This document shows, one piece after another, positions 1 to 37,746 of a DNA stretch of 37,746 nucleotides. The position numbers and the translations under genes were made by a program. The stretch comes from Gammaproteobacteria bacterium (GTDB lineage Bacteria > Pseudomonadota > Gammaproteobacteria > Ga0077536). The stretch covers positions 1 to 37,746 of the forward strand of contig JAIEQK010000074.1 in the NCBI GenBank assembly GCA_019747795.1, written 5' to 3'. The number at the start of each line of letters is the position of its first letter. Position 1 is the first letter of the stretch. The notes beneath the pieces were generated by a model. The model made no database searches. It was not told the DNA's origin and was given only the letters and a program-made list of their open reading frames with translations.

Positions 1-2
1 TG

Positions 3-71
3 CTGGCCATCGTCGCTGCCGCCACCGCGCATCGCCTGCGCCGCCGCGCGCCGCGCGCCGCGGCCGGGTGA
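3..71 (+). CDS. C-terminal end of an unidentified protein (partial)
   Basis: The frame is open from the window edge to a TGA at 69-71. It encodes about 22 residues: a short hydrophobic stretch (LAIVAAAT) followed by an Arg/Ala-rich tail. This looks like a last membrane helix with a positively charged cytoplasmic end, but too little is present to name a family. An 85-nt gap with a -10-like CATAAT around position 91 separates it from the next gene. The high GC content makes short open frames common, so this is tentative. Confidence 0.3.
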   Translation: MAIVAAATAHRLRRRAPRAAAG

Positions 72-156
72 AGCGCCCCGCGCGGCGACGCATAATAGGC
101 GTTTGGACGGCGCCCACCGTGGCCGTCAGCGATACCAACCACCCAGGGGGAAGCAC

Positions 157-942
<786 letters not shown>

Positions 943-1072
943 GCGGCGTGAATGTGCGCCGGTGCCGGAATGTAACGATTCATGACGTGACAATTGCCGG
1001 CGCCGTGCTGTAATCCGCCAGAGGGCCCGGCCGCGTGCCGTGGCCCTCGAACGTCGTCACGGGTGTGAGGGG

Positions 1073-2263
1073 ATGGAACGACTCAAGGAAGCGCTGAACG
1101 CAGCGCGCGCTGAGAGGGACCGCCGCATGCAGGACATGGAGACCCAGCACGCCGTCGCCCGGCGTCTGCGCCTGTTCTCGAGTTTCGAGAACCTGGGCGA
1201 GGACGCGCGGCGCGCGGTGGTCGCCGCCGGCGAGGTGCGCGATGTCGACAGCGGCGAGTCCATCTGCCTGCTCGGCGAGCGCGACGAACACGTCCACTAC
1301 CTGCTGGAAGGCATGGTGCGCCTGGAGATGGCGGACGGTTCGACGCGCGACCTGCATGCCGGCGACGGCCCTGCGCGCCAGGCGCTGGACGAACCCGGTT
1401 ACAAGCTCGCGAGCATCGTCGCCACCCACCCGAGTCGCGTGTTCCGCATCGACCCGGCCAGCCTGCCCGGTACGCCCGCGCCGGGCACTGTGACCCCGGC
1501 GCCCGCCACGAGCTTTACCGAGACCTTTTCCGGACAGCAGCTCGCCGCCCTGGTCGGCGCGCTGCGCAGTGAACATCAAGGCCTGGCCGGGGTCGCCTCG
1601 CCGCCCGCCGCGATAGCGGCAGAGGGTGGCGTGGGCGAGCGCACCGTGTCAGGCGTGGAACTCGACTTGCCCGACCTGGAATCCACCCGCGGCCCGCAGC
1701 CGGTCAGCCGCGACGAACTCGACAGCCCGCCGCCCGCGCCGCAGGGCGATGCCCTTGCCAGCCTGACGCGCGCCTTCGAGGCCGACCTGCGCCGCGTGGT
1801 CGACGCGCTGCGCGCCGAGGAACGCACCCGCGCCCAGTTCAAGCTGAAGGCCTATGCCGACAAGCTCAAGCTGCAGGCCGAGGAGCAGTTGAAGGCCAAG
1901 GCCCGGGCCATGCGCGCCCGCTACGAGCAGGCCAATGCGGCCCGCGAGGCCGACATCCGCAAGCGCTACGAGCAGCTGCTGGATCTCGCCAACCGTCTGA
2001 CCCGGCAGAAGGCCGAGATCAACCAGGCTCGGCAGCAGATCGAGGACAAGCTGAAGCGCGCCGAGTCCCTGCACCGCGAACTCGCCGAACTGGGCGGGGT
2101 GGTGAGCGGCCATCTCGAGCAGATCGACGAGATGCTGCCGGCGGACGACGGCGAGCTGGAGCGCGATCTCGGCGTGCGCGACATGCTGCGCGACGTGGTC
2201 CCGGCGGGTGAGGCGCCGGCCGCCCCCCACGACGACGGCAGCGCGCCGGCCGCCGGGTTCTGA
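1073..2263 (+). CDS. Cyclic-nucleotide-binding-like domain protein with long C-terminal coiled coil
   Basis: A 396-residue soluble protein with two visible parts. Residues about 27-125 resemble a cNMP-binding/CRP effector fold: RRLRLFSSFENLGEDARRAV, a GESICLLGERDEHVHYLLEGMVRLE beta-roll and a following DG turn. No canonical phosphate-binding cassette (RxSAxV) or DNA-binding helix-turn-helix follows, so it is unlikely to be a CRP-type regulator. A low-complexity linker leads to a Lys/Glu/Ala-rich coiled coil at about residues 240-345. The N-terminus (MERLKEALNAARAER) resembles the first helix of polysaccharide-export tyrosine kinases. The start is uncertain: ATG 1127 has a better SD (GAGAGG, 9 nt upstream). 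It lies 129 nt before the ExeA-like ATPase and may act with it; role unknown. Confidence 0.7.
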   Translation: MERLKEALNAARAERDRRMQDMETQHAVARRLRLFSSFENLGEDARRAVVAAGEVRDVDSGESICLLGERDEHVHYLLEGMVRLEMADGSTRDLHAGDGPARQALDEPGYKLASIVATHPSRVFRIDPASLPGTPAPGTVTPAPATSFTETFSGQQLAALVGALRSEHQGLAGVASPPAAIAAEGGVGERTVSGVELDLPDLESTRGPQPVSRDELDSPPPAPQGDALASLTRAFEADLRRVVDALRAEERTRAQFKLKAYADKLKLQAEEQLKAKARAMRARYEQANAAREADIRKRYEQLLDLANRLTRQKAEINQARQQIEDKLKRAESLHRELAELGGVVSGHLEQIDEMLPADDGELERDLGVRDMLRDVVPAGEAPAAPHDDGSAPAAGF

Positions 2264-2392
2264 GCCGCGCCACGTCGGCGCGACGCCGGTGAAAGCGTCG
2301 GTCGGCCCGCGCTTTGCGCCCGCGGGTAGTGATCGGGTCGCGAAATGGGCGTAGGCTCCGAACCAGGCCCAGCCAACAAATAGATACGCCCG

Positions 2393-3361
2393 ATGTATGA
2401 GTCCTTCTACGGGTTGAAGGCCAAACCTTTCAGCCTGCTGCCCGACCCCGCCTACCTGTTCCACAGCCGCCAGCACCAGGTGGCGCTGTCCCTGCTCGAG
2501 TACGCGGTCAACAACCAGCTCACCCTGTCCGCGATGAGCGGCGAGGTCGGCTCGGGCAAGACGACCCTCGTGCGCGAGCTGATCAACAAGCTGGGCGACG
2601 GGGTGACGGTCGGACTCATCTCCAACACCCACCGCTCCTTCGGCAACCTGATGCAGTGGGTGTGCGCGGCCTATGGACTGCCCTGCCGGGGCAAGGACAA
2701 GGCCGAGCTGTACAACGATTTCGTCGACTTTCTCCTGCAGCAGTACGCCCAGGGCCGGCGCACCCTGCTGATCGTCGACGAGGCGCAGAACCTCGATGCG
2801 GAGACGCTGGAAGAGGTCCGGTTGCTGACCAACGTCAACGCCGACGAGCACCTCGTGATGCAGCTCCTGCTGGTCGGGCAGCCCGAACTGCACGATCTGC
2901 TGAAGCGCCACGAACTGCGCCAGCTCGCCCAGCGCATCGGTGTGTTCGCCCGTCTCGGGCCCCTGGACGAGAAGGAGACCGCCGACTACGTGCGGCATCG
3001 CATCCAGGTGGTGGGCGGCAGTCCGAACCTGTTCCACAAGAACGCGCTCAGGCTCATCCACTGGAACAGCGGCGGCATTCCGCGCGTGATCAACACGCTC
3101 TGCGAGCTGGCGCTGGTGTACGGCTACGCGGACGGCAAGCGCCGCATCGACGCCACGCTCATCGCCGACATCGCGCGCGATCGCATCGGCACCGGCCTGT
3201 ATGGCAACCACGTGTTCGACATGCGCGCGCTGCGCGACCAGGTGCCGAGCGTGGTGCCCGACGCTGCCGGGCCGCGGCTGGTCAGCAACGAGATCGATTT
3301 CGACGTCACCGACGACACCTTGTCCTCGGCGCCAGTGCTGAAGCGTCGCGCCGACGCCTGA
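2393..3361 (+). CDS. ExeA-like / PEP-CTERM-locus-type AAA ATPase
   Basis: A 322-residue P-loop ATPase of the ExeA/GspA-related family, which couples ATP hydrolysis to assembly of envelope or polysaccharide-export structures. The start MYESFYGLKAKPFSLLPDP is diagnostic of this group, including the subfamily found in PEP-CTERM/exosortase loci. Walker A is GEVGSGKTT (residues 50-58), Walker B LLIVDEAQ (125-132), followed by LLTN and the sensor-like GQPEL segment. The C-terminal part (about 200-270) has the arginine-rich IPRVINTLCE helix. Unlike full ExeA there is no peptidoglycan-binding C-terminal domain, only a short tail with acidic and Val residues. Its partner may be the coiled-coil protein upstream. 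No GspB, exosortase or polysaccharide genes are seen next to it, so the machine it serves is not evident. Confidence 0.88.
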   Translation: MYESFYGLKAKPFSLLPDPAYLFHSRQHQVALSLLEYAVNNQLTLSAMSGEVGSGKTTLVRELINKLGDGVTVGLISNTHRSFGNLMQWVCAAYGLPCRGKDKAELYNDFVDFLLQQYAQGRRTLLIVDEAQNLDAETLEEVRLLTNVNADEHLVMQLLLVGQPELHDLLKRHELRQLAQRIGVFARLGPLDEKETADYVRHRIQVVGGSPNLFHKNALRLIHWNSGGIPRVINTLCELALVYGYADGKRRIDATLIADIARDRIGTGLYGNHVFDMRALRDQVPSVVPDAAGPRLVSNEIDFDVTDDTLSSAPVLKRRADA

Positions 3362-3372
3362 TCCGGTCGCCA

Positions 3373-3395
3373 CCCGGCGGTCGTACTCCGCCGGG
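3373..3395 (+). terminator. Hairpin terminator after the ATPase gene
   Basis: A perfect 8-bp GC stem (CCCGGCGG / CCGCCGGG) with a 7-nt loop lies 12 nt past the ATPase stop codon. No T-run follows, so intrinsic termination is possible but not certain. Confidence 0.45.
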
Positions 3396-3465
3396 CGTCA
3401 GCATATCCACGCCTGCTAGACTGGCACTTCGCGCAAGCGCGACAACGAGAATTCCAGGGCCGCAC

Positions 3466-4179
3466 ATGAACGACATCACCAAGCCGTCGGCGCTGGACGC
3501 CGCCACGCCGGTTTCGGCGCGCATTCGCGCGCGTCTCACCGCCGCCGAACATCGCTTCCACGCCAACGACAACATCTCCGCCTTCATCGAGCCGGGCGAG
3601 CTCGATGCGCTGCTCGACGAGGTCGCCGAGCGCATGCGTGGCGTGCTGGAGAGCCTGGTGATCGACACCGAGGGCGATCACAACACGCAGGACACCGCGC
3701 GCCGCGTGGCCAAGATGTACCTGAACGAGGTGTTCCGTGGCCGCTACGTCGCGGCGCCGCCTGTGACCGAGTTCCCCAACATCGAGCGCCTGAACGAACT
3801 GATGATCGTCGGCCCGATCACCGTGCGCAGCGCCTGCAGCCATCACATGTGCCCGATACTCGGGCGGCTGTGGATCGGTCTCATGCCGAACGAACACTCC
3901 AATCTCATCGGGCTGTCCAAGTACTCGCGCCTCGCCGAATGGGTGATGTCGCGGCCGCAGATCCAGGAGGAGGCCATCACCCAGGTGGCGGATCTGCTGA
4001 TGGACAAGGTCAGCCCCGATGGCCTGGCGGTGGTGATGGACGCCGATCACCTGTGCATGCAGTGGCGTGGCGTGCGCGACAACGAGACGCGCATGGTCAA
4101 CAGCGTGATGCGCGGATCGTTCCTCAAGGATGCGACCCTGCGCCGCGAATTCCTCTCGCTCCTCAAACTGCACAAGTGA
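3466..4179 (+). CDS. folE: GTP cyclohydrolase I (FolE)
   Basis: A 237-residue enzyme converting GTP to 7,8-dihydroneopterin triphosphate, the first step to folate and other pterins. Zinc ligands are visible: Cys124 and His127 in CSHHMCP and Cys197 in DADHLCMQ. His126 and His195 match the catalytic positions, and GVRDNET follows as in E. coli FolE. The sequence is a divergent type (HHMCPILGRLWIGLMP instead of HHLLPFxGxAHVAYIP). The first 45 residues are a variable extension. The ATG at 3466 follows a plausible extended -10 (TGCTAGACT, around 3412-3420). The BLUF photoreceptor gene begins 9 nt downstream, so the two are probably co-transcribed. The pairing suggests light control of a pterin-related function or use of the pterin in light responses, which is inference. 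Confidence 0.92.
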   Translation: MNDITKPSALDAATPVSARIRARLTAAEHRFHANDNISAFIEPGELDALLDEVAERMRGVLESLVIDTEGDHNTQDTARRVAKMYLNEVFRGRYVAAPPVTEFPNIERLNELMIVGPITVRSACSHHMCPILGRLWIGLMPNEHSNLIGLSKYSRLAEWVMSRPQIQEEAITQVADLLMDKVSPDGLAVVMDADHLCMQWRGVRDNETRMVNSVMRGSFLKDATLRREFLSLLKLHK

Positions 4180-4188
4180 GTCCATTCC

Positions 4189-4614
4189 ATGCTCGTCCGC
4201 CTGCTCTACGCCAGCCGTCCCATCGCGCCGCTCACCACCACCATCGTCGACGCCATCCTGGCGCGCTCCCAGGAGAGCAACCAGGCGCGCGGCATCACCG
4301 GCATCCTCTGCTACAACGATGAACTCTTCCTGCAGGTGCTGGAGGGAGGACGCGACGAGGTGTGCGAACTGTTCAACGCCATCGTGCGCGATCGCCGCCA
4401 CGACAACGTGCGCATCCTCTGCTACGAGGAGATCCCCGAGCGTCGTTTCGGCGGCTGGACCATGGGCCAGGTGAACGTCTCGCGCATCAACCCGTCGCTG
4501 CTGCTGAAGTACTCGGTGAAGGCGAAGCTCGATCCCTTCACCTGTTCCGGCCGCGCCTCGATGGCGCTGCTCGACGAACTCATCGCCACCGCCTCGGTGG
4601 TGGGTCGCGGCTGA
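4189..4614 (+). CDS. BLUF-domain blue-light photoreceptor (FAD-binding)
   Basis: A 141-residue protein that is almost entirely a BLUF domain (sensor of blue light using FAD). The key photocycle residues are in place: Tyr7 in RLLYASR, Asn31 in ESNQARGITGILCY, Gln49 in FLQVLEG, and Trp90/Met92 in GGWTMG. The C-terminus (about residues 100-141) forms the short alpha-helical cap typical of stand-alone BLUF proteins such as PixD/BlrB; there is no EAL, GGDEF or cyclase output domain. It probably signals through a protein partner. It begins 9 nt after folE and ends 9 nt from the convergent methyltransferase gene, so it must share the folE transcript. Confidence 0.93.
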   Translation: MLVRLLYASRPIAPLTTTIVDAILARSQESNQARGITGILCYNDELFLQVLEGGRDEVCELFNAIVRDRRHDNVRILCYEEIPERRFGGWTMGQVNVSRINPSLLLKYSVKAKLDPFTCSGRASMALLDELIATASVVGRG

Positions 4615-4623
4615 GTCGGGCCT

Positions 4624-5541
4624 CTAGTCCGCCCGTCGCCGCCGCGCGATGGCGACGGGCAGGTATGCCGGGTCCCAGATCCGGCCCGGCATACCGGACA
4701 CCGGGCGGTGGTCGTAGGTCCAGGCCAGCCAGCGATCGAGGTAGCGCGGCTGCCGTAGCGCGGCTTCGATCGCGGCGAACTCGGCGAAATTGCTCCGCGG
4801 TGATTCGAGCGCGTAGCTTCGCGTGAGCCCGGCCTCGTCCTGCAGGTAGCTGTGACTCGGCGCGTGGTAGACCTCGCCGCGGGCGCAGGCCGAGGTCGTG
4901 ATCAGCATTTGTCCATCCGGACGCAGCACCCGCGTGAGTTCCCGCAGCACCTTCGGCAGCGCCGCCGGCGGATTGTGTTCCAGCGCGGACACCGAGATCA
5001 CGGCGTCGACGCTCGCATCGGCCAGCGCGTCCAGGTGCTCGAGGTTCGCCCGGTAGAGCGTCACGCACGGTGCGTTCGCGACCAACGGCGGCGCCTTGGG
5101 CGGCGTCGCCAGCCCGAGGCGTCGCCCAACCTTGCCCGGCAGGGCGCCGAGCGGCGTGTTCAGGGCCACGCGCCAGGCCTCGGCCAGGGACAGGCGCTGA
5201 TGATCGAGGTAGGCATGCTCGATGGCGGCGCCGCTGCCCAGGGTCTCGAAATTGTAGAGATGGGCGAACTCGGCGCGCGGCACGCGCGCCGACATGTCGA
5301 CGCTCACCACGCGATAGCCGCGATCGGCGCACAGGAACTGCGCGAGGCCCCAGCCCGCGCCGGCGTCCAGCACCGTGGCGCCGGGCGGCAAGTCGAGTTC
5401 GCGCAGCAGCCACACGAGATCGAGCACGTAGTGCCAGCCGAGCGGCAGACCGAGCCGCGAGCTGGCCGCCAGCACCTCGAGCGCGAGCGGCATGTGCTGC
5501 TCGATCAGGTCTTCGGACAGGAGTTCCAGGCGATCGGTCAT
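4624..5541 (-). CDS. Class I SAM-dependent methyltransferase
   Basis: A 305-residue protein with a Rossmann-type methyltransferase core. Motif I is LDAGAGWG (about residues 58-65), the acidic residue after strand 2 is in VSVDMS, the post-II region has DAVISVSALEHNPP, and motif III is VLRPDGQMLITT. The arrangement is that of the Methyltransf_11 group, which methylates small molecules, lipids or sugars; the substrate is not evident. A segment between motif I and II (residues about 95-150) is longer than usual. It lies downstream of the amidohydrolase on the same strand but behind a strong hairpin, so it may be a separate or attenuated unit. It converges with the BLUF gene with only 9 nt between stops. 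Confidence 0.85.
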   Translation of the reverse strand: MTDRLELLSEDLIEQHMPLALEVLAASSRLGLPLGWHYVLDLVWLLRELDLPPGATVLDAGAGWGLAQFLCADRGYRVVSVDMSARVPRAEFAHLYNFETLGSGAAIEHAYLDHQRLSLAEAWRVALNTPLGALPGKVGRRLGLATPPKAPPLVANAPCVTLYRANLEHLDALADASVDAVISVSALEHNPPAALPKVLRELTRVLRPDGQMLITTSACARGEVYHAPSHSYLQDEAGLTRSYALESPRSNFAEFAAIEAALRQPRYLDRWLAWTYDHRPVSGMPGRIWDPAYLPVAIARRRRAD

Positions 5542-5548
5542 GGCGGGT

Positions 5549-5575
5549 CGGCGGCGCGGGGGTGCCGCGCCGCCG
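5549..5575 (-). terminator. Strong hairpin between amidohydrolase and methyltransferase
   Basis: A perfect 11-bp stem (CGGCGGCGCGG / CCGCGCCGCCG) with a 5-nt loop begins 10 nt past the amidohydrolase stop and ends 8 nt before the methyltransferase start. It probably terminates or attenuates the amidohydrolase transcript. It lacks a clear U-tract on the minus strand. Confidence 0.5.
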
Positions 5576-5584
5576 CGCGTTACG

Positions 5585-6688
5585 TCAGGCGGCGAGTCGG
5601 TACAGCTCGACCACGTTGTTGCGCAGGATGTCGGCGCGCTGTTCGGCGGTCAGGCCGCTGGCCTGCTCCGCCAGCACTTGCTGCGAGTGGGGCCAGGTCG
5701 AATCGGAGTGGGGGAAGTCGTTGGCCCACATGAGCCGCTTGGTGTTGACCAGGTCGGCGGTGCGGAACGCCACGTAGTCGTCCTGGAAGGTCATGTAGAT
5801 GTGCTCGCGGAAGTACTCGCTCGGCATCTTCTTCAGTTCCGCGCACTTCATCCAGTAACGGTGGCGGTCGTAGGCGTGATCCATGCGGTACATGAAGTGC
5901 GGCGCCCAGCCGGCGTCGGCTTCCACGCACACGATCTTGAGCCCCGGGTTGCGCTCGAACACGCCCGAGAACACCAGCATGCCCATGATGTCCTGGCAGC
6001 CGCGGATGATCGACATGAACATGTTGATGCGCGGTCCGCGCGGCGTGGAGCCGAAGGCGTCGCTCTTGCCGGTCAGGATGTGGAAGGACAGCGGCAGTTC
6101 GAGGTCGATGGCGGTTCGCCAGAAGCGATCGTAGTCGAGCGAATCGTAGTCCTCGTGGGCCGGCGTGCCGCTCATCATCACGCCGGCGAAGCCCTGGCGC
6201 TTGATTTCGTGCAGATCGGCGATGGCCTCGTCCACCGAACTCATGGCGATCTGCGCGAGCGGAATGAGCCGCTGGCGATCCTCCGAGGCGTAGTCCAGCA
6301 GCCAGCGGTTGTAAGCCTTCATGCAGGCGCGCTTGTAGGCGAAGTCCGGGTGATTGCACAGCATCATGCCGACGCTGGGATAAATAATCTCCGCCGCGAT
6401 CTGGTCGCGCTCCTGATCGGCGATGCGGTACTTGGCGTCCCAGCCGCTGCGATGGAGGCTGTCCCAGCGCGCGCCGGAGAGCTGCAATTCCTCCGGCGCC
6501 TTGCCGGCGGCCGCGACCAGCCCCATGGGGATGGGATTGTCCATGCCTTCGATGACATAGGTGTCGCCCACGCCCTCCTTGTAGACGATGTGCGGCGCGA
6601 CGTCGCGGTACTTGGGCTCGATGTAGTCGATGTAGCAGTTGGGCGGTTCGGTGATGTGCGAATCGGCCGAGATCGGACGTAGATCCAT
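5585..6688 (-). CDS. Amidohydrolase-2 (ACMSD-like) family metal-dependent hydrolase or decarboxylase
   Basis: A 367-residue TIM-barrel protein of the amidohydrolase-related family, which includes 2-amino-3-carboxymuconate-semialdehyde decarboxylase and related aromatic-acid decarboxylases. Visible metal-site elements are ADSHITEP near the N-terminus (DxH form, one His less than the classic HxH), LSFHIL mid-protein, and the final-strand aspartate in MWANDFPHSDSTWPHS. The start was set at ATG 6688 because AGGGGAG stands about 6 nt upstream; longer frames lack an SD. The substrate is unknown. Homologues of this type are common in bacteria degrading fatty or aromatic compounds, which fits the other catabolic genes here. 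Its upstream region borders a 184-bp palindromic repeat. Confidence 0.85.
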   Translation of the reverse strand: MDLRPISADSHITEPPNCYIDYIEPKYRDVAPHIVYKEGVGDTYVIEGMDNPIPMGLVAAAGKAPEELQLSGARWDSLHRSGWDAKYRIADQERDQIAAEIIYPSVGMMLCNHPDFAYKRACMKAYNRWLLDYASEDRQRLIPLAQIAMSSVDEAIADLHEIKRQGFAGVMMSGTPAHEDYDSLDYDRFWRTAIDLELPLSFHILTGKSDAFGSTPRGPRINMFMSIIRGCQDIMGMLVFSGVFERNPGLKIVCVEADAGWAPHFMYRMDHAYDRHRYWMKCAELKKMPSEYFREHIYMTFQDDYVAFRTADLVNTKRLMWANDFPHSDSTWPHSQQVLAEQASGLTAEQRADILRNNVVELYRLAA

Positions 6689-6791
6689 GCTGTGCTCCCC
6701 TGGTATCGCGCCCGGCGCGGGCCGCGCCCGTATTAAGCGGGCGCGCGCCGGGCAATTGCAAGGCCAGGCGTCGACCCCCTCGTCCGCGGGT

Positions 6792-6975
6792 CTAGCCCGC
6801 ACTTCTCACACGCCTTCTGCTGCGGCCGCCGATCTGCGCGCGAATTCGGGCCGTGCTCGCAAAACCCGCCTCGACATACTGTCGAGTATGCCGTCGTCGT
6901 CTTTTGCTCCGCGCGGCCCGAATTTCCGGCATCTCGACGCCCTCGTTACGAACACGTGCGAGAAATGCGGGCTAG
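6792..6975. repeat. 184-bp imperfect palindrome, MITE-like, no coding content
   Basis: The two halves fold back on one another around position 6883. Outer arms CTAGCCCGC (6792-6800) and GCGGGCTAG (6967-6975) are perfect inverted repeats. The next 12 bases match at 10 positions (6801-6812 against 6955-6966). AATTCGGGCCG (6843-6853) pairs with CGGCCCGAATT (6914-6924), GCAAAA (6859-6864) with TTTTGC (6902-6907), and CATACT (6875-6880) with AGTATG (6885-6890) at the tip. Spacing is collinear within 1-2 nt, so this is one unit rather than chance matches. The right end includes the TAG stop of the citrate-synthase-like gene. Terminal inverted repeats without a transposase suggest a non-autonomous mobile element; a single copy is seen here. 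Confidence 0.7.
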
Positions 6976-7736
6976 TCGGCGTAGGGCACGCCTTCTTCGG
7001 CCAGCTTCCAGATGTGGAAGCCGGCCGGCTCCTGCATCTCTTCGAGGATGTGCCCGACCAGGCCGGCGCAGCGCGCGATGAGATTGAAGCCGCGTGCGAT
7101 GGCGGGGGGCAGGTCGGCTTCCAGCAGCAGCGCGGCGATGGCGGCGTTGACGTTGATGACGATGTTCTTGCCCGAGGCCGCCTTGATCGCGTCGCCGAGG
7201 AGGTACATGGCCTCGAGGTACTCGCCCTGCGCGCCGGCGTCGCGGGCCACCTCGGCCAGGCGCGCCACCCGCGGGTCGCCGTTGACATGGATGGGATGGC
7301 CGTAGCCCGGCAGGAACTTCTTCGCCGCGACGTGCTCGCGTGCGATGGCCGCGGCCTCGGCGGCGCGTTCCGCCGCGGGTCTGGCCACGATGCGCGCGAG
7401 CAGCGCGGCGGCCTCGTCGGCGGTGCCGACGAAACGCGTACCGGCGCCGAGCAGGCCGGCAGCCACCGCGCCCTGCAGGGATTCCGGTGCGCCCAGCCAG
7501 GTGATGCGGCTCGCCACCGCCGAGGGCGTCATGCCGTGTTCCATGATGCATACCAGCACCGCGTCCACCGCCGCGCGCTGCAGCGCGGTCGGCTCGCGAC
7601 CCAGGAAATGGAACACGATCATGTCGGTGAAGCTCAGCTTGCCGATCAGGTCCGCGCACAGGTCGCGGCCGCGTATCCAGATGTGATCGACATCGCTGTG
7701 GCAGAGGTGGGTGACGGGATCGGACTTCTTGTACAT
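6972..7736 (-). CDS. Short citrate synthase-like protein (citryl-CoA lyase type)
   Basis: A 254-residue protein with the core of the citrate synthase fold but far shorter than a citrate synthase (about 370-430 residues), as in proteins annotated citryl-CoA lyase. Recognisable elements: LGREPT (46-50), MEHGMTPS with His67, GAPESLQGAVAAGLLGAG (82-99), PGYGHPIH with His147, and GLVGHILEE near the C-terminus. The canonical catalytic aspartate in the NVD motif is Asn197 (NVN), read directly from the codon AAC. The enzyme may cleave or form a CoA thioester, or be catalytically altered. Its last codons and TAG stop lie in the right arm of the palindromic repeat, so the natural C-terminus may have been changed by insertion. 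It is transcribed divergently from mtgA. Confidence 0.8.
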   Translation of the reverse strand: MYKKSDPVTHLCHSDVDHIWIRGRDLCADLIGKLSFTDMIVFHFLGREPTALQRAAVDAVLVCIMEHGMTPSAVASRITWLGAPESLQGAVAAGLLGAGTRFVGTADEAAALLARIVARPAAERAAEAAAIAREHVAAKKFLPGYGHPIHVNGDPRVARLAEVARDAGAQGEYLEAMYLLGDAIKAASGKNIVINVNAAIAALLLEADLPPAIARGFNLIARCAGLVGHILEEMQEPAGFHIWKLAEEGVPYAD

Positions 7737-7831
7737 GCTGGGGTACTCCTGCCGATGATCGGCGCTGGCGAGTGTGTGAACCTGGAACGAAGGCCGCGAA
7801 TTATGCCCGAGGCGGCGACGTCACCGTGCCG

Positions 7832-8617
7832 ATGAACGAGACGCTCGAAGGTCCCATCCACCCCGATCCCCACGGGGTGCATCGGCGACGCTACGGTCGA
7901 ACACCCGCGCCACGCCGGCGCGCGCCACGCGCGACGTGGCGCTGGCTGCTGTGGTTGCCGTTCGTATTCGCGCTGGGCTCGGTGGCGCTGGTCGGCGCGC
8001 TGCGCTGGTGGTCGCCGCCGGTCACCGCGTTCATGGCCACCGCCTGGGTGGAAGCGCGGCTTGCGGGCGCGCGCGACTTCGAACTCCGCCAGCGCTTCGT
8101 GCCGCTCGCCGCGCAAACGCCGTGGCTCGCGATCGCCGCGATCGCGGCAGAGGATCAGAAGTTTCCACGGCATCGCGGCTTCGACGTCGAAGCGATGCGC
8201 GCGGCCTACCGCGAGCATCGAGACGGCGCGCGCCTGCGTGGCGCGAGCACGATCACCCAGCAGCTCGCCAAGAACCTGTTCCTGTGGTCCGGACGCAGCT
8301 GGGCGCGCAAGGGCCTCGAGGCGTGGTTCACGGTGCTGCTCGAGACGCTGCTCGACAAGCGGCGCGTCCTCGAGCTGTACGTGAACCTGGTGGAGTTCGG
8401 CCCGGGGATCTATGGTGCGGAGGCCGCAAGCCAGCGCTTCTTTGGACATGGCGCAATGACGCTTCGCGCCGAGGAAGCCGCGCTACTCGCCGCCGTGCTG
8501 CCGAATCCACGACGCTACGACGCCGCGGCGCCGAGCGCTTACCTGCGCGCCCGCCAGCGCTGGATCCTCGAGCAGATGCGCCAGCTCGGCGGCGCGCGCC
8601 TGCTGCAGCGCTTGTAG
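7832..8617 (+). CDS. mtgA: Monofunctional peptidoglycan glycosyltransferase
   Basis: A 261-residue inner-membrane enzyme that polymerises lipid II into glycan strands. An Arg-rich cytoplasmic tail precedes one membrane helix (about 36-58). The GT51 motifs follow: EDQKFPRHRGFD with catalytic Glu107, GASTITQQLAKNLFL (138-152), the RKxLE segment (RKGLEAWFTVLLE) and ELYVNLVEFGPGIYGAEAAS. There is no transpeptidase domain, so it is MtgA rather than a class A PBP. The start is uncertain: ATG 7832 has only a weak, distant GAGGCGG, and GTG 7826 is possible. The TAG stop (8615-8617) lies inside the left arm of a REP-like repeat. Confidence 0.92.
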   Translation: MNETLEGPIHPDPHGVHRRRYGRTPAPRRRAPRATWRWLLWLPFVFALGSVALVGALRWWSPPVTAFMATAWVEARLAGARDFELRQRFVPLAAQTPWLAIAAIAAEDQKFPRHRGFDVEAMRAAYREHRDGARLRGASTITQQLAKNLFLWSGRSWARKGLEAWFTVLLETLLDKRRVLELYVNLVEFGPGIYGAEAASQRFFGHGAMTLRAEEAALLAAVLPNPRRYDAAAPSAYLRARQRWILEQMRQLGGARLLQRL

Positions 8618-8697
8618 GTCGGACTTCAGTCCGACATGCCATTCCAGAGCCCTCGTAGAAGCCCTGGAAGGAATGTCGGGTGCAAGTCCGACCTACA
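8613..8697. repeat. REP-like inverted repeat with 24-nt arms
   Basis: Left arm 8613-8636 reads TGTAGGTCGGACTT, then CAG, then TCCGACA. The right arm 8674-8697, read in reverse complement, is TGTAGGTCGGACTT, GCA, CCCGACA: 20 of 24 positions match. Inner parts (ATTCCAG and CTGGAAGGAAT) can pair imperfectly. This type of short dispersed hairpin is familiar from intergenic regions of gammaproteobacteria. It begins within the last codons of mtgA and supplies its stop, and ends 15 nt before the stop of the convergent oxidoreductase gene, so it can also act as a two-way terminator. Confidence 0.7.
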
Positions 8698-8711
8698 GGG
8701 CCCGCAGCCAC

Positions 8712-9743
8712 TCAGTGCCCGAGGCGCTTTGCCTCTTCGTCCATCACCACCGCGATGCGCCCGAGCGCGCGGCGCGCGAGCACGTCGTCCATGGCCTGGT
8801 GCACCTTGGTGAGCGGGTAGGTGACGTCGACCACGGGCTTGATGCGTCCCTCGTCGAACCAGCGGAACAACTGGCTCATGTTCGCGCGTACGCGGTCTTC
8901 GTAGTGGTAGCGCAGATCGTTCGGGCTCCAGCCGTAGTAGAGCCCCATGTTCAAACCACACACGCTGAGATTCTTGACGAGCAGCAGGTTGGCCGGGATC
9001 TGCGGAATCTCACCACCCGCGAAACCGACGGGCATGATGCGCGCCTCTGGCGCCATGCAGCGCAGCGACTGCATGAAGACTTCGCCACCCACCGGGTCGT
9101 AGACCGCGTCGACGCCGCGTCCATCGGTCAGCGCCAGCACGTCCTCGCGAAAGTCGCGGGCGCGGTAGTCGATGCCGTGATCGGCGCCGTGAGCCTTGGC
9201 GAGCGCGAGTTTCTCCGGCGAACCGGCAGTCGCGATGACGATGGCGCCGAGAATCTTGCCAATCTCGACCGCCGCGATGCCCACGCCGCCGCTCGCGCCG
9301 TGCACCAGCAGCCATTGCCCCGCTTGCACGTTCAAGAGGTGTGGCCAAGTGAGCGCCGCGGCGGAGGTCGCATAGGAGTTCGTGAAGGCGATGGCGCGAC
9401 AGAATTCCAGGCCGTCGGGAATGGCGAACACGTTCACCTCGCGCGCCGTCGCCTCCTCGGCCAGGCCGCCCCAGTCGAGCACCGCGCATACGCGGTCGCC
9501 CGCTTTGAAGCGCCGCGCCTCCGCGCCGGTCTCGGTCACGATGCCGGCGACTTCGGTGCCGGGCGTGAAGGGCAGGGGCGGGCGGCGCTGGTACTTGCCC
9601 TGGACCACCAGGCTGGTGGCGAAACTGACGCCTGCCGCCTGGATGCGGATGCGCACGTCGCGCGGGCCCAGCGCCGGCGGCGGCAGATCGGTGAGTTCCA
9701 GGCGATCGAAGGTCGTCCACTCGCGGACCAGTAAACCCTGCAT
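8712..9743 (-). CDS. NADPH:quinone oxidoreductase-like medium-chain dehydrogenase
   Basis: A 343-residue MDR-family protein of the zinc-free quinone oxidoreductase branch. The N-terminal GroES-like half has the RIRIQAAGVSFATSLVVQGKYQ and PFTPGTEVAGIV segments; the cysteine and histidine pattern for catalytic zinc is absent. The nucleotide-binding motif is VHGASGGVGIAAVEIGK, followed by AxGSPEKLALAKAHGADHGIDY. It probably reduces quinones or enoyl/enone substrates with NADPH in the cytosol. ATG 9743 was chosen because it aligns with the family N-terminus and is preceded by ACGGAA; an in-frame ATG at 9776 would add 11 residues. It is alone on its transcript and ends at the REP-like repeat. Confidence 0.88.
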   Translation of the reverse strand: MQGLLVREWTTFDRLELTDLPPPALGPRDVRIRIQAAGVSFATSLVVQGKYQRRPPLPFTPGTEVAGIVTETGAEARRFKAGDRVCAVLDWGGLAEEATAREVNVFAIPDGLEFCRAIAFTNSYATSAAALTWPHLLNVQAGQWLLVHGASGGVGIAAVEIGKILGAIVIATAGSPEKLALAKAHGADHGIDYRARDFREDVLALTDGRGVDAVYDPVGGEVFMQSLRCMAPEARIMPVGFAGGEIPQIPANLLLVKNLSVCGLNMGLYYGWSPNDLRYHYEDRVRANMSQLFRWFDEGRIKPVVDVTYPLTKVHQAMDDVLARRALGRIAVVMDEEAKRLGH

Positions 9744-9810
9744 GCTGTCGTTCCGTGCGTGTTGTGCTGGACGCATGGTAGCGCCGCCGCTCCCGCGTAG
9801 GGGAGGCGCC

Positions 9811-9834
9811 GCCTGTCGTCGGTGGACGACAGGC
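9811..9834. promoter_or_regulatory. Perfect 10-4-10 dyad, possible activator site
   Basis: GCCTGTCGTC (9811-9820) and GACGACAGGC (9825-9834) are perfect inverted arms with a 4-nt spacer. It lies between divergent genes, where a terminator is not expected. It centres about 174 nt upstream of the start site predicted from the sigma-54 promoter at 9971, the distance used by bacterial enhancer-binding proteins. The protein that would bind is unknown. Confidence 0.45.
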
Positions 9835-9970
9835 ATTTCGCTGCCTGCTCGTGTGGCGAGGCGGCCCGCGACGCGAGCTGTGAAGCAGTTCGCGCCCCGC
9901 CCATGAACCGAGTCACATTCGCGCGCCGGCCACCCTTCAATTCGCCGATTTGCCGCCGATTACCGGGCAT

Positions 9971-9985
9971 TGGCACAGCGCTTGC
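9971..9985 (+). promoter_or_regulatory. Sigma-54 (-24/-12) promoter
   Basis: TGGCACAGCGCTTGC matches the consensus TGGCAC-N5-TTGC at every defined position with exact GG/GC spacing. It predicts transcription starting near 9997, 40 nt before the ATG of the 58-aa gene, whose SD (AGGAG) is well placed. Activation by an unknown enhancer-binding protein is implied. Confidence 0.65.
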
Positions 9986-10036
9986 GGTTTCAATCCGCGA
10001 CGCCGGCCTTGCAGGCATCGGAGCAGGAGCACGCAC

Positions 10037-10213
10037 ATGAACGAACGTCTCGACACGAAGACCGACCACGACACCGCCTCGCGCACCGTGCGCCCGGTGA
10101 GCCGCGATCTCGACCGCGACGCGCCGCGCCGCGAAGCCGCCCCGGGTCAGTGCCCCAATTGCGGGCTCGACACCGGCGCGCGCGGCTGGCGCTACGTCTA
10201 CCCGACGCATTGA
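10037..10213 (+). CDS. 58-residue CxxC protein of unknown function
   Basis: A 58-residue, highly charged protein not assigned to a family. The first 35 residues are rich in Asp, Arg, Thr and Glu and look disordered. The C-terminal third contains CPNCG (a single zinc-ribbon knuckle) followed by LDTGARGWRYVYPTH. One CxxC pair cannot bind zinc tetrahedrally alone; a dimer, the C-terminal His, or redox activity are possibilities. AGGAG stands 7 nt before ATG 10037. The strong sigma-54 promoter 50 nt upstream, and a codon composition like its neighbours, support a real gene. It is separated from the MFS gene by 140 nt and a small hairpin. Confidence 0.65.
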   Translation: MNERLDTKTDHDTASRTVRPVSRDLDRDAPRREAAPGQCPNCGLDTGARGWRYVYPTH

Positions 10214-10219
10214 TTCGAC

Positions 10220-10235
10220 GCCGCCTCGCGGCGGC
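10220..10235 (+). terminator. Small GC hairpin after the 58-aa gene
   Basis: GCCGCC-TCGC-GGCGGC starts 6 nt after the stop codon. The stem is only 6 bp and no T-run follows, so termination is weakly supported. Confidence 0.3.
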
Positions 10236-10353
10236 TCATGACTCTCCGCCCGTCGGCCTCCTGGCGGGCGTCGCGGCGCCTCCCCGACCGCGCGATTGTG
10301 CGGCCCTGCGCCGAAGGCTAACCTGCGCCACCTTCTTCCCGGCGCGTTCTCGC

Positions 10354-11553
10354 ATGGCCCCGAAATCCCACGCACGCTGGCTGGTGCTGCTCGGCGTGTG
10401 GGTGATCTACACCGCCTTCGGCCTGGTGGCCGCGAGCCTCGCGCCGCTCGTCAAGCAGATCGAGCACGACCTCGGCATGAGCCACGCGCAGATGGGCGGG
10501 GTGATGGGCGCGTGGCAGCTGGTCTACATCGTCGCGGCGCTGCCCTGCGGCGTGCTGCTCGACAGGCTCGGCGCGCGCTGGGCGCTGCTGCTCGGCGCGC
10601 TGTGTGTCGCGGCCTCCGCGTATTGGCGCGGCGAGGCGACGTCCTTCGCCGGGCTCGCGGCCGCAGTGATGCTGTTCGGCGTCGGCGGCCCGATCATCTC
10701 TGCCGGCGCGCCCAAGGTCATCGCGCAGTGGTTCCAGGGGCCGAGCCGTGGACTCGCGATGGGCATCTATATCACCGGACCGGCGCTCGGCGGCGTCGCC
10801 TGCCTGACGCTGACGCCTGCCTGGCTGCTGCCGCGCTTCGACAACGACTGGCGCTTCATCCTGAGCCTGTGGGCAGGTGTGACGGTGGCCGCGGGCCTGG
10901 TGTGGCTCGCGCTGGCCTCGTTGCCCGGCGTGCGCGACAAGACCGACGAGAGGCAGTCCTCCAGTCATGAGCCCCACCGCGAAGTGCTCATGGGCCTGCT
11001 GCGGCTGCCGAGCGTGCGCCTGGTGCTGGGCATGGCGGTCGGCGTGTTCATGGTCAGCCACGGCATGAGCAACTGGCTGCCGGCCCTCTTGACCCACGGC
11101 GGCATGCCCGAGGTACAGGCAGGCTACTGGTCCTCGGTGCCGACCCTGGTAGGCATTCTCGGCTCGCTCACCATCCCCCGGCTGGCGGTGCCGGAACGAC
11201 GCTTCCTCATCCTCGCCCTCTTGAGTTCGGCGATCCTCGCCGCGAGCGTGCTGCTGCAGTTCACCGCGCCGGCGGCGCTGTTTCCCGGCCTGGTGCTGCA
11301 GGGCATCGCGCGCTCGACCTTGACCACGGTGCTGATGCTGTCGCTGGTGGAACTCCCCGAGGTCGGCGCGCGGCACGCCGGCGTGGCGTCGGGGCTGTTC
11401 TTCGGCGCGGGTGAAATCGGCGGCATGCTGGGCCCGCTGATCCTGGGCGTGCTGTACGACTGGACCCATGGTTTCGCCGCCGGACTGGTGTTGTTCACGG
11501 CAGTCGGGGCGGGTCTGCTGGCCGGCGCGTGGCGGCTACGCGCGCTGGCCTGA
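10354..11553 (+). CDS. Major facilitator superfamily transporter
   Basis: A 399-residue inner-membrane protein with about 12 hydrophobic helices and a central cytoplasmic loop (about residues 200-215, charged DKTDERQSSSHEPHRE). The MFS motif A appears between helices 2 and 3 as GVLLDRLGARWALLLG. The overall pattern resembles CynX/NimT-type transporters or other anion/organic-acid permeases. It was started at ATG 10354; the frame is open further upstream but that part has no membrane character. It is followed 49 nt later by Rieske oxygenase genes, so uptake of their aromatic substrate is a reasonable inference. Confidence 0.88.
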   Translation: MAPKSHARWLVLLGVWVIYTAFGLVAASLAPLVKQIEHDLGMSHAQMGGVMGAWQLVYIVAALPCGVLLDRLGARWALLLGALCVAASAYWRGEATSFAGLAAAVMLFGVGGPIISAGAPKVIAQWFQGPSRGLAMGIYITGPALGGVACLTLTPAWLLPRFDNDWRFILSLWAGVTVAAGLVWLALASLPGVRDKTDERQSSSHEPHREVLMGLLRLPSVRLVLGMAVGVFMVSHGMSNWLPALLTHGGMPEVQAGYWSSVPTLVGILGSLTIPRLAVPERRFLILALLSSAILAASVLLQFTAPAALFPGLVLQGIARSTLTTVLMLSLVELPEVGARHAGVASGLFFGAGEIGGMLGPLILGVLYDWTHGFAAGLVLFTAVGAGLLAGAWRLRALA

Positions 11554-11602
11554 GCGAGGCAGCGCGCGCTAGCATGGCGCGCACCCGGGGGAGGCGTGAC
11601 CG

Positions 11603-12091
11603 ATGGATTTTCTCGCGCTGTCGCCGCTCGAGCGGCAGTACGAAGTCGAGCAGCTGCTCGCGCGCTACGTGCACTGCATCGACGACGACCGACTGGAAGC
11701 CTGGCCCGAGTTCTTCACCCGGCGCTGCGACTACCGCATTGTCGCGCGTGAGAACGCCGAGCGCGGCCTGCCGCTCGCGACCATCGCCTGCGATTCGCGC
11801 GGCATGCTCGAGGATCGCGTGGTGTCGCTGCGCAACGCCAACATCTACGGCTGGCATCGCTATCGCCACCTGGTCGGCAGCGTGCTGCTGCTGGAAGTGC
11901 ATGCCGAGGAGATCGTCGCGCGCAGCCACTACGCCGTGTTCCGCACGCGCGGCGAAGGCGTGGGCGAGACCTACAGCGTCGGCACCTACGACGACCACAT
12001 CGTGTTCGATGAAGGGCAGCTCCGCTTCCGCGCCAAGCTCGTGACCTACGACACGCATCGCATCGACAGCCTGCTGGCCACGCCCCTGTGA
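11603..12091 (+). CDS. Ring-hydroxylating dioxygenase beta (small) subunit
   Basis: A 162-residue protein of the cone-shaped SnoaL/NTF2-like fold used by ring-hydroxylating dioxygenase small subunits. Typical segments are VEQLLARYVHCIDDDRLEAWPEFFTRRCDYRIV, the RVVSLRNANIYGWHRYRHLVGS region, and the ending FRAKLVTYDTHRIDSLLATPL. It is structural in alpha3-beta3 enzymes and carries no cofactor. GGGGGAGGCG precedes ATG 11603. It is 10 nt upstream of the alpha gene, an order (beta before alpha) opposite to most dioxygenase operons. Confidence 0.88.
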   Translation: MDFLALSPLERQYEVEQLLARYVHCIDDDRLEAWPEFFTRRCDYRIVARENAERGLPLATIACDSRGMLEDRVVSLRNANIYGWHRYRHLVGSVLLLEVHAEEIVARSHYAVFRTRGEGVGETYSVGTYDDHIVFDEGQLRFRAKLVTYDTHRIDSLLATPL

Positions 12092-12101
12092 GGTTCCCGC
12101 C

Positions 12102-13352
12102 ATGACCGCCTTCGCGTTCGACCTTCCCTGGCCGCGACCCGCGAGCGGCTGCGCGGTGCCCTACGCGGTGTTCACCGCGCAAGAAGTCTTCGCGGTTGAG
12201 CAGGCGCGCATCTTTCGCGGACCGCACTGGAGCTTCGTCGGACTCGCGGTCGAAGTGCCGGCGCCTGGCGATTTCAAGACCACCTATGTCGGCGCGGTGC
12301 CGGTCATCCTGCTGCGCGATCGCGACGGTGAACTGGTGGTGCTGGAAAACCGCTGCGCGCATCGTGGCGCGCTCGTATGTCGCGAACTGCGCGGTCGCCA
12401 GAGCCGGCTGGCCTGCGTCTATCACCAGTGGACCTACGACCTGCACGGCCGCCTGCTGGGCGTGCCGTTTCGCGGCGGCATCGAGGGTCGTGGCGGCATG
12501 CCGGCGGACTTCGATCCGGCCGCGCACAACCTCAACCGGCTGCGCGTCGCCTGCTTGCACGGCCTGGTGTTCGCGAGCTTCGACCACGACGTCGAGCCGC
12601 TCGAGGACTACCTGGGCGAGATGGTGGTGGCGAGCATCGCGCGGCTCTGCGCGCGGCCGCTGAAGCTGCTCGGCGACCAGCGCCAGTTCATGCGTGGCAA
12701 CTGGAAGCTCTACGCCGAGAATACGCGCGATCCCTACCACGCGAGCCTACTGCACCTGTTCCATACGACCTTCGGCCTGTACCGCTCCTCGCAGCAGGGC
12801 GCGACCCTGATGGATCCGCGTCACCGCCACACCATGCTCTACACCAAGGCCGCGACCTCCAGCGCCACCGTCGATGCCGAGGTGTACCAGGACGTGCGCA
12901 GCTACGACACCCGATTCAAGCTCGCAGATCCGTCACTGCTCGCCGGGCGCAAGGAATTCGACGATGGCATCACGCTCGTCATTCTCTCGGTGTTCCCCAA
13001 TCTCGTGCTGCAGCAGATCGCCAACACCCTCGCGGTGCGTCAGCTCTGCCCGCGCGACGCCGCGAGCTTCGAACTGGTGTGGACGCAATTCGGCTACGCC
13101 GATGACGACGCGGAGATGGACGCGATTCGGCTCAAGCAGGCCAATCTCATCGGTCCGGCGGGCTTCGTGTCGATGGAGGACGGCGAGGCCGTCGAGATAG
13201 TGCAGCGCGCGGTGGCTGAGGCCGGCGACGCCCATTCCTACGTCGCCATGGGCGGCGGGCGCGCGGAGGACGCGGCGCACCTCGTGACCGAGAGCGCCAT
13301 CATCGGCTTCTGGGAGGCGTGGCGGGCGGCGATGGGCGTGCCCGAATCCTGA
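12102..13352 (+). CDS. Rieske non-haem iron oxygenase alpha (large) subunit
   Basis: A 416-residue catalytic subunit that hydroxylates an aromatic ring using O2 and electrons from a reductase. The Rieske [2Fe-2S] ligands are Cys85-x-His87 (CAHRG) and Cys105-x2-His108 (CVYHQW). The catalytic-iron region is ENTRDPYHASLLHLFH with bridging Asp210 and ligands His213 and His218; the third carboxylate is probably in GPAGFVSMEDGE near the C-terminus. The sequence is closest in style to the anthranilate/salicylate/terephthalate type. No ferredoxin or reductase gene is in the window, so electrons must come from elsewhere. The convergent hairpin at 13357 ends the unit. Confidence 0.92.
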   Translation: MTAFAFDLPWPRPASGCAVPYAVFTAQEVFAVEQARIFRGPHWSFVGLAVEVPAPGDFKTTYVGAVPVILLRDRDGELVVLENRCAHRGALVCRELRGRQSRLACVYHQWTYDLHGRLLGVPFRGGIEGRGGMPADFDPAAHNLNRLRVACLHGLVFASFDHDVEPLEDYLGEMVVASIARLCARPLKLLGDQRQFMRGNWKLYAENTRDPYHASLLHLFHTTFGLYRSSQQGATLMDPRHRHTMLYTKAATSSATVDAEVYQDVRSYDTRFKLADPSLLAGRKEFDDGITLVILSVFPNLVLQQIANTLAVRQLCPRDAASFELVWTQFGYADDDAEMDAIRLKQANLIGPAGFVSMEDGEAVEIVQRAVAEAGDAHSYVAMGGGRAEDAAHLVTESAIIGFWEAWRAAMGVPES

Positions 13353-13356
13353 AACG

Positions 13357-13382
13357 ACGAGCGCACCCGAAGGTGCGCTCGT
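13357..13382. terminator. Bidirectional hairpin terminator between convergent genes
   Basis: An 11-bp perfect stem (ACGAGCGCACC / GGTGCGCTCGT) closes a 4-nt loop that reads CGAA on plus and TTCG on minus, giving the stable C(UUCG)G tetraloop in the minus-strand RNA. It lies 4 nt after the oxygenase stop and 36 nt after the stop of the minus-strand VPLPA gene. Confidence 0.65.
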
Positions 13383-13417
13383 GACGTGTGCCGGCCGGGC
13401 GGCCGGAACGCGATGGG

Positions 13418-14020
13418 TCAGGCGCGGCGGCGACGCAGCGCGAGACCGGTCAGGGCGGAGCCCAGCAGCCAGCCGGCCGCCGGCAGCGGCACGGGCGCGG
13501 CCGAGATCTGCAAGTGATATAGCCAGTTGGTGCTCGGCGCGTCGTCCAGGTTGAAGTCGCCGAGACCGTCGAAGTCGAAATCGGCATAGCCACTGACCGC
13601 GACGAAGTACTGGCCCGCCGCGCTCAGGGTGAACACCAGCTTGCTGTCGTAGCCGGGGCCGCCATCGTCGTCAGTGGCCAGCAGCGTGCCATCGGTGCCG
13701 AACAGGCCGACGATCGGATCGTTGTTGGTCTCAGGGCCTTCCGGCGCCGCGACGGTCAGGGTCACTACCTGGTTCGCGCCGAGGGTGAAGGCGTAGAAGT
13801 CCGGGTCGCTGTTGTCGCTCAACACGGTGCCGAAGATTGCGACTTCACCACGCAGGCCGAACAGGTTGATGGCGCCGCCCTCGCTCAGGGTGCCGAGGTC
13901 CTGGGCGGTCAGCACGCTGCCGTTGTCCACGGCAATGTTTTCGGACGCGGCCTGGGCGCCGAGCGAGGTGGCGCCGAGCAGGCCGAGAGCGGTGGCGAGG
14001 GCCATGGAACGGATTGTCAT
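13418..14020 (-). CDS. Secreted PPC-type protein with VPLPA-CTERM sorting signal
   Basis: A 200-residue exported protein. A signal peptide (about residues 1-24, cleaved after GAQA) is followed by one beta-sandwich resembling the bacterial pre-peptidase C-terminal (PPC) domain: DPDFYAFTLGANQVVTLTV, NDPIVGLFGTDGTLLATDDDGGPGYDSKL, and AAGQYFVAVSGYADFD. Asp-rich loops could bind calcium. The C-terminus has VPLPAAGWLLGSALTGLALRRRR: sorting motif, one membrane helix and a basic tail, the PEP-CTERM variant recognised by exosortase. AGGAG is 8 nt before the ATG. No exosortase gene is in the window. Likely an extracellular or cell-surface protein of unknown role. Confidence 0.9.
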   Translation of the reverse strand: MTIRSMALATALGLLGATSLGAQAASENIAVDNGSVLTAQDLGTLSEGGAINLFGLRGEVAIFGTVLSDNSDPDFYAFTLGANQVVTLTVAAPEGPETNNDPIVGLFGTDGTLLATDDDGGPGYDSKLVFTLSAAGQYFVAVSGYADFDFDGLGDFNLDDAPSTNWLYHLQISAAPVPLPAAGWLLGSALTGLALRRRRA

Positions 14021-14166
14021 TCGAATTCTCCTTGAAAGTCGGGCGGGTCGCCGGAGGGGGCGCTACATGCCTGCAGGGTACGCCTCAACGGCCCGCCGGA
14101 CGAGGCGGCGCGAGCGATTTCGCACGTCCCGCGACGCCCTGTAACAATCGTTGACAAAACCTCGCC

Positions 14167-15309
14167 TCAACGCACCTGGCGGAAGGTGCTGCGCACCTCG
14201 TTCAGGAACAGGGCGGGCTGTTCGAAGGCCGCGAAGTGGCCCCCGCGGTCGAGCGCGTTGTAGTGGATGAGCTTGGTGTAGCGCTCTTCGCACCAGCGCC
14301 GCGAGGCGCGGAAGATCTCGTGGGGATAGACGCTGACGCCCACCGGCACGTGGATCTGCGGCTTCTCACGGAAGAGCATGTTGAACGACTCCCAGTAGAT
14401 GCGCGCAGAGGAGGCGCCGGAGGCGGTCAGCCAGTACATCATCACGTTGTCGAGCAGTTCGTCGCGGGTCAGGACGTTCTCGGGGTGACCGTGACAGTCG
14501 GTCCAGGTCCAGAACTTCTCCATGATCCACGCGCATTGCCCCACCGGTGAATCGACGAGGCCGTAGCCGACGGTCTGCGGCCGGGTGCTCTGCTCCTTGG
14601 AATAGCCCGAATCCGAGTCGAAGTAGTACTGGATGCCGGCCAGTGCGGACTTCTCCTGCTCGGTCAGATCGGTCATCACCGCCGGGCTCGGTGACAGGAG
14701 CGGCATGTTGGTGTGGATCGCCGCGCAGTGCTTGGTCTCCGTCATGCCGATGCTGTGCGTGACGGCCGAGCCCCAGTCGCCGCCCTGCGCGACCCAGCGC
14801 TTGTAGCCGAGGCGCGCCATGAGCTGACCCCAGGCGCGGCCGATGCGCTCCACGCTCCAGCCGGGCAGGGTCGGTTTCCCTGAGAAGCCGAAGCCGGGCA
14901 GCGTCGGACACACGACGTGGAACGCGTCGGCCGCGTCACCGCCGTGGGCGACCGGGTCGGTGAGCGGGCCGATGACCTTCAGGAATTCGATCACCGAGCC
15001 CGGCCAGCCGTGGGTCATGACCAGCGGCAGCGCGTTCCTGTGCGGCGACTTGATGTGCAGGAACTGGATGTCCAGGCCGTCCAGTTCGGTGATGAACTGC
15101 GGCAGCGCGTTCAGCGCGTCCTGGCAGCGATACCAGTCGTAGTCGTTGCGCCAGTAGGCCGCGAGCTCCTGCATGTAGGACAGCGGAATGCCCTGGCTCC
15201 AGCCGCCGGGCGTTTCGCGTTCCGGCCAGCGCGTATTGGCGAGTCGGCGCTTGAGATCGGCAATGGCGCTCTTCGGCACCTTGATGCGGAATCGTTTCAC
15301 TTTGCTCAT
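14167..15309 (-). CDS. Epoxide hydrolase (alpha/beta hydrolase with EHN domain)
   Basis: A 380-residue enzyme adding water to an epoxide. The N-terminal EHN segment (FRIKVPKSAIADLKRRLANTRWPE, with GGWSQGIP) marks the microsomal/juvenile-hormone-type branch. The oxyanion loop is HGWPGS, the nucleophile is Asp in GGDWGS, and the catalytic His is in DRGGHFAAFEQP near the C-terminus. There is no signal peptide. AGGAGAG lies 7 nt before ATG 15309. It could process epoxides formed by oxygenases, but there is no direct operon link to the Rieske genes. The MauG-like gene upstream (same strand) ends 69 nt before it. Confidence 0.92.
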   Translation of the reverse strand: MSKVKRFRIKVPKSAIADLKRRLANTRWPERETPGGWSQGIPLSYMQELAAYWRNDYDWYRCQDALNALPQFITELDGLDIQFLHIKSPHRNALPLVMTHGWPGSVIEFLKVIGPLTDPVAHGGDAADAFHVVCPTLPGFGFSGKPTLPGWSVERIGRAWGQLMARLGYKRWVAQGGDWGSAVTHSIGMTETKHCAAIHTNMPLLSPSPAVMTDLTEQEKSALAGIQYYFDSDSGYSKEQSTRPQTVGYGLVDSPVGQCAWIMEKFWTWTDCHGHPENVLTRDELLDNVMMYWLTASGASSARIYWESFNMLFREKPQIHVPVGVSVYPHEIFRASRRWCEERYTKLIHYNALDRGGHFAAFEQPALFLNEVRSTFRQVR

Positions 15310-15378
15310 GGCTCTCTCCTTGGGGACCTCGCGCCCGCGGGGCTCCCCACGGCGCGGGCCCAAGGTGCCCTGCGCGGA

Positions 15379-16524
15379 TCATTTTTTCAACAAAGCTTCG
15401 AAGCGCGCGTCCGTCAGGGTGGCGAGAAAGGCCAGCAGCAGGTCGATGCGCTCCTCGCCCAGTGGCTGGCCCTGGCGCAGCTCCGTGGCATCGAGCGTGG
15501 CCGGATGTTCGGCGGGGCCCCAGGGCGCACCGGTCTCCGGATTGATGCGATTGGCGGCGTTGTCCACCAGGTGCTGGTTGTAGAAGAAGATCGCGGTGCG
15601 GAGATCGCGGAATACGCCGTTGTGCATGTAGGGTCCGGTGACCGCCACGTTGCGCAATGTCGGGACGCGATAGCGGCCGGCCTGCGCCGGGTCGGCGACG
15701 AGCGGATTGCCCGCCAGGCCCGGATCGCCCTGTGCGGCGGCGGGAAGCGCGGGATTGGCCGGCACGCCGATATTGAAATAGCGCTGATTCGAGAAGGGCT
15801 CGCGCGTCTCCCTGCCGGTGCTGCCGGCCAGGTGACAGGCCGTGCAGTTGGTCAGGGTCGAGAAGAACAGGCGGCGCCCCTCCTCCTCGGCATCGGTGAG
15901 CCGCGCCTCGCCGCGCAGCCAGCGGTCGTAGCGCGAATCGAACGCGGCGAACTCGGGCGTGCGCTCAAAGGCAGCGAGCGCGGCGCGAAGCGCGGCGAAG
16001 GCTGCCTGTTCGTTGCTGAAGACGGCCGGGCCGAAGCGCGTTTCGAACGCGCGGACGTGCGCCGGGTTCTCGCGCACCCGCGCCACCACCGCGGCCGCAT
16101 CGGCCATGCCCATCTCCGCCGGATTCAGGATCGGCTGGCCGGCTTGTTCGACCAGGTCGGAGGCGCGGCCGTCATGAAACAGGCCGCCGCGCCAATGTCC
16201 TTCCGCATCGCGCTGGAACGGCGGTACCAGCGAGGCGTAGGCCAGGCTGGGCGCGTTGCGCGTGCCGATGGAGTGCCCGTCGTCGCCGAGCGAGGCGGCC
16301 GCCCGCACGCCGTTCTCCCGTCCATCGCTGAAGGCGCGGGCGGGATCATGGCAACTCGCGCAGGACTGGCTGCGGTTGCGCGACAGGTTGCGATCGAAGA
16401 AGAGCGCGCGACCGAGGTCGATCAGGGCTTGGTCGCCACCTGGGGCCGTCGGCGGGCCGACGGGCGCGGCGACGCAAGGGCCGATCGACAGCGCCAGCAG
16501 AAGGAGTACAAGTAAACGAGACAT
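15379..16524 (-). CDS. Dihaem cytochrome c peroxidase / MauG family protein
   Basis: A 381-residue periplasmic protein with signal peptide (about 1-20) and two c-type haem motifs, CASCH (55-59) and CTACH (227-231). The spacing and NPAEMGM, RNAPSLAYASL and RVPTLRNVAVTGPYMHNG segments are characteristic of the bacterial cytochrome c peroxidase/MauG family. It reduces peroxide or carries out MauG-like oxidation of another protein. No recognisable MauG substrate gene is adjacent. The SD before ATG 16524 is weak (GGAACG). It is on the same strand as, and 69 nt upstream of, the epoxide hydrolase. Confidence 0.92.
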   Translation of the reverse strand: MSRLLVLLLLALSIGPCVAAPVGPPTAPGGDQALIDLGRALFFDRNLSRNRSQSCASCHDPARAFSDGRENGVRAAASLGDDGHSIGTRNAPSLAYASLVPPFQRDAEGHWRGGLFHDGRASDLVEQAGQPILNPAEMGMADAAAVVARVRENPAHVRAFETRFGPAVFSNEQAAFAALRAALAAFERTPEFAAFDSRYDRWLRGEARLTDAEEEGRRLFFSTLTNCTACHLAGSTGRETREPFSNQRYFNIGVPANPALPAAAQGDPGLAGNPLVADPAQAGRYRVPTLRNVAVTGPYMHNGVFRDLRTAIFFYNQHLVDNAANRINPETGAPWGPAEHPATLDATELRQGQPLGEERIDLLLAFLATLTDARFEALLKK

Positions 16525-16596
16525 GGAGAGCGTTCCGCGATCCCGCCGGGAGCCTTCACCGGCGCTCGGGCATGATGCCACAGGCGTCGCGTCCTC

Positions 16597-17319
16597 TCAG
16601 CCAGAAGAGGTGGACGGCCGCAGCGCGTCGTCATGCCCCGCGGGCGGCGCCGGCCACGATACGCGCGGCGCGACGAGCGGTGAGCACAGGGCCGCAGCGA
16701 TTCCGACGCCGAGGTCGAGATCGAGAACGAACCAGGGTGGGGTGTCGTCGAACTGCGTCGCCACCCGAGTCGCGCCGACTGCAACCGGCCGCACGTCGAA
16801 GCTCGCGAGGCGCCGAGCGAGGCCCTCGCCGGTCGCCTTCATGAACGCTTCCTTGCGCGTCCAGCAGCGCAGGAAGCGTGGCACCAGCTCTGCCGCCGGG
16901 CCGGCCTGAAGCCAGGCCAGTTCGCCGGGCGCGAAGCGCCGCGCAGCCAGGTCCAGGGGCGCGACCACGCGGCGTGGCATCTCCACGTCCACGCCGAGCG
17001 GTACACGCGCCACGCCGACCAGGGCAAGGTCCTCGGCGTGGCTCAGATTGAACTCGATGCCCGTCGAACTCGCGAGGAAGGGCTTTCCTCGTGGGCCTTC
17101 GCTGAGCTTCAGCGGTTCGGCGGGCTGGTCCAGATAGAGGGCGAGCACACGGCGCAACCACGCACGCTGCGTGATGAAGCGTTGCTGCCGGGCCCGCGTC
17201 GAGAAACGCGCGGCGCGCTCGAGTTCGCCGGCTTCGAGCAGTCGTGCGTCGTCGGGCTCGAAGGGGGCGGCGCAGTCGAGGCGCCAGAGGTGAACGTCGT
17301 CGTCGGCGAGCGCGAGCAT
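16597..17319 (-). CDS. 4'-phosphopantetheinyl transferase (Sfp type)
   Basis: A 240-residue enzyme transferring phosphopantetheine from CoA to carrier proteins. Motifs: GPRGKPFL (76-82), FNLSHAEDLALVGV (90-103), Mg-binding GVDVE with Asp111 and Glu113, and WTRKEAFMKATGEGL (153-167) with Lys156 and Glu157. The length and two-domain pseudo-dimer pattern fit the Sfp/EntD type rather than AcpS. The start was set at ATG 17319 because GAGG is 5 nt upstream and the preceding part of the frame looks non-coding. No NRPS, PKS or other carrier-protein gene is nearby, so it may serve the whole cell. Confidence 0.9.
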   Translation of the reverse strand: MLALADDDVHLWRLDCAAPFEPDDARLLEAGELERAARFSTRARQQRFITQRAWLRRVLALYLDQPAEPLKLSEGPRGKPFLASSTGIEFNLSHAEDLALVGVARVPLGVDVEMPRRVVAPLDLAARRFAPGELAWLQAGPAAELVPRFLRCWTRKEAFMKATGEGLARRLASFDVRPVAVGATRVATQFDDTPPWFVLDLDLGVGIAAALCSPLVAPRVSWPAPPAGHDDALRPSTSSG

Positions 17320-17567
17320 CCGGACCTCAGCGCAGCCGGCGTTCGCATGGGTCCGGCACGGCGGCACGGCTCGTTCCAGCGTGCGGGATGTTCGAGGCGC
17401 GTGCCACGCGTCGCAACTCATCGTTACCAGGGACCGCTGCGGATGAAGGACTGTCAGCGCCTCGTGCCGCGGGCGTGCAGTGTTCGCAGGATATCGCCAG
17501 ACGACGCGCGAACACGAATCGCGCCGCGAGCGCCGACGAGTGCAAGGGTGGAAGCAGGGAAGGGCCC

Positions 17568-17599
17568 CACCGCCAGCCGCCCGAAGGCGGCTGGCGGTG
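17568..17599 (-). terminator. Strong 14-bp hairpin terminator of the outer-membrane protein gene
   Basis: CACCGCCAGCCGCC and GGCGGCTGGCGGTG form a perfect 14-bp stem around CGAA (UUCG on the minus-strand RNA), 9 nt past the stop of the minus-strand gene. The long stem and closing C(UUCG)G tetraloop make this a confident hairpin, although no U-tract follows. Confidence 0.7.
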
Positions 17600-17608
17600 A
17601 GCGAACGA

Positions 17609-18595
17609 TCAGAACGTACGGGAGACCGTGAACACGAAGGTGCTGTTGGTCAGGTCCTTGTAGGACGTATCGCCGTCGGTCGAGTAGTTGTAGTCGTTGT
17701 AGAAGGTCTTGAAGCCGCCGTTGAACTCGCACAGCTCGGTGGTCGGCGCGCCGCAGGAGCCGCCCGGGGTCACCCACACCCACGACAGGTCGAGCGTGAA
17801 GCCGAGCACTGCGTAGGCGGCGCCCACCTGGAAATACTCCCAGTTGTAGCCCTTGGGCGTACCGAAATACGCGGAGAACTCGTCGCCTTCCACGTCCTGG
17901 TAGCCGCCCTTCACGTAGGGGGAGAGGCCGTTCGGCAGCGTGATGGCCAACGAACCACCGAAGTGGTGGCTGTCGCCGTCGTCACCGAAATAGTCCGGCG
18001 AGAAGTTGTAGTTGAAGCCGAGGGTCGGGCTGAGCGGCAGGTCGAAGGTCTTGGTGATACCGACGTTGAACTCGACGTAGTCCGCATTGATGTCGGCAAT
18101 CTCGGTGTCGTAGGGCTGGTCGAGACCAGGCTGGCCACCGTTGCTGAACAGGCCCGGCAGGGGCTGCGGGAAGGTGGTCGAATTGCCACCCGAGAGCGTC
18201 GGGTCGAAGCCGGGCGGATCCAGGCCCTGGCTGCGATCGGACTGTTCGCCGGGGTAGTGGTAGTAGATGCCCTGAACGACGAAGTTCAGACCATACATCT
18301 GCCAGCCGTAGCCGATGTTGTAGTCCAGTTCGATGTTGCTGTCGGAGAACTCGGTGTTCGAGCCAAACACGCCGACGAACATGCCGTTGTAGGACCACGT
18401 CAGGCTGCCCTGGATGGCCGGGCCATCGGAATTGCTGATGCCGCGGTACCGGTAGTCAGTGGTCAGCGCGACGCTGCCCGTGAAGTTCTGCGGGGCGAAG
18501 ATGCCGCCGCTGGACGCCGCAGCCTCCTCAGCGTGCGCGACGCCCGACGTCGCGATTGCCGCGAGCACGGCGGCGGCAAGAGCAGTACGTTTCAT
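17609..18595 (-). CDS. TIGR02001 (Gcw_chp)-type outer-membrane beta-barrel protein
   Basis: A 328-residue predicted outer-membrane protein. A signal peptide (about 1-22, AHA cleavage) is followed by the hallmark FTGSVALTTDYRYRGISNSDGPAIQGSL start of the family, alternating aromatic beta-strands throughout, and a terminal Phe (TVSRTF), the barrel-assembly signal. Two Cys (SCGAPTTELC) near residue 290 could form a disulfide in a loop. Its function is unknown in general; family members are often near nitrogen-regulation genes. The upstream region carries a sigma-54-type promoter, an IHF site and NtrC-like sites, consistent with nitrogen control. GAGAG lies before ATG 18595. An upstream in-frame extension to 18988 is non-coding. 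Confidence 0.88.
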   Translation of the reverse strand: MKRTALAAAVLAAIATSGVAHAEEAAASSGGIFAPQNFTGSVALTTDYRYRGISNSDGPAIQGSLTWSYNGMFVGVFGSNTEFSDSNIELDYNIGYGWQMYGLNFVVQGIYYHYPGEQSDRSQGLDPPGFDPTLSGGNSTTFPQPLPGLFSNGGQPGLDQPYDTEIADINADYVEFNVGITKTFDLPLSPTLGFNYNFSPDYFGDDGDSHHFGGSLAITLPNGLSPYVKGGYQDVEGDEFSAYFGTPKGYNWEYFQVGAAYAVLGFTLDLSWVWVTPGGSCGAPTTELCEFNGGFKTFYNDYNYSTDGDTSYKDLTNSTFVFTVSRTF

Positions 18596-18723
18596 TGACG
18601 AATCTCTCAAGCTAAATGGACGTGAAAAGTCTTTACCGCCCCGGGTCCGCGTTTCGCGTGCGCGGCGGTCTGAGCCGTCGTGGCGCGCGGGCATGCCGGA
18701 TTCGCTGGCAGTTGGTGTGATAG

Positions 18724-18739
18724 AGCAACATTCGAGCCA
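18724..18739 (-). promoter_or_regulatory. Sigma-54 promoter of the TIGR02001 gene
   Basis: Read on the minus strand, TGGCTCGAATGTTGCT matches TGGCACG-N4-TTGCW at 11 of 12 defined positions with exact GG/GC spacing. The predicted start is near 18713, giving a leader of about 118 nt. Confidence 0.65.
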
Positions 18740-18828
18740 TCCTTGTTTTCGCGGCCCTCGCCACACCTCCCCGAGCGAATCAGGATGCGGTGAGCGTGGC
18801 CAAAATGTAATGCAAAATTCAACTAAAA

Positions 18829-18841
18829 CAATGTTTTGATA
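18829..18841 (-). promoter_or_regulatory. IHF-binding site
   Basis: On the minus strand TATCAAAACATTG is an exact match to WATCAANNNNTTR, within the most AT-rich stretch of the window. It lies between the NtrC-like sites and the sigma-54 promoter, the position where IHF bends DNA for enhancer contact. Confidence 0.55.
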
Positions 18842-18843
18842 AC

Positions 18844-18858
18844 GCACTTTAATAGTGC
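18844..18858. promoter_or_regulatory. NtrC-like enhancer site 1
   Basis: GCACTTTAATAGTGC is GCAC-N7-GTGC, the arm spacing of NtrC sites (TGCACC-N5-GGTGCA). It centres about 138 nt upstream of the predicted sigma-54 start. Confidence 0.5.
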
Positions 18859-18873
18859 TTATGAGGTCTGATT

Positions 18874-18888
18874 GCGCTGTCTTGGTGC
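18874..18888. promoter_or_regulatory. NtrC-like enhancer site 2 (one mismatch)
   Basis: GCGCTGTCTTGGTGC has the right GGTGC arm and spacing with one change in the left arm. Its centre is 30 bp from site 1, close to three helical turns, as in paired NtrC enhancers. Confidence 0.4.
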
Positions 18889-18951
18889 GACAACTCGCCA
18901 GCACATCCATTCTTTGTTGTAAATGAGCTACAAGATGAATTGGGCCCTCAC

Positions 18952-18966
18952 GCACAGCAGTGGTGC
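18952..18966. promoter_or_regulatory. NtrC-like site 3
   Basis: GCACAGCAGTGGTGC is again GCAC-N7-GTGC, with GGTGC in the right arm. It lies 78 bp beyond site 2, about 246 nt upstream of the predicted start. Between 18596 and 19067 (472 bp) I see no gene, only these regulatory elements and AT-rich DNA. Confidence 0.4.
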
Positions 18967-19067
18967 GGAAAAACCGATTCGAGGGCATGCCGCCCGGCGC
19001 GGGAAGCTCTGTATCTCGCCGCGTCCGCCCTCTCAGGCCTACCGGCGATGCGAGGGTGGTCGTCCGC

Positions 19068-19565
19068 TCAGCGCGTCGCGTCGCGGGAGGCCGTGAGATT
19101 CGCCGCGTCGAGTTCGCCGACGCAGGTCAGTGCGAGCCGATCGGGCCCGAACTGGATGGTGAAGGGAGCGACGCGCTTGAGCGCCGTCAGGCCCAGGATG
19201 TTCTTGCGCGCCCCGGGCAAGGCGACCGCTTCGAAGTCGCGAATCACGCAGCCGTTGCCGAGGTCCAGCGCCGACACGCGATAGACCGGCGCCCGTACCG
19301 AGGCGTTGTTCGCCATCACCGCGTTCAGTTCCCGCAGGCGCTCGAGCTTGCCGGCGCGCTGCAGTTCTCGCCGTGTCTCGTCGGTGAGCACGACGTAGGC
19401 GGAGCCGGTGTCGAGCAGAAAACGCGTGCTATGCGCGGCGTCGAAGCGCGCGGCCACATGCAAGGTCCCGACGTCGCTCGCTTCGAGCGCGACCGAGGTC
19501 GGTTCGGCCTGGGCCGACACACCGAGCGCCAGCAGCGTCGCCCCGAGCAGGTGAACCCATCGCAT
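19068..19565 (-). CDS. Retropepsin-like aspartic protease domain protein, exported
   Basis: A 165-residue protein with signal peptide (MRWVHLLGATLLALGVSAQA) and one retropepsin-like domain. The active-site triplet is FLLDTGSAYVVL (about residues 50-61); a second hydrophobic segment ending LGLTALKRVAPFTIQF corresponds to the G-[LI]-LG-x-x-x-L element of single-domain clan AA proteases (TIGR02281-type). It would act as a dimer in the periplasm; a single Cys pair (GCVIRDF and LTCVGE) could form a disulfide. ATG 19565 was taken because the signal peptide begins there; a start at 19604 is open but unlikely. It is divergent from the small exported protein gene at 19777. Confidence 0.78.
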   Translation of the reverse strand: MRWVHLLGATLLALGVSAQAEPTSVALEASDVGTLHVAARFDAAHSTRFLLDTGSAYVVLTDETRRELQRAGKLERLRELNAVMANNASVRAPVYRVSALDLGNGCVIRDFEAVALPGARKNILGLTALKRVAPFTIQFGPDRLALTCVGELDAANLTASRDATR

Positions 19566-19776
19566 GTCGAGATCCCGCGTGTGAATCCGGGACAGGCAGT
19601 GCACGGCGCATGCCAGTCTGCGCGGAGGCTCAAGCGCAAGTATTTCCTACAGGTCGCTTCGCAATTTTCTGTTTCGTTTGCTGCGAGATGGTGCGCTAGC
19701 ATTCTTTTGCCGCGAAAAACGCTCCAAAAAAGTGCAATCGCAGGCTGAACCTTCAATCGTTCGAGAGGACATCGCC

Positions 19777-20052
19777 ATGACGAAGAAACTGTATGCAGCC
19801 TCGCTCGGGGTCGCCTTCGCCGCGACTTTGACCGCGGCGGCCTTGCCGGCTCACGCGGAAGCGACGGACAAGGCGGCGACATCGGGACAGCGCCTGGTCT
19901 ACGTCCCCCACAAGAGCGGCTACCCGTTCAACTTCTTCTACGTGCCGAACGAACGCGCAGAGTTCGCGCGGGTGGAGATCGACCCGGCGGACCGTCCGAA
20001 GCGCATTCTGCCGTCGCCGAAGAGCGGGCACCCGTTCCTGCACCAGGATTGA
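19777..20052 (+). CDS. Small exported protein with KSGxPF repeat, unknown function
   Basis: A 91-residue protein. Residues 1-27 are a clear signal peptide (MTKKLYAASLGVAFAATLT..., AHA cleavage). The mature 64 residues contain two copies of a KSGxPF motif: VPHKSGYPFNFFYVP and SPKSGHPFLHQD, with a charged segment (RAEFARVEIDPADRPKRI) between. No family is recognised. The SD GAGAGGA is 8 nt before ATG 19777, and a strong 12-bp hairpin starts 13 nt after the stop, so it is a single-gene transcript. It is likely periplasmic or secreted. Confidence 0.75.
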   Translation: MTKKLYAASLGVAFAATLTAAALPAHAEATDKAATSGQRLVYVPHKSGYPFNFFYVPNERAEFARVEIDPADRPKRILPSPKSGHPFLHQD

Positions 20053-20064
20053 CGGTTGCGTCCC

Positions 20065-20094
20065 GCGCGCGCTCGACCCGCTTCGAGCGCGCGC
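20065..20094 (+). terminator. Hairpin terminator of the small exported protein gene
   Basis: A perfect 12-bp stem (GCGCGCGCTCGA / TCGAGCGCGCGC) with a 6-nt loop starts 13 nt past the stop codon. No T-run follows. Confidence 0.55.
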
Positions 20095-20379
20095 CGGCGG
20101 GGCGCCACCATCCGCTCCGCGGTCCAGCATCCCGTGGTCAGTTCGCCTGGCATTCCCTGAGCGTCAGCGCCCAGGTCGTCAGAGCGCCGCGCACTGCCCC
20201 GCGCGGCGCGTCGGCCCAGGCCTTCCGGACCTGGCAACGGCGTAATCTTTGGATCCGCCTCGACACGCGCTGGCGCGCTGGCGCGGCGGTGATCGATGTC
20301 GTCGACGAAATAGCCGCTTGGTTCGAGTTTCACGTCTCGCAGCTGAAGACCAAGCGCCTGGGCGAGGCTCGTGGCAGGC
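20095..20379. other. Non-coding gap between convergent genes
   Basis: Frames on both strands stay open here because of high GC content, but their translations (Arg/Ala/Pro-rich) match no recognisable domain, lack good SDs and overlap the end of the TonB receptor gene. I see no convincing gene or repeat. Confidence 0.5.
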
Positions 20380-22551
20380 TCAGAAGCGCAGGTTGATGCC
20401 ACCCTGTACCAGCAGCGGCGCGCCGACCCGGATGCCGCGCGTGCGATCGACGATGTAGTCCCGATCGAACAGATTCTTGACCGTCACGAACAGCGTCGCC
20501 GGTAGGTTGGGCAGCGGGTAGGTTGCCGCCAGGTTGAACACCAGATAGGGCTTGATGACACCGCGCAGGCCGTCTCCGCCGAGGGGCGCGATGCGCGTGT
20601 TCGCGAAGTCCGAGAACTGGCTGTCGACGTGAACCGCTTCGAGGCGTAGGTCCCAGCCCGAGACGCCGGTGAAGCCCAGGGTGGTGGTGACCGTATGCCT
20701 GGGGGCGTAGGGCAGTCGATTGCCCGCGACGCTGCCGTCGGCGGCGAGACCGTTGTCCAGGCGGCGGAAGATGTCTTCCTGGCGGGCCGTTGGCAGCAGG
20801 GTATAGGCGGTGTTCAGGTAGAGGTTCCAGGGCGTGTCGGCGAGGCCCGCGCTTTCCAGCCGCGTGCCGAGTTCCAGGCCTTCGTACAGGGCCTTGCCCT
20901 GCGACAACGGAATGTTGCCGCCCGCCACCGAGCCGACCGCGATCTGGTTGCTGAATTCGTTCCTGAAGTAGCTGCTCTCTATGGTCATGCCGGGATGCGG
21001 CTGCGTGCGGACGCCGGCTTCGAAGTTCCAGCTCTCCTCGGCATCGACCTCGGTGAAGGTGGCGACCGGCGCGCCGCCCGGCGTCACGATCAGGTCCTCG
21101 ACCCGCGGCGGCGCAAAACCCTTGTGCAGGCCGGCGAAGAGGGTCAGGTCGCCGCGCGGGTTGTAGGTGGCCCCGATGCCCGGCACGACCTCGGTCAGAT
21201 CGCTCGCGCCGCCGGCGCCCGTCAGGTTGTTGTCCCGCGCGGTGTCGACGTACTCCACGCGCACGCCAGGCGTCAGGGTGAACTGGCCGAGCAGCAGGCG
21301 GTTCTGGGCGAAGAACGAGTAGGCGTCGACCTCGCGCTCGTTGTCCTCGACCTCGACGCCGCGCCGCGCCTCGGGCGCGGTGCCGTTCACCTGGCTGCGG
21401 TCCTGTCTCTCGAAGTGGGCCCGTCCGCCCGCCTGGAACTCGCTCTCGACGCCGAGCAGCCAATGATTGAGCACCAGGCGCGGTTCGACGCCGTAGGTGT
21501 AGTAGTTGCGCAGTCGCCCCTGTACCGAATCGCAGGCGTTGACGTCGACCGCCAGCCCGGCGCGCCGGGCCGCGGAGAAGCCCGGCACGGAGGCGTCGCA
21601 CTGGGTGTCGGTGGTGGTACTGGACTGGCGCCACCAGTCGCGGCCGAAATAGGTGGCGTAGACGCTGGTCAGGAACTTGATGTTCGCAGCATGGCGGTAC
21701 TCGTGGGTGACCGACAGGCCGTAGCGATCGATCTCGAACTCGTCGTTCTCGAACGGGTTGTAGCGATAGCCGAAGTTACGCAGCTCGGCGTCGGTGATGC
21801 CGGTATAGCCTACGTCCGAGTTCTCCGCGTAGTAGTTGGCGCGGAAGGTGACGGCATGCTGTTCGTTGAAGGCGTGGGTCGCCTTGAAGTTGACGTCGGT
21901 GACGGCGATGTCCTCGTTGTCGCGGCTGCCCGCGCCCTGTTTGCGCATCACGTCCAGCAGCATGCCGTCGCCGCCGAGGCTCAGATGCCCATTGAAGTAG
22001 TCGCGATTGCCACCCACCAGGGACAGCTCGCCGCCGCGTGCCTCCGGTGGCGTGGGGGTGATGTAGTTGATCACGCCGCCGATGGTCTGCGGCCCGAACA
22101 GGATCTGCTCGGCCCCCTTCAGCACTTCGACGCGCGCGAAGCGCTCGATGGGAGGATGGTAGTAGCTGGCGTTGTCGCCGTAGGGCGAATAGGCGAGCGG
22201 CAGGCCGTCCTCCAGCAATAGCACCTTGGTCGAGCGCGTGGGATTCAGGCCTCGAATGCCGATGTTGGGACGAAGCGCGAAGCCGTCTTCGTCACGCACC
22301 TGTACGCCCGGCACCTTGCGCAGTGCCTCGTTGACGGTGAACACGTGGGCAGCCTCCAGCTCCTTGTCCTCCAGCACGGTCGCGGAGCCGGCGAGTTCTG
22401 GCAGTCGTTCGGCGGCGCCGACCACTTCGATCACCGGAACGTGCGCGACCGACGCGAGCACGGCCTCTTCGGCGGCCTTCGCGGCGAGCGGCGACAGGCC
22501 AAGGCCGCTCAGCGCGGTACCGAGCACGAACACAGGAACGGATCTATTCAC
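20380..22551 (-). CDS. TonB-dependent receptor, FecA-like ferric-siderophore/citrate type
   Basis: A 723-residue outer-membrane receptor that imports a ferric chelate using TonB energy. A signal peptide (about 1-26) precedes a TonB-box-like stretch (VIEVVG) and the plug domain: LRKVPGVQVRDEDGF, NIGIRGLNPTRSTKVLLLEDGLPLAYSPYGDNASYYHPPIERFARVEVLKGAEQILFGPQTIGGVINYITP. This wording is typical of FecA-type receptors. The barrel ends with GGINLRF (terminal Phe). There is no N-terminal signalling (STN) domain, so it should not drive a FecIR-type cascade. The start is GTG at 22551 with GAGAG 9 nt upstream. A 15-bp Fur-like palindrome lies 46 nt upstream. No TonB, ExbBD or ABC importer genes are nearby. 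Confidence 0.93.
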   Translation of the reverse strand: MNRSVPVFVLGTALSGLGLSPLAAKAAEEAVLASVAHVPVIEVVGAAERLPELAGSATVLEDKELEAAHVFTVNEALRKVPGVQVRDEDGFALRPNIGIRGLNPTRSTKVLLLEDGLPLAYSPYGDNASYYHPPIERFARVEVLKGAEQILFGPQTIGGVINYITPTPPEARGGELSLVGGNRDYFNGHLSLGGDGMLLDVMRKQGAGSRDNEDIAVTDVNFKATHAFNEQHAVTFRANYYAENSDVGYTGITDAELRNFGYRYNPFENDEFEIDRYGLSVTHEYRHAANIKFLTSVYATYFGRDWWRQSSTTTDTQCDASVPGFSAARRAGLAVDVNACDSVQGRLRNYYTYGVEPRLVLNHWLLGVESEFQAGGRAHFERQDRSQVNGTAPEARRGVEVEDNEREVDAYSFFAQNRLLLGQFTLTPGVRVEYVDTARDNNLTGAGGASDLTEVVPGIGATYNPRGDLTLFAGLHKGFAPPRVEDLIVTPGGAPVATFTEVDAEESWNFEAGVRTQPHPGMTIESSYFRNEFSNQIAVGSVAGGNIPLSQGKALYEGLELGTRLESAGLADTPWNLYLNTAYTLLPTARQEDIFRRLDNGLAADGSVAGNRLPYAPRHTVTTTLGFTGVSGWDLRLEAVHVDSQFSDFANTRIAPLGGDGLRGVIKPYLVFNLAATYPLPNLPATLFVTVKNLFDRDYIVDRTRGIRVGAPLLVQGGINLRF

Positions 22552-22596
22552 GGGCGGACGCTCTCGAAACCAAACGAGCGCGGATACTAGGCGTAG

Positions 22597-22611
22597 TGCG
22601 AATTATTCGCA
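22597..22611. promoter_or_regulatory. Fur-like 7-1-7 operator
   Basis: TGCGAATTATTCGCA is a perfect 7-1-7 inverted repeat agreeing with the Fur 7-1-7 consensus (TGATAATNATTATCA) at the outer TG/CA and inner AAT/ATT positions, differing at the two GA/TC pairs. It sits in AT-richer DNA just upstream of the TonB receptor gene, where iron control is expected. Confidence 0.5.
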
Positions 22612-22670
22612 ATAGCAATAACGGTGCCTGTTAGGCCTGGCGCGGCACCGCCAGCGATCGACGCGCGTGC

Positions 22671-23612
22671 TCAGTGCCTGGTCACGTGCACGACGCCGTC
22701 CAGCTTCCCGGCGATCAGTTCGCGTAGGCGGCTGGCGAGGTCGCGGAACAGCTGCCGTGAAGGTGAGCTGCGGCGCCACATCATGAAGTGTTCTCGATAC
22801 ATGTCCTTTTGCTCGAGACCCAACACCGCCAGACCTTCGCCAGGACGAATCTCGGCATGGATGTAGACCGCGGGCAGAAAGGCCAGGCCCATCCCCATGG
22901 TCACCATCTGCCGCAGGGTATCGAGGCTCGTGCCCTCGTACTGGCGGTTCACGCGCGCACCGTAGTGGTCGCAAAGCCGTTGGATCTGCATCTGCAGCTG
23001 GTCGTGGGCCTGCAACGTCAGGACCTCTTCGCCCTGCATGTCATTGCGGGTGATGCGTGCCCGGTTCGCGAGGGGATGGTCGCTGGGCACGACCAGCTTC
23101 AGCTCTTCACGGAACAGCGGGTCGACCGTGAAGTCCTCCTGCTCGGCCGGCAGCGGTGCGATGACGAAGTCGTACTGCCCCGAGCCCAGTCCCTCGAGCA
23201 GCCGGCGCGGCAGATCCTCGCGAATGTAGAAGCGCACGGCGGCGTACTCGCGATGCACGTCGGGCAGCACGTGGGGCAGCAGGTAGGGACCCATGGTGGG
23301 CGTCACGCCGAAACGGTAGGTGCCGGCCGGGCCGGCGATGAGCGACGCGACACTGTCCACCAGGCCGCGATACTCCTCGATCACGCGTCGCGCGCGCGGC
23401 AGCAGTTCGCGCCCGAGCGCGCTCTGGGTGGTGCCGCTCCGGTTACGCTCGAACAGTCGCGCGCCGAGCGCCGCCTCCATGCTCGCGATCTGCGCGGTCA
23501 AGGTCGGTTGGCTGACGTGCAGCTTGTCCGCCGCGCGTCGAAAGCTGCGCGTCTCGGCAACGGCGATGAAGTATTCGAGCTGGCGCAGCGAGACGTTGGG
23601 CAGTCGGCTCAT
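22671..23612 (-). CDS. LysR-family regulator, OxyR-like, lacking the peroxidatic cysteine
   Basis: A 313-residue transcription factor. The N-terminal winged helix-turn-helix (about 8-65) contains LRQLEYFIAVAETRSFRRAADKLHVSQPTLTAQIASMEAALGARLFER. The effector domain resembles OxyR in its GVTPTMGPYLLPHVLP, EEVLTLQAHDQLQMQIQRLC and GTSLDTLRQMVTMGMGLAFLP segments. The position of E. coli OxyR Cys199 is occupied by Gln (about 205), while the resolving-cysteine position (Cys214) is kept; it is the only Cys. It therefore probably senses something other than H2O2 by disulfide formation. AAGGGA precedes ATG 23612. It is divergent from carbonic anhydrase, sharing a 119-bp region that may hold its operator (GATAGG ... 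CTATCC). Confidence 0.88.
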   Translation of the reverse strand: MSRLPNVSLRQLEYFIAVAETRSFRRAADKLHVSQPTLTAQIASMEAALGARLFERNRSGTTQSALGRELLPRARRVIEEYRGLVDSVASLIAGPAGTYRFGVTPTMGPYLLPHVLPDVHREYAAVRFYIREDLPRRLLEGLGSGQYDFVIAPLPAEQEDFTVDPLFREELKLVVPSDHPLANRARITRNDMQGEEVLTLQAHDQLQMQIQRLCDHYGARVNRQYEGTSLDTLRQMVTMGMGLAFLPAVYIHAEIRPGEGLAVLGLEQKDMYREHFMMWRRSSPSRQLFRDLASRLRELIAGKLDGVVHVTRH

Positions 23613-23731
23613 CGATCCCTTCTCGCCGATAGGAAAACATCATCGGTAATTCGCCCTTCCTTGTCTATCCTGCCGAGGGGTCGCCGCCTACCATCCTGTG
23701 TCACCCAGTCATCGAGTGAAGGAGAAGCCGG

Positions 23732-24394
23732 TTGGACCACGTCATCAGCGGTTTCGCGAGCTTCAAGAAGCAAGTATTCCCGCAGCACCAGGAGCTCTTC
23801 TCCGAACTCGCGCAGGGGCAGCGTCCCGAGGTGCTGTTCATCACCTGCTCCGACTCGCGCATCGACCCGAACATGGTGACGCAGAGCAATCCCGGCGACC
23901 TGTTCATCATCCGCAACGCCGGCAACATCGTGCCGCCCCACGGCGGGCCGGCCGGCGGCGTGACGGCGTCCATCGAGTACGCGGTGGCCGTGCTGAACGT
24001 CGCCCATATCGTGATTTGTGGGCATACCCACTGCAGCGCGATGCACGGCGCCATCAGCCCCGAGGTCTTGAAGGAGCTGCCGCACGTGCGCGACTGGCTC
24101 GACCTGTCGCGCGCCGCGGTGGAAGTGGTCAGGCATACGCACGAGGGACCGCTGGACGCCTCGCACCTGCGCGCCATCACGGAGCAGAACGTGCTTGCTC
24201 AGCTCATGCACCTGCGCACCCACCCCCTGGTAGCGGCGCGCGTCGCCACCAAGCGTCTCTTCCTCCATGGCTGGATGTACGAGATCGAGAGCGGCGAGTT
24301 GCTCGCGTTCGACGAGCAGGCGCAACGCTTCGGACCCCTGGCGGAGGTCTATGCCCGCGTGATGGGGCGCGAGAGCGCCGCCGGCGCCGAGTGA
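23732..24394 (+). CDS. Beta-class carbonic anhydrase
   Basis: A 220-residue zinc enzyme converting CO2 and bicarbonate. Zinc ligands are Cys39 (in ITCSDSRIDP), His98 and Cys101 (in GHTHCSAM), with the Asp41-Arg43 dyad. The GDLFIIRNAGNIVPP and GGVTASIEYAVAVLNV segments are typical of beta-CAs. The start is TTG at 23732, chosen because the family N-terminus (HVISGF..F) begins there and GGAG lies 7 nt upstream; no ATG is available. Divergent from the LysR-type gene, which may regulate it. Confidence 0.93.
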   Translation: MDHVISGFASFKKQVFPQHQELFSELAQGQRPEVLFITCSDSRIDPNMVTQSNPGDLFIIRNAGNIVPPHGGPAGGVTASIEYAVAVLNVAHIVICGHTHCSAMHGAISPEVLKELPHVRDWLDLSRAAVEVVRHTHEGPLDASHLRAITEQNVLAQLMHLRTHPLVAARVATKRLFLHGWMYEIESGELLAFDEQAQRFGPLAEVYARVMGRESAAGAE

Positions 24395-24493
24395 ACCTGC
24401 CGCGGCGCCACGCCCCACGCGCTGGCGACAGCACGTCACGTTCTCCAGGCAGCGCCGCGACTGACGGGCGGGCCTGAGGCGGCCGGGGCGTTT

Positions 24494-25888
24494 TCAGAGT
24501 CCGAGGGCGGTGGTATCGAAGGTCGCGGCCTGGTAGTCGACCACGCTGGTGGTGTAGCCGAGATGCGCGTCTATATGACGGATGCGCGCGTCGGCGCTTC
24601 GCTCTTCGCGCAGGTTGACCAGGAAGAAGTCGCTCGCGCCCGCGCTGAAGCGATCGCGCTCGGCCTGTTCCATGAGCGCCGCCTGTTCCACTTCGGCCGA
24701 GGTCAGGCCGACGAACTCGCGCGCGGCATCGATGGTGGTCTCGAGCTTGTCGATCTCGATCGCCACCTGGTCCTGCATCAACTGGCGATCGAGTTCGAGC
24801 TGGCGCAGGCGCGACCGCGCCTCGGCGGCCATGCCGCGACCGCGACGGGTCTCGAGCGGAATGGAGATGGTGACGTCCACGAGCGTGTCGAAGTTCTCGC
24901 GGGTACGCGAACCACCGCCGAAATCCTGCCCGGCCTTGAGGCCCAGGTCGATGCGCGGCTTGAGTTCGTTCTCGGCCAGGCGCAGGCGGCCGCGCTCGCG
25001 ATCGAGGCCCGCGTCGATGCGCGCGAATTCCGGACGGCGCTCCAGCACCGCGGCGATGAACGCGCGATCGTGGGCGGGCAGCGGCGCGAGCGGTTGGAGC
25101 GCAGCCGGCGCGCGCGCCGGCGCGGGCTGCAGCGGTCTGCCCTCGCCGTCGCGCAGGTAGAGCGACAGGTCGATGGCGGCGGTCTCGAAGTCGCGCTCGG
25201 CGGTGGTCAGCAGGCTCTGCCGGCGCAGCAGGTTCTGGCGGTTCTCCACCACCTGGATGGCGGCGACGTCACCGGCGGCCACGCGCTTCTCGAGGCCGGC
25301 CATGCGCGCTTCGGCGAGCGCGGCCAGCTGCCGGTAGATTTCCACCCGCCGGCCGGCCGCGACCCAGCGCCAGTAGGCATGGGCCGCGTTGCGTTGCGTG
25401 ACGACCCGCGCGAGTGCCAGGTCGAGATCGGCCTCGGTGATGGCGAGCCTCGCGCGCAGCAGCTCGAAGCGCCGCGGATCGATGTCCCGATCGCGCCACA
25501 GCGAGAACACCACGCCGAAGTTGATCTCACCGGCGTCGTTGGTCACGCGTTCCTGCTGGTAGATAGGAAAATCGTCGTTGGCCACGCGGTAGCCCGCGCT
25601 CAGCTTGGCGTTGGATTGCGGCAGCGGCTTGACCAGCCGACTCTCCACCGAGCGGCCTTCGTAGTAGCCGCTCGCCCACAGCAGGGAGTCCTGCTCGAGG
25701 GCGAGATCGAACGCGCCCTGGGCCTTGAGCAGATCGCCCTCACGCGCGAGTTTCTCCTCCACCGCGCGCTGGATGCGCGGAAAGTGCTCGAGCGACGAGG
25801 TCAGCACCTCGTCCAAGGTGAGCGGCTCCACCGCCCAGGCGGGCAGGCAGATACAGAGCCACCCGAACGCGAGAATCCTGAGCTTCAT
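24494..25888 (-). CDS. TolC-family outer-membrane factor
   Basis: A 464-residue outer-membrane channel protein. Signal peptide (about 1-19, PAWA cleavage) then PLTLDEVLTSSLEHFPRIQRA, the usual first helix of outer-membrane factors. Two long helical halves follow, the second including RRPEFARIDAGLDRERGRLRLAENELKPRIDLGLKAGQDFGGG and VDVTISIPLETRRGRGMAAEARSRLRQLELD. It forms the exit duct for the adjacent HlyD/ABC proteins. Its ATG overlaps the HlyD stop (ATGA), indicating translational coupling, and it is the last gene of the operon. It converges with carbonic anhydrase across 99 nt. Confidence 0.9.
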   Translation of the reverse strand: MKLRILAFGWLCICLPAWAVEPLTLDEVLTSSLEHFPRIQRAVEEKLAREGDLLKAQGAFDLALEQDSLLWASGYYEGRSVESRLVKPLPQSNAKLSAGYRVANDDFPIYQQERVTNDAGEINFGVVFSLWRDRDIDPRRFELLRARLAITEADLDLALARVVTQRNAAHAYWRWVAAGRRVEIYRQLAALAEARMAGLEKRVAAGDVAAIQVVENRQNLLRRQSLLTTAERDFETAAIDLSLYLRDGEGRPLQPAPARAPAALQPLAPLPAHDRAFIAAVLERRPEFARIDAGLDRERGRLRLAENELKPRIDLGLKAGQDFGGGSRTRENFDTLVDVTISIPLETRRGRGMAAEARSRLRQLELDRQLMQDQVAIEIDKLETTIDAAREFVGLTSAEVEQAALMEQAERDRFSAGASDFFLVNLREERSADARIRHIDAHLGYTTSVVDYQAATFDTTALGL

Positions 25889-26967
25889 TTGGTGCCGGTC
25901 TTGGTCGGGCTCTCGCCCGGCGCGGCGGTGCCGTTCACCGGCCGCGGTGGGAACTGGTTCAGCTGGCGCCACAACTCGTAGCCCAGGCGCACGGTGCCGA
26001 GCTGGACCCAGGCCTTCGCCTGGCCGCCGAGGCGCAGGTAGCGCGCCTCGGGCCACGGCTCGTCCGGGTCTTCGACCAGCAGCACGCGAAACTTGCCATT
26101 GGGCGAGACCGCCGGGTCGAGGCCTTGCACGATGCCGGGAAAGGTGCCGAGCGCCGCGCGCGGCCAGCCGCTGAACTGCACCGCCGGCCAGCCTTCGAAC
26201 ATGATGCGCGCGCGCATGCCCGGCTGCACCAGCGGCGCGTCGAGACCGCTCACGTAGACCTCGACCGCGCGCTTTACGTGCTCGGGGGCGAAGGTGGCGA
26301 TCTCGTCGCCCGCCTTCACCAGGGTCGAGGTGGTGCCCCCCAGGATGCGCACGATGCGCCCGTCCTGCGGCGCGCGGACCAGCTGCGATGACTGGCGCGA
26401 CACGCCGATGTCCGCCTTGGCGAGCGACGCTCGCGCCGAGGCCTCGCGCGCGCGCAGCTCCTTGTAGCGGATCTGCGCCGACTCGAAGTCCTTGCGCGCG
26501 GCGAGCCCGTCCTTGAACAGGCGCTCCTGGCGGTCGGCGTCGAGCTTGGCGGTCTCGGTGGCGATGCGCGCCGATTCCAGCGCGTTGGCCAGCGCCGCCC
26601 GCTCCGCGCCGAGACGTTCGACGAAGCGCGGGTCGACGTCGAGCACTTCCACGATCGGATCGCCTGCGCTCACGCGACTGCCGTCCTGCACGAACCAGCG
26701 GTTGATGCGTCCATCCACCAGCACGTTGAGCGCGTGCGGTCGGTCGGCCGGGTTGAGCGCGGCGACCTGGCCCGCGCCGTAAGAGGTCTGCACCCAGGGC
26801 ACGGCGTAGAGGAGGGCGCCGGTCACCATCAGCAGTACCGCCAGTACGCCGGCGCCGGCGCGCAGCGGCGAGGGCGCAAGCGACACCGTGCCGCCGAGAC
26901 GGGCCACGTGCTCGGGACGGGCAAAGGGCACGACGGCGCGGAGCGCCTCCACGGTGCGCTTCACCAT
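25885..26967 (-). CDS. HlyD-type periplasmic adaptor (membrane fusion protein)
   Basis: A 360-residue inner-membrane-anchored adaptor. One transmembrane helix (about 38-60) follows an N-terminal cytoplasmic tail. The biotinyl-lipoyl-like first half is NVLVDGRINRWFVQDGSRVSAGDPIVEVLDVDP; a coiled coil (about 115-210) is followed by the second half, VRAPQDGRIVRILGGTTSTLVKAGDEIATFAP, and beta-barrel residues. ATG 26967 overlaps the ABC stop by 7 nt and is preceded by GGAGAG. It links the ABC subunit to the TolC-type channel. The periplasmic C-terminus ends in a Pro/Thr/Lys tail. Confidence 0.9.
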   Translation of the reverse strand: MVKRTVEALRAVVPFARPEHVARLGGTVSLAPSPLRAGAGVLAVLLMVTGALLYAVPWVQTSYGAGQVAALNPADRPHALNVLVDGRINRWFVQDGSRVSAGDPIVEVLDVDPRFVERLGAERAALANALESARIATETAKLDADRQERLFKDGLAARKDFESAQIRYKELRAREASARASLAKADIGVSRQSSQLVRAPQDGRIVRILGGTTSTLVKAGDEIATFAPEHVKRAVEVYVSGLDAPLVQPGMRARIMFEGWPAVQFSGWPRAALGTFPGIVQGLDPAVSPNGKFRVLLVEDPDEPWPEARYLRLGGQAKAWVQLGTVRLGYELWRQLNQFPPRPVNGTAAPGESPTKTGTK

Positions 26968-28679
26968 GGCGTGCTCTCCGCGCTGGAAGCGCGCGCGGCC
27001 AGCGCGGCACGCCGCTCGAGCTCGGCGGCGTCCGGCAGCTGCTCGAGATGATCGAAGTCCCACAGCAGGAACTGGTCGAACTGGTCGACCTCACGGCGCG
27101 TGGAGAAACACAACACCGTGAGTGCGGGCAGGCTGGCGAGGTGGCGCAGGATCGAACTGCGCGGCGCCAGCGAGACGCTGTCGAACAGCGGCGTCAGCAC
27201 CAGCATGCGCGGTTGGGCAAGCAGCGCGTGCGCGATCTTGAGCTTCACCATGCCGGCGAAGGACAGCGGATGGCCATAGGGTGTCAGGACCTGGTCCAGG
27301 CCTTCGGGCAGGGCATGGATTTCGTGGCCGAGGCCGACTATATCCAGCACCTCCCGCATGCGCGCGCGGGTCACGGCGGGCGCGGCGATCTCGAGGAACT
27401 CCGCGACGCTGCACTCCGGCAGGGTGGTGCCATCGATGACGTGCACCAGGTCGCGCAAGGTCATGGGGTCCGCCTCGCTCACTTCGTGGCCATCCAGCAG
27501 CACGCTGCCGCGGTCGGGTCGGCGATGCCCCAGCAGCAGGTCGGTGAAGGCCTTGATCTGCGAGTGCGAGCGCGCCAGCACCGCGACCTTGGCGCCCGCG
27601 GGTAGCTCGAAGTCGATTTGCCAGGGACCGCCGGGCAGCGCGAGGTGGACGTCCTGGCAGCGCACGCCGCCGCGCCAGTCGTCGAGGGGGTGGTCGCCGC
27701 GGGTGTCCTCCACCGGCATGCTGAACAGTTGGCTCAGCTTGGACAGCGCTGCGTAGAGCTCGTAGTAGAGCTCGAGGTAATAGCCGAGGCGGGTGAGCGA
27801 GGCGAAGATCGCCGACAGGATCAGTTCGGCCGCCACCAGCTGGCCAACGGTCAGCTGTCCCTCGATCACCAGCCAGCCGCCGACGCCGAGCAGCGCGGCG
27901 CTCGCACCAGCATAAATCGCGAGATAGCCCACCACCTGCGCGAAGGCGAAGTGGAAATGACTGCGATGTCGGGCCAGGTAGGCGTCGCGCAGGCGCACGG
28001 TACGGTCCAGCGCCCATTCGGTGGTGCGCGTGGCCTTGAAGAAACTGTTGCTGCGCGACAGGTCTTCCAGCCATTTCGCGCAGTCGTACTTGGCGGCCGA
28101 CATCGCCACCGCGGTGCGGGCCGCGGCGCTGTCGAGCACCCGGTACACGAGGTAGCAGACCAGGATCAGCAGCAGGTTGAACAGCAGGAAGGCCGGGTGA
28201 TAGAACGACGTCAGGGTGATGCCCACCACGCCCTGCAGCAACAGCGACAGCCCGCCGGTCAGCAGCGCCGGCAGGCTCTTCTGCACGGTCATGATGTCGA
28301 AGTAGCGGTTCACCAGCTCGTCGCGGTTGATGGTCTCCATGAACGCCGAGCGCGCGTAGATGAGGCGCAGGCTAACCGCCGACACCACGCGCGCGAAGAA
28401 GCGCCGCTCGAAGAGCTCCATCACGTAGGTCTGGGCCGCGACGAACAGTCCAGAGAGCAGCAGCAGCACGAACAGGATGGCCGAGAGCACCAGCACCGAC
28501 TGCAGCAGGGCGGTATTGGCCACGGTCGAGATCAGCACCTGCACCGAGAGCGGTACGGCCAGCGTCAGGGCGCTGACGGCGAGGCCGTAGACCAGCAGCA
28601 GGCCGTAGAGATCGCGCTCCGGCCCCAGCAACGAGCGCACCAGGGAAGACAGACCTGGGAGCGAGTCGCTGGAGGCCAT
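26961..28679 (-). CDS. ABC-exporter-fold protein with degenerate nucleotide-binding domain
   Basis: A 572-residue protein with an N-terminal exporter-type membrane domain (about 25-300, six helices) and a C-terminal domain clearly descended from an ABC ATPase. All catalytic motifs of the latter are lost. The Walker A position (369-377) reads ARSHSQIKA, with Ile in place of Lys. The Q-loop region is VIDGTTLPE. The signature is LSFAG (472-476) instead of LSGGQ. Walker B is MLVLTPLFD, so both Asp and the catalytic Glu are Thr-Pro. The H-loop is CFSTRRE without His. The surrounding fold (RGSVLLDGHEVS, LKIAHALLAQPR) is preserved, so the domain is kept for structure or regulation, not ATP hydrolysis. 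It is the first gene of an overlapping operon with HlyD and TolC. Confidence 0.88.
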   Translation of the reverse strand: MASSDSLPGLSSLVRSLLGPERDLYGLLLVYGLAVSALTLAVPLSVQVLISTVANTALLQSVLVLSAILFVLLLLSGLFVAAQTYVMELFERRFFARVVSAVSLRLIYARSAFMETINRDELVNRYFDIMTVQKSLPALLTGGLSLLLQGVVGITLTSFYHPAFLLFNLLLILVCYLVYRVLDSAAARTAVAMSAAKYDCAKWLEDLSRSNSFFKATRTTEWALDRTVRLRDAYLARHRSHFHFAFAQVVGYLAIYAGASAALLGVGGWLVIEGQLTVGQLVAAELILSAIFASLTRLGYYLELYYELYAALSKLSQLFSMPVEDTRGDHPLDDWRGGVRCQDVHLALPGGPWQIDFELPAGAKVAVLARSHSQIKAFTDLLLGHRRPDRGSVLLDGHEVSEADPMTLRDLVHVIDGTTLPECSVAEFLEIAAPAVTRARMREVLDIVGLGHEIHALPEGLDQVLTPYGHPLSFAGMVKLKIAHALLAQPRMLVLTPLFDSVSLAPRSSILRHLASLPALTVLCFSTRREVDQFDQFLLWDFDHLEQLPDAAELERRAALAARASSAESTPW

Positions 28680-28750
28680 CAGACGGGGTTCCTGTGAGTG
28701 GATCGGAGCAAAGGAGCGCTATTGAACCAGAGCACTGCGCGTAAAGAAAA

Positions 28751-28780
28751 TTCGAATTGCCAGAAAGGTCAGTTCGAATT
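28751..28780. promoter_or_regulatory. Two TTCGAATT boxes 22 bp apart, possible operator
   Basis: TTCGAATT occurs at 28751-28758 and 28773-28780 (GAATTGCCAG and GAATTATCCA contexts), two helical turns apart and 72 nt upstream of the ABC-gene ATG. Position and spacing suit a repressor or activator that binds as a tandem dimer; the binding protein is unknown. Confidence 0.4.
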
Positions 28781-28939
28781 ATCCATAAATAGGGGGTATG
28801 TCGTTCCGACCTTCGACCGCTCGCGGGCCAGTGCCATCGTACGCGCCGATCGCCCGGAGCGGATCAGCGGCCAGGCATCCCGCCCGCTTCAGCAATGACT
28901 CGAAAGACCATCACGGGCTCCGGGGCGCGAATAAACGGG

Positions 28940-28960
28940 CATATTTGACGACCATATTTG
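28940..28960. repeat. Direct repeat CATATTTG x2
   Basis: CATATTTG at 28940-28947 and 28953-28960 (13-bp period) in the AT-rich gap between the divergent ABC and barrel genes. It may be a regulatory site of the barrel gene. The 392-bp gap (28680-29071) contains no convincing gene. Confidence 0.4.
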
Positions 28961-29044
28961 CTGGAAGGTCGTTATATGTGCCGGACGCCCGTCGCTTCGC
29001 TGAGCAAGGCGACGTGCAACGCGGTTTTTCCGCGAGCCACGCCT

Positions 29045-29060
29045 TGGCACCCTTCCTGCA
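29045..29060 (+). promoter_or_regulatory. Possible sigma-54 promoter of the barrel gene
   Basis: TGGCACCCTTCCTGCA has GG and GC correctly spaced, and TGGCAC, but TTGC is CTGC. The predicted start (near 29071) falls at the GTG used here, so if real the protein would start at TTG 29096. Chance matches of this quality do occur, so this is weak. Confidence 0.35.
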
Positions 29061-29071
29061 GACAGCGCGCC

Positions 29072-30589
29072 GTGACCCAACGACGGGAACCTGCTTTGTC
29101 TCTTCGATCACTGGCCCGTGCCCGGGGCCTGCGTCGCCTGGCCGGCCTCGTTCTGACCGCCGGTCTCGCCTTCTCCGCCCATGCCTACGATGGCGCCTCC
29201 GGGGCGCCGCCGCCGCGGTCCTATGCCGTGAAGGCGCGCAGCTATGGTACTCATCCCGAAACCGATCCGCCGCGTTACGTGCGCAACCTGGGCGGCACCG
29301 GCATCGCGGCATTCGATGGACTCGACTGGCTGGACGCGGGCATGGATTTCCGCGAACGGATGGAATACCGACGTGATGATCTGCGCCGCCCGTTCCTCGC
29401 GACCGACGAGAACTTCCTGCATCGCACCCGCGTCTTCCTCGGCGTTCGCGAGCTGCTCGACCCGCTGCGCTTCGCGGTGGAGTACCAGGACTCGCGCGCG
29501 TCCAACAGCGAGTTCGCACGCGACACGCGCGACTTCAACGAGCACGAGCTGATCCAGGGCTATGTCGAACTGAACTTCGTCGGCGCGCTCGGCGCCGACC
29601 CACGCGGCAACCAGCGCCCGCTGCGCCTGCGCGCGGGACGCATGTCCTGGGAGTCGCTCGATCGCCGCCTGCTCGGCAACAACCAGTGGCGCAACACCAC
29701 CAACAACCACGAAGGCTTCCGCTTGAACCTCGGCCAGGAAGCCAACGACTGGGAAGTGGACCTGTGGGGTGTGCAGCCCATCCTGCGCGACATCGAACGC
29801 TTTGATGCCCGCAACCACGACGTGTGGTTCTACGGCGGCATCGTCAACTGGCGGCGCTGGTCCGAGTTCGTCACCGTGCAGCCCTACTACATGGGTCTAA
29901 GCCAGCGCGAACGCGGCACGCTGGTGCGCCGCGAGGTGCACTCGCCGGGTCTGCGCGCCTTTGGCGTGCTGCCCGGCACGGCGGCCGATTTCGACGTGGG
30001 GCTGCTCCACCAGTTCGGCCACGAAGGCGCGCGTCGCAAGTCGGCGTGGGCCTATCTGCTGGAGTTCGGTTACACCGTCCCGCACCCGTGGAAGCCGCGC
30101 TTCAGTGCCTTCTACGCCTTCGCAAGCGGCGATCGCGACCCCGAGGACGGGGTCGATCAGCGCTTCGAACGGTTCTTCGGCTTCGCGCGTCCGTGGTCGG
30201 CCGACGACAACATCGTGTTCGAGAACGTGAAGGTGCCGAAGCTCAAGGTGGAATTCGAGCCGCGTCGGGGCCTGGCCTTCGACTTCGGCTACGCGTGGTA
30301 CTGGCTCGCGAGCAAGCGCGATCGGTTCAACAACCTGCTGAACGGCATGAATGGCGACAGCCGCTTCAATCGCGATCGCAGCGGCGCGAGCGGTGATTTC
30401 CTCGGGCACGCCATCGACGGACGCGTGCGCTGGAAGGCCAACGCCCACGTCGACGCGACGCTCGGCTATTCGCACTGGACCAACGGACGCTTCGTGCGGC
30501 TGCGCCAGCAGGCCGCGCTCGGTGAAGCCGCCGGCAGCAGCGATTTCCTCTATCTCGAACTCTCGTTCAGCGCGCTGCCTCTGCTGTGA
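29072..30589 (+). CDS. Alginate-export-type (AlgE-like) outer-membrane barrel protein
   Basis: About 500 residues. A signal peptide (LRSLARARGLRRLAGLVLTAGLAFSAHA) precedes a large beta-barrel with alternating aromatic strands. Segments such as FRERMEYRRDDLRRPFLATDENFLHRTRVFLGVRE, RLRAGRMSWESLDRRLLGNNQWRNTTNNHEGFRLNLG and FSAFYAFASGDRDPEDGVDQRFERFFGF are typical of the alginate export family (Pfam Alginate_exp), whose members include AlgE and other anion channels. The family is broad, so alginate need not be the substrate. The start is uncertain: GTG 29072 or TTG 29096, both giving the same signal peptide region. Its last 40 nt overlap the end of the convergent VanZ-like gene. Divergent from the pseudo-ABC operon. 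Confidence 0.82.
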   Translation: MTQRREPALSLRSLARARGLRRLAGLVLTAGLAFSAHAYDGASGAPPPRSYAVKARSYGTHPETDPPRYVRNLGGTGIAAFDGLDWLDAGMDFRERMEYRRDDLRRPFLATDENFLHRTRVFLGVRELLDPLRFAVEYQDSRASNSEFARDTRDFNEHELIQGYVELNFVGALGADPRGNQRPLRLRAGRMSWESLDRRLLGNNQWRNTTNNHEGFRLNLGQEANDWEVDLWGVQPILRDIERFDARNHDVWFYGGIVNWRRWSEFVTVQPYYMGLSQRERGTLVRREVHSPGLRAFGVLPGTAADFDVGLLHQFGHEGARRKSAWAYLLEFGYTVPHPWKPRFSAFYAFASGDRDPEDGVDQRFERFFGFARPWSADDNIVFENVKVPKLKVEFEPRRGLAFDFGYAWYWLASKRDRFNNLLNGMNGDSRFNRDRSGASGDFLGHAIDGRVRWKANAHVDATLGYSHWTNGRFVRLRQQAALGEAAGSSDFLYLELSFSALPLL

Positions 30590-31779
30590 AGCTCGGCGCC
30601 CGTCGGCATGCTCGCCGGGCCACCGCGCAGCAGCTGCATGACGCTCATCTGCGCGGCGTAGAGCGTCACGCCGAACGCGCTGCCGACGGTGCCGAGCAGC
30701 CAGCGCGCAACGCTCGCGCGATCGAAGGGCAGGAAACCATGCCCCACTTCCATCAGCAGCGCGCATAGCGCGCCCAGCGCCACGTTGCACGCCAGCAGCG
30801 TTCGCGAGTTCCGCGTGCTGCGGCCGAAGGTCTCAGCGAGCAGGTAGCCGAGCAGGGTCAACGCGCCGAGCTGCTCGGCGATGCGCAGGGTGAAATCCCG
30901 GTCGAAGCTGCGTTCCGGGTAGCCGAAGGCCAGGTCGAAGGGCTCGAAGGGCGCGTGATGGGGCCACAGCACCAGCATCGCGAGGTACACCAGGTAACAG
31001 GGCCACACCGTCAGCAGCACCAGGTGCTCGAAGCGCCGCTCGGCGGGCCGCGGCCCGCGCTGGATGAAGAGCCGGAGCAGGGTGAGCAGGAAGATGCCCG
31101 CCGCGCACTGCGCCACCACCATCGGCGCGAAGCCCAGGCCGGTGACGGCGCCGAACAGGAACCAGCCGAGCACCGCGCCGGCCAGCGCGGGCCGCGGCAG
31201 ATGGGCCGCCGCCGAGAAGCGGTAGCGCCACAGGCCGGACAGCGTCAGCGCGCCCATCGCGCCGAGCGGCGCGAGCAGCCACACCCGCGCCGGCTCGCGC
31301 TCGACGCCGATCCCGGTCAGCCACATCAGCGGCACGGTCAGGTAGACGAGATTGAGCAGGGGGTGCTCGAGGGTCAGCACCGAGGGCAGCGTGCGATCGA
31401 AGCGCCGCCGCACGGCCGCGCACAGCACCGCGCCGGCGCCCGCGCCCGCGCCGTTGCCGATGACGTCCGCGAGTGAACAGAGCCGTGCCGGCAGGAACAG
31501 CTGCGTGGTCTCGACCAGCGCGCTCAACGCCGTACCGAACAGCAGCGCGAGCGGCACCGCCCAGCGGCGCTCGCGGGCGAGCGACAGGCGAAAGAAGTAG
31601 CCCACCGGCAGGAACAGCAGCATGTTCAGCGGCATGTCGCTGACGTCCCCCCAGAAGGAGACGCGCCACTGCGTGGGCCATGCGAAGCGGAACGGCGACA
31701 GGGTCAGGACCGCGATCACCACCAGCACATAGCCGAGCAGCGCGCGTTCGATGACGCGAAGGGGCGAAGAGCGGGACAT
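30550..31779 (-). CDS. VanZ-like multi-spanning membrane protein
   Basis: About 409 residues with roughly ten hydrophobic helices. The first half contains the VanZ signature: DMPLNMLLFLPVGYFFRL, ALSALVETTQLFLPARLCSLADVIGNGAGAGAGA. A second, degenerate VanZ-like unit lies near the C-terminus (LLMEVGHGFLPFDRASVARWLLGTVGSAFGVTLY), so the gene looks like an internal duplication. VanZ-like proteins are linked to resistance to glycopeptides and to envelope assembly loci; its own role is unknown. ATG 31779 was chosen as it begins the hydrophobic region; GTG 31815 is also possible. It overlaps the barrel gene at the 3' end (30550-30589). Confidence 0.82.
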   Translation of the reverse strand: MSRSSPLRVIERALLGYVLVVIAVLTLSPFRFAWPTQWRVSFWGDVSDMPLNMLLFLPVGYFFRLSLARERRWAVPLALLFGTALSALVETTQLFLPARLCSLADVIGNGAGAGAGAVLCAAVRRRFDRTLPSVLTLEHPLLNLVYLTVPLMWLTGIGVEREPARVWLLAPLGAMGALTLSGLWRYRFSAAAHLPRPALAGAVLGWFLFGAVTGLGFAPMVVAQCAAGIFLLTLLRLFIQRGPRPAERRFEHLVLLTVWPCYLVYLAMLVLWPHHAPFEPFDLAFGYPERSFDRDFTLRIAEQLGALTLLGYLLAETFGRSTRNSRTLLACNVALGALCALLMEVGHGFLPFDRASVARWLLGTVGSAFGVTLYAAQMSVMQLLRGGPASMPTGAELHSRGSALNESSR

Positions 31780-31847
31780 CGGCGCAGGCAGGCGGTGGCT
31801 TTCCTGGTGACTCACGAGGCGCGTGCCGCAAGTGACACGCGGCGGCC

Positions 31848-31873
31848 CGGCCGCTCCCTGTGGGCAGCGGCCG
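31848..31873 (-). terminator. Hairpin terminator after the deacetylase gene
   Basis: An 8-bp perfect stem (CGGCCGCT / AGCGGCCG), extended by CCC/GGG across a one-base bulge, begins 43 nt past the deacetylase stop and precedes the VanZ-like gene on the same strand. Confidence 0.5.
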
Positions 31874-31915
31874 AAAGGCCTCGAACTTCAGCGGACTCTC
31901 GGTGGCGTGTCGCGC

Positions 31916-32806
31916 TCAGGGGGTAATCGCGTGCGCGCCGGTCAGGTCCGCGTGGGCCGCGCACCAGGCCTCCCGCGGGTTGGCCGTCTTCCAGCGCGCC
32001 ACGTAGTCCCCCATGGTCTCGAACACCACGCCGTCCCGCGCGGCGAAAGTGTCGAGCAGCCGCTCCAGCATGAGGAAGTAGCGCCCGCGTCCGATGGTCT
32101 GCGGATGCATGGTCAGGATGAACACGCCGCCCGCGCAGTCGCGGTGAGCGTAGTCGAAGTCCGCGCGCCAGCACTCCTCCATCTGCGACGGCGCCTGCAG
32201 GCCGGTGTTCATGCCGAGCACGAACTCCGCCGGCGGAAAGTCGTCGAGCATCCAGGTCACCGGCATCTCGACCAGGCCGGTGGTGGCGCCGAAACGGTAG
32301 GGGCCGTCCAGCGACCAGCTGTCGCCGGTGCGCAGGTAGTAGGGGTGGAAGTCGTGCCCCATGCAGCTCGAGTCGTACTCGAAACCGTATTCGATCAGCA
32401 GGTCGACGCTGCGCGTGCTCAAGTCCCAGGCCGGCGAGCGATAGCCGCGCGGGCGCACGCCGACCACCCGCTCGAGTGCGGAGAGCCCCTGTTCCAGCAC
32501 GCGGCGTTCGCCCGCCTCGTCGAAGGCCGCGGGATTCTCGTGCACCCAGCCGTGGTGGACTATTTCGTGACCGCCGGCGGCGATCGCCTCGACCAGTCGC
32601 GGGTAGGCATAGGCGGTATGTCCCGGAATGGCGAAGCCGGCGCGAATGCCGCGCGCGGCGAGCATCTTCAGCAGGCGCGGCACGGCGACCGCGCCGAACT
32701 GGCCGCGCGAAATCATGCTCGGGTTGTTGGTCTTCATCGAGCCTATCCACGAGGACATGGCGTCGAAGTCGAAGGTGATGCAGCAGGACAGGCGAGGCTC
32801 GCTCAT
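31916..32806 (-). CDS. Polysaccharide deacetylase family protein (PuuE/allantoinase-like)
   Basis: A 296-residue NodB-homology TIM-like barrel. The metal/catalytic pattern is FDFDAMSSW (Asp), HEIVHHGWVHE (two His), YRSPAWDLS and, at the C-terminus, FILTMHPQTIGRGRYF. The HHGWVHE and RSPAWD wording fits the PuuE/allantoinase-like branch of the NodB superfamily rather than chitooligosaccharide deacetylases. No signal peptide is visible, so it probably acts in the cytoplasm on a small amide or acetylated compound. GGAGTGGA precedes ATG 32806. It is divergent from the SnoaL-like gene over 117 bp. Confidence 0.88.
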   Translation of the reverse strand: MSEPRLSCCITFDFDAMSSWIGSMKTNNPSMISRGQFGAVAVPRLLKMLAARGIRAGFAIPGHTAYAYPRLVEAIAAGGHEIVHHGWVHENPAAFDEAGERRVLEQGLSALERVVGVRPRGYRSPAWDLSTRSVDLLIEYGFEYDSSCMGHDFHPYYLRTGDSWSLDGPYRFGATTGLVEMPVTWMLDDFPPAEFVLGMNTGLQAPSQMEECWRADFDYAHRDCAGGVFILTMHPQTIGRGRYFLMLERLLDTFAARDGVVFETMGDYVARWKTANPREAWCAAHADLTGAHAITP

Positions 32807-32923
32807 GATTCCACTCCGCTTCGTCTCGAGGGGTGCCGGCAGCATATACGAGAACGCTCGGGACGCGCCGCCGCTCACGACGCTGCTATGGTAGCCGCGA
32901 GCACGCACAGAGGAGCACGCGCC

Positions 32924-33448
32924 GTGACCCAGCCCTACACCCTGGAGACCCTCATCGATCGCCAGGCGATCGCCGACGTCATCCTGCGCTACGCGCGCGG
33001 CATCGACCGTCTCGACTTCGACCTGATGCGCGACTGTTATCACCCGGACGCCTACGACGACCACGGCTCGATGAAGGGCAGCGTCGAGCAGTTCATCGCC
33101 GCCGCGCGCGAGTTCCTGCAGCGCTGGACGGTCACCCAGCACTTCATGGGCAACATGCTCATCGAAGTCGACGGCGACCAGGCGCGGGCCGAGACCTACG
33201 CGGTCGCCTGCCATCGTCGCGAAGACGCCGAGGGCAACGGCAAGGACGACTTGATCGGCGTGCGCTACGTCGATCGCTTCGAGCGCCGCGCGGGGCAGTG
33301 GAAGATCGCGCACCGGGTGGTGGCCGCCGAGTGGCGCCGGGTCGACGAAGTACGCGGCGCGCGCGGACGCGGCGCGCTCGGCGTGTGGGGCCGGCGCGAC
33401 ACCGATGACGTCATCCACTGGATCATGACGGCCCGTTCACCGACCTGA
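32924..33448 (+). CDS. SnoaL-like / NTF2-fold protein
   Basis: A 174-residue protein with the NTF2-like cone fold: LIDRQAIADVILRYARGIDRLDFDLMRDCYHPDAYDDHGSMKGSVEQFIAAAREFLQRW, then TQHFMGNMLIEVDGDQARAETYAVACHRR and DRFERRAGQWKIAHRVVAAEWRR. This is the SnoaL_4-type pattern found in small isomerases, dehydratases and dioxygenase-associated proteins. Catalytic residues cannot be assigned. GTG start with AGAGGAG 8 nt upstream. It is 85 nt upstream of the CoA transferase and probably transcribed separately. Confidence 0.85.
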   Translation: MTQPYTLETLIDRQAIADVILRYARGIDRLDFDLMRDCYHPDAYDDHGSMKGSVEQFIAAAREFLQRWTVTQHFMGNMLIEVDGDQARAETYAVACHRREDAEGNGKDDLIGVRYVDRFERRAGQWKIAHRVVAAEWRRVDEVRGARGRGALGVWGRRDTDDVIHWIMTARSPT

Positions 33449-33533
33449 CACGGCCGGTCGGCCGGCGGGCGGCGTTCGGCGCCCCGTGTACACTCGCGCC
33501 TTGCGCGCCGAGCGGCGCCGGGGAGATAGACAC

Positions 33534-34739
33534 ATGCTCATGCTGTCGGGGATTCGCGTGCTGGATTTCACCCAGTACCTGGCCGGCCCTACCGTCACCC
33601 GCCTGATGGCCGAGATGGGCGCGGAAGTCATCAAGGTCGAACTCGCGCCCGGCGGCGATCCCTCGCGCCTGCTGCCGATCGCTGCCGAGGGCCGCAGCGG
33701 CTACTTCGTGCAGCAGAACCGCGGCAAGCGCAGCCTGTGCCTGGACCTGCGCCAGCCGGAAGCCGACGCCGTCGTGCGCGAGCTGGTGGCGGCGGCCGAC
33801 GTGGTGGTGGAGAACTTCGGGCCGGGCGTGATGGACAAGCGCCGGCTCGCCTACGCCGATCTGAAGGCCTTGAAGTCCGACATCATCATGGCGTCCTTGT
33901 CCGCCTTCGGCCGCGAGAGCCCGCTGTCGCACAAGACCGGCTTCGACTGGGCCGCCCAGGCCTTCGCCGGTCTCATGCACATGACGGGCGATCCCGATGG
34001 GCCGCCCATGCCCATGGGTTTCGCGGTCGCCGATGTCGGCACCGGCGTGCACGCCTTCTCCGCCATCGGCTACGCCCTGTTCCATCGCGGCCGCACCGGC
34101 GAGGGCCAGTGGCTGGATCTCAGCATGGTCGACTGCATGTTCCATCTGCAGGACCTCGCGCTGCAGGGGCATTCCCTCACGCGTGGCGAGTGGCAGCCCA
34201 CCCGCATGGGTAACCATCATTCGAAGATCTGCCCCTTCGGCGTGTTCAAGGGGCCGAGCGGCTACCTCGTGATCCTCGCCCTGCAATTGCAGTGGAAAAA
34301 TCTCTGCGCGGCCATGCAGCGGCCCGATCTCGAGCACGACCCGCGCTACGCCGCCGCCGACGCGCGTGCCCGGCACCAGCGCGAGCTGATCCCTGTCATC
34401 GAAGCCTGGCTCGCGACCTTCCCCGGCAACGACGCGGTGTTCGCGCATCTCGAGCAGCACCGCGTGCCGTCAGCGCCGGTGCTGAGCCCGGTGGAGGCCA
34501 TCGAGCATCCCTACTTCAAGGCGCGTGGCACGGTGCAGCACATCGACGACCCGGTGCTGGGACCGATGGTCATCCCGGGCTTTCCGCTGCGCTTCTCCGC
34601 CCAGCCCGAGCGGCTCGACCTGGTCGCGCCGACCTTGGGTCAGCACAACGCCGAGGTACTGGCCGAGGTGCTCGGCTACGACCAGGCGCGCATCGACGCG
34701 CTCGGCGCACGGGGCGTGCTGGCGAGCGCGCCGCGCTGA
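33534..34739 (+). CDS. CaiB/BaiF-family CoA transferase (class III)
   Basis: A 401-residue enzyme transferring CoA between carboxylic acids. Motifs: VLDFTQYLAGPTVTRLMAEMGAEVIKVE, NRGKRSLCLDLRQPE, VVENFGPGVMDK, FAVADVGTGVHA with the predicted catalytic Asp167, and the RTGEGQWLDLSM segment. It may activate a fatty, aromatic or bile/terpenoid acid in the catabolic setting suggested by the SDR and amidohydrolase. GGGGAGA precedes ATG 33534. The rhomboid gene starts 4 nt after its stop. Confidence 0.93.
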   Translation: MLMLSGIRVLDFTQYLAGPTVTRLMAEMGAEVIKVELAPGGDPSRLLPIAAEGRSGYFVQQNRGKRSLCLDLRQPEADAVVRELVAAADVVVENFGPGVMDKRRLAYADLKALKSDIIMASLSAFGRESPLSHKTGFDWAAQAFAGLMHMTGDPDGPPMPMGFAVADVGTGVHAFSAIGYALFHRGRTGEGQWLDLSMVDCMFHLQDLALQGHSLTRGEWQPTRMGNHHSKICPFGVFKGPSGYLVILALQLQWKNLCAAMQRPDLEHDPRYAAADARARHQRELIPVIEAWLATFPGNDAVFAHLEQHRVPSAPVLSPVEAIEHPYFKARGTVQHIDDPVLGPMVIPGFPLRFSAQPERLDLVAPTLGQHNAEVLAEVLGYDQARIDALGARGVLASAPR

Positions 34740-34743
34740 CGCC

Positions 34744-35514
34744 GTGTTCCCGATACGCGACGACAACCCGCAGCTCCTGACGCCCTTCGCCACCTGGGCG
34801 TTGGTGGCGCTCAACGTGGCTGCCTGGGCGCTGGTGGAGGGGCTCGGCGCGCAACCCGCGCTGGCGCGCGCGGTGTGTACCCTGGGCCTGGTGCCCGGTG
34901 AACTGTTCGGCGGCGCGCCGCCCGGCAGCACGCTGCCGCTGGCGCCCGGACACGAGTGTGTGATCGGCGCGGTCGGCAATCCCCTCACGTTGCTCACCCA
35001 CATGTTCCTGCACGGCGGCTGGATGCACCTGATCGGCAACCTGTGGTTCCTGTGGATCTTCGGCAACAACGTCGAGGATGCGATGGGCGCGGGGCGCTTC
35101 GTGGCCTTCTACCTGCTGTGCGGGCTGGCCGCGGCGGGCGCCCAGATCCTGTCCAACCCGGCGGCGGTGGTGCCGATGGTCGGCGCCTCGGGCGCCATCG
35201 GCGGCGTGATGGGTGCCTACGTGGTGCTGTTTCCCCGGGTCAACGTCCACATGTTGTTCTGGTTCGGCTTCTACGTCACGACCTTCGCGGTGCCGGCCTT
35301 CTGGATGCTCGGCTACTGGTTCCTGGTGCAGATGCTGGGCGGCTTCAACTCGCTCGGCGCCGACGGCGGCGGCACCGCCTTCTGGGCGCACGTCGGCGGT
35401 TTCGGCGCCGGTGCGCTGCTGGTGCGGCTGTTCGTCAACCGGCGTCTGCTGGAGGGGCACCCCCACCATGGCTGGCGTCAGCCGTCCACCGGCGCCTGGC
35501 GTCGCCTGCCGTGA
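34744..35514 (+). CDS. Rhomboid-family intramembrane serine protease
   Basis: A 256-residue membrane protease cleaving substrates within the bilayer. Elements of the fold: HGGWMHLIGNLWFLWIFGNNVED (His95, Asn99), catalytic Ser149 in VGASGAIGGVMGAY, and catalytic His216 in AFWAHVGGF. Six to seven membrane helices are predicted. The start is GTG 34744, 4 nt from the CoA-transferase stop; no good SD is visible, so translation may be coupled. Conserved residues indicate an active protease. Substrate unknown. Confidence 0.92.
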   Translation: MFPIRDDNPQLLTPFATWALVALNVAAWALVEGLGAQPALARAVCTLGLVPGELFGGAPPGSTLPLAPGHECVIGAVGNPLTLLTHMFLHGGWMHLIGNLWFLWIFGNNVEDAMGAGRFVAFYLLCGLAAAGAQILSNPAAVVPMVGASGAIGGVMGAYVVLFPRVNVHMLFWFGFYVTTFAVPAFWMLGYWFLVQMLGGFNSLGADGGGTAFWAHVGGFGAGALLVRLFVNRRLLEGHPHHGWRQPSTGAWRRLP

Positions 35515-35623
35515 GCCCCGCGCGAAACGTGATGGCGCGCACGCCGGCGCTGCGGGCCGCGGCCACCCGGCCGCTATAGTGCTGGCATAATCCCGCCCAC
35601 TTTTACAAAGTAGTTTCACCATC

Positions 35624-35683
35624 ATGATCGACCCCGGCGGAGGTGGCGCGCAGGGCGGCGCGGCCGGTCTCGGTGGACGATGA
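35624..35683 (+). CDS. 19-codon leader ORF overlapping the barrel gene
   Basis: ATG 35624 opens a Gly/Ala-rich peptide MIDPGGGGAQGGAAGLGGR that stops at TGA 35681-35683, within the ATGATG start of the next gene. A GGAGGTGG (about 35638-35645) lies inside it. It could be a leader for translational coupling; it may also be chance. A -10-like pair TATAGT and CATAAT stands about 40-50 nt upstream. Confidence 0.35.
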   Translation: MIDPGGGGAQGGAAGLGGR

Positions 35684-36387
35684 TGGCGACTCGCCTGCTC
35701 ACCTTCCTGCTGGCCGTCGCCGGCGCCTCGACGGCGCAGGCCGAGTGGCGCCCGACCGCGCTGCTGCGCTTCGCCACCAGCTACGTCTACCACGGCTATG
35801 ACAAGAGCGACGGTCATCCCGTCACCCAGGCGCACGCCGGGGTGGTCGACGATCGTGGTGTCTACGGCGGCCTGTGGCTGACCCAGCTCGATTTCGGCGG
35901 CGCCCAGCTCGAAGCCATTCCCTATGTCGGCGCGCAGCGCCAACTGGCCCCCGATCTCAGGCTGGACGCGGTGCTGTCGGGTTACATCTACGACGCCAAC
36001 GTGTTCGGTCGCAATGCGGACTACAGCGAGGTCTCGCTGGCGCTGGACTGGCGGCGCCTCCTGGGCGCGCGCGTCGCCGCCGCTTTCGACAGTTACGGCG
36101 GGGCCGCCACCACGCCCTCGGCCGAACTCACCGCGCGCTATCCCCTGACCGACGTCTGCGACCTGGTCGCGAGCGCCGGCTTCGACAATCTCGCGCGCGC
36201 CACCAGCTACGACGTCGGCTGGTGGAGCGCCGGGGCGCGCTACTTCATCGGCCGCTACCTGGTGGCCGAGCTGCGCTACCTCGACCAGCGCTACGTCAAC
36301 GAGATCCACCTGCCGCAAGGCGAGTCGCGCTTCGCCGCCGCCGAGATCGGGCCGCGCGCGCAATTCTCGCTGTCGGTGGGCTTCTGA
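35680..36387 (+). CDS. TIGR02001-like outer-membrane barrel protein
   Basis: A 235-residue predicted exported barrel. A signal peptide (about 1-21, AQA) is followed by ALLRFATSYVYHGYDKSDGHPVTQAHAGVVDDRGVYGGLWLTQLDF, which parallels the start of the TIGR02001 protein at 17609-18595 (TTDYRYRGISNSDGPAIQGSL). Aromatic-alternating strands run to the terminal Phe (SLSVGF). It is shorter than that protein (235 against 328). Two ATGs (35680, 35683) are candidates. No NtrC/sigma-54-like signals are seen here, unlike its homologue. It is followed 79 nt later by an ECF sigma gene. Confidence 0.75.
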   Translation: MMATRLLTFLLAVAGASTAQAEWRPTALLRFATSYVYHGYDKSDGHPVTQAHAGVVDDRGVYGGLWLTQLDFGGAQLEAIPYVGAQRQLAPDLRLDAVLSGYIYDANVFGRNADYSEVSLALDWRRLLGARVAAAFDSYGGAATTPSAELTARYPLTDVCDLVASAGFDNLARATSYDVGWWSAGARYFIGRYLVAELRYLDQRYVNEIHLPQGESRFAAAEIGPRAQFSLSVGF

Positions 36388-36413
36388 ACGTGCGCTCCGC
36401 CGTCCCCACCCCT

Positions 36414-36439
36414 GAACCTTTTTCCGGCCCGCTGCGATA
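36414..36439 (+). promoter_or_regulatory. ECF-type promoter of the sigma gene
   Basis: GAACC (36414-36418), 16-bp spacer, CGATA (36435-36439) resembles the GAAC-N16-CGT/TCT form of ECF-dependent promoters, 28 nt before the ATG. It suggests autoregulation by the sigma factor encoded next. Confidence 0.4.
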
Positions 36440-36466
36440 CACCGGTACATCAGCTATCGAGCAGCC

Positions 36467-37090
36467 ATGGCCCACGGTCCGACCGTCGTGAAGTTTCGAG
36501 CGCCGTCCGCGCAGCCGGGCAGTCTCGCGGTGCGCGATGACGATGGCGACTGGGAGCTCATCGCCCGCATCGGGCGCGGCGACGAGCAGGCCTTCGAAAT
36601 CTTCTACCGGCGCTATCGCCGCTACCTCGAGCGCTTCGTCTACCAGGTCACCCGGCGCGTGGAACTGGTCGACGACGTGGTCAGCGAGGTGATGCTGGCG
36701 GTCTGGCAGCAGGCGGCGCGGACCGAGCGCCTGGCGCTGGCCTCGACCTGGGTGCTCGGCATCGCGAACTTCAAGTCGCTGCAGGCGCTGCGGAAGCAGG
36801 GCGTGGTGAGCGGCGGCGATGCGCGTATCGCGGAGCGCGGCGACGACGAACGCCTGGCCGAGCGCACCGTCGAACAGGACGACCTGCTGATGGTGGCGCT
36901 GGCGCACCTGTCGCCCGAGCAGCGCGCGGTGCTGGAACTGGTGTACTTCAACGGCCTGCACTACCAGGACATCGCGCAGCTGCTGGACTGCCCGGAGAAC
37001 ACCGTCAAGACCCGCATCTTCCACGCGCGGCGCCGGCTGCGCGAAGTGTGGCCGCAACTGTCCGGTGAGGCCGTCGGCGCGAGTGAATGA
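36467..37090 (+). CDS. ECF-family RNA polymerase sigma factor
   Basis: A 207-residue sigma-70 family protein. Region 2 (about 35-100) includes DEQAFEIFYRRYRRYLERFVYQVTRRVELVDDVVSEVMLAVWQQA and the WVLGIANFKSLQALRK promoter-contacting helix. Region 4 (about 140-195) has LAHLSPEQRAVLELVYFNGLHYQDIAQLLDCPENTVKTRIFHARRRLRE. It lacks region 1 and the region 3 insert, typical of ECF factors. The anti-sigma factor gene begins 1 nt after its stop. It probably controls envelope or stress genes. Confidence 0.93.
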   Translation: MAHGPTVVKFRAPSAQPGSLAVRDDDGDWELIARIGRGDEQAFEIFYRRYRRYLERFVYQVTRRVELVDDVVSEVMLAVWQQAARTERLALASTWVLGIANFKSLQALRKQGVVSGGDARIAERGDDERLAERTVEQDDLLMVALAHLSPEQRAVLELVYFNGLHYQDIAQLLDCPENTVKTRIFHARRRLREVWPQLSGEAVGASE

Positions 37091-37091
37091 C

Positions 37092-37746
37092 ATGCACACC
37101 CCATCGAACCCGAATGCCATGAACGTCATTGCCGCGCACCAGCGCTGGCTGGAACTGCTGCCCTTCTTCGCCAACGGCTCCCTGGCCGGCGATGAACGCG
37201 TGGCGCTCGAAGCGCATCTCGCGCAGTGCGCCGCCTGTCGCGCCGAACTGGCCGCCGAGCAGGGGCTGCTGCAGGCCTTTCAGCAGAGTGCGCCGCCGCT
37301 GGCCGATGGTGACGAGCGCTTCGCCGCGATCCTCGCCGCCGCGCGCGCGGAGTCCATCCCGTCCAAGGTCGCGCGTCTCGACCCGCGGCCACGTTTCGGT
37401 CGGTCGTTGAGCCATCCGCTGGCGCGGCGCCTGGCGCTGGCCGCCACGCTCGCGGCCGTGACGGTCGGGATCGTCCAGTTCCAGGGCGGCGCGCCGACCG
37501 CGATGCAGACCTTTCATACCCTGTCCCGCGATCACGGCCAGGTGGTCGGGGCCGACGTGCTCTACGTCGCGTTCGAACCCGGGCTCGCGTCCGAGCGTAT
37601 CGCCGCCGCGCTGCGCACGGTCGAAGCCGAGGTGCTGGCCGGTCCGAACGCCGACCAGGTGCTGACCGTGCGCGTGCCGGCCGCGCGCCTCGCGGGCGCG
37701 GTCGCGGCGCTGGAAGCGCAGCCCGGCGTGCGCCTGGTCGCGCCCG
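37092..37746 (+). CDS. zf-HC2 anti-sigma factor (C-terminus outside window)
   Basis: An open frame running off the window, about 218 residues visible. Residues about 13-60 contain the zinc-finger anti-sigma signature ALEAHLAQCAACRAEL (His-Cys-Cys), then a linker, one membrane helix (LALAATLAAVTVGIVQF) and a periplasmic part. That part (DVLYVAFEPGLASERIAAALRTVEAEVLAG...) resembles a protease prodomain/inhibitor-like alpha-beta segment. The ATG is 1 nt after the sigma stop, so translation is coupled. It should hold the sigma factor inactive until an envelope signal. Confidence 0.85.
   Translation, partial: MHTPSNPNAMNVIAAHQRWLELLPFFANGSLAGDERVALEAHLAQCAACRAELAAEQGLLQAFQQSAPPLADGDERFAAILAAARAESIPSKVARLDPRPRFGRSLSHPLARRLALAATLAAVTVGIVQFQGGAPTAMQTFHTLSRDHGQVVGADVLYVAFEPGLASERIAAALRTVEAEVLAGPNADQVLTVRVPAARLAGAVAALEAQPGVRLVAP

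Follow-up and report, generated by a model that had tools for sequence, protein, structure and literature searches.

Transport driven by ATP is what defines an ABC transporter, and the 37,746-nucleotide stretch of gammaproteobacterial DNA analysed here (the window) raises the question of what an operon built like an exporter does when its ABC protein has lost the whole of its ATPase machinery. The window carries the complete gene set of type I secretion, an ABC exporter encoded together with an HlyD adaptor and a TolC channel, as shown in Table 1. The ABC and HlyD genes overlap by 7 nt and the HlyD and TolC genes by 4 nt (ATGA), and both the overlaps and the coordinates of the three genes had been given correctly in the earlier note. 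Adaptor and channel have clear Pfam matches and are unremarkable members of the HlyD and TolC families. An alginate-export-type porin gene (28958-30589; PF13372, 6e-96) lies upstream of the operon and is divergent from it.

Table 1. Positions in the window of the operon, of the parts of its ABC protein and of two neighbouring genes.
Feature	Position	Strand	Remarks
ABC gene	26961..28679	-	HlyB-like pseudo-ABC half-transporter, 572 aa; ATPase motifs all lost
HlyD-family periplasmic adaptor	25885..26967	-	360 aa; HlyD_3 2.3e-10 (Pfam)
TolC-family outer-membrane channel	24494..25888	-	464 aa; OEP 1.6e-29 (Pfam)
TMD of ABC protein	27714..28646	-	residues 12-322; most conserved part
Pseudo-NBD of ABC protein	27045..27674	-	residues 336-545; fold retained, catalytic residues absent
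Former Walker A, ARSHSQIK	27552..27575	-	residues 369-376
Former ABC signature, LSFAG	27252..27266	-	from motif alignment
Former Walker B, MLVLTPLFD	27180..27206	-	Asp-Glu replaced by Thr-Pro
Beta-carbonic anhydrase	23732..24394	+	Pro_CA 1.6e-48; convergent with the operon (TolC gene)
LysR-type regulator	22671..23612	-	neighbour gene of the operon

The alignment revealed that the ABC protein lacks the Walker A Lys, the Q-loop Gln, the LSGGQ signature, the Walker B Asp and Glu and the switch His, with the Q-loop region reading VHVIDGTT and the switch region LCFSTRR, while all five motifs are intact in six of the six ordinary exporters aligned with it. The reading frame is clean. Both Pfam domains scored below gathering, with 23.5 bits for ABC_membrane (gathering 28) and 23.2 bits for ABC_tran (gathering 25), and the cut-offs of the curated type I secretion ABC models TIGR01846 (HlyB; 111 bits, cut-off 726), TIGR03375 (LssB; 104 bits, cut-off 693) and TIGR01842 (PrtD; 72 bits, cut-off 510) were not reached. 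Because the defining feature of a type I secretion ABC subunit, a competent ATPase with Walker A/B, LSGGQ and H-loop, is absent, the system was not filed as a type I secretion system, though it is built like one.

The AlphaFold2 model of residues 325-572, run with 28 relatives, reached a pLDDT of 94.7 and a pTM of 0.91, and superposed on the HlyB NBD (1xef) with TM-scores of 0.77/0.79 and 2.7 Å over 227 columns. HlyB is also the nearest solved relative by sequence (phmmer 9e-25), and HlyB in the HlyB/D complex is the best PDB match of the full-length model (Foldseek, 7sgr, 6.5e-24). A type IV (HlyB-like) exporter fold, with a 6-TM domain and an NBD, was obtained, the TMD part of the model being of lower confidence; since pLDDT is <50 at residues 278-299, the position of E285 was taken from the alignment only. 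The loss of all five ATPase sites from an undamaged frame with the NBD fold intact, as claimed in the earlier note, was therefore confirmed by alignment and by the structure comparison it had proposed. The absence of these residues strongly suggests that the pseudo-NBD would be unable to hydrolyse ATP.

A single-protein search detected members of the family in 10 of 58 relatives. The family profile, with which members mostly score 240-860 bits and ordinary exporters at most 95 bits (five genomes checked), found members among the sampled genomes of Gammaproteobacteria (11/369), Myxococcota (56/284), Bdellovibrionota (35/192) and Alphaproteobacteria (3/289), and further members were obtained from plasmids of about 15 sphingomonads and from Bacteroidota. 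The gene order is nearly always ABC-HlyD-TolC, with an HlyD gene adjoining the ABC gene in 62 of 63 loci and a TolC gene in 57 of 63, some of the absences being contig ends, so that the homologue collection proposed in the earlier note found both partners almost always in company with the ABC gene. This HlyB-like family is apparently undescribed: in the literature searched, with subscription papers outside its coverage, no description of such a family or system was found, in line with what the earlier note had stated. No relative was found in IMG/VR, and viral spread was rejected on that ground. Several Myxococcota members (L095, L082, L078, L077 and others) carry at the start of the ABC ORF an N-terminal extension of ~150 residues, which has no Pfam or PDB match, and a C39-like domain was therefore rejected as its identity. 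Six loci (L080, L083, L088, L091, L005 and L159) have a small winged-helix gene (WTFLSNHxHVL...) in the vicinity of the operon, and UspA-like genes are recurrent near the operon in Myxococcota (L082, L084, L095, L004 and L005).

The motifs have been lost to different extents across the family. Among 81 full-length members, the Walker A Lys is kept in 30, the Asp in 50, the Glu in 22 and the His in 26, while LSGG is retained in one and the Q-loop Gln in two; the last two are missing from almost all of the family, members with intact Walker A and B included. Three proteins closely related to that of the window (L001-L003) retain the switch His, as does L026. In a tree built from the TMD alone, with the NBD excluded and with support by the quick method SH-aLRT, the window protein falls in a 30-member clade (SH-aLRT 97) that spans several phyla and in which the Walker A Lys and the Walker B Asp are absent from all 30 members; degeneracy was also seen in 13 of 13 copies from sphingomonad plasmids that were aligned later. 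A sequencing or assembly error, which the earlier note had named as a possible source of the pattern, was excluded because of these shared losses. Sister clades range from near-intact to fully lost ATPase sites, and parsimony over the TMD tree gave eight changes for Lys, two for Asp, seven for Glu and 11 for His. Judged from the sequences, decay in the family is graded and repeated, because sister clades keep near-canonical ATPase sites, a pattern that the earlier note had overlooked.

Differences in conservation between the two domains were also observed. In ordinary exporters the NBD is more conserved than the TMD (identity 0.507 and 0.28), and in the degenerate clade this is inverted (TMD 0.436, NBD 0.266). 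The closest degenerate pair, L002/L003, has unsaturated dS and a dN/dS of 0.072 for the NBD and 0.032 for the TMD; the dN/dS evidence rests mainly on this pair, most others being saturated or nearly so at synonymous sites. Three TMD residues are specific to the family, H161 (100%), K197 (99%) and E285 in TM6 (98%), and are missing from all six ordinary exporters aligned. Recent decay was rejected in view of the clade-wide loss on the TMD tree, the NBD dN/dS and the degenerate plasmid copies. No close relative retains Walker motifs, and the loss is old, shared and retained under selection, which upholds the view of the motif loss as a selected change.

The conserved neighbours of the family are LysR regulators, DabA, DabB and beta-carbonic anhydrase, a context missed by the earlier note. 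DabA and DabB form the DAB complex of inorganic carbon accumulation, a two-subunit CO2 hydration complex coupled to the proton motive force (PMC13144422, in the portion available, which mentions no tripartite partner). A DabA or beta-carbonic anhydrase gene lies within 10 kb of the family gene in 17 of 115 genomes, giving 18 pairs against 1.13 expected under random placement with all 115 genomes counted (Poisson P 5e-16 before allowing for relatedness; P 3e-7 for about ten separate lineages counted by eye). In the control, 146 ordinary ABC exporters in 40 of the 115 genomes, including the 17 positive ones, gave three pairs against 2.05 expected. Short contigs account for some of the 98 genomes with no DabA or carbonic anhydrase within 10 kb, and only one of the sphingomonad plasmid loci examined shows the linkage.

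In several loci the Dab genes and the tripartite genes apparently form one operon. Co-directional ABC-HlyD-TolC-DabB-DabA runs occur in three Bdellovibrionota genomes (G754, G724 and G741), DabB-DabA-LysR-Usp-ABC-HlyD-TolC in G609, and DabB-DabA-ABC-HlyD-TolC, with a fully degenerate ABC protein, on a Sphingobium plasmid; the arrangement is divergent in four genomes (G395, G076, G798 and G614). The window and four further genomes from its family have a beta-carbonic anhydrase gene within 6 kb of the operon, at varying positions. One gammaproteobacterial genus has, in both of its species, a DabA divided into two ORFs (L069 713-2970, L070 832-3239) that adjoin the tripartite operon. The non-random proximity and the co-directional runs, both read from genome positions, suggest that the system is part of a module for inorganic carbon and pH together with DAB and carbonic anhydrase, of which module the LysR-type regulator of the window is a possible but unproven part. 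Co-location with DabA and carbonic anhydrase can also reflect shared regulation only, and ATP-independence is not a requirement of the carbon link, since the DAB-linked members L107 and L108 have intact ATPases.

The best explanation, to which as a whole we assign a probability of about 0.5, is a trans-envelope conduit in an inorganic-carbon/pH module that would not be driven by ATP. Within an apparently undescribed HlyB-like family of half-transporters, whose genes stand in the order ABC-HlyD-TolC, the members of the window's clade would have become pseudo-ATPases; judging by gene set and fold, the TMD dimer, HlyD and TolC would form the conduit, and the NBD may persist in folded form as a platform for the intracellular loops, with a possible role in ligand sensing. 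The conduit would work with DabA-DabB and carbonic anhydrase, and its cargo would most likely be a small ion or solute that takes part in CO2/bicarbonate/proton balance, moved passively or by means of an ion gradient, rather than a protein secreted at the expense of ATP. The transported species and the energy source are the weakest step of this account; the coupling of DAB to the proton motive force (PMC13144422, portion available) makes a passive or ion-gradient-coupled partner plausible. It is a tentative suggestion that the ABC-fold channel is the ATP-free, dedicated conduit of a DAB/carbonic anhydrase machine, perhaps ion-coupled through E285. Of the two options raised in the earlier note, a conduit that does not run on ATP hydrolysis of its own appears to be the best reading, because the loss is old, shared and selected and the HlyD/TolC partners are constant, while a borrowed ATPase found no local evidence.

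A rival explanation is a heterodimer in trans, in which the degenerate half would join a canonical ABC half-transporter from another locus, in the manner of TmrB and TmrA, and export would be ATP-driven. Heterodimeric exporters commonly have degenerate sites (PMC7756269; TmrAB in PMC8277102), and the genome of the window encodes ordinary exporters. However, no clade has a second ABC gene in the operon, and intact NBDs are absent from the neighbouring genes of 61 of 63 loci, for which a local partner was rejected. In TmrAB and TM287-288, which share the fold and the loss of catalytic residues in one NBD, the degenerate site binds ATP (PMC7756269) and faces a competent NBD, whereas the window protein has lost Walker A, Walker B and the signature alike, so that both composite sites would be crippled. 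Two genomes with Walker-A-less members (G430, L058; G542, L044), possibly incomplete, gave no match to an ordinary ABC exporter (PF00664) at E<=1e-15. We consider such pairing quite unlikely. Neutral decay towards a pseudogene would suit a loss that is graded and repeated and an NBD that evolves faster than the TMD, but is hardly credible against a loss shared across several phyla with frames mostly intact, start and stop codons overlapping, and an NBD that is well folded and constrained in dN/dS.

ATP-independent export of a peptide or lipid-like product, with the carbon/pH genes merely co-regulated through LysR-type regulators, would agree with the HlyB/PCAT-like fold and with the LysR genes found within 4.5 kb of the operon in 15 of 63 loci. 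Two Sphingobium plasmid copies (L170 and L171; Sphingobium baderi and TKS) have as neighbours the radical SAM maturases HxsB/HxsC together with genes for an S8 peptidase and an AAA ATPase, and peptide export would suit this proximity to His-Xaa-Ser peptide-maturation genes. We nevertheless regard it as unlikely, for no recurrent cargo, maturation or RTX gene was found among the conserved neighbours, and DabA, DabB and carbonic anhydrase recur in unrelated lineages in differing arrangements. A ligand-gated channel, whose pseudo-NBD would bind a nucleotide or other ligand through different residues and gate the pore, could explain why the NBD fold and its contacting loops are retained; it is decidedly improbable, as the residues of the former nucleotide site differ between members within the clade and no domain is less conserved than the NBD.

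Compared with known systems, the ATP-free conduit proposed here is closest in build to HlyB-HlyD-TolC, with which it shares three components, the order ABC then HlyD, the type IV exporter fold and the HlyD and TolC families. It differs in having no functional ATPase motifs and no recognised cargo gene, in a shorter adaptor, and in an ABC protein too short for the C39-like domain of HlyB. EmrAB-TolC (MFS) and the RND pumps are likewise tripartite conduits not driven by an ATPase of their own, but the inner-membrane part here has an ABC exporter fold rather than an MFS or RND one.

A widespread, selected family that has lost the whole ATPase and kept its tripartite partners would show the TMD conduit and its motor separated by nature, and near-intact sisters in the same gene context offer a built-in comparison. 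Named isolates carry the operon, among them Novosphingobium aromaticivorans DSM 12444 (SARO_RS19820-19810), which makes it testable. Through its link to DabA/DabB and carbonic anhydrase, the family may be a component so far missing from accounts of how bacteria handle CO2/bicarbonate and pH, possibly in heterotrophs too, and one that can be tested.
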